Shown here piece by piece: positions 1 through 64,000 of a DNA stretch of 64,000 bases. The notes beneath the pieces are model-generated. The model made no database searches. It saw nothing but the letters and a program-made list of their open reading frames with translations, and was not told the DNA's origin. How positions within the stretch are numbered: the first letter of the stretch is position 1; every line of letters begins with the position of its first letter. The position numbers and the translations under genes were made by a program. This stretch comes from Siphonodentalium dalli (lineage: Eukaryota > Mollusca > Scaphopoda > Gadilida > Siphonodentaliidae): contig CP136062.1 in NCBI GenBank assembly GCA_032622095.1, positions 55,905,849 to 55,969,848 on the forward strand. Reading direction: 5' to 3'.

Positions 1-31
1 GATATCAGTTGGTTATAACTAAGCCTGCAAA

Positions 32-441
32 TAGCGTGTCTGTCATTTACAGAATGAGGTTCCCAGAGGGTGAATTTAGTCACGCTATCCCGCATAGCGG
101 GCTAGCATCACTAAATTCACCCTCTGGGGACCTCATTCTGATTAGGCCCTCAACTGTTATGGTAGATCTAGGATCAGATTGAAGTTCCCCAGTTGAAGTT
201 GATGATGATCACCCATTGGGCACCACGATTATGGATTTTACCTTCCTAGATACTTCCTAGATGGGTAAACGTAACTAAAAACAATGTTAATTGGATAGTA
301 TATATACTTCGCAGAAGATGAGGCCTAAGCAGAATGAGGTCCACATATGGTGAATTTAGTGATGCTAGCCCGCTATGCGGGATAGCGTCACTAAATTCAC
401 CCTCTGTGGACCTCATTCTGCAAATGACAGACACGCTGTCT
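32..441. repeat. Inverted-repeat (fold-back) element with hairpin arms
   Basis: Two copies of a roughly 91-bp near-palindrome (about 51-141 and 332-422) begin with CAGAATGAGGT and end with ACCTCATTCTG. They lie in opposite orientation. The outer flank GCGTGTCTGTCATTT on the left recurs as its reverse complement right of the second copy, so the arms extend to about 130 bp around a loop of about 160 bp. There is no coding capacity. It reads as a non-autonomous fold-back/MITE-like element; the superfamily is not identified. Confidence 0.7.
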
Positions 442-512
442 GTAGCTAGACTGTTCACAACCACAACCCACTCGCTCAGCTAACAGTTTAACCACGTGGA
501 TCTCGATACGTA

Positions 513-560
513 TTAACCCTTTCAGTGCCAAGTCAGATTTTTGTATCAACCCATATTTCC
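513..560 (+). repeat. Solitary end of a TTAA-flanked MITE
   Basis: TTAACCCTTTCAGTGCCA followed by GATTTTTGTATCAACCCATAT closely matches the left end of the MITE at 26766. No matching right end was found nearby, so this looks like a remnant. Confidence 0.5.
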
Positions 561-1404
561 TTGATCATTTTTCCAATTTATTGATTATAATAATGTGATA
601 CATCGATGGAAAGAGCTCAACCCACCCCTGCGTCCAATTTTTTTCCGTTTTCGGCAGTTTTTTACGACCATTTTTTTTACACCCACCCCCCCCCCCCCTT
701 GAACACTAAAACAGATATTTGCGGGGGGAATTAACTATAAACAGCTGTATATGGATTTCTGTGCATACTATTTGTCATGGATGTTAACATTGACATGTAA
801 ATAGGAACGAGTCATTTTGATGCCATTCGGCCAAAACAACATAGCTGCCAGTGGCCATCTTGGATTTCAAAATTTGCCTGCAGTCAGTTTAGCAGTTAGA
901 ATTACATTATTTCTCTTATTCTAAGGTGTTTAAGCCAAACTCGTTGAAAAAACAGTCAACAGACTTGCAGGGGAAAAAAATTTGAGTTGCTGACAAAATT
1001 GTTTGTTGGTCCCATCGACCACCCACCCACCCCGCCATACGTGCGGAAATAACCCCCCCCCCTGATATATTGAGAAATATTGTAATAACGGCGGTGTCGG
1101 TTACAGCTAACCGACCATACACGTCGTTATGTATGCAAACACCATCGTCGCCATTATTAAATCATTTTAAGAGAGACATATGCTTGAATGTTTCAAATAC
1201 TGGCTTTTTCTATAACTGCTAGGAATTGCCAAATACTGCGCAATTTATAACATTAGAAAAATAATGGTACTTTTTCTTAACAGCAACAATTTGACCTAAC
1301 GGCGTTATATTAATTCAGCAGGGCCCACTGGCATAATAGCAAATTATCAGGACCACTTAACCATGGGTGTGGCCGGTGGCAGTCACGTATCACTGTTGCG
1401 ATGT
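561..1404. other. Non-coding host DNA
   Basis: AT-rich sequence with C homopolymers near 685 and 1053. I see no gene. Confidence 0.5.
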
Positions 1405-1760
1405 CATAAATTATTTATTTATTTATTGATCTCCACGTATGGAGAATGACTTAAAATATTTACAAATCAGACAACGTGAAAATATTACATTATGCAAGGG
1501 TTACATCTAATAACAAATACATGCATAAAAAAACAACAAACAATAAATAAATAAATATAACAACGCTATAACCAGAAAATCATATGTCACAGGCATACGG
1601 GTATTCGACAGATCGATGTTTTTTATTGTCCCAGACATATCTCGCAAGTATGTGGTCGTAGTTATATAGAGTAGAAGAATGTTTAGTTATGTCTGAGTAA
1701 TTAGAAGGGACAGCGTATCGAAGTCCGTGATGGTGTCAGAGCTTCGAGGACGCATTAGAA
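1405..1760 (-). repeat. Probable 3' end of a LINE-like retroposon (minus strand)
   Basis: Read on the minus strand, this stretch ends with a short hairpin (TCTCCATACGTGGAGA) followed at once by an (AATA)n tail, seen as TTATTTATTTATTTATT at about 1408-1424. Hairpin plus short-repeat tail is a common 3' end for animal LINEs. No reverse transcriptase motif is readable in the degraded upstream part, so the family is open. Confidence 0.4.
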
Positions 1761-2285
1761 CATAGGCCGTGTACGAATGAGTCTACACGCAATGAGAAGA
1801 AATATGGCAGCGTCCAGAAGTAAGTCTTGCAGGCAATCCAAGAACTTCTCGGTGAGTGTTTGAAGCATGCTACCAAGAAAAGTGTCGCTCTGTTTTAACC
1901 CACACCAAGTGTTAAAACAGTTGTTGTGGAAATTAGGTGAGCAATACACGCCAACACAACTATCACTTCGATCGTTCATGTGTGATCTTCAATTTAGGTA
2001 TGAATGCGAGAGATACCACACAAACTGTAACATGAATTATGAATTCGATAACCAGTGGCTGAGACATCGAGTTGCCTTAAAAATAAAATAATAGTGCATT
2101 GAAAACCAGATTTTTCAGGCACAAAGGACACCCCGAGCATAACAATGACTGGACGACAAACAAAATAAATCAATTACCCGATACCCGAGCGACAGAGATT
2201 TATACAATATTTATACAATTTCAGTACACGGATCATTTTTTATTTTCCAATCATTCCCCGAGAACGTCAATATATACTGGTTTGC

Positions 2286-2752
2286 TTAAAGGTACTCAAT
2301 CCCATCAGACGCTCCTAAATTATTATTTCTTTGGCTTCGGGGGGGGGGTAAAATATATTTGATTCGAGTCGAGGAACCTACCCATCAACGCTCAGAGTGA
2401 TCAGATATCGATTTTTAAAGTTTGTTATTTGTATTATTTGTGACCCACAACACGTCGTCAAAAGGATGGTATCGGTCAAAATTGCGAATGAAGATGGATA
2501 ACTCTAAAATCAAGTGGTTATTATTACCACTTGATTTTAGAATTATCCATCTTCATCCGCAATTTGTCCGTTTTACCACGTGTTTCTGGGCCAATTATTA
2601 GAACACATCTCGAGAAATAGCAAACTTCAAAAATCAATATCTGATCACTCTGAGCTTTGATGAGTGGGTTCCTCGATTCGAGTCAAATATGTTTTACCCC
2701 GAAGCCAAAGAAATATAATTTAGGAGCGTCTGATCGGATTGAGTAACTTTAA
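2286..2752. repeat. Long palindromic fold-back element (family A)
   Basis: The sequence is one long inverted repeat centred near 2520. The left arm starts TTAAAGGTACTCAATC, and the right arm ends GATTGAGTAACTTTAA. Both arms contain the GGAGCGTCTGAT, TTTGGCTTCGG and TTCGAGTC blocks in mirrored order. The centre (AAATCAAGTGG / CCACTTGATTT) is nearly loop-free. Related copies lie at 20525-20960, 21010-21120 and 53915-54095. Ends in TTAA could mean a TTAA target site. Confidence 0.75.
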
Positions 2753-3317
2753 CAATATCACAACTTTTTTCAGCCCGAAACGTCAATTAAGTACAATATT
2801 TACAGTTGCAATGTGGTTAAATTTACTAATTATATTGTTTTGGTAAATTAAGACTGTGAAATATTTAAAACTGCATGCACATAGAGTTTGGAACTTCGAT
2901 TATGCAAACATTAAATATGTCACTGCATGGTGATAGGTCTAGGCAGACTCCTAGTACATGTAAATTTGGCATTACATTGCACCATAGTAAGGCAACAGTG
3001 CGCAACACACATATTATGGCATCTTAAATGTCGTCCGTGACACCGACCATGAGATAGCTTTAGATTGATACAACTTCGCCCATTAAACATAACACGCCAT
3101 ACTTCTGTGTGCCTGATGGGGTTGTATTATACATTAATCAGCCAGCTATGTTGTTTTTCCAAACAATGTCCGTCAAACATATCACGGTGATTTAGTCAAT
3201 TTCCAACGAGACACGAAGCGTGCAATACCAAATACAGCATGTATAATAATCGTGTATAATAATTAATAATCTGTAGTATGAAGAGTTTTATCAACATATT
3301 GTAGACAGGGGCGTGAC
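2753..3317. other. Non-coding host DNA
   Basis: AT-rich spacer. I see no gene or clear repeat. Confidence 0.4.
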
Positions 3318-3490
3318 GACAGGGGCGGGGTGTCTAAATATAGAGCCCGGGACAGGGGCAGGGTGTCTAAATATAGAGCCCGGGACATGACAAGAAATTT
3401 ACTGTTTTTTGTTGGCGCGTACACAAACAAATACTTTGTCCGCACGAACAAGTACTCCGATCGCATGAACAACTACTTCGTGCGCACGAA
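3318..3490 (+). repeat. Two short tandem repeats
   Basis: A unit of about 35 bp (ACAGGGGC, GGGTGTCTAAATATAGAGCC) occurs twice at 3318-3386. At about 3425-3490 a 21-bp unit with pattern ACAAnTACTnnGnnCGCAnGA occurs three times with substitutions. Confidence 0.6.
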
Positions 3491-3707
3491 AAAAAAAAAA
3501 ACAATTAATCCCATTAATAATTTCATTGTCATATCCCGGGCTTCATATACAAATAAAACGAGTAGCTTTTTTTCTCTACTTGTTTGTGTGTGTGTGTGAG
3601 ATTGGAAATTTCCAACTGTTTGAAAGATTGATGTACCATTTACCAGCCCAAAGGCGGTGCAGTTATAGATTTGAAGGTGGACCCCACGGGAAGCCTAAAC
3701 CCACGTC

Positions 3708-3713
3708 GCTGTG
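3708..3713 (+). repeat. Left target-site duplication (GCTGTG)
   Basis: GCTGTG directly precedes the left Polinton terminus AGAAGAATAG. The same 6 bp directly follow the right terminus at 19908-19913. Six base pairs is the usual Polinton duplication length. Confidence 0.9.
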
Positions 3714-4835
3714 AGAAGAATAGCCGTCTCGTTGGTGTCACATCTAAAAATAGAATTTGTGGGTCTAAAATTGGTTGTACTAAAATATTCCCAAAATATC
3801 AAAAACCCAAAAATTATTTTTCCAAAAAAAAAATTCAAAACTTCCAAAATTTATTTTTTCCAAAAAATTTCAAAACTTCCAAAAAATTTCAAAACCCCAA
3901 AATTTCAAAAGAAAAAATTTCAAAACCCTCAAAATTATTTCTCCAAAAAAAGTTTAAATAAAAAATTTATAACGAGTTTTCGGTTTCTGATAATCTCGAT
4001 ATTAAAATGTCGAATGTTAAATTATTTGCGCGTAATATCTTTCGTTATTTTTTTTGTTCAAATATTTTTCATGAAATTATTAATCGATGTTTATAAAATA
4101 GCTTTATTGGACATTGTGACCATCGATATGAATGCATACATTCCAGTGTTTTATCGGACGCAGTTCATATAATTGTCATACCTGAAAATAGACACCATTA
4201 CTTTTACATAAATAATAAAGAGCGTTTATTCTTTACACTCTCTCTACCCCAGATGAAGTTATTGAGTATATGACAGGTGTGTATTATCGTGAATTATTGG
4301 AAGTATTGAGATGTACTATGTTGAATCACTAACGGTCGAAAATTGTAATGTGAAATTACAACCCTCCAGAATGAATTGTCATATTCGCTGTACACGCAAT
4401 CACACACGCGACATTGGTGGTAACAATGTGTCTTTCACACCTTTGCTTTACCAAATGAATTATATTATTTCCTCGGTCACAGTTATATGCTATTCAGAAA
4501 ACATATCGATTTAATGTCTGAACAAACGGGTTAGTATCAATTAAGGTTGATAAACTGTGTCATTCACACGATAATTAGTTAGCCAAAACATGCATACATA
4601 TTACGTCAGGTCGTGAGACACTCAATTATAGAAATTGCTTTGATGACATTGTTATAACAACATTACGTAATAACCCCTTATCACTCCATTCACACTTACG
4701 ACCATTTTGTATGCCGAAAACTCCAGGTAGCACCGATGATGTAACATTATATCACTGCTATTGTACCAATGATAGGTTCAGACATGTTCGATGTTTAGAA
4801 ATAGATATTAACAATTGTTAAATGTGCAGGTGTTC
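3714..4835 (+). repeat. Polinton left terminal inverted repeat
   Basis: The segment is the inverse of 18808-19907. The outer part is almost identical: a 67-residue frame at 4311-4514 differs from its right-hand counterpart by one residue. The inner part carries more substitutions and a small indel near 4800-4822. The terminus is AGAAGAATAG, with the AG start usual for Polintons. Open frames inside look like by-products of the repeat and are not annotated as genes. Confidence 0.93.
3790..3960 (+). repeat. A-rich low-complexity tract inside the left TIR
   Basis: Degenerate reiterations of TTTCAAAA, TTCCAAAAAA and CCCAAAAATT run for about 170 bp. The same tract occurs inverted at about 19665-19835. 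It has strong purine/pyrimidine strand bias and no coding signal. Confidence 0.7.
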
Positions 4836-4998
4836 TCAGCGGGGGGAACACAGGGTTACGTAATAATAACCAGTTAAACAACTAATGTTGCCTCGCCCGT
4901 ACAAAACCAATTATCGGCCTATTCATACATTACGTTCATATATATAATCTTATATAATGTTACGTCATCCGTGCTTGCATATGTTCGGGATTTTATGG
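4836..4998 (+). other. Spacer between left TIR and polymerase promoter
   Basis: AT-rich DNA with no gene. It leads into the TATA box upstream of the polymerase. Confidence 0.5.
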
Positions 4999-5008
4999 TA
5001 TAAAAATA
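4999..5008 (+). promoter_or_regulatory. Probable TATA box of the polymerase gene
   Basis: TATAAAAATA lies 71 bp before the polymerase ATG at 5079. A transcription start about 30 bp downstream would give a 5' leader of roughly 45-50 nt. Confidence 0.55.
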
Positions 5009-5078
5009 TAGATTACTAAGCTGTATTCCATATAGTGAATATACGCCGTTGTAATCACTACTCAGGACTTGTCGAAAA

Positions 5079-8000
5079 ATGGCTGAAGAAATAATGACAC
5101 CTCTGACAGTGGATGAAATTTATGAAATAGAATGTATTCTGCAAGACATCGAAGAATACGACAAGGCTATCGTAGCTTATCAACTGGATGAAGATATTAT
5201 TGAAGCATCTACGCTTTGTTCAGGAGATGACCCATGGCCGAACCAAATCGGATACGGAGAACATGATGCGCCTAAAAATGATGTTAACAACTCACAACCC
5301 GGTACAGCTGGACCATCAGGATTACAAAACCGAGAAGACGAACAGACACCTCATCAAGATGAAGCCGTAAAATCAGACAATCAAACAGCCGACAGTTCTG
5401 ATATTCAAATAACCGGATATAGCATTCGCAAAAGGAGTGAACGAACCTTCGGAAACAATTTGGCAACACAGAGAACATATGAGATCAAATTAGATGAAAT
5501 TTACAAAGAGAAAAAGTTAATCGACATATACAGGAATCTACATTCAATGTTCGAGGACACTATTCAAAGAGCTCGTGGAAATTTGGCTGACAATGATCTT
5601 GGCAGAGTTATCATTCACCATGAGAGTTTGGACAACCCTATAGTAGTTCCGTTACAAACGTTGCAAACGTTAAATGCTAACACTGTGATTGACAGAATCG
5701 AACTCGTTTTGAACAGCAACCAAACACTGACTGTTAATCAAAGTTTCCGCATAGATATAGGCACCATCGAGTTACCTAAAGGCGGAGCACGGAGGAAGAT
5801 AACGGCTTTACATGATGAAAGTGACAATCTAAGAAATAAAACATCGATCGTTACGATTGAAAATACCGACAATATGTGTATGGCTCGGGCTATCGCCACA
5901 TGTTGGTGTAAATTAAATATTTGCAGTCCTGATGAATGGCTAGAAATAACACAGAATAGAGGAACCAGAAATAATTTACAACTCATCATGGAATACAGAA
6001 AAGTACCGATCAATTATTACAAAAATGTGCAGCACAAAAAACGTACTGAACAAGGAAAATTAGCCAAAGCAATTAGTGTCATCGCAGGTGTATCAACAGA
6101 CAGACCAGCCAGTTTAGCAGATCTAAAAGCATTCGAGGACACTCTGAATTTGACAATACTAGTCGTCAGTGCTAGACTGGGTAATAAATTCATTACCAGC
6201 GCGCCTACAGACGGTATAGAAAGACCCGTGATATATTTATATCTCACTGCTAATGAACATTTCCACGCTATACAATCCATAACGGGATTCTTTAGCGATG
6301 TATATTTCTGTGTGCATTGTTTAAAACATTATTCACACAAAGGAAAGCATTATTGTGAACACACCTGTTTCGTGTGTAAAAGTGATAAATGTGAACAAAG
6401 TGAAAACAAAGAACATTGTTCAGATTGTAATATGACGTGTATGTCTCATCAATGTTTCGTGCGTCATAAAGCAAAACCTATTAATCAAGCTTCGAAAGAA
6501 ACGACAGCTCCTTGCGAAAAATGGTGGAAATGCTTGGACTGTACAAAAGTCATGGAGAGAGGGAAAAGATGTCCGAATCAACACGTGTGCGGAGAAACAT
6601 TTTGTAGATCGTGTGACAAATACACAATGGGAGCACACGAATGCTATGTAAGGGCCATACCTCCCGTTACTGATGATGAAAGAGCTAAATTCTGTTTCTT
6701 CGACTTCGAAACCATTCAACATGATATATTGGAATGTTCTGAAGGATATGCACCTTTACATACAAAGGGTTGCCAGGAGTGTAAAGAGGATCATATATGC
6801 AAGAAATGTGCTAAGTGTCAGGTGAGTCTTAACCTAATTGTAATATATATATATGTAACACATTACAGTCGAAATCACGATAACGTAACGCTCTTTATTA
6901 AAGGCGCGCATAAGTAGAGACGCTCTTTCATTTTTTAAAAATTATATTAGATTATCGCTGAACGCTCTTTAGCTGTTATCTCGCGTGTGCGGTTACCATA
7001 TAACAATAACATACTTGAATTCGACCAAAGTTAAGGGGTCTCAATATTAAAATTCAACTGAGTCACAGATGTTAAATCGAGTAATTAACTTTTTTAATTC
7101 TTGACACATTGAAAATGTGTAACATATTTTTTTGTGAAAAGAGATTTGTAATTGTTATATAGTAAACTAACGTAATATATAATTGTTTTAACTTTATTGA
7201 ACTTGATAGCTGCGTGTTTGAATCGACAATTATACAGGCTATATGTCGGATCATGAGATACATTTTTTAATATTGACACGTAGATTGGAACGAGTAATTT
7301 TTAGGATCAACCAACAAACAATAGTAATACGTCAACGCTCTTTATTAACGTTGAACCTATACCAAAACATTTTTTTTTTTTAAATAATTATCTGAACAAA
7401 GTGTAGACGTTTTATTTTGGTTTTTTTATTATCGATAAAGCTAGAGGTTAAAACGTTCAATTATTACTTTTCAGAACTGTTTAAAAACATGGTGCGGAAA
7501 AGTCCAGCATACACCGAACTTCCTCGTCGCCCAAACAGCTTGCTACGAATGCATGCATGAATCGTTGGAAGTGAAACCGAACTGTAGAAATTGCGGACCT
7601 CTATGTGATGCGTGTATCGACAGTGATGCGAAGAAGAAGAAGAAGAAGAGTGACCGAAATTTATGTTCGGATACATGCGGACTCCGAGAGGTTATATTTA
7701 GCGGTCCTGATACCGGTGAAAAGTTTGGAAAATGGTTATTCTCGGAACAACACAAGGGATTCATAGCACTGGCTCACAACTTCAAGGGTTACGATGGATA
7801 TTTTCTCATGGAATATCTCATTGATCAATCATTGAGACCCAAAGTTATATATAATGGATCCAAATTGATGTACCTATACGTGGAAAAAGATCTTCATATC
7901 AAAGTACTGGACAGTCTCAGCTTTCTACCAATGAAGTTGGCACTGTTACCGAAAACTTTCGGTCTGGATGGCGAGAAAAAAGGATGGTTCCCGCACTTTT

Positions 8001-10303
8001 TCAATAAATCAGCCAACCAGAATTATGAAGGACCCTATCCGGATGCCAAATATTACGGCGCTGATTATATGAGTGTGGCTGAACGAAAAGACTTCACGAA
8101 ATGGCACGCTGCTCAAACAAATGCAGTTTTCATCTTCAAGAAAGAATTATCGGATTATTGTCGTAGTGATGTCAATATTTTGAGACAAGCTTGCATAAAA
8201 TTCAGAACCCACATCATGAATGCGACTGGAAATATACAACCCGTAATTGACGAGTTTTCTGGCGATATGAAGTTCAAACTGGTTGGTGCTGTTGATCCAT
8301 TCCAATACGTTACAATCGCATCGGTATGTATGGGTATATTCAGAACGAAATTCGTCGACGAGGAATGGAGAGTGCGTCTAAGTACCGAACGGAAAACGTG
8401 GCTTCCAGCTAAATGTAAAGATGGAACTTTGTCTATTTTATACAAAGGTGAATGGGTTCAAGAAACAAAACTTGAAGATGAACTCGGCGTACAAATTCGT
8501 GAGAAAGAATTTCTCAAATCCCAGATAGCTCGAATCCCCAAGACATCATATAAAGATCAATACAGCAAAAGTTCGATTCAATGGCTGGAATGGATGATGT
8601 TCAAAGACAAAGTTCACATAACTCACGCATTGAACGGCCGTGAAAAGAAACTCGATGATGCAAAGTACAGATTGGATGGCTATTGCGAAGAATTAAACAC
8701 GGCATTCGAATTTCACGGATGTCAATTCCATGGATGTGAACTTTGTCTGAGTCACGATAGAGACGTAGTCAAGAATCCGATAACCAACCAGACACCTAAT
8801 GAATTATACGGACTCACACAGAAAAAGAAGAAGTTTATAGAAAGTCGAGGTATGAAATATGTGTGCATTTGGGAACACGAGTTCGTCGCTGCTCGACAGA
8901 CTAATCCGGAGCTTCGTGACTTCATCGCTAGCTTAGACATTGTTGACCGGCTAGAGCCTAGAGACAGTTTCTTCGGCGGCAGAACGAATGCAACTAAATT
9001 ACACTACAAAACTGCCGTTGGTGAGAAAATACACTATTTTGACTTCACGTCGCTGTATCCAAGTGTGCTCAAATACTCTCGCTACCCGATTGGACACCCG
9101 AAAATCATTTTGGGCGATGACATTACCGAGCTTAAGGATTACTTCGGAATAGCGCAAGTCAAGATTTTACCACCTAATGGACTCTATCACCCCGTATTAC
9201 CGTATCGATCCGAAGGTAAACTGAAGTTTCCACTGTGTAGGACTTGTGCTGATAATGAAAATCAACGACCTTGCACGTGTACGTGCCAACAGAGAGCTAT
9301 TACCGGTGTTTGGTGTATTCCTGAACTGGAGACAGCTGTCAAAGTGGGATACAAGATTCTCAAAATATATGAAATATACCATTGGACCGAAACGTCAGAC
9401 TATAGCCAACAAAATGGATTATTCACGGAATATATAAACACATTCTTAAAGTTCAAGCAGCAGGCTAGCGGTCCTCCGGATTGGATAAAATCTAACGAAG
9501 ACATGGATAAATACATCACAGCGTATAAAGACAACGAAGGTATATTACTGGACAGAGAAAGCATCGAAAAGAATCCAGGACTGAGGCAAATCAGTAAGCT
9601 CATGCTCAACTCATTTTGGGGGAAGCTAGGCCAAAACCAGAATTTCAAACAGACCGAGTATTTCCATGAATCGGAACAAGACAATCTATTCCAGCTCATT
9701 TCAAATCCAATAAAACAAATGGAAAATTTTCATGTCATAACTGATGACATTCTTCAAATGGAGTGGACCTATCGAAAAGACTGTGTGCCTTGTGGAGCAG
9801 CGAATAACATATATTTGGCCACATTCACGACGTGCCACGCTCGATTAATGCTATATGAAGTTATTCATTCCTTGGACAGAAGAGTATTATATTACGACAC
9901 GGATAGTTGTGTATTTAGCAGCACTGAGGATCAAATTAATCCCCCACTGGGCGACTATTTGGGACAACTGACCAGCGAGCTAGATCCTGATGAATACATC
10001 GAAGAATTTGTTTCTGGAGGCCCCAAGAATTACGCTTATCGAACAAATAAAGCTAAAGAGACGTGTAAAGTTCGGGGGTTCTCTTTGAACTTTGAAAATT
10101 CACAGTTCATCAATTTCCAGACGATTAAAGAGCTGTTAGAATCTGGAAGCACAGTGCCCATCACCACAACCAATCCAAGGAAAATATGCAGATCGAAAGG
10201 AAAAAGAAAAATATATAACAGATCTGAGGACAAACAGTACCGAGTTGTTTATACCAAACGCAGACGATTGGATAACATGGATACACTGCCATGTGGATAT
10301 TGA
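5079..10303 (+). CDS. polB: Polinton protein-primed DNA polymerase B, two exons
   Basis: Exons 5079-6821 and 7475-10303 join in phase 0 (donor CAG/GTGAGT, acceptor TTTTCAG) and give about 1523 residues. The acidic N-terminus is followed by an OTU-protease-like segment (D264, C267 in DNMCMARAI; HFH at 394-396) and a Cys/His-rich zinc-binding stretch (about 410-530). The 3'-5' exonuclease motifs are DFE (542-544, ExoI), N683/D688 (ExoII) and Y809/D813 (ExoIII). Polymerase motifs are DFTSLYPS from D1104 (A), K1289 with NSFWG (B) and YYDTDS at 1387-1392 (C). The product replicates the linear element, with priming presumably by a protein linked to the TIR ends. ExoI is in exon 1 and all later motifs are in exon 2, so splicing is needed for a working enzyme. 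It is the leftmost gene, is open throughout, and no frame break was seen. The OTU assignment is by motif only. Confidence 0.95.
6822..7474 (+). other. Intron of the polymerase gene
   Basis: The 653-bp intron has a consensus donor (CAG/GTGAGT) and a pyrimidine-rich acceptor (TATTACTTTTCAG). It lies in phase 0, so both flanking frames join exactly. The AT-rich interior holds four copies of ACGCTCTTT, at about 6888, 6920, 6962 and 7335, a motif also present in the TIRs. Confidence 0.85.
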
Positions 10304-10515
10304 ACGAGGTACGTAATATATATAATTTAATCGTCTATATTTGATCAAGGTTGTAATGAGAGTGTAAACATTCGATCGATGGTAGTTATCGGATTATACT
10401 AAGACTTGTTCAAACACGTTCGATGTTAGATAACATCGAGCGTGTATGAACACGTATTACTATAAACGTATGGCCGTCATTGGTCAATTTATCCAAGGTG
10501 TCCATTTTTTCGATC
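10304..10515 (+). other. Spacer between polymerase and regulatory cassette
   Basis: About 200 bp downstream of the polymerase stop with no gene. It contains AACACGTTCGATGTTAGA and an approximate mirrored copy (about 10410-10455), a possible small hairpin. Confidence 0.4.
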
Positions 10516-10522
10516 TATAAAA
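10516..10522 (+). promoter_or_regulatory. Probable TATA box of the PC4/TBP cassette
   Basis: TATAAAA lies about 75 bp before a donor-like site (ACAG/GTTAGT, intron from 10593). Together they suggest a short non-coding first exon at about 10545-10592. Confidence 0.5.
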
Positions 10523-10694
10523 TGCTACCCGATCCAGTTCACAATTACAAATTCGGTAGTCCTATACTGTGCGTGTGAAATATTCTATACAGGTTAGTTA
10601 TGAATTAGTTGTTTTTTTTCTATCATTACATTTTTACCTCCTGTACAATCTCATTTTGGTTTATACTTAAACCAAAAACAACTATGTTTTTTTT

Positions 10695-11255
10695 TTATTT
10701 TCTCAACGAAGAGTCACCATAATTCCAGATTATTCCGAATGACCAGATTAATTCATTCTCTAATTCTGAAATATATTTCGATTTACTTGTAGAAATGTAA
10801 TCCAAAATCACGCCGCTGTTAAGTATTTGTTCAATCGTGAACAGTGTACACGGTTCACGGAGAATGATATATCCGTGAATTATTGTCACTTCTTCAAAAC
10901 TTCTCTGATTGAAAACCCAGTCTCGGTATTCTGCAAATCTCACAAAGTTATCTCCAATAAGTTCACGAATGTCATGTATTTTGTTTTTAGGAACGCCTCT
11001 AAATACCCAGCGATTTGAAAACATTTGATTCAATATATCTTGTAAGAAATCAGTTTCAAATTCAGACCTAGCAATCAAAGATTTCAATCGTTGTACAGGA
11101 AAATATCCTTCATCTATATTCTTCAGTATTATTTTAATTTCTCTTATAAACCAATTGTGTAGTAGTTGTTTTTTTATTTCTGGATTTATAGTTGACATTT
11201 CAATTAGCTGATTGTATATTTTCTCCAGTATTTCTGCGGGTAGTATTCTCTCCAT
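10695..11255 (-). CDS. F-box-like protein of the Polinton (hypothetical)
   Basis: The 186-residue product starts at the ATG at 11255. The reading frame stays open upstream only because it runs through a low-complexity Pro/Ala/Gly repeat, so the internal ATG is preferred. Residues 4-17 (ILPAEILEKIYNQL) match the start of an F-box (LPxEIxxxI...L), followed by a helical segment. The rest is mixed alpha/beta with a conserved-looking WVF...VP centre that I do not recognise. F-box proteins recruit substrates to SCF ubiquitin ligases, and large DNA viruses use them against host factors. That role here is inference. The gene lies antisense in the leader intron of the PC4-like gene. No RNA evidence is available. 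Confidence 0.6.
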   Translation of the reverse strand: MERILPAEILEKIYNQLIEMSTINPEIKKQLLHNWFIREIKIILKNIDEGYFPVQRLKSLIARSEFETDFLQDILNQMFSNRWVFRGVPKNKIHDIRELIGDNFVRFAEYRDWVFNQRSFEEVTIIHGYIILREPCTLFTIEQILNSGVILDYISTSKSKYISELENELIWSFGIIWNYGDSSLRK

Positions 11256-11289
11256 AATGAACTGACTCAATGACTCAATTTTCTTATTC

Positions 11290-11515
11290 TTATTGAGTAT
11301 GCGGGCGGGGCGGGCCTCCCCTCCCCCCAGGGCGGGGCGGGGCTCCCCCTCCCCAGGGCGGGCGGGGGCGGGCGGGCGGGCGGGCCTCCCCTCCCCAGGG
11401 CGGGCGGGGCGGGCGGGGCGGGCGGGCGGGCCTCCCCTCCCCAGGGCGGGCGGGGCGGGCGGGGGCGGGCCTCCCCTCCCCAGGGCGGGGCGGGCGGGGG
11501 CGGGCCTCCCCCCAC
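11290..11515 (+). repeat. GC-rich minisatellite with quadruplex-forming potential
   Basis: About 225 bp consist almost only of GGGCGGGC, GGGGCGGG and CCTCCCCTCCCCAG blocks repeated with a period of roughly 35-45 bp. Runs of three to five G at short spacing on the plus strand give many G-quadruplex possibilities. The composition contrasts sharply with the AT-rich element. Because few stops occur, several long Pro/Ala/Gly open frames cross it on both strands; these are artefacts. Confidence 0.9.
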
Positions 11516-11629
11516 ACCCAACATCCACCAAACACATGAGCGGACTCCTTTCGGACTTTTGTATTCTCGATGTGTAACTGATAAGTAATGTTTTGTTTTC
11601 TTATTTTCCAGGTTCAAAAATAAAAAACA

Positions 11630-12241
11630 ATGACTGATCAACCCGATGTTGAAGGAAACCAACGGACTGAAACCAACGAGAGGGCGTTCCATCCACAATG
11701 CTTAGCCCCGTTAGGAAATGACATTTTCCTATTTGACGGCCGATTCCAGGGAAATCTGTATATACACATACGAGAGTGCGGTGAAAGTTCTGCGGGCCAT
11801 AAATTTCCGACAAAATCTGGAATAACATTAAATCTAAGGAGATTCAAAGAGTTGAAATCTTACTTAGCAGATATACATCAAGAAGTGGTCAGTTATCGTA
11901 CCGGTGAAGACGATGTATTCATGAGACGTCATATCGGAGGGAATTTCTTCATTACGATAAAGAGCGGCATCCCGCGTGTTGACATTCGCAGGTATTGGCT
12001 GCCTGAACATTCAGATGATTTGTGTGCAACCAAATACGGAATATCTCTGACATTCGACCAATTTGAAGAACTAGTTGGAGCTATATTCGTCCTGTGTGCT
12101 AATATTCCTGAAATTGATCAGACTGTGCAGTGCTATTTGACCGACGATCACCAAAACCAGGAAGGATCTTTAAGATGTATGGAATGCTGCCCCAACGGCG
12201 ATAGAACGTGTTTGATTAACCGGATGCAGACATTGATCTAA
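11630..12241 (+). CDS. Tandem PC4-like (coactivator p15-type) protein
   Basis: The 203-residue product has two repeats of a PC4-like fold. Repeat 1 (about 23-85) has a strand pair, a KSGITLNL strand and then a helix (RFKELKSYL). Repeat 2 (about 100-160) is the clearer match: FFITIKSGIPRVDIRRYW, then TKYGISLTFDQFEEL. This follows the PC4 order of beta hairpin, R-x-Y/W, a GISL-type strand and a C-terminal helix. PC4 proteins bind single-stranded DNA and melted promoters and help RNA polymerase II initiation or DNA repair. The gene lies 18 nt after a likely splice acceptor and ends 11 nt before the TBP-like gene, which suggests a joint role in transcription. An alternative role is a replication single-strand-binding protein. 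Assignment rests on pattern, not a search. Confidence 0.7.
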   Translation: MTDQPDVEGNQRTETNERAFHPQCLAPLGNDIFLFDGRFQGNLYIHIRECGESSAGHKFPTKSGITLNLRRFKELKSYLADIHQEVVSYRTGEDDVFMRRHIGGNFFITIKSGIPRVDIRRYWLPEHSDDLCATKYGISLTFDQFEELVGAIFVLCANIPEIDQTVQCYLTDDHQNQEGSLRCMECCPNGDRTCLINRMQTLI

Positions 12242-12252
12242 ACATTACTCCT

Positions 12253-12776
12253 ATGATGCTACGAATAACTAATGTCGTATGTTCTGCAGATTTGAACTGT
12301 TCTATTAATCTAAGGGATTTGACACTCGGCTGTTCGAACATTGAATACAATTCCAAAAAGTTTAGCGGAGTTGTATGGAAACATTCTAAATTCGGTGGAT
12401 GTTGCCTCGTGTTTAACACGGGTAAAATCGTTGTTAACGGGCTTTCTGATAGTGTCAAACAGACACGAGTTCGATTGCGTCGGTACGCTCGACATATTCA
12501 AAAATGTGGTTGGCGAGTGAGATTAAATTCCATAAAAATTTTGACAATGTCTGCATTTTGTCAGTTAAATGGAAAACTTGACTTAAACGTTTTAGTGAAA
12601 CTTATGGAATGTTCTTACGAATTAGAGCTGTTCCTGCGGCAATGTTCAGACGTGAGAAAATACATTTTACATGCTTTCATAATGGAAAAATTGTGATTAC
12701 GGGCATTAAAAGTGAAAAGCAGATGTTAAATATTGTATATCCTACCATATGTGAACTTGAATTACTTTCAGAATAA
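12253..12776 (+). CDS. TATA-binding-protein-like factor, with one frame break
   Basis: The first open frame (12253-12696) carries TBP repeat 1 nearly complete: an N-terminal ITNVVCSADLNC strand, NIEYNSKKF, FNTGKIVVNG, and a helix with ARHIQKCG. Repeat 2 begins (KILTMSAFCQLNG... YELELF) but loses frame at about 12631-12635. From 12633 another frame carries the expected rest of repeat 2, including FHNGKIVITG, to a stop at 12774-12776. A one-base length change at this point accounts for it. Combined length is about 174 residues, close to the TBP core (about 180) without the variable N-terminal tail. TBP bends TATA DNA to nucleate RNA polymerase assembly. The gene starts at tandem ATGs 11 nt after the PC4-like stop, and an AATAAA overlaps its own stop. 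Confidence 0.85.
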
Positions 12777-12777
12777 A
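12772..12777 (+). terminator. AATAAA poly(A) signal overlapping the TBP-like stop
   Basis: GAATAAATAT places AATAAA across the TAA stop of the TBP-like frame. It would end the rightward transcript just before the convergent gene set. Confidence 0.45.
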
Positions 12778-13044
12778 TATATATATGTATCGATTATCTA
12801 TTTTTTCATTCGGGGGGGATGGCTCACATACCTTTGTTTTTTGGCTTTTGACAAAACAAACAAAAACAATAGATTTTTTTGTTTGTTTTTGACAACAGAC
12901 CTAATACCACCTCACCGGACTCTCTCCACAGACCCCCCCACCCCCACCCTCTCAACCCAGTCATATACATATATATATATATATATATATTCCCAGTCAT
13001 ACATATGATAATATAAGAACGATAAATGATTGTATTTACAATAT
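12778..13044. other. Convergent intergenic region with TA microsatellite
   Basis: The spacer between the two opposing gene sets contains G, T and C runs and a (TA)n stretch at about 12966-12990. No gene is seen. Confidence 0.6.
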
Positions 13045-13050
13045 TTTATT
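13045..13050 (-). terminator. Poly(A) signal of the leftward gene cluster
   Basis: Reverse-strand AATAAA (TTTATT on plus), about 57 nt after the protease stop. Confidence 0.45.
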
Positions 13051-13106
13051 TATATACATAATATAATTTAAAGAGTGTTTCTCTCGTTGTCGCTAATGAA
13101 GAGCGT

Positions 13107-13553
13107 TTACAGAATATATTTCAACATAAAATCCTTAATAAATAAATCATTATACATATAATTATTGGCACTGAAACGTCTCATTATATTTTCTAGACTG
13201 TATCCGCACAGTTTATAGAATGCAAAGTATATGCAATAGGGACCGCATATATTAGAACCCTGTAATCTGTAAGCATTGCACTCGTAACGAGGTCCATTCA
13301 ATAACAACACGTGTTTAAATCGTCCGTTGTAACAATCGGGTTTTAATCCCATAGGGTCGAAGAACTCTGATGCGTTATGTTCCTGGAATGTCATCAATAT
13401 CCAGTGGCGTCCAGGTTGGCTACTCTCGTCTGTGTTAACTATATACATCCGGGGATATTGGATATAAAGAGGTAATTTGTCTATGGGACAAACATCTATC
13501 TCATTATGGTTTGTGAAACTATTTATCGCCCTCATGAGTCCGCGTGTATTCAT
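13107..13553 (-). CDS. Adenovirus-type cysteine protease of the Polinton
   Basis: The 148-residue product has the catalytic set of the adenain/Ulp1 fold in the right order: H50 (GRHWILM), D66 (EFFDPMG), Q98 (YRLQGSN) and C103 (ICGPYC). Q98 would form the oxyanion hole. In Polintons this enzyme is thought to mature capsid proteins. Length is near the usual 150-200. Its ATG overlaps the major capsid stop by one base (TAATG on the minus strand). It is the last gene of the leftward cluster. Confidence 0.92.
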   Translation of the reverse strand: MNTRGLMRAINSFTNHNEIDVCPIDKLPLYIQYPRMYIVNTDESSQPGRHWILMTFQEHNASEFFDPMGLKPDCYNGRFKHVLLLNGPRYECNAYRLQGSNICGPYCIYFAFYKLCGYSLENIMRRFSANNYMYNDLFIKDFMLKYIL

Positions 13554-14813
13554 TATTCAATGCAAACTTTACGACTCTCGTCAACTTTGAGAAAGGCAGG
13601 AAATTTTGCGTAAACGATTACAGTACAATTGTCTTTCAAAGCCGATGAGAATTTAATCTCGAGGCGTGTGTGACCTTTGTGCGGTATGACCCTGTCGTGA
13701 TTAATTCCTTGCGGGTTTATCCGATATATGCAATAACCTTTCGCATAATCCTCATAAGTAATATGAACGGCTTTTCGTTTCGCATCTTTTATTATCGTAT
13801 TGTAAGCTTCTACATATTCCTTACTGGTAAAGTTCGGTTGGAGTGCTTGGGCGGGCATAGACTGCCCGTTGACGTAAAATCCGACGAAGTTGCATCCAAA
13901 AGTCGCAAAGTTGAACGGGTTCTTATCGCGTGAACCGCTTTCAGCCTTTGATGATACTAAGCCAATAATACAGCTACTGGGTACGTTTCCTTGAAATAGA
14001 TTATCTTCTCCCAAACTGAATGCACCTTTTGACACTGTATACGTCTTTATGATAGATTTTGAAAAAGGATAACACGCGTTCTTTTTCTTGAGTGACTCAG
14101 TATGACTGAGTAATACACCGGGGTTAACTTTCACAGTGGCTAGTCTCAAATTAGCTTCCTGTATTTTCAACTTGTATGTCTCAGTGGTTCCCCCGCATAC
14201 ATCAGTCTAAAAACATCTCTCGTCTGCCAGAATTTTAACGTGAGCGGGAGACCATTTAGTAGTAATTTGTCCTGTTGGAAGAAGTCAAGCTGAATTGATC
14301 CCATAATATCCATTATTTGACTAGTACGGGTTGTTTTGGACCTGTAATACAGGCCAGAGTTCCCGCTTTTCGAATCTGCCAGGTCCATACCACCTGCCGT
14401 GTCCTTTTCGAACGCTTGTCCATGTAGCTGTTCCTTACGTTCAGTTTCTAAGAGTACATCGAAATATGCTTTGTATGGATAATTCGGCCCGACTTGACTC
14501 ACGGGAACTTGCTGTATATTCAAATCGACCTGCGAAAATATTGAATGTAGGGGTGCATTTATCAGACTCACATCGTCATTAACGGTTAGAGCCGAACCAT
14601 CTTGCTTGGTTATTTTGAGTTTGAGAAGTAGCAATGTCCGTTTGAGGTCCATGTAGGTTGTGGCCATGGCGGGAATATTGAACTCTAAAGCTGCAGTGTC
14701 TGTCAGCTGATTCACGGGTCTGTAGTTTATCCATTCTGTCGTTTGTATTCCGCTGTCAACCGCGGGCGATTCAAATAATGGCAATTTAGAGGTATGGTAC
14801 TCTCTTTATTCAT
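13553..14813 (-). CDS. Major capsid protein (double jelly roll), frame-broken
   Basis: Two overlapping frames encode the halves of a Polinton PY-type major capsid protein. The N-terminal half (14784-14167) carries TEWINYRPV and a first jelly roll of alternating strands. The C-terminal half (about 14190-13553) carries the second jelly roll, ending at KVCIE. They fail to join because of a one-base length difference in the five-G run near 14186-14190. A second one-base break near 14784-14789 separates the body from the likely start ATG at 14813; the in-frame ATG at 14817 is stopped by TAA after three codons. Combined length is about 415 residues. Neighbours are protease and penton, the normal virion module. 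The breaks may be decay or assembly errors in short runs; slippage at the G run is possible but unproven. Confidence 0.85.
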
Positions 14814-15146
14814 TCATGGTTTATCGAAAAAGGAGGTTTTCACTTTCTTAGGGTTATGAGCCAAATCGTTAGGTAACACCCTCTTATTGTTTTTTTTGGA
14901 CGCCTTACGTGCTTGTGTCAACTTATTTTCTGCAACTTCGGCTTTGGCCATTTCAATCGCTTGCGCTATGGGTGTCACTACGTTAATATGCGGTTTTAGA
15001 ACGTCTTCTTCTTCTTCACTATCGCTATTTTGAGTTTTGTCAATAAAGTAGCGACCCTCATTATCTGGCGTTAACTTCCCATTAATCATGTCCCTGAAAT
15101 ATTTTCTCCACTTTTCAATATCGGTTGGAATATACGTGATCGACAT
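14814..15146 (-). CDS. Small charged Polinton protein of unknown function
   Basis: This 110-residue protein sits between penton and major capsid genes and overlaps the penton 3' end by 32 bp. It has a structured N-terminus (IPTDIEKWRKYFRDMINGKL), an acidic patch (SDSEEEED at about 41-48), a central helix rich in Ala/Glu (AQAIEMAKAEVAENKL), and a lysine-rich tail (KASKKNNKR, NPKKVK). It may be a minor virion or scaffold protein, but I do not recognise a named family. The ATG at 15146 is the natural start. Confidence 0.65.
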   Translation of the reverse strand: MSITYIPTDIEKWRKYFRDMINGKLTPDNEGRYFIDKTQNSDSEEEEDVLKPHINVVTPIAQAIEMAKAEVAENKLTQARKASKKNNKRVLPNDLAHNPKKVKTSFFDKP

Positions 15147-15552
15147 GTTTCTTCAGATGTAGTGTACAGGTCACTCTTTTTTCTGCATTTATTTTAGAAA
15201 GTTTATCGCCTCTTATAAAAATCCTGAGACGCTGAAGTTTATCCTGTCTTACGTTTATGTAGAATGAGTCCTCAAAACTCCGCCAATGACCCGTATCACG
15301 TGTGTCTCTCTTTATAACCCGGAGGATGGGGGATGATGTGTCGCAGGCTATTGATTCTCCACATATGTCCGAACAAATATATAATAAATCCGTGTCTATA
15401 TGGTCAGTTATGTTTATGTCTTTCAAACAACATAACCACGCTCCTTCCAATATTAATACACCAGGTAACTCTATTGTGAAGTCGAGAGGACGATTATCTG
15501 GATATTTATCTATGGAATCGTCGCTAGTCAGGTACAGATAATAATTATCCAT
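15115..15552 (-). CDS. Minor capsid (penton) protein, single jelly roll
   Basis: The 145-residue product has the pattern of Polinton PX/penton proteins. After a YYLYLTSDDS start come a PDNRPLDFTIELP strand pair, LEGAWLCCLKDI, then DLLYICSDICGESI and ILRVIK, ending in strands LRIFIRGD and RVTCTLHLKK. This fits one vertical jelly roll. It would plug the fivefold vertices of a capsid made of the neighbouring major capsid protein. The length is typical and the gene is open. Confidence 0.82.
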   Translation of the reverse strand: MDNYYLYLTSDDSIDKYPDNRPLDFTIELPGVLILEGAWLCCLKDINITDHIDTDLLYICSDICGESIACDTSSPILRVIKRDTRDTGHWRSFEDSFYINVRQDKLQRLRIFIRGDKLSKINAEKRVTCTLHLKKHVDHVYSNRY

Positions 15553-15556
15553 ATGA

Positions 15557-16057
15557 CTAGTTTCTATTTTGTTTCAAATGAGAATCAATGTCCATCTCTT
15601 CTCTTATAGTTTTATCAACATCACTGAATATATACTTGAAGGCAGACCACTGGTTATACGGAATACTTATAATCGCGGGAGTGTTATTCACAACTCGCCT
15701 AATGCGTGTATAAATGCGCCCTTGATTATTACATAATGTAACAGTAATGTTTGATCGTATTGTCCACTTTTTCACGAACCCACAGGGGTGTTGTTCGTAA
15801 TCATGGGGGCGTGACTCATTCGTATGACGTAATTCATAGTCCCCCGTCTGACGTGGTATCTTCTTTGGAACTAATATAACCGGTAGTGACAGAGTTATTA
15901 CCATAATAGTAATTCCTATCCATTTAAGGAGATTCATATGTAGACGACCTCGTTCTGTTTGAAACATATTCGTCAAGGTATCTGTTCTATTATTCATGAT
16001 TGTAATGGTTTCCCCCTCGGATAGCTTGCTCTTATTAATTTTGATATCTGTCGACAT
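15557..16057 (-). CDS. Single-pass membrane protein with possible PC4-like C-terminus
   Basis: The 166-residue product starts at the ATG at 16057 and overlaps the integrase 3' end by 23 bp. The N-terminal about 42 residues are polar. One strong transmembrane segment follows (LLKWIGITIMVITLSLPVIL, about 44-63), then a basic linker. The C-terminal domain (about 93-155: KWTIRSNITVTL, RIYTRIRRVV, AIISIPYNQWSAFKYIF) shows strands then a QW-containing helix, which resembles the end of a PC4 domain. If real, this would be a third PC4-like unit in the element, tied to a membrane. Function is unknown; a virion membrane protein is one option. Confidence 0.65.
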   Translation of the reverse strand: MSTDIKINKSKLSEGETITIMNNRTDTLTNMFQTERGRLHMNLLKWIGITIMVITLSLPVILVPKKIPRQTGDYELRHTNESRPHDYEQHPCGFVKKWTIRSNITVTLCNNQGRIYTRIRRVVNNTPAIISIPYNQWSAFKYIFSDVDKTIREEMDIDSHLKQNRN

Positions 16058-17144
16058 CAGACTCTAAAATCCATGAATTAAATTTGTCAGGCCATGAATG
16101 CCAGTGCACCAGGACTTCAGTTTGACCCTTTCGTTTCCTCTTTTTGACAATTTTATCTATTCTGTAAACTGTTTCGTCATCAACGCGCACCCCTTGAAGT
16201 TCTGACTCGTAGAAAGCACCCTCAATGTTTTCATCCAAGAAATCTGTCAATGTATACAAGGGTATGTTCTGCCTGTAAAACCTCTTAGTCACTTTGAACA
16301 ACTCTCCAGTCCATTTCTGAGAATATTCTCGGTCAAAAACTGCTTTGGTGTGTGATATTCTAACGATATCATTTACATTGTATTTGAACTTTTTCTTCAA
16401 TTTACTTTTAACACCTCCCTTCTGTCTTATTAACCACTGATCGAGACGAGACTCATCTTCATTCTCAACAGTTATGGAGTCAGGGGTGGTGCCTAACGAA
16501 CGATGTATTGTATGGTTATAACTTTTCACAATATCTTGTAGAATGTCGATATATCTAGCATTATTATGCTTTATCATATAACGTGAAATCTTCTGCTTTA
16601 TAGTTTTTATGACCCGTTCCGAATAATTGGCTTTCATTTCGTTTTGCGTAAAAATTTGAGATATATGAAGACCCTTAAGGTAACTTTTGACCCGTTTGTT
16701 TGTGAACTCCGAACCGCGATCCGTTCGGAGGACGCGAGGGGTTCTTCCACCTTCAAATATATGTTTCATAGCATTGATCACATTAATTGCAGTTTTCCTC
16801 TTTATAGCTTCACACCATAACTTCCTAGAAAAAATGTCAATCATTACTAACACGTAGGTGTAATTGTCGTTGTCTTTGGAAACATCATTCATATCCATGA
16901 GGTCTCCATCCCATTGACTGTCAGAAGCGTTTACAATAACACGAGACCTCGGGAATTTTCGTCTAACACTTTTTGTCAGGGAATAACTTTCATGATTTTG
17001 TAGCCACGCCACAATCTCGCGCTTGGAAATGTTGTGCTTATTTTCAGATTTTACAGTCTGATGCAACTTTGTAGCTCCTGAGTACGATGCGGGGTGACCC
17101 GGATTAAAATAAATTGAACTCAAATAATCTTTCCAATCGGCCAT
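16035..17144 (-). CDS. Polinton integrase with C-terminal chromodomain
   Basis: The 369-residue product starts at the ATG at 17144; the frame extends only three codons upstream, to a GTG. The N-terminal helical region is followed by a retroviral-type rve core with catalytic D81 (DGDLMDM), D142 (RTDRGSEF) and E176 (ANYSERVIK). A basic linker precedes a chromodomain (about 322-366: YRIDKIVKKRKRKG, VHWHSWPDKFNSWI) with the aromatic W residues of the family. The enzyme inserts the element and makes the 6-bp target duplication; the chromodomain probably steers it to marked chromatin. It lies within the leftward cluster, just after the linker protein. Confidence 0.95.
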   Translation of the reverse strand: MADWKDYLSSIYFNPGHPASYSGATKLHQTVKSENKHNISKREIVAWLQNHESYSLTKSVRRKFPRSRVIVNASDSQWDGDLMDMNDVSKDNDNYTYVLVMIDIFSRKLWCEAIKRKTAINVINAMKHIFEGGRTPRVLRTDRGSEFTNKRVKSYLKGLHISQIFTQNEMKANYSERVIKTIKQKISRYMIKHNNARYIDILQDIVKSYNHTIHRSLGTTPDSITVENEDESRLDQWLIRQKGGVKSKLKKKFKYNVNDIVRISHTKAVFDREYSQKWTGELFKVTKRFYRQNIPLYTLTDFLDENIEGAFYESELQGVRVDDETVYRIDKIVKKRKRKGQTEVLVHWHSWPDKFNSWILESDVDRYQN

Positions 17145-17149
17145 ATTGT

Positions 17150-17518
17150 TCACAGTGATATCCAGCGTTTGTTCTTTATCTTGGTCAGTTTACCGGCGAT
17201 TATACCCGGAGGTCTAGATATTTCACGCTTAACCCCTCTTATTTTCTTTTTTGTTTGCTTGGTATGTGTCTTTTTCGATGTGTTAACTTCTGATTTTTGG
17301 ATTGCATCCTGAGGTTCAGTCGTTTGAACTGTATTAACAATCTGATTATTCATCGGGTCCATTTCATTATCCATTTCATCGGAATGGCTACTATTGTTTG
17401 CCGAGATGTCGCTGTGTTCAATGTTAGACTCCGATGAAACTTTTTTGTGTTCACTTTTTTCAGTGTACCTCATATATCTTTCATACGGGATCAAAACAGT
17501 TTTCTTCACAGACTCCAT
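17150..17518 (-). CDS. Small acidic/basic Polinton protein of unknown function
   Basis: The 122-residue product starts at ATG 17518, which overlaps the upstream stop (TGATG). The N-terminus is KKTVLIPYERYMRY. A long disordered middle is rich in Ser, Asn, Glu and Asp, and a Lys/Thr-rich stretch (KKTHTKQTKKK) leads to a compact tail (RPPGIIAG, KRWISL). Ends that look conserved around a variable disordered core suggest a virion linker or packaging partner. I cannot name the family. Confidence 0.65.
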   Translation of the reverse strand: MESVKKTVLIPYERYMRYTEKSEHKKVSSESNIEHSDISANNSSHSDEMDNEMDPMNNQIVNTVQTTEPQDAIQKSEVNTSKKTHTKQTKKKIRGVKREISRPPGIIAGKLTKIKNKRWISL

Positions 17519-17841
17519 CACAAAAACTGTTTCAATTTAGGTTCAACGATGTTCAACATCAAAGCAATGGCGGTTGAGTGATTATTCACACTTTTTCTTT
17601 TCCTCAACAAACTCACAGATTTATTACCCAAGAATATATAAAATGATTTATATCGCCGTAATTTAGCTTTTTGTTGAACTGTAACTGTTAAACTATAATG
17701 TAGTAAATTGATCGTAATTTCAACCAGAACTTTCAACTGATTATTAGTTATCGATGTCAATAATGCGTTTCGTTGAGATCTTGATTGGGTTGATGTCAAT
17801 AGTCTGACAAAATTCAACTCATTACGTAATAATCGACTCAT
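17518..17841 (-). CDS. Small basic helical Polinton protein
   Basis: The 107-residue, Leu/Lys/Arg-rich, cysteine-free protein is predicted helical: MSRLLRNELNF, QRNALLTSITNNQLKVLVEITINLL, QQKAKLRRYKSFY, LLRKRKSV. Short basic proteins of this kind are frequent beside the ATPase in Polinton-like elements and have been suggested to be DNA-condensing core proteins; that role is inference. It is 40 bp downstream of the ATPase and overlaps the next gene. Confidence 0.7.
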   Translation of the reverse strand: MSRLLRNELNFVRLLTSTQSRSQRNALLTSITNNQLKVLVEITINLLHYSLTVTVQQKAKLRRYKSFYIFLGNKSVSLLRKRKSVNNHSTAIALMLNIVEPKLKQFL

Positions 17842-17881
17842 TTTATCGTCGCGACTCAGCTCCGATACTGTCCCCTTCTTA

Positions 17882-18547
17882 TTACGTAGTAGGTACGTAA
17901 ATTATAGGGTCTTGGTTGGGAAACACGTCTGTTCGTAGCCTGTATTTATCCTCAGTGTGAGGGGACATATCTATTATAAGATACGCAAATGGTTTCTTCA
18001 TACAATCCTTGTATGCCTCAATGAGTACTTTAGATTTACCGGGATACAATTGTCTACCCAATGTGGAAATTTGTGATCCATCCCTCAAATTTTTGAATAA
18101 AATTAGATATCCTGTGTTTAAGGCTATAGTTCTCGCAGCCTTGCCTTGTGCGTATAAATTTTGTGAAATAAACAGCACCGAAAGACAGCGATGATGAGTT
18201 TGCTGCGTAAATAGTGTTTCAATCTCTTTTTGGTCAATAATGCGATGCATCAAGTCGTCTAATATTAACATATTATGTTTACCGTCAGCAAATTCTTCGA
18301 TTTCTGTTTGGGTAGGTAATCCTTGATGCATGACCAAATTTTCGATTGATGATTCAATTTCATCATAGAAATTTTGATAAATACCGTAACAGTACATTAT
18401 TTTCTTAGGTGGATCTCTAGAATACATTCCATTAAGATTTTGCAGGAATCTGTAGACCCATCTCGTCTTACCAGAACCAGTTGGTCCGGTGATGCAAATA
18501 CTAGAACAAGGTTCAAACGGTATGGAGCTATGGTTAATTGGACCCAT
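17882..18547 (-). CDS. Genome-packaging ATPase (FtsK/HerA-like)
   Basis: The 221-residue product has a Walker A motif at 21-28 (GPTGSGKT) and Walker B at 93-98 (MLILDD), followed by a Q/N sensor-type segment (LSVLFISQN). Size and layout match the A32-like ATPases of Polintons and related viruses, which pump DNA into capsids. It is the first gene of the leftward cluster, nearest the right TIR. The ATG at 18547 is the first Met and follows an A-rich leader. Confidence 0.93.
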   Translation of the reverse strand: MGPINHSSIPFEPCSSICITGPTGSGKTRWVYRFLQNLNGMYSRDPPKKIMYCYGIYQNFYDEIESSIENLVMHQGLPTQTEIEEFADGKHNMLILDDLMHRIIDQKEIETLFTQQTHHRCLSVLFISQNLYAQGKAARTIALNTGYLILFKNLRDGSQISTLGRQLYPGKSKVLIEAYKDCMKKPFAYLIIDMSPHTEDKYRLRTDVFPNQDPIIYVPTT

Positions 18548-18807
18548 TTTTTTTTGTGTTCACTGTGTCCTATTTATTAGTAGCTATACAGTTCTTATAT
18601 ACATCATAAGTAAACATTTGTTATGGCTGTTGTAAATGAATTACCAGGATGACACTGTAAGCTATAATATTATAAAAACCTACAGTTCTTATAACATCAT
18701 TGGTTTTGGTAAGTGATGTGAAGGTGTTTGATGGATGTTGGGGGTTGGGTGTGGGCTGGTATTATCACGTTGGTCTGTGATTGAGTGTACAAAATCTCTT
18801 GTCAAGT
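18548..18807 (-). promoter_or_regulatory. Leader and promoter region of the leftward cluster
   Basis: This is non-coding DNA between the ATPase ATG and the inner edge of the right TIR. It has A/T-rich tracts (TATAATATTATAAAA near 18662-18676) and must hold the promoter for the virion module, but no element could be fixed. Confidence 0.35.
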
Positions 18808-19907
18808 GAACACCTGCACATTATGTATTTTCTAAACATCGAACATGTCTGAACCTATCATTGGTACAATAGCAGTGATATAATGTTACATCATCGGTGC
18901 TACCTGTAGTTTCGGTATATGATCGTAAGTGTGACTGGAGTGATAAGTGGTTATTACGTAATGTTGTTATAACAATGTCATCAAAGCAATGTCTATAATT
19001 GAGTGTCCTGGACGTAATATGTATGCATGTTTTGGCTAACTAATTATCGTGTGAATGACACAGTTTATCAACCTTAATTGATACTAACCCGTTTGTTCAG
19101 ACATTAAATCGATATGTTTTCTGAATAGCATATAACTGTGACCGGGGAAATAATATAATTCATTTGGTAAAGCAAAGGTGTGAAAGACACATTGTTACCA
19201 CCAATGTCGCGTGTGTGATTGCGTGTACAGCGAATATGACAATTCATTCTGGAGGGTTGTAATTTCACATTACAATTTTCGACCGTTAGTGATTCAACAT
19301 AGTACATCTCAATACTTCCAATAATTCACGATAATACACACCTGTCATATACTCAATAACTTCATCTGGGGTAGAGAGAGTGTAAAGAATAAACGCTCTT
19401 TATTATTTATGTAAAAGTAATGGTGTCTATTTTCAGGTATGACAATTATATGAACTGCGTCCGATAAAACACTGGAATGTATGCATTCATATCGATGGTC
19501 ACAATGTCCAATAAAGCTATTTTCTAAACATCGATTAATAATTTCATGAAAAATATTTGAACAAAAAAAATAACGAAAGATATTACGCGCAAATAATTTA
19601 ACATTCGACATTTTAATATCGAGATTATCAGAAACCGAAAACTCGTTATAAATTTTTTATTTAAACTTTTTTTGGAGAAATAATTTTGAGGGTTTTGAAA
19701 TTTTTTCTTTTGAAATTTTGGGGTTTTGAAATTTTTTGGAAGTTTTGAAATTTTTTGGAAAAAATAAATTTTGGAAGTTTTGAAATTTTTTTTTGGAAAA
19801 ATAATTTTTGGGTTTTTGATATTTTGGGAATATTTTAGTACAACCAATTTTAGACCCACAAATTCTATTTTTAGATGTGACACCAACGAGACGGCTATTC
19901 TTCTTCT
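18808..19907 (-). repeat. Polinton right terminal inverted repeat
   Basis: Reverse complement of 3714-4835, about 1100 bp. On the outward strand it begins AGAAGAAGAATAG, one AGA-type triplet longer than the left end. The outer part is near-identical to the left TIR, and the inner edge (from the GTGTTC block) is more diverged. It contains the inverted A-rich tract and one AACGCTCTTTATT motif at 19392-19404. Confidence 0.93.
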
Positions 19908-19913
19908 GCTGTG
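19908..19913 (+). repeat. Right target-site duplication (GCTGTG)
   Basis: Identical to 3708-3713 and directly adjacent to the right terminus. Confidence 0.9.
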
Positions 19914-20524
19914 TGTCGAATAGTATAGTCTGACATTTCTTGACGGGCGAAATTAGAAGTATCCAATCAAGATCTCTCTATTGTATGAACGTGGCCTTAA
20001 ATGGGTATACTCTCCAAGTTGACCCATATAACCACCATCTGTGTGTCTTATATACCAGAAAATAATTAGAACGGACCGATTATTTTCATGGACTCATTAT
20101 ATGAAGGTTTTAAGGCCAGATATTGACTTTCAAAAGTGGAAGTTTTAACAAGTTTTCAGTTTCGGTCAGCCCAGCTAGCATTACATCTATTATAGAGAGC
20201 GTCCGTGCCTCCGTCGCCCAAAATCGGAAGATGATAATTGGCGTTATCAATTATGATCTGTTATACTCTTTTCGACGTAAAATGGTGAACAATAATGTAT
20301 TATTTTCGCCATTGCCATACGAACACATTTTTCAGTTTAAATTTGCAGAGTAAGATGAAAATTAGCATTTAAAATTTTGACTAATTTGGTGTCAAGTCGG
20401 ACAGGTATCTAGTAATGTCTTCAATTCCGTTTGTTTCTTCGTTTCCCTCGCGAAGCTTTGATCGCAGCACAAGTCTTTGACATATTGCAAAAAAATAAGT
20501 CTTATAACTGTTAAAGAACCATAA
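19914..20524. other. Non-coding host DNA
   Basis: No convincing gene. The stretch at 20180-20340 weakly resembles 24840-24990, hinting at an old dispersed repeat. Confidence 0.4.
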
Positions 20525-21120
20525 TCCGATTAAGCGCCCCTCAATTTCTATTTATTTTCATTCGAGGGGGGGGGGTCAAAAAATATTTGATTCGAGTTGA
20601 GGAACCCACCTATCAAAGCTCGGAGATATTAGATATTGATTTTTTAAATCTATTATTTTTCACCATCGAGAATTATTAGTGGCTCAGAAACAGTCAACAA
20701 GCCTTCGGTCTCTGACCAAATTGCGACCGGATGAAGAATGATAACTCTAAAACCAAGAGGCTTTATGTGGATAATAAGGCCAAATTTCGACGAACAACAT
20801 GTTGATAAATAACACGTTTCGGACAATTTTATACTATAGTTGATAGTGGTTAGCATTATTTCTGGGCAATTAATCGATTCTGATAACTGAAGCGGCAATT
20901 CTAAAAATGTTGTCGTTGCTGATTATATGGGGACCATCGAATCGGATTAAGTACCTTTAATAACATTGTATTATTAACAGAGTTCATAAATGACGTACAC
21001 TTACGTACGCTTAAATGTACCGGTACTCAATCTGATCAGACGCTCATAGATTACTATTTCTTTGGCTTCGGGAGTAAACAATATTTGATTCGAGTCGAGG
21101 AACCTGCCCATCAACTTGTT
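20525..21120 (+). repeat. Diverged copies of fold-back family A
   Basis: TATTTGATTCGAGTTGAGGA and the CACC/ATCAAAGCT block at about 20585-20625, and CGGATTAAGTACCTTTA at about 20940, match the arms of the element at 2286-2752. A second partial arm (ACTCAATCTGATCAGACGCTC, TTTGGCTTCGG) is at about 21022-21112. Confidence 0.6.
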
Positions 21121-22990
21121 CAGAACCATGTGCTCAAACGGACAAATTGCGGTGTTAGTGTTCGTATGCACCGTTCTAATCGATTACATTTGAGAAAGAT
21201 ATTTGTGCCTTTGTTAGGGTTCATATAGAATGAGTCACTTTCAATGATGAAATCAATTATTCAACATAAATAATAATTCTTACACTGAGCGAGACAGAGA
21301 CATCGTCACACACGAGAAGACGCCGAGTGTGTGTATTGTGTTTGTAGAATGACCGCCGTACTGCTTAAGGGGGAGATCAAGTGAACAATTTTGAATGGGG
21401 ATTTCCATGCAAATCTGCGGAGCAAAAGTTACAGAGTTGCACATACTTCTGAGTATGACTTGATGTGGTATTTAAAACAACAGGTATTTATCTGGCGGGT
21501 CCGCTTGGTAAATTAAAATATTTTGCAATAAACATATTTTTGACAATTTTGTTCTGGAATTAAATCATTTGACCTACATTTGAAAAATCAATATAAAATT
21601 CAAAAATAAAAACACCAAAATTATAATGGAACAAGTTCCAAGCGGAACCGCCAGATAACGCCCTGTTGTGTGCCCCGATGTGAGTGACATAAGTTTGAGT
21701 TTTGGATTTGATATTTCCGGTTTGTTGATACACGAGGTTTCAGTCGCAGTGTTGAACATTAGCGAAATGTTGCTATCTGTGGTTTTGTGTATAAATATAA
21801 TCGATATGTAACATAAGGAAAAGGGGAAAAGCGGTGATGCCGTTGTGGAAATCGTTGTGCATTCGCGTGACTTTTATTTATTTTATTTGGTGAATATAAC
21901 CAAAATATAATTTCCAGCTATAAACACAGTCTCCGCCACGGAGTATGTAACAATATTGGTCAAGTTTATAATGTTTTGAAGATAGCCAAAATGATACAGC
22001 TATGTGTTTTGATAAATGGCGTTCATAATATACCACCATGTATTATTGTGATAAAATCGTTTCATCAACTGAGCGGAGGCAACTATGGCTACTGTTTTGA
22101 GACATGGACAATAGGATCTTCACATTGGATCCAGTACTATATACGTATTTCTCATATTGTTATAATTATAGAAACAACAAAAATGAAAGTTTTGATGTTC
22201 TAGATATCAAAATAATTTATGATCCGCCACATTCATGAGACTGCTCTGACTACATACATTTCAATACATCCCTATTAAATCGCATTAACTGTTTGATTAC
22301 CCATATGATGGCATGATTCGAGATAAAAAATGCATATAAAACTGCGTTGTATTTCCGATTTTGTGCTCGCAAATGTCCAGATTTAACCGTTGCATGAGAC
22401 CCTGCTTTCGAAATCTCTCTCGTGAGATTCATTAAAGTAAATTCGTACATTTCTGAACAAATGTTTCTCTGATACTCTGTAATGATTATTCATCGAATAA
22501 CTCGAGCGTCTGTTCACTCTTATAGGACTAGATACATGTATTACATTTTGAACAAAATTTAAATTTCATTCGGTTTTGTCCACTTTGGGACAAATATTCT
22601 ACAAATATGGTTTATGGCTAAGTATTGTTTGTCAATATTTAAATTTATTACGAATTTGGCATAAATTGGTGAACCTACCGAGGAAAATTAGCAGTTTCCG
22701 ATACCAACAGACATTTCATACGCCATCTTGCAATTGAATAGAAAATTGTCCCCAGTGCAGATTTTAACGTATTTTGGATATCCCCGACAAAATGACAACA
22801 AAACTAGCTTTAACGACTGTTCAAAATATCTAGCAAGGTTTTCACCATCACCAACTGACTGAGCACCCCATGTATATGTGAGACCACATTTATTGATTAC
22901 ATATTCACCGGGGTTTTCAATACCTCAACGAAGCGCATATGGGTATATAAGTATCGATGTGCAACACTCGACAGATTATACGTATTTGGA
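21121..22990. other. Non-coding host DNA
   Basis: AT-rich sequence of about 1.9 kb. Short open frames show no domain or codon signal. I see no gene. Confidence 0.5.
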
Positions 22991-22999
22991 TCTTGGTTG

Positions 23000-23935
23000 A
23001 CAAGTCGCCCATACTCGTATCACAGCTGTGTCAAGTACAATCAGATAATTCCAGTTGAGCTAAAGTCGCCACACGAGCATGGCTGATGTACAGATCATTC
23101 CGGTTGAGCTAATTCGCGCACCATCATGGCTGATGTAGAAAACGTTGTCATGATCCTCTTTTTTTATGTCGAGTTTGATTATTACACCAATGACATATCA
23201 TATACTGTGTATTATAATCATGTATCCTGTGTCACATACTGTGATTTGAATGAATAAAACATTATTGAACTTGAGTATATATCGTGTTTTTTCCAGTTGA
23301 GCTAAATTCGCCGGACCAACATGGCTCATTGTACTACTAAGTATTATAGCGTTACGGTTGAGTTATACTAACTATAGTCGACTGACTGTATATATGTGGT
23401 TCTCGTCGGCCAACTTATAGTCACACGACCAGCATGATTTGACTGTATACATAATAATGGACCTCAGACCAGCACATTGTGAGTGAATACATGTGGTTCA
23501 TGTCGGCTGAAGTACATGTATAGTCGCCTGACCAGCGGCATATGATTGTATACATATAGCCGCCATACCATCACAGTCCGAATGTATACATGTGTTCGCT
23601 GATATAGATACAGCCGCAGTTGCCAGACCATGCTGGTTTACTTGTAAATATAATATATTATTGCTGTTATTAGAACTATAATCGCCGGAGCACCATAGTT
23701 TGTTTGTGCACATAGATGGACGCTGTCGGCTGACATTTTGTCGCCGCACTAGACTTGTTCCTTGTATTCCTTGTATACATTACCTATAGTCGCCGGCAAT
23801 CATAATTTGTATGTATTTGTAGATGGACGCTGTCGGCTAACCTATAGTCGCCGGACCAACATAGTTTGTCTGCACATCTGTACATACATTGACACTGTCG
23901 GCTGACCTATAGTCGCCTCACCAGCACGGTTGCTT
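23000..23935. repeat. Degenerate minisatellite beside the fibrinogen gene
   Basis: Diverged units of about 55-70 bp carry the core GTCGGCTGACCTATAGTCGC followed by CGGACCAACATGGTTTG. About a dozen units can be followed, less regular at the left (GTTGAGCTAAATTCGCC variants) and clearer near 23700-23930. The last unit runs into the 3' end of the fibrinogen-domain frame. Confidence 0.7.
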
Positions 23936-24590
23936 CAATTTGAATATTATACCTCTGGTTCTCCCACCACAGTAGGCCTGTGTTGTGATTTGATAGTGGC
24001 GTTGTCGTATATATCCCATTTAGAGCGCTGTTAGTACAGCATTTGTACCACCATCCAGATTTGTATGCCGCAACGCACTGTCTGCCACATGATGATGCCT
24101 TGTTGTCGTTATCCAGCGTACTGAATGGAATTCCGTTACTATGTGCCATGGAATCTCCCGCATCTCCGCTATATCCACCAACAGTCAGTACGTATTCTCC
24201 TGCCGCATCTCCCACGCTGAAACTTGAGTATCTTGCATATACTTCTGTTCCGTCCAATCTCTTCATTATGACTAATAACTCGCCCGATCCGTAGTTTGTG
24301 AGTTGGTGAATGTTTTCCAAGCCGAACCAGTAGCTTCCATCCAGTTCCACGTCACCGAAGGTAGAAAGAAACTCGTTCCATCCTCGGTTGAAATCTACAG
24401 AACCATCTCTTCTTTGTTGAATGGCAGACCAGCCGCCGCCATGTGACGTCATGTCGCAGACGATATCCATTTTGGAAGCGCCACCTATGTTGATAGGGTA
24501 GACACCGTCACATATAAATCCGGCCTCTCTCCACTCCTTGCAATCTACCGGGTAAACAATCAACTTTAATACAATATATATAAGCAACAT
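23907..24590 (-). CDS. Fibrinogen-related domain protein (FReD)
   Basis: The 227-residue frame encodes a complete fibrinogen C-terminal domain: CKEWREAGF...GVYPI, GGGWSAIQQRRDGSVDFNRGW, YWFGLENIHQLT, a calcium-loop region (DNDNKASSC) and GWWYKCCTNSALNGIY, ending W-x-N-x-RYNI...VLVRRL. Expected cysteines are present. Invertebrate FReDs are secreted lectins for carbohydrate or acetyl groups in innate immunity. The first 16 residues (ATG at 24590) are hydrophobic and could be a short signal peptide. They could equally be the end of an intron, because AG dinucleotides before TTGATT and ATTGC could act as acceptors. A possible upstream exon on the same strand is at 33874-34179. No frame break was seen. 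Confidence 0.88.
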   Translation of the reverse strand: MLLIYIVLKLIVYPVDCKEWREAGFICDGVYPINIGGASKMDIVCDMTSHGGGWSAIQQRRDGSVDFNRGWNEFLSTFGDVELDGSYWFGLENIHQLTNYGSGELLVIMKRLDGTEVYARYSSFSVGDAAGEYVLTVGGYSGDAGDSMAHSNGIPFSTLDNDNKASSCGRQCVAAYKSGWWYKCCTNSALNGIYTTTPLSNHNTGLLWWENQRYNIQIEATVLVRRL

Positions 24591-25800
24591 AAATCATTGT
24601 ATTTTGTAATACTAGACACATTATACATTATGAACTATTAATGACAGAATTACGAATAGGGTACTACGTCACTAGAATGTGTGTTCTCTATACTAGTTGT
24701 CATCTTGTCATATCCGTATACGATAGAAACGATATTGGTTTCGTGTATTAAACAGGACTCACAAATATAACACATAGTAGTAAGTTCGACATCGTTTTTC
24801 TTGTCCTCAATGGGGGAGTTGTCTCTGGGATTGGGCCCTTAAATTCCAATCGCCATACTAAAGAGCATCCATGCCCCAGTCGTCCCCACGTGATAGATAA
24901 TTTTCAATTATGAGCTTTTGTACTCGTTTTGAATGAAATTATGGATTATTGTGTGTGTTTTAGCGATGCATATGACATACGAATGTGTTTGCATTTTTTT
25001 TATTTTGCCTACTAATAATCTGAAAATTAAAGATACGGGCGGTGTTGGCAGTGGGTAAAAGTTGCATCTGAAGCCAGTTATTCAAATTACCGACATGATC
25101 GTTGCTAAGTGCTTGGAAATCTTATATTGGGATGACTTAAAGATACGGCGGCGTTGGGGTGGGTATGTTGTTAAAATGTTCACCTCTGCCAAAAAATGCC
25201 ATAAACAGAAAGAATAGTAAATATAGACAGACTTTTTTCTTATACCAATCAGAAATATGGCATAAACAGTATATGTTATTGTCAAATGTTTCCTTTGTTG
25301 TAAACAAAAGCAAAAAACGTTACAGAATCTGGCTTTTGTTTAGATCCGGATATGGTAAACATAAAGAGCGTTATTTTTTTTACTGTTTTCCTTATATGGA
25401 AATAATAAAGAGCATTTATATCATTTGTGTGTGATTAACCAATATAATTGAGCTGTGTTATGTAAACAGAAGCAAGACTTCATTTGGACATTTTGTGTTA
25501 AATCGGACATGGTGTATTTAATTCTATCTCGATGTGGCAATATAATCATTCCTTGTCGTATAACACACGTATCTCTTGAAAACACAAGCGCAAAGCATCA
25601 CCAGATATTCGATAACAACATAAGTACAAAAGAGTAACGCTAAACGGGACCATGTCATCTTACTGCGAGTGGCAAGAAATTTTAATGGCACGATGTTCTC
25701 ACACACCAACTCGTAGTTGTCATTTCTGCTAAAAGGTTTTTGTACAGACCAAAATAATTTACCGTTGATATTAACTATTCATGATGCTTATCAGTAGTAG
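24591..25800. other. Non-coding DNA with one dispersed repeat
   Basis: GAAGCCAGTTATT...CAAGTGCTT.GAAATCTTATATTGGG at about 25068-25135 recurs at about 27335-27412. AAAGAGCGTT occurs at 25363 and a near copy at 25407. No gene is seen. Confidence 0.45.
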
Positions 25801-26200
25801 TTAACCCTTTACCCAACAGAAGGGCCCTGTGCCAATGCATTCTCTTATATATGCGAGTCGACCATAGGTCGCCTCGCATATATAAGAGAATGCATTGGCT
25901 TAACACATTAAAAATTATAAAATTGTTAAAGAATGTAAGAAAAAATGGTAAAAAGTGTTAAAAAAAGATTTTTTTTAGGCCAATGCATTCTCTTATATAT
26001 GCGAGGCGACCTATGGTCGACTCGCATATATAAGAGAATGCATTGGCACAGGGCATAACTGTAACCATCACAATGTGGTCAAGGAGCCGGTTCCAATGAT
26101 ATCCATATTTGTATGGTTCTATTGAGACAGACCGAAGATATTTTAGGCTGTTGAAGCTTAATTTGGCCGGTTGTGGCCGGTTTGTTGGGTAAAGGGTTAA
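25801..26200 (+). mobile_element. piggyBac-type MITE with two internal hairpins
   Basis: The 400-bp element is bounded by TTAA on both sides. Terminal inverted repeats are CCCTTTACCCAACA / TGTTGGGTAAAGGG. TTAA targets with CCCTTT-like ends are the piggyBac hallmark. Inside are two 70-bp near-perfect palindromes starting GCCAATGCATTCTCTTATAT (about 25833-25902 and 25979-26047), mirrored to each other. There is no transposase. The same family occurs at 32296-32666 and 62467-62866. Confidence 0.85.
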
Positions 26201-26765
26201 TTGGGCGAAATATGTTAATTTCTGTTGTATCTTTGTATCTTCCTCCGTTTAATTAAGATCTTATAAAGAATAATATTATACCATATTTTAAAAATTCAAA
26301 ATTATAGACTAGCGAACGACAATCGGTCGGCTAAATAATGGAATTTGTTGAACCTAACTTCAAACCTTCGTTAGTCACATGACCAAAATATTTTTCAACG
26401 ATACGGCGCCAGAGGTACATGTATGTCTGAAATAGGTTTACCATATTATGGAAACAATCGGTAGACATCGAGAAATAAAAGCAGTGATGGGCAAATATCC
26501 CAGTCGAAAATCCAAAATTAGTTATCAAATTTGACACATAAAGCAATATAAAGGATTGCCATTATAAGGGATAAAAAAAGAAAATACTATTTTCAACTTC
26601 TCAAATATAGCCATTGTTTCTTAATAACTGTTCAGATTATATATACAATGAAGACTATGAAATTGAAATTCAAGATTTTTATCGCCGTGTGCAGATCAAG
26701 AGAAATTCATTATTGAAAACATCTTGCAGTCTGTGCCTGGATTTATGAAAAACGCGCGACTGCCC

Positions 26766-27059
26766 TTAACCCTTTGAGTGCCAGGTCCGATTTTTGTATC
26801 AACCCATATACCCTGTGCCAATGCATTCTCTTATATATGCGAGTCGACCATAGGTCGCCTCGCATATATAAGAGAATGCATTGGCCTAACAATTTTTCAT
26901 CATTTGTTATTATTTTTTACAATTTTTTACAATTTTAATAAATTTTTTTAAATCTAAAAAACAAAAAAACAAAATTTATTATTTTTATTTTTTTAGGGCC
27001 GATTTTACAGACCGTAAATTAGGGCCGATGAGATCGACCCCTGTCACTGAAACGGTTAT
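26766..27059 (+). mobile_element. Related TTAA MITE carrying the same hairpin
   Basis: Left end TTAACCCTTTGAGTGCCAGG; right end CACTGAAACGGTTAT. One copy of the GCCAATGCATTCTCTTATAT palindrome sits near the left end (26818-26885). The outer ends differ from the 25801 family, so this is either a sister family or a composite. Confidence 0.65.
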
Positions 27060-27299
27060 TGAATATCAAATGATGAAGGAAACGACTTACTGGCAAAGAT
27101 ATACGATTATACGATACTACTAAATATTTACAAAGCCCGTCTGTGTTACACTAAATCCTGTTCGGTGATTGGTCAACTGTCAATTTGGTCACCCTTTTCA
27201 TATCCCAATAACACACAGACCCCCAATAACACACAGACCGCAACACAAAATGTTGACATAATCTCACCTAACCACCAACCTTGACCCAAAGCGGTCAGC

Positions 27300-27475
27300 A
27301 GAATAATTGGGCGTGGTTTTCAAAGTTCAGCCAAATTGCAGTTGAAGCCAGTTATTTATATCGATCACGTTATCGTTGCCAAGTGCTTTGAAATCTTATA
27401 TTGGGCTGACTTACAATGATGCGTGTGCTAGTCTCAAATTCTTGGCAGATTGTTGTCAGCCTTTTATGCGAATAA
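27300..27475. repeat. Second copy of the dispersed repeat seen at 25.1 kb
   Basis: Matches 25040-25165 in the GAAGCCAGTTATT and TCTTATATTGGG blocks. Order and strand are the same. Confidence 0.5.
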
Positions 27476-27740
27476 ATCATCAAAAATGTATATAAATATA
27501 AGAAACTAGCTGAAACAGGATCCATTCGGGTGCTTTTGTACGTTAGGGGGCGACAGCCCATTGGAGCGTTTCGCGCACATTTTATTGTTTAAAAAGTTTG
27601 ATTTAAAAAAACAGCTTTTGTATATAAATATCAGAAATTAGATGAAACAGGCTCCATTCGGGTGCCTTTGTACGTTTGAGTGCATAGGCGTTCCGCGCAC
27701 ATTTTGATTGTTTAAACAGTTTGATTTAAAAAACACATTA
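27476..27740 (+). repeat. Tandem duplication of about 130 bp
   Basis: Two copies share TTTGTATATAAATATnAGAA, GATGAAACAGG, TCCATTCGGGTGC and CGCGCACATTTTnATTGTTTAAA. The second starts near 27610. Confidence 0.65.
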
Positions 27741-30700
27741 ATATTGAGTTCCTTATTTTTTAACTCGAATTTATTTTTAATCGAAATTTTGTAGAACTAA
27801 CGCCGTTGCTTACATCTTCCACCAGGGTAACCCTAGTCGGCACACCATATGTGGTTTAAATCGAACCAGGTATCCAGGAGAAACATCCGGACAGACAGAC
27901 GGACGGACAGACAGACAAATCCTAATCTGGTATATGTATATATATATCAATGTAGTCGGTATGTGTGTTATTGTGGGATAACACGCCCGATAACCCTATA
28001 GGCTGGTGGCTGTGGGTAGGCATATTGCTGTAGTGATATTGTGTGGCGGTTTCACACGTGTGCTCAGAATTTGAGGAAAATCATAAATTCTGGAATCCAC
28101 CCGGCGAGAACGCTTATGGCATTAGATAGGACCATGATTGGTGTATTCATACACCATTTGTGATAGCCGTGTGCCTTTAGATATATTTTTTATTACTTAA
28201 TTTGTCGAATTTTACAACCGGTTTTTGTCGTTTATCAAGGAAACTACCTAATATAAATGGTAGAAATCTCGATATGTAGGCTTCATGTACACATGTCACT
28301 AGATGCACATTCCATTGATACAATGAAACCAAAATCCACAATAAAAGACATATTTTTCGTGGAAAAATATCGATTTTCCTGAGTGTCATATCACAAATTT
28401 ATGACAGGCATATTGCCTCCGCAGATAGGCTCATGGCAAAGCACAAACTTGTTATGATAGGCAAGTGGCATTGTTGATAGGCACGTGGTAAATATTGACC
28501 AAGCTCCAATTTAGCACTTTAAAGCCAACAATATGCAACTTCTGGCATATATTATTTTATAAATACACTCTGGAATTATTATTCATTCATATAAAATAGA
28601 CAGAACCACACATATGTGTGCATGACGTGAAAAATAACGCACGAGTTTGTTACGCGGAATGTTACAACGATGGGGCGCGACTTGTAACTTGCAGCATAAT
28701 TTAATTTTCTCACCACGCACACATAATGTGTGGTTGTGTTTTATACACACCCACTAGAACTATTCAACATCGAGATATAGCGTTTATTGATTCGTTTCTG
28801 TCGTAATTTATAGCCATTTTTATCAAACTGATAGGCGACTATATTAATAAAGTTTGTAGTTCTTGTTCAAAAGATAAAGTTGACGTAATTAATTTGTGAC
28901 TCGTTACGTCGACGTTTTCCGTATTGTATACGTGTTGAATACGTTGATAAATATATTGTATGGGCTACACTGCTCAATATACGAAAATTAACACAATAGG
29001 TTCATAATAAACTGAATAAATACTAATTATTTCTAGGTTTTAATACATTTTATCAGATTTATTGACTAATTTCTGCATTTAGAAGCAGAATCTTAGATTT
29101 AAATGTCAGAAAATCTGAAATCATCCCGCGATGACAACTCGATGTTTTTTTTCTGAGGTGATCATTTCTCCGATATGATATCGTACTCGGTGAATTTTAG
29201 ACGCACCCAAAAACCTGCCCCACGGTCTTGACAAAAACATTTACCACTATAAATGCACACGAAATCTCACGGCGATTCCTCCTATATATAGCCCATGAGA
29301 CAACAGCGCCCACTCAATTAAGTTAACGCCCCACACACATTTGTATTATTGCTCGGTGCTCCTGTTTATGTATATGCGGCATAACTGGGTCATGGTCCAG
29401 GTCCACTATATGTATGCTCTAGCTATACAGGTTCTAGCGACCCTAATTTTCGCACCTGATATTTCTCTGAGCCCAATGTCTTTACCTATCTATATTGATA
29501 CCACATAAAATTATGTATAACTATTAGCTACATTTAGCATTGGCGGGACATTGAATTATTGTTAATAGCATCGTATACTGTTATTTATTTGTGTGCGGTT
29601 TATATTCCATAAACCGGCGTAGACATGAATCGTTCTGGTCGAAGAGAAAAAAACAAATATATGAACGCCATTCTTTCGCAGAACGCCAAAAATAAAACCG
29701 GCTATAAATGGTAGCTATATTATCTATATGTAGGGGACCATGACCATTCAGCCTGAAAACTTAACAAAGCTGCATGGCTCATTTTTTTACATTAAAATAT
29801 GCTGAATAGTTTGGGCTATACTTTCCCCATTTTCAATTAAAACCCCATTTTGCAAGTTTGTCACAGTTAAAACGTTTTACATTACAACTGCCAGTATTTA
29901 GTTCTTGGAAATAAGTAGTGTATGTTTCCTGACTCATGGACGATGTGAATTTTCAACACTGTGAATAATATAGCATCACAAAGGCGTTTTTCTCAGACTA
30001 AAACCACTATTGATCATTGTGCTACATGCGTATCTGTGTTTGCCATATGTCTATCCTCTCGGTGTTTGGCTATTCAATATGCCTACCACAAAATATTGAC
30101 TGGACAGTATGTCAAATAGCTTTTTTTAACTGAAAAATGCATTATTTGAGTTCGCAGTCATGTTTGTCTTGTCACTGAGATACTATACCACGTGTATCCA
30201 CGAAAATAACTTACAAATCGACATGCTGAGCAAATTTGGGAGTTTGTTTACTTTGAAAAAGTCGACAAAATCCGAGATATTTTGTCTTCAAACAACATAT
30301 TCTACAATGCCAAATTGTTACCAAGAGGTTCAACTTAGAAATCAGACATTACTGCATCTGACGTGATAAAAAAATCTGACCTTTTACAGCGTATTTGATC
30401 AATTATAATCCAAAACATACCTTGGTTGAGAAACCCGCCACGCAATATCTCTACAGCAATATGCCTACCCACAGCCACCAGCCTATATGGTTATCGGGCG
30501 TGGATAAGGTGGGGTACGAATGTGCTGCGGTCTTTGGTGGCTTCGTGGTTCACATAATATGCCCTAACTACCACAGAGCCATATTCTCCAATAAAACACA
30601 CACTACATTTATTTCTTAAATAACAAGGAAAATACTCACCGACAAGACTGCTGGGCACAGTTACCTGAAAGTAAGCAGTAAATATCACACCGCATGACCA

Positions 30701-31804
30701 AACAGCCTGATCTACACACACAGCTCTCATCTGGGTTCTAAAATTTGATTTTGTTGATGGCGATGTCACAATTCAAGAGTCAAGCCTCTGAGTATTTAGT
30801 TTATTCATCGACTATGTGGCAAGATATTAATTATTATTATATGATAAACCCAAGTTTTGAGGCGATAACCTTTATTGTTATCCTTCATCACATTTAATCC
30901 CATTTTCCTCTCTTCTGATTGGCTGAGATTGCGTCACATGGCGGGCCGCAAATCACTTATTACCCTCGAGGGTAACATTTTCTCAGTTATTGACCGCTCA
31001 GCTGTTACCAGTAAACATAGAACTACGAAAAACTCAACGTGTAGAGATCGCAGCTCTTTAATAATTTCCGAAAACACTGTTTTTATAAACCCCAGTTTCA
31101 TAACAACCGCATACTTGTGTGTTTTTTTTATTTGCAATTAAAGCACGCTATGTATAAATGGTATTATCACGGATACAAATCCGTTATACGGTGTAATGTT
31201 CTTATTGGACCTTTTTATATCAATAATAAATACCGTGGGACAAATAGATAAACCTTATTATGCAGTTGGTATGTGCTGCAGACAATTGCACATACGATGT
31301 GCATACGTCACAAATACGTTTATGTACATATGTATAAGCCCTAAAGATCAAATAGCCACTCTTTACTGTTTATCAATTGACTATTTCTTTCGGCAATACA
31401 TTCCTCAGACTTCAGAAGAATACCCTTATGATGCGTAACAATCTGTAACATATGTCAATTTCTTTTTGCACAACTACAACGTGTTAGTTTCACATTTTAG
31501 CGTTCTGGAAATTAACACGTCTGCCTGCGTCTTTACGCTCATTTCGTAGCATGGCTACTCAACTTCGAAATTGCTTTACTCCTCTTTCCGTGAACCGATT
31601 CCACCATGCGACCAGCAAACTGACCGGAGAATAGCTGCGCAAATGATGGGTCTGTTAATTGATCCAGATTATGAATGTTTTATTTTCTAAATAGCGAGGA
31701 TTCCAACATAAAATTAACTTTTCGAACTGGATTAAAGAATATATGCGCGCATTTATGCCTGCTATTATAAGGAGGTTCGTGTGTACTCCTTTGTCAGATA
31801 ACAA
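27741..31804. other. Non-coding host DNA (about 4 kb)
   Basis: AT-rich sequence without a supported gene. It contains a GACAGACGGACGGACAGACA simple repeat near 27890-27918 and a short TTACCCTCGAGGGTAA palindrome at about 30960. The rest is unremarkable. Confidence 0.5.
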
Positions 31805-31955
31805 AACAGTTGTCACCCTTGTTTTCGTGAGACACGGGGATTTGTCGCCGCTCTCGATCTGGAATGTCACCCTCGGCCCTCGGGTGACATTCCAAGTCTC
31901 AAGCGGGCGACAATTCCCCGCGTCTCACTCAATCGCGGGCGACAACTGTATAATA
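31805..31955. repeat. Palindromic MITE-like element
   Basis: ACAGTTGTCACCC at the left end and GGGCGACAACTGT at the right. Inner arms share GTGAGAC.CGGGGA.TTGTCGCC and TGGAATGTCACC around an 11-bp centre (CTCGGCCCTCG). No coding capacity. Confidence 0.65.
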
Positions 31956-32295
31956 TGTCTGATCAAATTTACTGGTAAATCTAGAAACATTTCCATACCA
32001 ATTGTTTTCATATTGTATCTCATTCATGTGTTTGAACGATTCACACATTGAACGCTTGGTCAAATTACAACATACTATATATCAACCTATTTTCCACTAA
32101 GAAAAGTCCAAATGTCACGTTGTTCAGGACATTTTCAGCTGTATAATAGTTTTGATATTGGTTGACAATAGTCTACTCTTGTTGTCATCGCCCAACTGTA
32201 GACATGACATAACTATCTACTCTGGCCACGTCCGTAGATATCATATATTCCACCAATTCAAACCTGGGAACTTTTTGAAGATCTGACCTAGAGCT

Positions 32296-32666
32296 TTATC
32301 CCTTTACCCAACAAAACGGCCAAAACCGGCCAAATAAAGCTTCAACGGCCTAAAATATCTTCGGTCTGTCTCAATAGAACCATACAAATATGGATATCAT
32401 TGGAACCGGCTCCTTGACCACATTGTGATAGTTACAGTTATGCCCTGTGCCAATGCATTCTCTTATATATGCGAGTCGACCATAGGTCGCCTCGCATATA
32501 TAAGAAAATGCATTGGCACCATTTTTTCTTACATTCTTTAACAATTTTATAATTTTTAATGTGTTAAGCCAATGCATTCTCTTATATATGCGAGGCGACC
32601 TATGGTCGACTTGCATATACAAGAGAATGCATTGGCACAGGGCCCTTCTGTTTGGTAAAGGGTTAT
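32296..32666 (-). mobile_element. piggyBac-type MITE flanked by TTAT
   Basis: Same family as 25801-26200 in reverse orientation, with CCCTTTACCCAACA at the left end and GGTAAAGGG at the right. Both flanks read TTAT instead of TTAA. Two internal GCCAATGCATTCTCTTATAT palindromes are present, at about 32450-32517 and 32570-32636. Confidence 0.8.
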
Positions 32667-33371
32667 GAGCTTGAAAACACGCAGGTAATATATGTCTTAG
32701 TTAAAGGCCCGGATCACATTATATACAACATGCATTGTATTCCATAATATTATATATCACGTGACTTTCTCGTATTCTGATTGGCTTCACACTGCTATAC
32801 TATTTTACGATAGTACCCCAGTAGGATTCCTACATGCCTACTATTCTTTTTCTATTTATAGTAACAAATTCATTTCGCGAAATCGGGTTGCCGCCTGAAG
32901 ATACGGCCAGAGTTAAACTAGACCTTGTACAATATCGGTATATATCGGTATATATATCGGTATTAGATTTATTGGTGAATGTAATGATCTTACAAATGTC
33001 CGGTCATAGCTAGCCAACGTATTTAATAGTTTGTCCGTTTAGTTCGCAAGCGGCCAGTCCTAATTTTGTAATGACAGTGGACGTTATTTATAATTTTCTT
33101 TTCCGCTTTAATCGATGTAAAGCGAGTTATCTTCTACAATTTCGCTAAAATGTCTTTGTTAATGACGTATTTATAACAATAAATGCATGAATCATGAAGA
33201 GATGCTGTTAGATGTAATTAATAACTTAGATTGCTCCCCTACAAACGTCAAAAGATTGCCGTAAATTGTAAAATCTGAGACCGATTTCCAAAATTCAAGG
33301 TAAATAAAAATGTGACAAAATCAGACACAGAACTTGTGTGAGAAATTGACCAATGTTCGATATAATATAAT
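32667..33371. other. Non-coding host DNA
   Basis: No gene seen. A short TATATCGGTATATATATCGG repeat lies near 32935-32962. Confidence 0.4.
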
Positions 33372-33508
33372 AAATAATGAATGCCTTGTCGTTGACTATG
33401 CCAAAATAGTGGTCCTCGAGGAGGAATAGTTCACTCGCCTGCGGCTCGTGGACTATTCCTCCTCGAGGACCACTATTTTGGCATAGTCAACTCAAAGCCA
33501 TTCATTAT
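33372..33508. repeat. Long near-perfect palindrome
   Basis: A stem of about 42 bp contains GCCAAAATAGTGGTCCTCGA and GGAGGAATAGT on the left and their exact reverse complements on the right, around a 19-bp loop. Weaker pairing extends outward through GACTATGCC to ATAATGAATG. It would extrude a cruciform, and is probably a MITE. Confidence 0.75.
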
Positions 33509-33544
33509 CTATATAGTATATACCATATGGAACAGGAACAAGCT

Positions 33545-33810
33545 GCAAGATAAAAGCATGGTATATTTTACCATGGTAAAAATACCATGCTAAGTTGCAC
33601 AGTAAACGTTTCCATGCTGCCAAAATACCACGGTAAACTTTACCATGGTAAAAGCATGCTACATTTTACTATGGTAAAAAAAATACCATAGTAAGTTTCA
33701 CAGTATATTTTACCATGTGGTCATAATAACACTGTAAACTTTACCATGGTGGGTGAAATTATGCTACGATTTACCATTGTAACATTACCATGGTAATTTT
33801 TAGTATGCGG
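33545..33810. repeat. Cluster of TACCATGGTA palindromes
   Basis: TACCATGGTA and one-base variants (TACCATAGTA, TACCACGGTA, TACCATGTGG) occur about ten times in 265 bp, alternating with TTTTACC / AAACTTTACC linkers at irregular 20-40 bp spacing. Confidence 0.7.
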
Positions 33811-33873
33811 CCAATATACGGGTCCTCTTTAAACCAACATTTAAGCAGGCCAGGATAATTTTCGCAGACTAAC

Positions 33874-34179
33874 CTTTAGTCGCATGGTGGTAGCATTAAT
33901 ATGTGTCACAAGCTGTCCGTGGTAACACGATCCCAGGAAACAGTTGTGATCATTTGCAGAACTTGTGCTTAAAAACGTCGCCATCTGACAAGCCGACTCA
34001 TGCGCACAGAGAACGGTGCACTCTACTCTGCTACGCGCATGCGCTGACCCTATGTTTGAGTTGAGTGTAGAGTTCATTGCCTGTCCAGGTAAAACATCAA
34101 AATCGAAGTGAATGTTTGTAGTGTTTACACTAGTAGCGAGAACCAGAAAGATGGCGATGCAGCACTTGAAGCTACCCAT
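33874..34179 (-). CDS. Putative first exon: signal peptide plus PAN-like segment
   Basis: Starting at ATG 34179, the exon encodes 102 residues. It has a signal peptide (FKCCIAIFLVLATSV), a mature part with FDFDVLPGQAM, and a cysteine-rich segment (SRVECTVLCAHESACQM ... CFLGSCYHG) that resembles the middle of a PAN/apple domain. It then meets a consensus donor (AAG/GTTAGT, intron from 33873) in phase 0. The frame continues only 11 codons past the donor. PAN plus fibrinogen proteins are common in invertebrates, and the FReD frame at 24590-23907 is the next same-strand coding signal downstream. That link is a hypothesis. Confidence 0.5.
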
Positions 34180-35241
34180 TGCGTGCCCCGCACAACTGCG
34201 AGCAGACGACATCAAGCAACACGTGCTGCTACACATAGCGGGGCCGGATACAGGCGGCATTATTCGGTACACGTGATGTCACCAGTATGGAACACAACAG
34301 CACGTGCGCAACACGATATCAAGTAAGAGACTCCCCGTATGGACCTTGAAAATAGTCTTCTCTGAAACCAAAAGAAAAATTTGTGTGAATGCGGCAATCA
34401 TGTATGTATTGTTTATAAATCGAAGGGTGCCCAGTGGGTCGGTCGATAGCATGCGTATCCCGTCTAGCGATGGCGAAGTTGTATTTATGCCAAATTTGCA
34501 ACAACAACAAAAATTTCATTTGGGTAACCTTTGGCAAGTTTCCGGATTTTTTATTTTTGTAAACGTGTTCCAAAGAGACTAACAAACCTACACAATCATA
34601 CGGCACAATCGTTTTTACGATTCTGCTACCGATTTCACGATTCTGACAACCTTTACAACCACGTGCTACGACAGTTTAACGATTCTGCGACCTTATTATA
34701 CCCGATAGTTTATGACAAACTTAGATAAAGTGGCTTTTTACTGAATTGGGACGACAAAATATGGCTTCTTCTTGTTTTCATTGTATAGAGTAGACCTTGC
34801 ATGTCCACCTACATACGGGGATGAGATTTATACATAAAATGAGTCACAATCGGCTCGGTCAAATCGGGACCATCAGACCAAACCGCGGACCGATCGCAAA
34901 AAGTAATTTCTTGGGCTAAAGGAGGATACTAACAGTTCGAAAATTTACATCGAACGTAAGCTTTGATAAGCATAAATGTAGGATTTGTCAAATTCGTACC
35001 TCAGTTGACGCAATATTCGATTAAACTTGACACAGAAATGCAGTAACAATGTCAACTATTTGGTAACGGCCGGGTTCGATCATAACAACGACGATTTATG
35101 CGAACGGTAATTGTCTTTTGTATACGAAGTATCTGATCGGCGGCTTATAGTTCTGCGTGTAAGGTCACGTATGCTGCATCAATAATATTAGGCACCGTGC
35201 CTTCGTTGTAATGAACATATCATGGATTCAATGCAGTTTTT

Positions 35242-38200
35242 AAAAAATGGCTCGATTATACTAAATGGCCGGACTGGTGAGGATCAGGGTGTTGGAAAAC
35301 TTACATGCCGTGATGCATCTGTCGTTGATTACACATTATGTTCTGCAGCTGCCCTACCCATTATTGAGAACTTTGTTGTACTTGACTACACCAATATTGC
35401 CTCAGATATTCACTGCCAAATCAAAAAGGTGCTACACCTCGAAGATATAGACCGACCCCCCCCCCCCCCCAAAATTTACGCTATATTGAGTCCGCTATAA
35501 TACCATCTCGCGTAAAAAAAATGGGACCAAAATAGTGAAATGGAGTTTGTAGCAAATTTTAATTACGATAAAATTTTGACACTCAGCAATATGTTAACCG
35601 CCGCTTATACAAATTTTACTAGTACTGACCAGTTGAATAACATAGTTAGCTCAGTGACTGACATTTTGGTTTCGTCCGCTGAAAAAACACTGGGAACATA
35701 TACATGTAAGATCCCCCCAAATAAGAAAGCGGCCAGGAATAGTAAACATAAAGCATGGTTTAACAAGTCCTGTCAGACTGCCAGAGTAAGATACCGACAA
35801 GCGACCCGACAACATAAAACCAAACGAAATAACCACACAGAACAAAATATGCGACATGCATGCCATGTCTATATATGTTAAATGGATGGAGCAATCAAAT
35901 CACATAGAGCATTAATATCGCAAGAGCTAGCTTCAATGAAAAAATCTAAACCTAAAAGTTTTTGGAAAAAAATGAAAGATTTTAAACCCCGCTCCCATAG
36001 TGGGGTAAATCTCGAGATATTCAGTGAATACTTCAAAGAAATTAATGCCACAACACATACCAATGACCCACAAATAGAAAATTATATCACTAAAGAATTT
36101 AGCACAGATACCGAAGATGATCTCAATAGACCTATATCACAGGATGAAGTATGATTTGCCATAAGACAACTTAAAAATGGTAAGTCCTGTGGACATGACC
36201 GTGTGCAGAACGAATACATTAAAGCATCTTCCAAACTGTTACTAAATGTTTATTGCCGAATGTTTAACATTATACTAGATACCGGGCAAATACCAGAAGA
36301 CTGGGTTACTGGAACAATTGTTCCAATATATAAAAATAAAGGTGATGCCACAAATCCGATTAACTATAGACCTATAACAATTCTCAGCTGCTTAGGAAAA
36401 CTCTTCACAAAAATTTTAACCATTCGACTTAACAAATTCACAGAAGAAAATGAAATTATTTCACCAAACCAAGCTGGCTTTCGTAAAAATTACTCCACTT
36501 CGGACAACATCTTTGCCCTCTATGTATTGTTCGAACTTAGCAAGAGGATGGAAAAGAGATTATTCTGTGCATTTATTGACTTCCAAAAAGCATTTGACAC
36601 AGTGTGGAGACAAGGCCTATGGTACAAACTTATTAAAACAGGAATTAATTGGAAAATATTCAGAATAATTACTAACATGTATAGTCAAGTAAAATCCCGC
36701 GTACAAATTGGCAATGAGTAATCAATCTACTTCCGATGTCTTGCAGGGGTCACGCAAGGTAACAGTTTATCACATTTGCTCTTCTCGTTGTACCTTAATG
36801 ACATCGAAACATACTTACAAGCACATAAAATTAACGCACTGAGCACTATCAATAACGAAATAGAGAAAACACTCAATGAGTACATAAAACTCTTCATTGT
36901 ATTATATGCCGATGATACAGTACTCATGGCCGAAAGTACAAGATACTTGAAATATCTGCTTGGCCGGTTTGAGGAATACTGTGACAAATGGAATCTGAGA
37001 GTGAATGTGGAAAAGACAAAAATTATGTGTTTCTCAAAACACTCACTATAAAAAAAACGAAATTTTATTTTAAGGGCCAGAAAATTGACGTAGTTACAAA
37101 ATTTATATATCTTGGTATCACTTTATGTAGAACAGGATCTTTTATTTCGGCAAAGAATATTTTAGCGGAAAAAGCCACTCGAGCAATGTATACAATAATA
37201 GGAAAAGCAAGGAAACATTCATTGACTATAATTAATCAATTGGATTTATTTGATTCGCATGTTCTCCCTATCCTTCTGTATGGAAGTGAGATCTGGGGTT
37301 TTGGGAATAATGATGTTTTGGAGACTGTCCAGAGAAAATTCATCAAACATATCTTGAAGCTAAAACCCTCAACCCCTAACTTCATGATTTATAGTGAAAC
37401 TGGTGTATTACCAGTTGATATCCACATTAGTACAAAAATTATTAAATATTGGTGCAAGGTTGTCAACAGTGAGCAAGAAAATTACCAAAATGTACTATTC
37501 CGATTATGCAGATCCATAATGGACAATACAGTAAATACAGAACACAAGTTTTAATGGCTTGACAAAGTTAAGGATATACTTAACCAATCAGGGCAGAGCC
37601 ATATGTGGAACTGTAACCATATCACAAATACTGACCAATTCACAGTCCTCTATGCAAATTCAGAACTGGAAATCATAAATTGCCAGTTGAAACCGGTCGT
37701 TGGAGTGGATTGGAGATAAATAACAGAAAATGCCCAGTATGTCAATCGGGCCAAATTGGCGATGAATTCCACTATCTGTTAGAATGTCAAAAATTCTCAA
37801 AGGCCCGCCAACGACTTTTGACAAAGTTTGTTAATCAAAGACCAAACACTATAGTAATGAGTGAAATACTTAATAATAACGATGCAGTGCACTTGAGAAA
37901 GTTGTGTGAGTTTATTAAGCTTGTAAGCAGAGAGTTTAAATTAAACTGAGTCTAGGTTGTTGTTGTTGTTGTTGTTGTTGATGTGATTAGAACATATGAG
38001 ATAGTCATCAGTGGCACAAATGGGAAATGTCTGACCTACACAGGTGATATGCGTACGCTAAACCATAAGTGGGACCTTTCAGTGGGACGCATGTCATGTG
38101 TCTTGGTCTGACATGTCCCTGATGCGACCCTTATTATGACCGATACACTCCTGACCTTGTGGTAAATGTCGACAAATCAACTTATTTATTACTCCGGCAT

Positions 38201-39106
38201 TCCCTTTATAAAGAAATGGAGATAATTGCCCCTCCCCATTTACTAATATTATTAGTAACATGACAGACATTGTCTGATTTTACCATTGTAGGCTCCAGTC
38301 GAATTAATTGTTTGTTAAGCAACCATTATTGTATCATTTCCTAATGTATAAACCAAAATGTTGTTGTGTTATACATATATATATTTATATGACTGTCTAT
38401 GAGTAGTCTTATCAACAGATCAATGACTCATATTAATCAACTTATTTGTAACACAAGCAGCCTCTTTCACAGTGTATGCATAATGTACCATCAGACAGTG
38501 CCATTTACACGTGTAAACACAATATCTACGGGCAGAAATAATCCTGAGCCGAAAATGAAAAATCTCAGCACACGTGGCAAATCCGACCACCCTGGCCCAA
38601 TTCGCCTAACTTATCAAACTAATATATATTCTTGATAACGAAAATTTATTGAAACTTACAACCCATCGATTCATAATCGTGGAGAGTACCACGAAAACAT
38701 CTAAAAAGTATTTAATGCGATTTTCTGGGAGAAAACAGGTACATCGAATTTTAGAAATGTTCACGAATCCACGATTGTGTTCGAATGCACAGAACGGAGT
38801 AACCCAGATGGACCCAACTAAAGCTTAGTAACACTGTGCAGATAGTACTAAAAACCGAGAGAATACTTTTTAAAAGCTCCATCGAGGGCAGAGTATTTAT
38901 ATCAGCGCTAATAACGACAGAGTAAGAATATTATCGCTGTTGGATAATTATATACGGCATGTATGCATGGTACATATTGCAATAATCCCACCTGCCCCAT
39001 GTATATAATGTATATAACTATATGCCATGTAAATATGTTAAATGTCTCAATACCCATGTAATTTTGAGTGACGAGAATAAACAAATTGAATTGAATTGAA
39101 TTGATC
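35242..39106 (+). pseudogene. 5'-truncated LINE retrotransposon, decayed
   Basis: The sequence begins within an AP-type endonuclease (ILNGRTGED, then DASVVDY). After a connecting region come reverse transcriptase blocks: WVTGTIVPIYKNKGD and NYRPITILSCLGKLF (about 36300-36400), NQAGFRKNYSTSDNI, FIDFQKAFDTVWR, the catalytic YADDTVLM at about 36905, and a C-terminal zinc-knuckle-like CPVC...E.HYLLEC at about 37730-37790. Stops or shifts at about 35879, 36152, 36719, 37050 and 37552 break the frame. A (GTT)n run is at 37957-37980. The 3' region runs to a short (TTGAA)n tail at about 39087-39105, where the host element resumes. Confidence 0.85.
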
Positions 39107-40532
39107 CCCACACGTGATGTCATATAAGAGATACCCCATGCCTCTGCCGATAACCGAGCATTCTGACATTTGGACATGACCAAATGCCCAAATTACCTGA
39201 ACATATTCCATCTTAAAGAACCCAGTAGTTTTGTAATTTTTTGAAAGTTGATTTGTTCATTCTAAAATGTAACCACCACCATCATGACATGAGTTATAAG
39301 CTATTTTAGTAATATTCTGATTAGCAGGTAGGCCATACACTTAACGATATTGACCATCGAGTTACTTTTATAACATTAGGTGTTTGTATGAAAGTATTAG
39401 GGAAAATTCTTCGAAAGGGGGGTGGGTATCTGAAACTGACTGAAAATAATGAGCAACACCTTTTTAAAAATAAAAATTCAAGGGATGGATTCCCGAAAAC
39501 AAACATGCAGTAAAACGTATACAAAAATAAAATTGTAGAACACTTGGTTGGTGTGTCCCGAAAGTGGCCAAATTAAAAAAAAAAACTATACGCATCTTGA
39601 TGTATGCACCGCCACCCCCGGTTCGGACACAATATATTAACATGGGGTGTTTTGGTGGGGTAGTATATGTAATGGGATAGACCTGACCACTATGCATACT
39701 ACAAATGAGCTAAAATTTACATCGTGGGAAGCTGAGTGGAAATAAATACCATAGACATGTCATATCTTGACTGTGCGAAGGAATTATATTAGATAACTAG
39801 ATTTTAATCACAAATAAATAAATCGTTATAGAATATCATTTCCTTTCGAAAATCGACCATATACCGGTCACACATCTAACCGTTAAAATGTTCACGTTAA
39901 AGAGGTACTGTTCGTTGTTTTCAACAAATTCCCGGTAAAAACAACGATCTAATATCGATAATATATTGAAAAAACATTTGGTCAAGTTCAAATGTCAGAA
40001 TGCTCGGCTAGTGACAGGTGGACATCTCTTATGTGACTTGGTATCTGTGGCATCACATGTGCATGGGGATCAGTATATACACATTACTGCATTAAATCCA
40101 TGATATTTCGTCACAACGAAAATACGGTGCCAAACACTATTGATGTAGCATACATGGGCTTACATGGCAGATCTAAGTCGCCGATCATTGTCATACGTCG
40201 TATACAAATAAATATTACCGTTCAACGAGTCGCTCAATCGTCGTTGTCATGGTCGAATCCGGGCGTTGTCAAATAGTTGACATTGTTACTGCATTTCTGT
40301 GTCAAGTTTAATCGATTATTGCTTCAACTAAGGTACGAATTCTACATTTATTCTTATAAAAGCTAACATTGGATGTTAATTTTCGCACTGTTGACGCCCA
40401 CTTGTAGCCCAATAAATAACTTTCTGCGATCGGCTCGCGGTTTGGTCCGATGGTCCCGATTTCACCGATTTGAGGCGATTGTGACTAATTTTATGTATAG
40501 ATCTCATTCCCGTATGTATTCCATGAGTCAAC

Positions 40533-41311
40533 CTGGGGCCTATACTATGGACCATAATAATTGTAATCACAAAGTTATGGGAGATACACAGGAGGCGTCA
40601 AGTGCAATATACCACTGTATTGTAATAGTGTAGATTATACCCGTGTGCTCGTGGGTGCATTACCGATGGGTGATTGGTTTGATCAGAATGCCATTCACAC
40701 TGCGGCAAACAAGCGGTTTTCTCGTGGCAAACAACCTAAATTCTGTATTGGAGTATATATTGCCCAATTATGACATTCGTTCAGGGACGTTGTTAGAGGG
40801 TCTCCTTTGTGGGTACACAACTTGGAGATTAAACCTGCACATGAGACCCTCTAGCTACGTCTCTTGTACATATTATCAATAGAATACTCCAGCGATTCTG
40901 AATGACAGCCCAACTAGAAATTGAAATACATCGAACAACTAGAATTGTTGGAACAGACGATAACCATTGACGAAATATAACACAATGCACGAGCGGTTGC
41001 GGTGTACTCACTGAGCGAGTATTTAAAGGATACCGATTACCACTAATCAAATTGAACACGGATCACCCATGCACTAGCGATAATATATCAATGAATGTCT
41101 CAGAGGAATCATTTGTTTTCATTGGTCAATCAAGTCACATGTGGAAAACCTATTATTTTATTGGTCACCATGCATGTGAACGCGGCATTACAAGAAGTCG
41201 CATTTTCACTGTTAGAATAAGCGTGGAGGTCTATGGTAATCGACACCTTTTGTGTGCCTCACAGAAGCTTGTGATTACAATAATTGTGTTCTATAGTATA
41301 GGGCCCTGGTG
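40533..41311. mobile_element. Nested MITE of about 780 bp
   Basis: The left end GGGCCTATACTATGGACC...AATTGTAATCACAAAG and the right end CTTGTGATTACAATAATTGT...CTATAGTATAGGGCCC are inverted repeats of about 42 bp. The piece is absent from the matching left arm of the fold-back element (at about 34805), so it inserted later. Non-autonomous; superfamily unknown. Confidence 0.75.
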
Positions 41312-41520
41312 GACCTGCGAAGTCTACTCTATACAATGAAAACAAAAAGAATCCCACTTTTGTCGTCCGAATTCAGTAGAAAGCCCCTTTATATAAGTTT
41401 GTAATAAAATATCAAGTATAATAAGGTCGCAGAATTGTTAAACTGCCACAGCACCGTGGTTGTCAAGCCGCAGAATCGTGAAATTGGTCGCCGAATCGTC
41501 AAAATGATTGTGCCGTGTGA

Positions 41521-42564
41521 CACTTGATATACACAGATGTATGGAGTGTTAATCGACTGTGGTTACCTAATTCATCATTGTGATTAAATTTGTCAGTTGT
41601 TTGTCGCAGACGGTGGTTTCTATGCGCAAGACGAGATTTAAGTCACGGAGTGGAACTTGTTATTTTCAATACCATAAATACCATAAACTCAAACTCCACG
41701 TGTCCTTTTGTGTGTTTTTTCTTCATCTAAATTATATGCGGGGAAAAAACGTTCGTACAATATGAGTGGATTGAGGAAAATAAAGATTACACGCAACAAG
41801 CGCAAATGTATATTCAGGTTAATTTAGGGTTTCGTATTAAATTACACAAAAAAAACCCATGGGCTAGCTTTGTCCCTATATTTTCAGGTTTTTAGAAAGC
41901 ACTCGAGATTTTGAGATTATTCTTTTGAAGATGACGAAAATTAAAAAATATATATTTTATTTATTTTTCTATTTTATCTATTTTTATATATGTGTAATTA
42001 TATATATTTTTTAATTAATAATGAAATCCGTGCATAACATTTGTAACGTATCTCACAAGATAGTTTAATGCGGATGGCACAGCCCACCTGATACATTTTA
42101 ATTTAAATCCGTTACAATCTAAATCATGAGCGCAGAAAGTTTCATAAAGCGTATATATATAGCATGGGGCGCGCGTAGAAAATTCCACTGAATTAGAGAA
42201 ATCTCTCGAAATTGTTATGAGAAGAAATACTGAAATTGAGTAGGCCTGTTGTCATTCAGATAAAAGGTGGTAGCTTGATTCTCGTAATTAGTAAATTAAA
42301 AATTATATTCCAATAATCATGTTGTTTTATTTCGCCAAATTTTAGTATTTATAACACGATTATCCCTAGAATTACAGTATTCCTTCTGTGTCATATATAC
42401 AAAATCGTATGACACATGATCGATTGCGTGGCATAATTATGCATTCCGTTGACGTCACATAAATGACGTTCGCCGCGACCATAAAACCGGAACTATAAAA
42501 TATATTAAATGGGTACTGTATACTGAATCCGACCATTATGGGACCATCTCCTTTTATACTGAAC
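41521..42564. other. Non-coding host DNA
   Basis: Very AT-rich around 41940-42020. No gene seen. Confidence 0.45.
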
Positions 42565-42785
42565 AGAATATATATGTATGCAACGAATGAATGATTTTGC
42601 GCTATGTATGAGTGCAAAATATCCCTGTTTAATTTATGAACGATGTAAAGCAACATGGTAATTATAATGAAAATGAAGTGACGGCTGGAGTCATAATTAA
42701 TTACCATGTTGTTTGCATCGTTCATAGAGCAAATGAGCGTAATTTGCACTAATCCATGGCTCAAATTCATTTGTTGCATATATTA
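42565..42785. repeat. Inverted-repeat MITE of about 220 bp
   Basis: Left arm TATGCAACGAATGAAT ... GAACGATGTAAAGCAACATGG; right arm CCATGTTGTTTGCATCGTTC ... ATTCATTTGTTGCATATA. Arms of about 95 bp with mismatches surround a loop of about 25 bp. Confidence 0.7.
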
Positions 42786-45064
42786 TGTTGAGCATAAAAG
42801 GATACAGTCCCGTAAATTGCCGGATTTAGTGTAAGTCCCCCTTTAAAGCATCTTCACACTGGACAAAACATGCCCTGTGTAATGGATTTGTCGATACAGC
42901 ACGTATGTCATCACATAAGGATAGAACTCGAGGCTGTGCCTGTCGTTCTATCCTTCCGCACTGGCACTCCTGTTGCATTCCCAAACACATTCACACATTC
43001 GTGCAACGTTCTAAGTATTCACCTAATTCGTATATATATTTAATTTCGCGCAATACTATTTGACCATCGCGATGTAAGCGTACACCAACCTATAGCGAAA
43101 TATAAATGTTAATTATTTGGTCGCGATAATGGTACTTTGAGCTTCTCTTGGTTCAATAATACAGAGAGAGAGAGACAATCATTTATTAACGTGACATGGG
43201 AAATACATACATAATCAATATATACACACACGTTTCAATTACAATTAGCACCCGGCCCAAAGGGATTATAGCTATATGTCACGCTTAATAGTATAAGTAT
43301 GTACATGGTTCGGTCCAACACATGTGGACTATCCTCAGTGATGATATTAAGAGAATATAAAGTAGAGAATTTCATTTTAAATTTACACAATTGGAGATAT
43401 TCGGGTTTATATATTTTGTATTCTTATATTTTGTATTCTTATATGTTGATACGTTTGGTGTGTAATTTACCTGTATATGTATCGTTTTCTTCGCATAAAA
43501 GCAGCAAAAAGGAATTTTGCTAGTATATATATAATAATCCATCTTTGACATGAAATATAATGTAGGACAATAGAGTTCGCTATTTTAAACTTCTCTAGTC
43601 GTACTATGTTTCACTCAGTTAAAAATTCGCTCCCATATTGGTGCGCGAAAAATAGTACCGCGGGAATTTAAATACGAGTATGGTATTCTTTGCTTTCACA
43701 ATTTGAATGGCACCTTTGTCTCAAAATGTCTTGTGTCCCTTTAACAAATAACGATTTAATGAATGAACACGTACTTACCGTCAATGTCATGTACAAATTT
43801 GATACATGGGGTCTAAGCTGGAAAAGCGTCACGAAGCAACCAACCTGACTTCACGATGCGTGGTTCAAACAGACACATATGACATTATGTCAAGCTGGTC
43901 TTGTTTATCAGTAATACTTACGTAGCTTATAGTGATCATTGATTCGTTTGCAAGAAGCTTTGTTTGTCGTTTGTTTTAATCGATCCCAAAAAACATCTGT
44001 ATGACAATTAATACTTGATTCGCTGATAGCTTGTATACAACAGGGTTTGTTGACATCCACGTTATTGACCATAGCGTACACTGTATGGTTGTCTTGACAT
44101 CTTTGGTTGTTTGCAATTAACATGTAAATTACCTTATCAATATGTTGATGTGTTCTCATTTGGTGACGTCACTGAGGCAGCCATACTATTTAAATAATTC
44201 GCTGTTCCATATATGTAGCCACATTCGTGAATTTATTTTTATTTTTATTTTATAAAACCAGGCGTTATCCGACCATAACTTTAAATGTACATTGAAATTC
44301 ATTGACCCAACCATGAAAGCTCGTCAATTCATTACTAATGGTCCGAGAAAACGCTGCAGAATACTAGTTTTTATCTCCGATATATACCCATAAATTCATA
44401 TATGGATACAAAGTCGAAGATGGCTTTCGTTATTTCTTTGAGTACCCCACCCATTATGTAGTCCAAAGATGCGAACTACTCGAACTTACTCATAGGGATA
44501 CATACCATCAGAATCGAATAGACACAATGGAATTATTTTACATTTTGTGCTTTTCATTGACGAAACGATGTAATTAGGGCCCCTATCCAGATAATTTGGA
44601 CGATCCTCCCGTGTACTATAAGTGTACTATCTCAAACGAAATTCTAAATGCAGAATGATAGGACTGGCAGCAATCACAAACACACTACATGTAAATAGCA
44701 CTCTGCATGTGTATATATGTTATGTTTGTCATCAACTTTGTATTTGGCCCAATGGTAATGGGAGAGGGCGGATGTAATTGTCAAAAACGTACACGATTAA
44801 TCAAGTATTCGCGCCGTTGGCATGCGTCAGGCCTGAATATATATGCATATAGCCTCATGTCTATTTACACAATCCTTCGCGGGTCCTTCTCCTTACCATT
44901 ATATCGGGTTTATCATACCTTGCATATTATCATATTACTGGGATCACAGTACAGTCTCCTCAGTGTGTGTTTCACGTCACTCAATCGGTGCTCTTGTTAT
45001 TCGGTGCTTGTTATAATTCTTGGCAATACTGTCTTAGTCATCTATGTCACGACGCGTGTTTCTC
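42786..45064. other. Non-coding DNA with possible retroposon tail
   Basis: No supported gene. On the minus strand, AATAAATGATTGTCTCTCTCTC at about 43155-43180 resembles a LINE 3' tail. A small AAGGATAGAAC / GTTCTATCCTT hairpin is at about 42916-42955. Confidence 0.35.
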
Positions 45065-45505
45065 TCCAGTTGAACCTATCACAACAAATTGTGATAATTT
45101 GGACATAATACAGAAGAGGGCAATGAGGTATATCACCGGTGACTATACATCCAGAAAAGAAGGAGCAGTAACAGACTCTTGAAGCCAGGAGAACAGACCA
45201 AAGAGTGCAACTGTTTGGCATGATAGTGGATGGGCTGGTCCCAGCTATCGACACCAAATGATTCTTCAGACCAAAACATCAGAGTGGTAGGAAAACAAAG
45301 GCTAAAACATTCGACGGCTTCAGTACAAATAACTTTGTTCAAAGCCTGGAGTGCATCAACTCTAAAGCATTCGAGTTAATCGAGACCGATTGCACATAAT
45401 ATCGAAATTCCTTCTATCTTCGGACAATTCTTGATTAGAATCACTTCGATGAGGATTCTATGCGCTCTCTACTTCCACCAGAGGACGAAACAACAACAAC
45501 ACCAC
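45065..45505 (+). pseudogene. LINE reverse transcriptase C-terminal fragment
   Basis: LDIIQKRAMRYITGDYTSR (about 45097-45160) is the well-known C-terminal LINE motif (LExxQRRAxRxxTGDY). After a stop, other frames continue the domain: VQLFGMIVDGLVPAID, then RNSFYLRTILD and NHFDEDSMRSL at about 45405-45465. It is a decayed fragment without catalytic blocks. Confidence 0.7.
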
Positions 45506-46224
45506 GTCATAGTCTCATCCCGTGTGCTGATACATCTGACAGGATCATGCACTGAAACCGTGTACAGATACAAATACAGAAGTGAAGTCCAGCGTTGTGC
45601 TACCGGGGATCAATTGGTACTCGTTTCGAGGAAACTTGGTCGCAAAGAAAACTAGGTTAGTAACTTTTGATTTTCTACACATGAATATGACTATGACTAT
45701 GACTATGAACTCATTCATATAATATATACAATTGTCTACACAGTATAATATTACAACATTCAATGAGCTATCGGGGACAGCATAATCAAGATGGTTGTCT
45801 ACCTGCCGTCCCCGTTGAAAGGTAATATACTATACATGTAATAATAATTTGATTTTATCTAGGGTTTGTCTTGTTAACTATAAACATTGGTAGTATAGAC
45901 GTCTGTTTTTATAAATAATAGTAGAATTCGTTGGTCGTTCACCGTTCATCGCTCAGTTCGTGAACAGGTGGTATATGAATATGTGGATGAGGCCAGGGGA
46001 GAACCATGATAATTAGTGTTACCAATGGGTCGAATAAGGCAATCAAATAATGCATTCGAATAATACATTAACGTTCGTGACAGGTTACATGAGTTGATAG
46101 GGATGAATCATAACATAATTGGTCGTGTAGACATATTCACACAAGCGGTAGTGAATCAACCATAAGTTTTAGTCTCAGATATAATACCTGGGTGTCCAAA
46201 CCACGAAGGGACCATTGAGCCCTT

Positions 46225-46500
46225 CAGATGAGACTTTACACAGTATCGTGGATGGGTGAAAGATGGACGAAAGTGTGACACAATGACTAACGCCGGCGAT
46301 CAGAAACAGGTCATAATAGCATTGCAAACAGGCACTGGCCCTCGGTCAGATTATCTACAAAGATATTTAGCCACCACTCAGGCCGCAAGTACAAGCTCGA
46401 TTAGCCGCCAGATTTATTAACAGATCCTCAGTTTGCATGTGACATCCTAAGGAAAGAAAAACAAAACCAGAGTCGTTATTTCGTGAGAGAATCTCGATTC
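46225..46500 (+). pseudogene. Probable retroelement gag fragment
   Basis: The frame reads FTQYRGWVKDGRKCDTM, ALQTGTGPRSDYLQRYL, then, in a shifted frame, LTDPQFACDILRKEKQNQ. The order W-x-KD, TG..SDY..RYL, F.DPQ.A...LRK is typical of Gypsy-type capsid regions. It is short and frame-broken, without start or end. Confidence 0.4.
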
Positions 46501-46867
46501 AGAATCCGAAACCGATTACCGGGCGGGGCTAAATCGAGATTACACGGAATATAGGTTTTATTTTGTAATCCACGTGGTCGCCGGTATATACTAGGTTTAA
46601 TGTTCTCCCAGTGTCAAACATCGCTCATGTATTTGGCACAAAGTATCATTTGTATCTTATATTTATAATGTTCATGTTTGTTGTGAAAGTTATGCTTTTC
46701 TTCTTTGTGTATATGCATGGCACCCAGTTAGCTGTCAAACCGACTTAATCGCATCTTTTTTCAAGTTAAAGTGTGTTTATTGATGAGGGCAAGCATTTCC
46801 AACAGCTCTAGATCTCCTGAATCAAATTACATGACGATGTGGAGAACACACGAAACTTGTCAGTTTT

Positions 46868-47143
46868 ACAGGGACGTGGCGACAGAGTTTGGTTGGTGTG
46901 CCCCCCCCCCTCCCCCAATTTTGGTACATTTCAAACAGTTGTAAATTTCATGCCAGACACAACATTAGTTGGGCATTAAATTTACACCATAGATAGGTTG
47001 GAATTGTTCACATTGAATGATGTTCCAACCAGTAATAGTTGGTAGTTCTACAATCTTAGGGCGTGTCAGGTTGGATATTCACAAGGGGGGGGGGCAAATG
47101 GAATTCTGCGAACATGAAGGGAACCCTCTAGCCACGACCCTGG
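46868..47143. repeat. MITE-like inverted repeat with CAGGG ends
   Basis: Left end CAGGGACGTGGCGACAG; right end GCCACGACCCTGG. Poly-C at 46901-46916 on the left is mirrored by poly-G at 47084-47094 on the right. The CAGGG terminus is reminiscent of some hAT elements. Confidence 0.5.
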
Positions 47144-47731
47144 TACTTGTACGTGTGGGTATCTAGTAAATTGACTGACATTTCCAATATATAGTCATGC
47201 GATCTTAGAATAAGCTTTACATTTGTGTTTGTGAGATTTGGAGATGTAGCTCACGTGCGATCACAAGACACAACATCAGCTACATGGGCAAAGCTTTATT
47301 TTCCAACTTTTGCACAGCACGTTGGCCAAAAAGTGTTTGTGTTTCGGCACTCCAGAGACTATTGTGCAAAATGACTGAATTTAAATAAACAAAACATTGT
47401 AAATATCAAATTGTTATAAGACTAGATAGTACATACGTGTATCTGATAATCCATACATATCATTTACTCCGACCAGTTTTTGATTAAGAAGGAACAGAAG
47501 ACATATCCATGCAGGTTCACGTGAATTCGGTCAATGGTAACGTTTTGCGGCGAAATTGAAATCGATCTGCGTTCTGGTGGTATTTTATGGATGGAGCTAT
47601 GAAATGAACATGATGAAATTGACAAAGATTTGCTTCAACCGAAGTGCTCCCCCAGTGTTACTATCAATAACATTATTATTTGGCTAATTTCAGTAAAATT
47701 CTCCCCGTTTACACTCGATAACACAAATTTG

Positions 47732-48010
47732 TAGGGGTTTTTCCCCCTATTTCATGTCAATAATACTACACCATATGAGGGAAGCAAGCCCCCAGTAACC
47801 CCTAAACCCCTAATGGCCATGGAAATGGTAGGCTATATATCTGTGCAGGAGATGTCCCTTTAATAAAATATACTAGAGCTCTGGGAGTGAGGCACCAATT
47901 ATTGGGACACCAGGGACAGAGATGCTGATGTGCATATGGAAATATGTTTTTTCTTCAACTTTCGAGTCTGTGTGGGGCTACTACTATGGGACTCCAGGAC
48001 GGAAACCTCT
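47732..48010 (+). repeat. Dispersed repeat family B, copy 1
   Basis: Blocks CACCATATGAGGGAAGCAAG, CCATGGAAATGGTA, ACTAGAGCTCTGGGAGTGAG and CACCAGGGACAGAGATGCTG recur at 59820-60085 and partly at 59640-59815. No coding signal. Confidence 0.75.
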
Positions 48011-48164
48011 ACCAATATCGATTGTGTCAGGCAGATTTCCATTATTACTTATGCAGCTATGATTGAAGAAAATAAACTCCATTCTACAAGTTATAATGTT
48101 ATTGTTGTGTTATTGACAGCTTTTGTGACTTGCAGTTATAATTGAGTGCATTAATCACAAATCA

Positions 48165-49080
48165 TCCAAGGTCTTTCGACAAGAATTTGTAACATTTAAC
48201 AGTATATCCATCTGAGCCAGGGGATTTATCGTTGTTCAGAGTGGTACATGCATATTCACATAAACAACCTTCCATAGATTCTGACTCCTCTGGTTCTAAA
48301 AAAAATAGGATCAGAAATTATTTTAATCCCCAAAAAATGTCATCTTCAATTTCAACATTTGAGGAAATTTTTAACTATATAAGTCTTTATAAAATTCATG
48401 TTGTTCACAAGATTTTTCTGGGAATTCATGTGTTTAAATTAAACTAGGAGTTGTTTTTTCGGTGTAACTTTTTGGGATGACATACAAACTATAATTTCAG
48501 AACAACTCGACTATTATCAGATTTATATATTTTTTTGGCGATGAGCGTCTGAAGGTCTGAAGAGGCCAGAAAGTAGTCAAAACGAGCCATCTTACTTCCT
48601 GGGAGTTACTTCTATGTATAACGCTGAGAATAAGGTCATGATGCCTCCAAACATCATACTAGTCCACTCTGTTTTGCAAGAATGTTATTTTCTCATTTGA
48701 TTTTGTTCTGTTTTCTGTTTATAATTTAAAATGTCAATAGAGTGATATTGAGCTACATTGCAATCAATATTGAAATGGTTGCCTTATTTTCAGTTTAGAA
48801 CAAAATACTTCAAGAAATGACGGCTTATTTTTATAGGGACCATAAAGGACACATAGATTGCGTCTTTGGTTTTGTACAGAAATATTAAAACTTATGAAAT
48901 TACCTTTGGGATCTGTTATTACTTCATGAATTGTGTAATGCAATGTTTTCGAAAAAATATAGCCTCTATTGGCACTGGATAAAGAAAGGAAAGCTTCATA
49001 ACCCCAATCAGCATGCAATTTGTTCTCAGTGCCCTTGCTAGCATGTGTATCAATGAGAAACGAAATGTCAATATTTTCCT
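48165..49080 (-). pseudogene. L1/Tx1-like LINE fragment
   Basis: The minus strand encodes an L1-type endonuclease segment (WGYEAFLSLSSANRGY, DPKGNFISF, NLCVLYGPYKNKPSFLE) at 49018-48800. Further downstream, LNNDKSPGSDGYTVKCYKFL at about 48250-48185 is the N-terminal reverse transcriptase motif. Several stops and frame changes separate them. Both the start and the catalytic YxDD part are absent. Confidence 0.7.
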
Positions 49081-49223
49081 ACATCTGTTAAATAAGTCCC
49101 TCCATATTAGTTGACCTGATGACAACCCATATCATATCATCATATCATATATTTCACGGAACGAGTCTGACCGACTCTTAGTTCCGGTGCTTACGCATTT
49201 CAAAATTACATAAAAATAACATA

Positions 49224-49790
49224 TTATGGGAAGTCTGTTTGATAGTGTATAGAAATATAGTGGTAGTCCAACAATTCCTTGAAGTGGTTTAAAGTCTCAG
49301 CACTAACGACTGCATTTGGTAGCCTATTCCAGATTGGTCGAATTTTCTGTGTAAAAAAGTATTTTCTGACATCTGTATTACAGTGTTCTATCATCATTTT
49401 ACACGAATGGCCTCTGGTCGGTGCATATGTCGCATCAGCGAATAGCGTTTCATCTTTGATGTTGTGATGCCCCCTCTTTATTTTGTATACATATATTAGG
49501 TCGCCACGTAACCGCCTGTACTTAAGGGACATGAGTCTAAGCATAGAGAGTCTATCTTCATAAGAATATATCCGCAGCCACGGAACCATGCGTGTCACTC
49601 GCTTCTGCACACTTTCTAATGCCCTAGAGTGTTTAAGCAGATGAGGGCTCCATATGCAATGTCCATAATCAATAATTGGTCGCACAATTGAGGAGTAAAG
49701 TCTAGTGAATGTTTCTGAGTTTAGTTCGGTGAAGGTTCTGCATATGATTCCAAGAATCTGATTGGCTTTGCTAATGACAGCTCAACGCTC
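49224..49790 (-). pseudogene. LINE reverse transcriptase C-terminal fragment
   Basis: On the minus strand ANQILGIICRTFTELNSETF leads into LYSSIVRPIIDYGHCIWSPH, ALESVQKRVTRMVPWLRI, LRGDLIYVYKI and FFTQKIRPIWNRLPNAVV. This is the standard C-terminal end of CR1/Jockey-type reverse transcriptases. It ends with a stop near 49224. The 5' part is missing. Confidence 0.85.
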
Positions 49791-49799
49791 AGATGCTGA

Positions 49800-50190
49800 T
49801 ATTAGCCATTGATAAGAATCAAAATTTCATTTATTCTGTTTTGAGTAACTAAGAACTTTCTTCTAGTATAAATGAAGCCGTGTATAATTTAGATCTGTTG
49901 TTTTTTTAATAAACAAACACAAATGAAATCCTGAGTAGAATAGAGAGCTTTTTGAATTCGTTCATATCTATCAAGAAAAATTCTGAACTCCCTTTGGCAA
50001 CACATTTTATCTTATTTCCTCTCCATAATTAAATTTGGAATATTATTTCAAAAGTGCTAGCAGTAATGACTTTTCCAAGGTATGTATGTATATAAATCGA
50101 CAAGCGATAAAGTAATTATGTGGAAGGCCTTTTAACAAGGTGTCACAATGAGATACAATATATATACTAAACAGAGAGTCAACCCAATGC
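49800..50190. other. Non-coding host DNA
   Basis: No gene seen. Confidence 0.4.
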
Positions 50191-50191
50191 A

Positions 50192-50512
50192 GTTCTGATT
50201 AAAACACAGACTCCACAAGTGAATCTGGGGTAATTGGCCGTGATATCTATTACCACCAGCAAGAGTTAGCTCTGTGTGGCTAAAATAATTTCTGCATTAA
50301 AATCATGCAGTGTGACAGTATTTAAGCGATATTTTTAGCAATGTGACGAATCTATCACTGTAAAGGCATTCCAACCATCGCCTGATAGGATACATCGCTT
50401 TCCCAATTATGGTGTGATTGGGTGAGACTGACGTAATTATGCTGGTGGTAATATAAATTCCCCCCATTTACCCCAGACTCACTTGATGTGGAGTCTGTGT
50501 TTTAATCAGAAC
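50192..50512. mobile_element. MITE of 321 bp with 45-bp terminal inverted repeats
   Basis: Left end GTTCTGATTAAAACACAGAC...TGGGGTAA; right end TTACCCCAGACTCACTTG...GTCTGTGTTTTAATCAGAAC. Arms of about 45 bp differ at a few positions. There is no transposase. Confidence 0.85.
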
Positions 50513-50889
50513 CTGAGACTGGTTAGAAACTGTCCCACTGTAGCTGGGTGCACATTGAATTTGACACAACACAAGCCTATTGTCTATTGTGCTATAACTT
50601 TGGTTGTCGAGTCTTTTACATGCTTTTCAACATCGTCAATCCTGTTTGTTATAGTCGAATGTAACTGAATGAAGCATTTACAAATTTCTTTGAAGTTTTT
50701 GAATTCATGTGCTTTCTTTATCCTATCTTTTTTCGTTTTCGAATGTTTTGCGTTTAACATTGTTCGTTCTGCATGCGGCCAGTTTTCGTTTAGTCGGTGA
50801 CGACGATTCTTAAAAATAAAAAACATCTTTTTCGTCTACCCTCGTTGCGTTCTGAATGGGTTATATATTTTCGAATATTCTTGAATAAA

Positions 50890-53310
50890 CGCCAAGTGAC
50901 GTTTCTAGCAATGGACTCGAATAACTCATTGCATTTCTTTTCCTCGCTCGACAGCACTGTTGTATTTTAGTAGTGGATCCCACGACAGATTCGGATCTGT
51001 GGATACACTGCAGTGCAATTATTCTCTTTACGTGCGACGTCGGGTATCATTCCTTCTATTGTCAGTCTTTCGGGTCTGGAGAGATTTTCGTCGATGCTCA
51101 GAGTCTGAGAAATCTTGCCGAATCTTCTTGAATCAAATCCAAAGTGATGGTTTTAGCAATGGACTCGAATAACACATTGCATATCTAGTTCTCGTTCGAC
51201 AGCACTGTTGTATTTTAGTAGTGGATTCCACGACAGATTCCGATCTGTGGATAGACCGCAGTGCAATTATTCTGTTCCGTCCAATATCATTGATACTTTG
51301 TCGCGAAGTGGTAGATTTTTTTTTTTGGGTGGGGGGGGGGCTAACCCCGAGATGTTCGCAAGGGCCGAAAAGTTTCTTCACGGTGACTTCACCCCTCATA
51401 TTTTCGCCTTTAATTTAGAACAAGAAAAAGTAAGAAAAAACATTAGACAATTTTGACATATTTATCGACTTTAATTCTTTTTCTGTCTTTTCCTTGGTGG
51501 TGTCTTTTGTATCGAGGATGGTGGTGTGGTGTTGTCCGTTGCATTTATGGTTCCAGACCTCCAGTACGTGCGGCGTCGGGTACCAATCACGTATACCTAT
51601 TCATGGTTCCAACATTCCAGTACGTGCCGCGTCGGGTATCAATCACGTATATGTATCCATGGTACCAGACCTCCAGTACGTGCGGCGTCGGGTATCAATC
51701 ACGTATACGTATCCATGGTACCAGACCTCCAGTACGTGCGGCGTCGGGTATCAATCACTCCTTCTATTGTCAGTATTTCGGGTCGGGAGAGATTTTCGTC
51801 GATGCTCAGAGTCTGAGAAATCTTGCCGAATCTTCTTGAATCAAATCCAAAGTGACGGTTTTAGCCATGGACTCGAATAACACATTACATATCTAGTTCT
51901 CGCTCGACAGCACTGTTGTATTTTATTAGTGGATTCCACGACATATTCCGATCTGTCGATAGACCGCAGTGCAATTGTTCTGTTCTGTTCAATATCATTG
52001 ATACTTTGTCGCGAAGTGGTTGATTTTTTTTTGTGGTAGGGTGGGGGGCTAACCCCGAGATGTTCGCAAGGACCGAAAGGCTTCTCCACCCCTCATATTT
52101 TCGCCTTTAATTTAGAAAAAAAAAGTAAGAAAACACGTTACACAATTTTGACATATTTATCGACTGATTCTTTTTCTGCCTTTTCCTTGCTGGTGTCTTT
52201 TTTGTCGAAGACGGTGGTGTGGTATTGTCCGCCGAGGAGAGACATGCGTCTGTTGCTTCGTAGGGGAGTCTGCTTTTTATGGTCTGTTCTTATTTTTTCG
52301 TGAACTTCTTCTTGTATCCTCTTTCTCTCATATACTATTCATCTGATTTTCCCGTCATTGATTGGAGTCTCTGGTTCGTGATGAAATTCCTGAGTCTTCG
52401 GGTGGTTCGGGTTCGGGTGGTTCCGGTTTCTCTTCTGTAATGGAAGCCAAGATGGTCATTCTCCGCCTGAGGTGTTGTGATGTTGCAGCATTGGGAGTAG
52501 CGACAGGAGGCGACATCTTGCAGCTGGCGGTGGTGCCGTCCGCTTCATCAGACGCCAGACTTCCATCCGCCGTTGTTATCTTCTGTGCTGAGACTGGGTC
52601 TTCTTCCGTCTCCGATGCCTCTTCCATGGTGCTCCTTCCTGTTGTGTCGGTTTGCTGGTGGGCTTCAACATCCATTGTACAGCCAGTAGAAGGTCATGGT
52701 AATGACCGTGCTTGTATGACGTTGGAGTGCAATACAGATGCACGTGGTTGCCTGAGCAATCGAGCGACATGTCAGGCAGGGGTCCACGTGCAGTAAGCTT
52801 AGTACGAGCCTGACCTCAGATGGGATTATAGGTGAATCTATAATCGATGGGGACAGTAATCCGATCGCCGGACGTGCTTAGTTTTCGCTGCGCACAAGAA
52901 AAACGATCCGAACCGACCGGTGATCGGAACTGGAATGTGTGATGATACTTTGTCCCTGGGGCGTAAATTATTCTTATACCCTCGTTCTAAATCGGATTAA
53001 CATTTATCAATAACTCGATACGTGCTCATGCATCTAATTTATATTGTCGGTGAAGTTTCTATACCATTGTCTATTGTAATCAGGTGAACATTTGGTACTT
53101 TTATTTGCTGGTGGGCTCCAACACCCATAGTACAGCCAGTACACTGTCATGATTAATACCGTGCTTGTATGACATGGGAGTGCAAAAACAGAGACCCTGA
53201 CCTGAGTTGGGAGTATAGGTGAATTCATAATCCGATGAGGTCAGTAATCCGGTCACCGGGCTTGCTAAGTATTGCGGTGCTCAAGAAAAACGATCTGAAA
53301 TGTGAAATCA
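50890..53310. repeat. Complex duplicated block, copy 1
   Basis: A unit starting with GCAATGGACTCGAATAA followed by CTCGACAGCACTGTTGTATT and GATACTTTGTCGCGAAGTGG is present at about 50905, 51155 and 51865, and again at 55570 in copy 2. The segment 52165-52690 matches 55885-56385, and 52690-53075 matches 56825-57235; a shortened third copy is at 53095-53310. On the minus strand the matched parts hold similar Ser/Thr/Glu-rich frames (52675-52355 and 56370-56056, sharing EEASETEE and ASCKMSPP). These could be relics of a duplicated low-complexity exon, but no gene model can be supported. Confidence 0.7.
51549..51762 (+). repeat. 57-bp tandem repeat array (about four units)
   Basis: The unit is CCAGACCTCCAGTACGTGCG, GCGTCGGGTATCAATCACGT, then ATACGTATCCATGGTA. 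Its length is a multiple of three and it lacks stops in the plus frames, which makes long repetitive open frames. Confidence 0.9.
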
Positions 53311-53914
53311 ATTTTATTGGTGATGAATATCACGTATTACTTGAATGTATATAACTAGCCCAGAAAAGAGACGGGTACATCAAGAAATCTTATTGAAACT
53401 TTCACAATCAGAGAAAATTCCATTCTTCTTTCAAATAGCAAACCAAATATAATCCGAAACGTATAAATTGATTAGCTACATCAATGAAAGAACAAATTGC
53501 TCCACTGTGTTATTAATATCGCATCTGGATCGTCTGAGTTTGTAAGCAATAATATATTTTGACTTTATGATTATGCACATTAATATATATTCTTAAAACC
53601 ATGTATTTGGTAGAAGAAATAAAATGAATCTGAAAATACATAAATACTGCCCATCCTATTCAACTGACAAAAGTCGTCATGGGAACAGTTTACAAAACAC
53701 ATGATGCACCAATGTTTTAATTCTATAACAATAAATCACCATATTGAATCAAGTTTGATACGGGTGCTCATTGCGACATTTAGAGCCCGAGGTAGGTTAA
53801 ACTATACAGATGAATGATATATGGTAGATTTTTGGCACAGCTGTATGTCATATCTACTTGCCTCCGATACTATATAACACGCAAAGCGCCGATTTATATA
53901 TGCATGTTTGACCA
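53311..53914. other. Non-coding host DNA
   Basis: AT-rich sequence. No gene seen. Confidence 0.4.
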
Positions 53915-54095
53915 CGTGTTTCTGGGCCACATATTATTACACATATCGAGAAATAAATAACTTCAAACATCTATATCTGATCACTCTGATCTTTGATGGG
54001 TGGGTTCCTCGACTCGAATCAAATATTTCTTACCCCCGGCCAAAGAAATAGTAATTTAGGAGCGTCTGATCAGATTGAGTACCTTTCAGGGAAAA
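53915..54095. repeat. Single arm of fold-back family A
   Basis: CCACGTGTTTCTGGGCCA, ATCTGATCACTCTGA, GGGTTCCTCGACTCGA and TTTAGGAGCGTCTGATCAGA repeat the right arm of 2286-2752 in order. Confidence 0.75.
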
Positions 54096-54809
54096 CGTGG
54101 TGGATATCAGTCCGTATTCAGTATGTATTGCCCATGTTAATTGTTCCTTGTGAATATGGCACTACCATAACTATTTGTATATAAATACCTGCCTACACAG
54201 AAACATAATTACAAATAAATAATAAATAAAAATATCTGCCTCCCGGATCACTTTGAATAAAAATATTCCGCGAGAAACAAAATGTTTTGCTTATCTGGCT
54301 TAGCATATCGTGCATGGTTAATAGTTAGTTCATAAATTATTCTACAATAAAACTGACATTTTCCTGAAATTGTACTCCAATTAAAGGCTTGCATAGTGTT
54401 AAGTAACTTTCACTACATGTATATCTATACTCTGAACCATCGTCGATTCGATTGATCGAGTAAAGTCACAGGTTATTCCTTCTCTGCGACTCGACTTAAC
54501 TTTTCTGCCATTTTGTATTTCTATAAACAGGCCGGCATCGCTATATCTACATGTAGAACATGCTTTGTTTGATTTTTCGAAAGCCGCAATCAACAAAGAT
54601 GGATTCACCGAGGAAGTGAAAGTGACTCTATATACTTTGTCAAACGTTGTGTCACTTGAAAAATCACCTGTAACTAAGACAACTCTGCATCTGTTTTAAT
54701 TTACAACCAATTAACATTATGCATAATTGTATATTGCTTCCCTGACTCATAATTATTATTTGATATCCGAGAATCAATACAAACTTAATCTCATAATCTT
54801 CAATATATA
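54096..54809. other. Non-coding host DNA
   Basis: No gene seen. Confidence 0.4.
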
Positions 54810-55005
54810 TCTTAGTCTTCGGATAGTAAGCATATTCTGAGAATCACATCTCAGTCTTCAGATAGTAAGCACATTCTGAGAATTACATCTCCTATAATCT
54901 TCGAATAGTAGCAAATTCTGAGAATAACATCTCCTATATTCTTCGAATAGTAAGCAAATTCTGAGAATAACATCTCCTATAGTCTTCAAATACTATCAGC
55001 AAATA
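54810..55005 (+). repeat. 45-bp tandem repeat (four to five units)
   Basis: Unit TCTTCGAATAGTAAGCAAAT followed by TCTGAGAATAACATCTCCTA, with substitutions. It directly precedes the second 57-bp array. Confidence 0.8.
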
Positions 55006-55007
55006 TA

Positions 55008-55470
55008 TTGAAGACGTATACGTGTTCATGGTTCCAGACGTCCAGTACTTGCAACGTCGGGTATCAATCACATATACGTATCCATGGTACCAGACCTCCA
55101 GTACGTGCGACGTCGGGTATCAATAACGTATATGTATCCATGGTACCAGACCTCCAGTATGTGTGGCGTCGGGTATCAATCATGTATACGTATCCATGGT
55201 ACCAGACCTCCAGTACTTGCGACGTCGGGTATCAATCACGTATACGTATCCATGGTACCAGACCTCCAGTACTTGCGACGTCGGGTATCAATCACGTATA
55301 CGTATCCATGGTACCAGACCTCCAGTACGTGCGACGTCGGGTATCAATCACGTATACGTATCCATGGTACCAAGACATCCAGTACTTGCGACGTCGGGTA
55401 TCAATCACGTATACGTGTTCATGGTTTCAGACCTCAAGTACTTGCGGCGTCGGGTATCAACCATTCCTTC
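55008..55470 (+). repeat. 57-bp tandem repeat array (about eight units)
   Basis: Same unit as 51549-51762, with CTTGCGACGTCGGG and CGTGCGACGTCGGG variants and one 58-bp unit near 55370. It is open in all three plus frames over much of its length. Confidence 0.92.
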
Positions 55471-55556
55471 TGTTGTCAGTCTTTCAGGTCGGGAGAGACT
55501 TTCGTCGACGCTCAGAGTCTGATCAATCTTACCGACATCTTCTTGAATTAAACCCT

Positions 55557-57240
55557 ACGTGACGTTTCTAGCAATGGACTCGAATAAAACATTGCATTTC
55601 TTTTCCTCGCTCGACAACACTGTTGTATTATGGTTGTGGATTCCACGATATATTCGGATCTGTCAGTAGACCGCAAAGCAATTATTCTTTTCCCTCCGAT
55701 GTCAATGATACTTTGTCGCGAAGTGGTAGATTGTTTTTTTACGGGGGTGGGGGGGGGGCTAACCCCGAGATGTTCGCAAGGGCCGAAAGCCTTCTTTCTC
55801 CTTCACCCTCATATTTTCTCCTTTAATTTAGAACAAGAAAAAGTAAGAAAAAACGTTACACAATTTTGACATTATTTATCGACTTTGATTCTTTTTCTGC
55901 CTTTTCCTTGGTGGTGTCTTTTGTGTCGAGGACGGTGGTGCGGTGGTATTCGCCGAGGAGAGACATGCGTCTGCTGCTTCGTAGAGGAGTCTGCTATTTA
56001 TGGGCTGTTCTTATTTTTTCGTGAACTTCTTCTTGTACCCCCTTGCTCTCCTCTACTATTCATCTGATTCTGTTCCGTCATTGGAGTCTCTAGTTCGTGG
56101 TGAACTTCCTGAGTCTACGGAGTGGTGAAGGATTCGGGTGCTCCCAGTTTCTCTTTTGTAGTGAAAGCCAAGATGGTCAGTTCTCCGTCTGATGTGCGCG
56201 GGTGGCGACATTTTGCAGCTGGCGGTTGTGCCGTTCGCTTCTTCAGACGCCAGGCTTCCACCCGCCGTTGGTCTCTTCTGTGCTGAGACTGGGCCTTCTT
56301 CCGTCTCCGATGCTTCTTTCATGGGGCACCTTCCTGTTGTGGCGGTTTGCTGGTGGGCTCCAGCATCCACAGTGCAGCCAGTAGACGGGGTATATCCTTC
56401 ATGTAAGAATACATGATTGTTTATTTAACTCAACGCCACAATTAAATGGCGAATACAGAGTACTAATTTTAACATATATACATATATTTACAAAATGGGG
56501 CCACTGTTGTGTATAGTTGTGTATAGTTGTACTATCATCACCATCAACATTGTCATCATCATCATCATCATCACATCATCATCACATCATCATCATTATC
56601 ATCATCATCATCGTCATCATCATCATAATTACAGTCGTCATCGTCGTCATCGTCGTCATCGCCACAACCATACCAACATCATCATCATCGTAATCATCTT
56701 CATCATCGTTATAATCATCGTCATCATCATCGTTAGCATGATCATCAAAATCATCATCGTCGTCGTCATCATCATCATCATCGTCATCATCACCATTGTC
56801 ATCATAGTCGTCATTGTCATCGTTATACCTTAGACGGTCATGATAAGGACCGTGCTTGTGTGACATGGGAGTGCAAAACATATGCACGTGGCTGTCTGAA
56901 CAATGAAGCGAGCATGTCAGGCCGGGGTCCACATGCAGTGAACTTAGTATGAGCCTGACCTCAGATGGGATTATAGGTGAATCTATAATCGATGGGGTCA
57001 GCAATCCGATCGCCGGGCGTGCTAAGTTTTTCTGCGCTCAAGAAAAACGATCTGAACCGACCGATGATCGGAACTTGAAAGTGTGATGATACTTTATCCA
57101 TGGGGCATAAATCAGTCTTATAAACTCGTTCTAAATCGGATTAACATTTATCAATAGCTCCATACGTGCTCATGCATCAATTTATATATTCGGTTAAGCT
57201 TCTATTTCACCAGCTCTTGTAATCAGGTGAACATCTCGTA
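55557..57240. repeat. Complex duplicated block, copy 2
   Basis: Homologous to parts of 51850-53075. A trinucleotide microsatellite (56525-56830) separates its two halves. Confidence 0.7.
56525..56830 (+). repeat. (CAT)n / (ATC)n microsatellite
   Basis: About 300 bp of interrupted CATCATCAT, CGTCGTCAT and CATCGTTAT. Asp-rich frames on the minus strand and Ile/His-rich frames on the plus strand are artefacts. Confidence 0.95.
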
Positions 57241-57559
57241 CACATCCGGGTTAAACGGACATTGAGGCATTGAGGTAAACTTCGTCTCAAATACATGTTG
57301 ATTCAGACGTACTGTACAGACGCGGCGAATCTAATTGACACATTTCATGCACACTACTGGGTGTCAGCAATTGGTACTGTATAATAAATCAATTGGCTCG
57401 TGTTGAACAACTGGGTTTATTTTATACAGCGACATTTTATGGGGATGGAGAGTAGTCTTGCTCACAGTGGTTATTGTCCCATGAAAGAAATCTGACGAAA
57501 TAATAATCACTATGTCCGTCCGTATGTCTGTCGTCCATCCGTGTTGTCCGGATCATCGA

Positions 57560-58010
57560 TTTCCATGAATCAGAGTTCCATGGGATTTGGTATGCAGTTA
57601 GTATATAACAACGCCTCTTTTTCGACTTAGACTTCGCAGTTGTTTTGGATTGTCCAGATAAAAACTTGAGGAATCTCATCGTGTCATTTAATGACGCCAA
57701 AATGGGTGCCGTTTTGATGAGAGATGGGGAGCCATTAAATTTGAATTTTTTTAGTCGCCAATTACCACCAAATTTATACATAATCATCTCCATGATATAA
57801 TGAGTCTGTAATGGTGTGGCTTAAAGCTTAAAGTGGATCATTCAAGTTGGTGCACTGATGGGAGATGGTCACCAACACTGATAAAAATATTTTATCGCCA
57901 ATTTTCACCAAATTGATATACCTTCTCCGTGATACGTGGAATCTAATCTTGTGATTTAAAGTCATTAGCTTCACTCCCGGTGGGCATATATTTGATGTCA
58001 GACAGAACTG
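57560..58010. repeat. Degenerate satellite family C, copy 1
   Basis: Units of roughly 150-180 bp carry the order GACGCCAAAATGGGTGCCGT, GAGAGATGGGG, TTTAGTCGCCAATT.CCACCAAATT, TATACAT..TCTCC and GTGATTTAA. Two units are seen here and three to four diverged units at 61600-62140. Confidence 0.6.
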
Positions 58011-58887
58011 TGCCCGATATACCACAAGAAAGGTCATAAAAAACTAGAAAGAAAACCCCAATGTGGCATATTATTAGTGCGGTACTCGCCCTGTATTAAA
58101 TTGTTGAAAACTGCGATCAGAGTAAGAAATCTTCTCAGATACCAACACATTTTCGGAGCGAATCAGCGCGCTGGGTCTCATGGAATTATATTCGGAGGAA
58201 ATCGGAACCACCCGAAATAACGACGATCGGCTGGCACGCACGACTGGGAGAACAGCCAAAACAAAGGCCGGCATGTCGATAACGAAAGTAGATTCAACAA
58301 AAAGAGAAGAAAAAAAAAAATAATAATAGGGGGCCTATCATAGTTTTTGCATTCAAGTTTTCTAAGTAAAATGTCGACAATTATTTGGCAACTAACAAAG
58401 TTTTCACACTCTGTATATATATTTATATATATATGGAATTTTTGCAAATTTAGGAGAGAATGAGTACGTATTCACAGTGTGCAAAAGACGATTGGCACAC
58501 CTCCGAAATTATCCAGGTTCACCAATAATAAACAAATCTGGGAATTCTGCCTTCTAATCTAACGTCAACATATTTGGCCGAATACAAGGTGAAGTTATCT
58601 GCATGCGAATTATTGACTTCTGTAAATGTAAATTATAAGCAATATTTCAATAATATTTGACATCACACTATGATAGACCAATCGTGCTGAGCTAGATCGA
58701 TTGGTCTTCCTGACACTGTTGTAAGAGATTTCTTGAATATTGAAATTTTTTTTGCTTGAAGATTTGTTCAAATTTATGATGAATATACCAGCAAAAAATT
58801 ATACATTCTCTTTCATTAGTTTCAAAATTGTCTTTCATTAGTTTCAAAATGAATCAGAATAATTTTTTTACAAAAAAATGGTTGTAA
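58011..58887. other. Non-coding host DNA
   Basis: No gene seen. A small palindrome (GACCAATCGTGC / GATCGATTGGTC) lies near 58676-58708. Confidence 0.4.
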
Positions 58888-59505
58888 CTTGAAAGAACAA
58901 TTTAGAGTAGGCCTACTCCCTTTATCCAAGATTCATGCTGGCTGTGAAAGACCGATTGGATTATTTTAGCCCGATCGGTATATTTTAGCCCGATCGGGCT
59001 ATTATTGATTGATCGGTGGTTCACCCAGACCTGTAGGATATGCGCACTATAGGATATACATAAGGCGTTTTATGTATGGGAGGCCTATTTCACTTGAAAG
59101 AACAATTTATAGTAGGCCTACTCCCTTTATCCAAGATTCAGGCTGGCTGTGAAAGACCGATCGGTCTATTTTAGCCCGATCGGTCTATTTTAGCCCGATC
59201 GGGCTATTATTGATTGATCGGTGGTTCACCCAGACCTGTAGGGTATGCGCGCTATAGTATATAGATAAGGCGTTTCATGTATGGGAGGCCTATTTCACTT
59301 GAAAGAACAATTTAGAGTAGGCCTGCTCCCTTTATCCAAGATTCAAGCTGGCTGTGAAAGAACGATCGGTCTATTTTAGCCTGATCGGTCTACTTTAGCC
59401 CGATCGGGCTGTTATTGATTGATCGGTGGTTCACCCAGACCTGTAGGATATACGCGCTATAGCATATAGATACGGCATTTCATGTATGGGATACCAATTT
59501 CACAT
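58888..59505 (+). repeat. 205-bp tandem repeat, three units
   Basis: Units start with CTTGAAAGAACAATTTAGAG at 58888, 59093 and 59298, an exact 205-bp period. Each contains a nested TTTTAGCCCGATCGG reiteration and the palindrome AGCCCGATCGGGCT, followed by GATTGATCGGTGGTTCACCC. Unit identity is high. Confidence 0.92.
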
Positions 59506-59639
59506 TTATTATTCATTTACGATCAAGCGCAAATATTTCGCAAAATAACATCTATCATTTGCGCTTCAGTGTAAATCATTTGCGCAAATAAAAATTAATA
59601 TGCATTGATATCACCCCCCTGAATTAATTTTAAATGGCA

Positions 59640-60085
59640 CAGACCCACCATATGAGGGAAGCACCCCCCCCCCCCCCCCCCCCCCCCCCCAGTAACCCCA
59701 ATATCTCTTTTATGACCATGGAAATGGTAGACTGAGATATGTGCAGGATATATCTCTTTTACAAAATATACTAGATCTCTGGGATGGAGACACAAATTCT
59801 TGGGGACAGGTATGCTGATAATATGAAAATTGGGGTTTTCCCCAATTTCAAGTCAATAAGTACACCATATGAGGGAAGCAAGTCCCCAGTAACCCCGAAT
59901 TCCATATTTATGGCCATGGAAATGGTATATATCTGTGTAGGAGATGTCCCTTTAATAAAATATACTAGAGCTCTGGGAGTGAGGCACCAATCCTTGGGAC
60001 ACCAGGGACAGAGATGCTGATATATGCATATGGAAATATTTTTTCTTCAATGTTTCAGTATTATATGGGGCTACTACTATGGGTC
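59640..60085 (+). repeat. Dispersed repeat family B, copies 2 and 3 in tandem
   Basis: Two adjacent copies (about 59640-59815 and 59820-60085) of the family also found at 47732-48010. A 27-base C run at 59664-59690 replaces the GCAAGCCCCCAGTAACC block of the other copies. Confidence 0.75.
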
Positions 60086-60144
60086 CATGATAATATACTA
60101 TGAGATGGACTCTATCATTCACAATCAGAGGGAAGTAAGGGAGT

Positions 60145-60780
60145 GTTAGGTATTTGCGCTTAAGCGCAAATATATTGATAGACATATACTTGCGCTTAAG
60201 GGCAAATGATTCATTTTCACATTTTATATTTACTAATTGCATTTAAGCGTAAATAATTTACGCTTAAGCATAAATCAGTTACGCTTAATGTAATCATTTA
60301 CGCTTAAGCATAATTGACTTATGCGTTATCATAATACATTGGAATTATATTAAGAGCAATAATTTCATCGGCTGTCTTACCTTATATGTATATTTGTATA
60401 ATCTGATGGATGTTAACTTACTGGCATTAGTAATGTGGTTGCATCCATTTCAGCTTGAGTATGTGGAGTTCAATGGGAGTGTATATGAATTACGGTTAAG
60501 CGCAACTCATTTACGCTTAAGTGGATTTCATTTACACTTAAGCGTAATTGAAATGAATTATGCTTAAGCAAATACATGTACCTATCTCCAACTGGTTTCC
60601 TCAGTCTGAATATCCATCTTAGTATGGGATCTGGGTGGAGTCCTCACCTATGTTTGAGTAATGTTTTATGGCCTGAGTTAATTTGAGTTTAGAGCAAATC
60701 ACATGGGAGTCTTTTTTACATTTATTATTTATTTGCATACAAATATTTACGCTTAAGCATAACGCAATTGCGCTACTTAG
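60145..60780. repeat. Cluster of ACGCTTAAGC-type palindromes
   Basis: At least a dozen variants of TTACGCTTAAGCGTAAAT (including GCGCTTAAGCGCAA, ACGCTTAAGCATAA, TTAAGTGGATTTCATTTACAC) are scattered over about 630 bp, with related GCGCAAAT words at 59525-59590. Spacing is irregular. There is no gene. Confidence 0.7.
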
Positions 60781-61599
60781 TGCAAATACACAACACTTCT
60801 TTACTTCCATCCAATTTTAACTGTCAATGATTGAGTCCATCTTATGGTATATTTATTTGGGCCTATATAAACTCAAAAATTGAAGAAAACATAATTCCAT
60901 ATGGATATCTATATCACCATCGCTGTCCCAAACAAATACGGTCTGTACTAGAATAGTGAATAGCAATATGGCACACATGTAGCATTGCACAGGTAATTAA
61001 ACAGTTTGAAATACACATGTAAGACAACTCTTTCTGCACGAGACTGTACCTGCTGTAGTTCGATCATAAAATCGGTCAACGATCTGCAACGATTACAAAT
61101 TTCTATAAATAGTAACATTTTCAACTGTTACCGTTGTTCATTGCTCGATCATGACCACTTTGATTATAATTCTTTCATAACTCGGTCAATGTTCTTCCGT
61201 TGGTGATTTCAGGCAATAATTCCTTTTATATCCCTCCCATTCGAATTGACTATACCGCTTGTTTTTCGTTTTATTAAGCTGATGTTACGCTATTCCAGCA
61301 AACGGCCTCCCTCCACGGAAGCTATTTTCTGAGAACGAAAGCCGACTCAATCCCGACCAAGTCGGAAGTGTTCGGGTGTTTCCGCGACTGCACACGACAA
61401 CTCGTTAGTGTATTTATTTGGCGTTTACAGTGGAATTATTCGTCCCGATTGAGGGAAAGTAAATAGTTAGTTACGTGGCCGTATAATTAGTACAAACTGA
61501 TATCTGGTTGGGGCATTTCGTGTATGGGGGTTATTTTATTCAGTCTTTCCACAGAATAACGCAGGGAACTCAATTGTGAGGTTCAATTTACGTTTCACA
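60781..61599. other. Non-coding host DNA
   Basis: No gene seen. Confidence 0.4.
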
Positions 61600-62140
61600 T
61601 CACTTTAAGAACGCCAAATTGGTGCCGTTTGGTGAGAGATGGGCGCAATAAATTTGATAAAAATTTGTTTAGCCGCCGAAGATGTCATAAGTGGGGCGTT
61701 CGCATCAGTCATGGTGCATGGGGGAGAGGGGCGCCAGAATTGATTATAATTACTTTTAGCCCGATTTCCACCTAATTATACATATTCTCCCTTGTACCAG
61801 GATCTAATCGTGTGGTTTAAATACGCCGAAAAATTGTGCCATTTGGTTGATATATGAGGGGGCTACATTTCATACGAATTTGTTTAGTCGCCAATTTCGA
61901 CCATTTGTATATATATTCATCTTCATAATGAGTCAAATTGATTGGTTTACATATATCAAAAATGGCGTCGCTTGAGTCAGACCTAGGGAGAGTAGGGTCA
62001 CCAAAACTGATAAAAAAAATACGTTTAGCGCCAAGTTCCACCAAATTCATACACGTTCTTTTCCAATGATACGAGGAATCAAATCATGTGGGTTAAAGAC
62101 GCCATATTTGGTGGCTCTATTTGCGAATGTCTGTATGTAT
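61600..62140. repeat. Degenerate satellite family C, copy 2
   Basis: Three to four diverged units of the family at 57560-58010 (ACGCCAAATTGGTGCCGTTT, TTTAGTCGCCAATTTCGACC, TGATACGAGGAATC). It ends close to the LINE fragment. Confidence 0.6.
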
Positions 62141-62159
62141 TGACGCGGCCGAGGGTTAA

Positions 62160-63505
62160 ATAACAGCAAATATTCTATCAACTGCCGCGACTTCGGAAAG
62201 TCCAAACCATTCACAATATAAAGACAATAAGTCAGTTTGTAACAGTGCATTGATCAAAGCTTCGTTGTTTTCCTTTTCTGTGTTTGGGCTCCGATACACA
62301 CACCCTATCAGCAGCCATTCTCTGTTTTGCGTTTTACATTCACACCACACGCTTTCTTCAAAATGTTCTGTTTTCACGCATTTACTTAGTTGTGCTTCCA
62401 AATTTTTTTGTGTATAAATAACCATTCCTCGTTTAGATTTATTATTGTGGAACATGTCGTATCCGTTTAACCCTTTACCCAACAAACCGGCCAAAACCGG
62501 CCAAATAAAGCTTCAACAGCCTAAAATATCTTCGGTCTGTCTCAATAGAACCATACACATATGGATATCATTGGAACCGGCTCCTTGACCACATTGTGAT
62601 AGTTACAGTTATGCCCTGTGCCAATGCATTCTCTTATATATGAGAGTCGACCATAGGTCGCCTCGCATATATAAGAGAATGCATTGGCCTAAAAAAAATC
62701 TTTTTTAAACACTTTTTACCATTTTTTCTTACATTCTTTAACAATTTTATAATTTTTAATGTGTTAAGCCAATGCATTCTCTTATATATGCGAGGCGACC
62801 CATGGTCGACTCGCATATATAAGAGAATGCATTGGCACAGGGCCCTTCTGTTGGGTAAAGGGTTAACTGAATCTCGCTCTGTTGAACAGGATATCTGTAA
62901 TGTTTTGGTAATGTTTCCGTTACCAATATGGCTGCTGGTTGAATTGTAGTGAGCAGTATAGATAGTTCTTGTAATTTATTCACAAGGTTATCTGCATTTG
63001 TGTATAACAGTGCAGGATTGAATTTATTATTTTTGTATTGATCCCTTTCCTTCAATTAGATTTTTCGGAATTCCTTATTTGTTTCAGAATAACCACTTTC
63101 CCGTTCTTTATAGTACACTTTTCCTTTGGGTTATTTGCTCTGGTCGTTTTCAATTCGTCCCTTAAAGATTTCTTTTTGTGTATAATCCTAATTGAAGTAG
63201 ATTTTATCACAGTTTTTAGCCGAACTTTGTAGATTGAAATTCACTGAGCTTTCATTAGTTTGTCTCTCGTGTCCTGTGATTTCACTTTCACTGGTCGACA
63301 TTTTGACTCGGATTGCTTACCTAATCGGAATAAACTTGTTATGTCATCCTCTGATCCTTTTCCTTGGTTCAGAATTAGTTGCTGTATTTTTGAACTTTCT
63401 GGAATGTATGTGATTGTCATGTTTGTTTTTCTATTTTCTCTTTCCATCATTTCCTGAAAATGTTCATTTACTTTAGCATCGATCTTTACTTCTATTATTT
63501 CCATA
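62160..63505 (-). pseudogene. LINE fragment (ORF1 end plus AP endonuclease) split by a MITE
   Basis: On the minus strand, 63504-63241 resembles the RNA-binding domain of a LINE ORF1 (NRKTNMTITYIPESS, SLFRLGKQSESKCRPVKVK). From about 63040 an AP-type endonuclease begins (LLYTNADNLVNKLQEL, PAAILVTETLPKHYRY). Its frame is cut exactly at a TTAA by the MITE at 62467-62866 and resumes as NGYDMFHNNKSKRGMVIY, ESVWCECKTQNREWLLIGCV and YRSPN down to about 62160. Reverse transcriptase is absent. Confidence 0.8.
62467..62866 (-). mobile_element. piggyBac-type MITE inserted in a LINE
   Basis: TTAA-bounded 400-bp copy of the 25801 family, with CCCTTTACCCAACA / TGTTGGGTAAAGGG ends and two internal hairpins. 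It interrupts the endonuclease frame of the LINE, so it is younger than that LINE copy. Confidence 0.88.
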
Positions 63506-63865
63506 ATCTCCCATTTTAGGTTCTCTTGTTTATCGATGATAACAAAACAAAATTGTCCAGTTTATCTTCGAGTGTATTTAGACGGGCTTATATTCCGCCA
63601 TGTTGCTCTTCGTTTGTTCTGCAACTCACGCATTGCCACAACATATCGATATTCTTTTTATATATTGTTTTACAGTCTGCGTTCGTTATATCTTGACACT
63701 TTATGTGGAAGGATGCCTTACATATGTCACATATTAGTGGACAAGCTGAGAGAATGGGATTGGATGTCCATAATAGGATGGATTAGATACGTATTATGAA
63801 CGAATACAAGAGTTGTAACCTACGTTGAAAGAAATTACTCAAAGATTGCTAACAGCAAATGAGAT
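63506..63865. other. Non-coding DNA
   Basis: No gene seen. Confidence 0.35.
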
Positions 63866-64000
63866 AGACATAGGGGTTTATATTAAAGCATGATGCTTAT
63901 TTGAGTTTGGGGAAACACTTCGAGTTACAGTTGCAGATATCACTGTGGACTGTTTATTGGGGTTAGATTTTATGCTCAATTGCAACTTCTCATTAACAAC
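63866..64000 (+). pseudogene. Retropepsin fragment of a Gypsy-type retrotransposon (runs off the window)
   Basis: After a TGA at about 63889, the frame FEFGETLRVTVADI, then VDCLLGLDFMLNCNFSL matches the C-terminal half of a retroviral-type aspartic protease, whose LLGLDFM motif is the conserved ILGxDFL block. The catalytic DTG half would lie upstream but is not readable. The element continues beyond 64000. Confidence 0.55.

Follow-up and report, generated by a model that had tools for sequence, protein, structure and literature searches.

Small animal virus-like transposons are, to our knowledge, assumed to rely on the promoters and initiation factors of their hosts. The locus described here raises the question of whether one such element, a Polinton, supplies its own promoter recognition. 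A first-pass annotation of the window (the whole 64-kb stretch of DNA analysed) had placed a gene for a TATA-binding protein (TBP)-like protein inside a Polinton bounded by terminal inverted repeats (TIRs), and the boundaries of the element bear this out. The left TIR spans 3714..4801 and the right TIR 18829..19907, the latter delimited by the inverted-repeat match and, at 19907, by the target duplication. The arm at 3714-4607 is 100% complementary to 19011-19904 over 894 nt, and the left arm continues with 4617-4705 and 4718-4801. GCTGTG occupies the six bases directly outside both ends (3708..3713 and 19908..19913), a 6-bp target-site duplication that encloses an element of 16,194 bp. Full identity of the TIRs across this block means that the element inserted recently or that its arms have been kept alike.

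The genes of the Polinton are tightly packed and fall mostly into two strand blocks. On the plus strand, the DNA polymerase (PolB) is predicted to be encoded by two exons: an N-terminal part (5079..6821) with an open frame of 581 aa and no Pfam match of its own, which ends at a GT donor, and a polymerase part (7475..10303) that follows an AG acceptor and matches PF03175 (E 1.6e-51 for 7553-10300). The predicted GT-AG intron (6822-7474, 653 nt) keeps the frame, and both exons are open. Downstream lie a gene for a protein with two PC4 domains (11630..12241) and the TBP gene, both on the same strand as PolB. The minus-strand block comprises an adenain-like cysteine protease (13107..13553; PF00770, E 4.9e-4, 20.3 bits, 1 bit below the cut-off of 21.3), a candidate major capsid protein (13553..14805), an integrase with an rve core and a chromodomain (16035..17144; PF00665, E 4.7e-15, and PF00385, E 8.1e-8) and a probable packaging ATPase (17882..18547), which has 16 weak P-loop matches, all below their cut-offs, including Pox_A32 (PF04665, E 0.0029). 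The capsid label is one that we presume from the position in the element. The frames considered as candidates for the double jelly-roll major capsid protein and the minor capsid protein gave no Pfam match. The major capsid candidate is split over two overlapping frames (14167-14805 and 13553-14206), and its open frame extends well upstream of the first ATG (14667).

Several other features were seen in passing. A lone minus-strand gene within the plus-strand block, between the PolB and PC4 genes, encodes an uncharacterised 187-aa protein (10695..11258) that has no match in Pfam or PHROGs. Between it and the PC4 gene, 11303-11511 consists of very GC-rich tandem repeats with units of about 27-46 nt, and GC content is 0.845 for 11290-11540 vs about 0.38 in the adjoining parts. 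Elsewhere in the window there are inverted copies of imperfect palindromes close to its left end (25-445), a minus-strand gene for a 227-aa protein that by eye has the look of a fibrinogen-related domain and a signal peptide (23907-24590), and plus-strand reverse transcriptase pieces, by eye of the non-LTR type (35540-37554).

The identification of the gene as TBP holds up on several grounds. Both halves of the TBP saddle named in the first-pass annotation were recovered on the plus strand, with GKIVVNG in the ATG frame (12253..12696, 147 codons), which covers repeat 1 and runs into repeat 2, and GKIVITG in a second frame (12582..12776), which encodes the remainder of repeat 2. Each piece scores above the gathering cut-off of PF00352 (22.9 bits), the first with 75.5 bits (E 3e-21) and the second with 25.4 bits (E 1.3e-5). 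Among sequences of solved structures, the first piece has 35 distinct matches (best E 1.3e-19), 34 of which are named TBP, TFIID, or TBP fusions; the remaining one is the ECU04_1440 protein. Archaeal TBP models of NCBIfam also match, far below their cut-offs, and a comparison with PHROGs gave no match. A profile built from 36 relatives gives 161.7 bits for the stop-to-stop piece enclosing the first frame and 65.2 bits for the second. Of all 1575 stop-to-stop pieces in the window, the next best reaches 9.0 bits, and the best over 20 first-order simulated windows is 8.5 bits; by this profile there is no second TBP gene elsewhere in the 64 kb.

The two pieces are separated by a single frame change shortly after 12633, inside repeat 2. 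We left it unmended and analysed the pieces separately throughout. Repeat 2 is complete and in a single frame in six of seven relatives (the exception is P0006) and in all ten relatives of a second set, so the copy in the window is either damaged or carries an assembly indel. An intron was ruled out as the cause, as the two pieces overlap, and programmed frameshifting was set aside, as the relatives read in one frame. With its frame broken, this copy of TBP is probably not functional, unless the assembly itself introduced the break. The combination of broken TBP and capsid frames with identical TIRs fits either a young insertion that is already damaged or assembly indels. We give very little credence to the reading of the gene as a dead relic, a chance capture decaying in one element: the frame break and the split capsid candidate are what such decay would leave, yet the TIRs are identical over 894 nt, PolB is open across its one predicted intron, and the TBP is one member of a large and conserved family.

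The size of this family became apparent when the first TBP piece was used as a query. It retrieved seven relatives with 37-50% identity, and a profile of these seven matched 2610 proteins at E<=1e-3. Of these, 120 were listed, and together with P0006 they form the set of 121 proteins used for residue counts below. Two of the listed matches, P0020 and P0067, are filed under genome bins of the bacteria Sedimenticola and Candidatus Thiodiazotropha. Both bacterial groups include bivalve symbionts, so these entries may be contaminating host DNA.

Few of the family matches listed carry an organism name; those that do also include entries from a clam (Mercenaria mercenaria P0023 and P0043, both on chromosome-sized contigs) and an oyster (Crassostrea virginica P0107). 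These entries, which were seen without genomic context, are annotated as host genes and already bear names such as TATA-box-binding protein-like 1 or 2-like, which gives the family a bearing on genome annotation. They would suit a host family of divergent TBP paralogues, expanded in bivalves and similar animals, one member of which was captured once by a Polinton and is carried as cargo without a role. We consider this unlikely. The listed members are about 170 aa long and many lie on contigs of 0.6-10 kb, from which we infer uninterrupted, virus-like frames. Cluster sizes reach 288 and 198 sequences among the matches listed, which would suit a repeated element or else reflect repeated assemblies. 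In the accessible part of the Mercenaria genome paper, the Maverick row reads 1.69 with 7091 entries (PMC8905726), which we take as percent of the genome and number of copies; the terms TATA and TBP do not occur in that paper. Finally, the TBP gene is packed like most other genes of the Polinton. The same gene is likely to occur in other Polintons, and the Polinton home of the family was seen for one element, since the relatives come without genomic context. Scans of viral_contigs with single proteins (TBP, PC4, PolB, integrase, and ATPase) and of genome_contigs with TBP recovered no relative; such scans rely on a small number of exact 8-residue patterns and have low sensitivity, and this absence therefore says little.

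The family is separate from the cellular and archaeal TBPs with which it was compared. Over residues 1-124, the window protein has 32% identity to human TBP and 37-54% to 36 family rows, the nearest of which is P0090 (54%). A tree was built on 44 rows, namely 36 proteins drawn from the set of 121, window residues 1-124, and seven references. In it the family and the window protein form one clade vs cellular TBPs, archaeal TBPs, and TRF2, with support of 100/99 and a stem of 1.16. After removal of 14 family rows (30 rows remain) the family is still one clade (100/100). The suggestion in the first-pass annotation that the capture is old is supported by these sequence comparisons, given the lower identity to human TBP than within the family and the long-stemmed clade. 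In the reduced tree the sister of the family may be TRF2, eukaryotic TBP, or both: branching with TRF2 is not well supported (85/70), and sisterhood to eukaryotic TBP is not rejected (p-AU 0.227). On this tree we regard an origin from TRF2 as weak.

A member of this family, the relative P0010, is confidently predicted to fold as a two-repeat TBP saddle. The AlphaFold2 model, computed on 36 relatives, has a pLDDT of 96.5 and matches 44 PDB entries at E<=0.001 with TM scores of 0.80-0.91 by query length, all of which are TBP chains or TBP-containing complexes. Support for the identity of the gene as TBP thereby extends from profile and sequence matches to the predicted fold of a relative.

We then read the diagnostic residues of the family, using the roles that kink, base-contact, TFIIA-contact, and other residues have in cellular TBP. 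Two acidic TFIIB contacts and a DNA-contact phenylalanine of TBP are described in the accessible part of PMC7221094. The phenylalanines that kink DNA are mostly retained: position 197 is F in 113 of 121 proteins and Y in the other 8, position 214 is F in all 121, and position 288 is F in 117. Position 305 is F in 97 and differs in 24 (20 H, 3 Y, 1 gap). The TFIIB contacts are similarly kept, with E284 in 105/121, E286 in 114/121 (plus 4 with D), and L287 in 108/121. In the window protein, F197, F214, E284, E286, L287, and F288 are encoded by the ATG frame, and the second frame supplies F305. The second-frame row carries unrelated letters at 286-288, since those columns precede the frame change; these were disregarded and the residues read from the ATG frame.

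The base contacts follow another pattern. N167 is kept in 120/121 and T313 in 114/121, whereas T222 is replaced by N (94/121) or Q (22/121) and N257 by T (118/121); V259 is replaced by S in 117/121. The window protein has N, T, and S at 222, 257, and 259. The family thus mostly reads N, N/Q, T, T at the four base contacts and does not match the N, T, N, T of cellular TBP, which six cellular and archaeal TBPs share (with S at the last position in Pyrococcus). A separate HMMER run gave the same alignment for the T222 and N257 columns. At the TFIIA contacts, E191 is replaced by R in 101/121 (E in the window) and R208 by G in 112/121 (G in the window), and the window protein has S at R205. Given these differences at the TFIIA contacts, cofactor use may differ from that of cellular TBP.

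With the kink and TFIIB residues kept and the base contacts changed, the family is suggested still to bend core-promoter DNA and hand it to TFIIB while reading a changed sequence. The proposal that the element supplies its own promoter recognition fits this residue pattern. A TFIIB-binding surface joined to altered base contacts could also be the mark of a competitor, and the protein might act as an antagonist: by vying with host TBP for promoters or for TFIIB, it would damp transcription of the host or of competing elements. This seems to us improbable: kink residues are kept in most family members, which indicates real promoter binding, and the neighbouring PC4 gene is a partner suited to transcription or replication of the element.

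That neighbour had been described as another transcription-type gene 11 nt upstream of TBP. The gap is exactly this, and the plus-strand gene has a product of 203 aa in which two PC4 domains are recognised (PF02229, E 3.3e-15, two stretches); scored alone, the halves match with E 3.6e-8 and 1e-5. A protein search yielded 87 candidates, none of which reached E<=0.01, and single-sequence structure prediction was poor (mean pLDDT 37). A pyrimidine-rich stretch resembling a splice acceptor (11590-11611) ends in CAG 18 nt before the PC4 ATG, and no donor was identified; from this acceptor-like sequence, PC4 and TBP may share one spliced transcript. Cellular PC4 binds single-stranded or melted DNA. 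This property, together with the location of TBP, PC4, and PolB on one strand, leaves room for the pair to serve replication or packaging, by bending and single-strand binding at the terminal repeats and not at promoters. We rate such a role as very improbable, in view of the retained TFIIB-contact residues, for which we know of no use in replication.

The best reading, which we consider moderately probable, is that the Polinton TBP directs host TFIIB and RNA polymerase II to the element's own promoters, with the double PC4 protein. The element carries genes for its own TATA-binding protein and for a double PC4 protein. Its TBP would bind and kink core-promoter DNA, probably with a preference for a sequence somewhat different from that of cellular TBP, since two of the four base-contacting residues differ. 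Its conserved stirrup would then dock host TFIIB, by which host RNA polymerase II would be recruited to Polinton promoters without a need for TFIID, while the PC4 protein probably aids promoter opening or replication. Host TFIIB is the likely partner, because most family members retain the glutamates and a Pfam scan of 16 pieces of the element gave no match to TFIIB or RNA polymerase. Of 15 putative starts of genes or exons, 7 have TATA-like words within the 120 nt upstream, a count from a single element copy without a control; the outermost genes, PolB and ATPase, have TATAAAAATATA and TATATAAG upstream, respectively. We do not claim a shared promoter motif for the Polinton genes, as one copy is too few to infer it.

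A bolder proposal, which we offer tentatively and hold to be somewhat short of probable, is that animal Polintons include a widespread lineage equipped with a self-contained module for RNA polymerase II initiation, composed of TBP and tandem PC4. The changes of Thr222 to Asn/Gln and Asn257 to Thr would then constitute a second TATA code, poorly read by host TFIID and served by host TFIIB, and the TBPs would form a separate family alongside cellular TBP and its paralogues. The findings suggest a mobile element that itself supplies what it needs to have its genes transcribed by host RNA polymerase.

With Polintons/Mavericks (Polintoviricetes, adintoviruses) the element shares the TIRs, the 6-bp duplication, PolB, the rve integrase with a chromodomain, a protease-like gene, and the packed two-block layout. 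It differs in its TBP and PC4 genes: none of the words TATA, TBP, or PC4 appears in the main text of any Polinton, adintovirus, or virophage paper that we searched, and a literature search found no report of a Polinton TBP, with mention possible in supplements or subscription papers. Papers that name both polintons and TBP place TBPs, in their accessible parts, in mirusviruses and related elements or in giant or large algal viruses. The PC4 protein has the PF02229 domain of the PC4/SUB1 coactivator and differs in carrying two in tandem.

Compared with cellular proteins, P0010 is 31% identical both to metazoan TBP and to TRF2 (TBPL1) across 170 alignment columns. The TNVVC start is common to TRF2 and the family, and the sequence taken for TRF2 in our alignment has only one of the four kink phenylalanines.

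The TBP-like proteins of giant viruses and mirusviruses resemble the window family as virus-borne, two-lobe TBPs. According to the accessible part of PMC10132985, a TBP gene cluster is found in 59% of mirusvirus genomes vs 0% of Nucleocytoviricota; giant-virus proteins named TBP are present among the viral fold matches listed. Viral proteins match the fold of P0010 less well than cellular TBP does (best of 50 listed, TM 0.77 with 18% identity, vs TM 0.80-0.91). In the surveyed dsDNA viruses, as far as the accessible part of PMC7221094 describes them, TBPs vary at the TFIIB glutamates, with about 40% conservation of the first (C.L3.2), and nearly all viruses with a surveyed TBP also had a TFIIB-like protein. 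Those pairs thus combine a viral TFIIB with variable glutamates, whereas the window family mostly keeps the glutamates and the 16 pieces of its element have no TFIIB match. The Polinton TBP would therefore keep a host TFIIB surface that is often missing from the viral TBPs in that part of the survey.

In its working, the Polinton TBP may resemble the TBP mimics of beta- and gammaherpesviruses (BcRF1, ORF24, and UL87), which, in the accessible part of PMC4893493, send host RNA polymerase II to TATT promoters. By analogy, both would combine a viral TBP-like protein, host RNA polymerase II, and a changed TATA element. The herpesvirus mimics act as part of six viral proteins together in that account, whereas TBP and PC4 alone are visible in the Polinton. 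If our reading is correct, the Polinton would be an example of a far smaller genome than that of a giant virus or herpesvirus with its own promoter reader.
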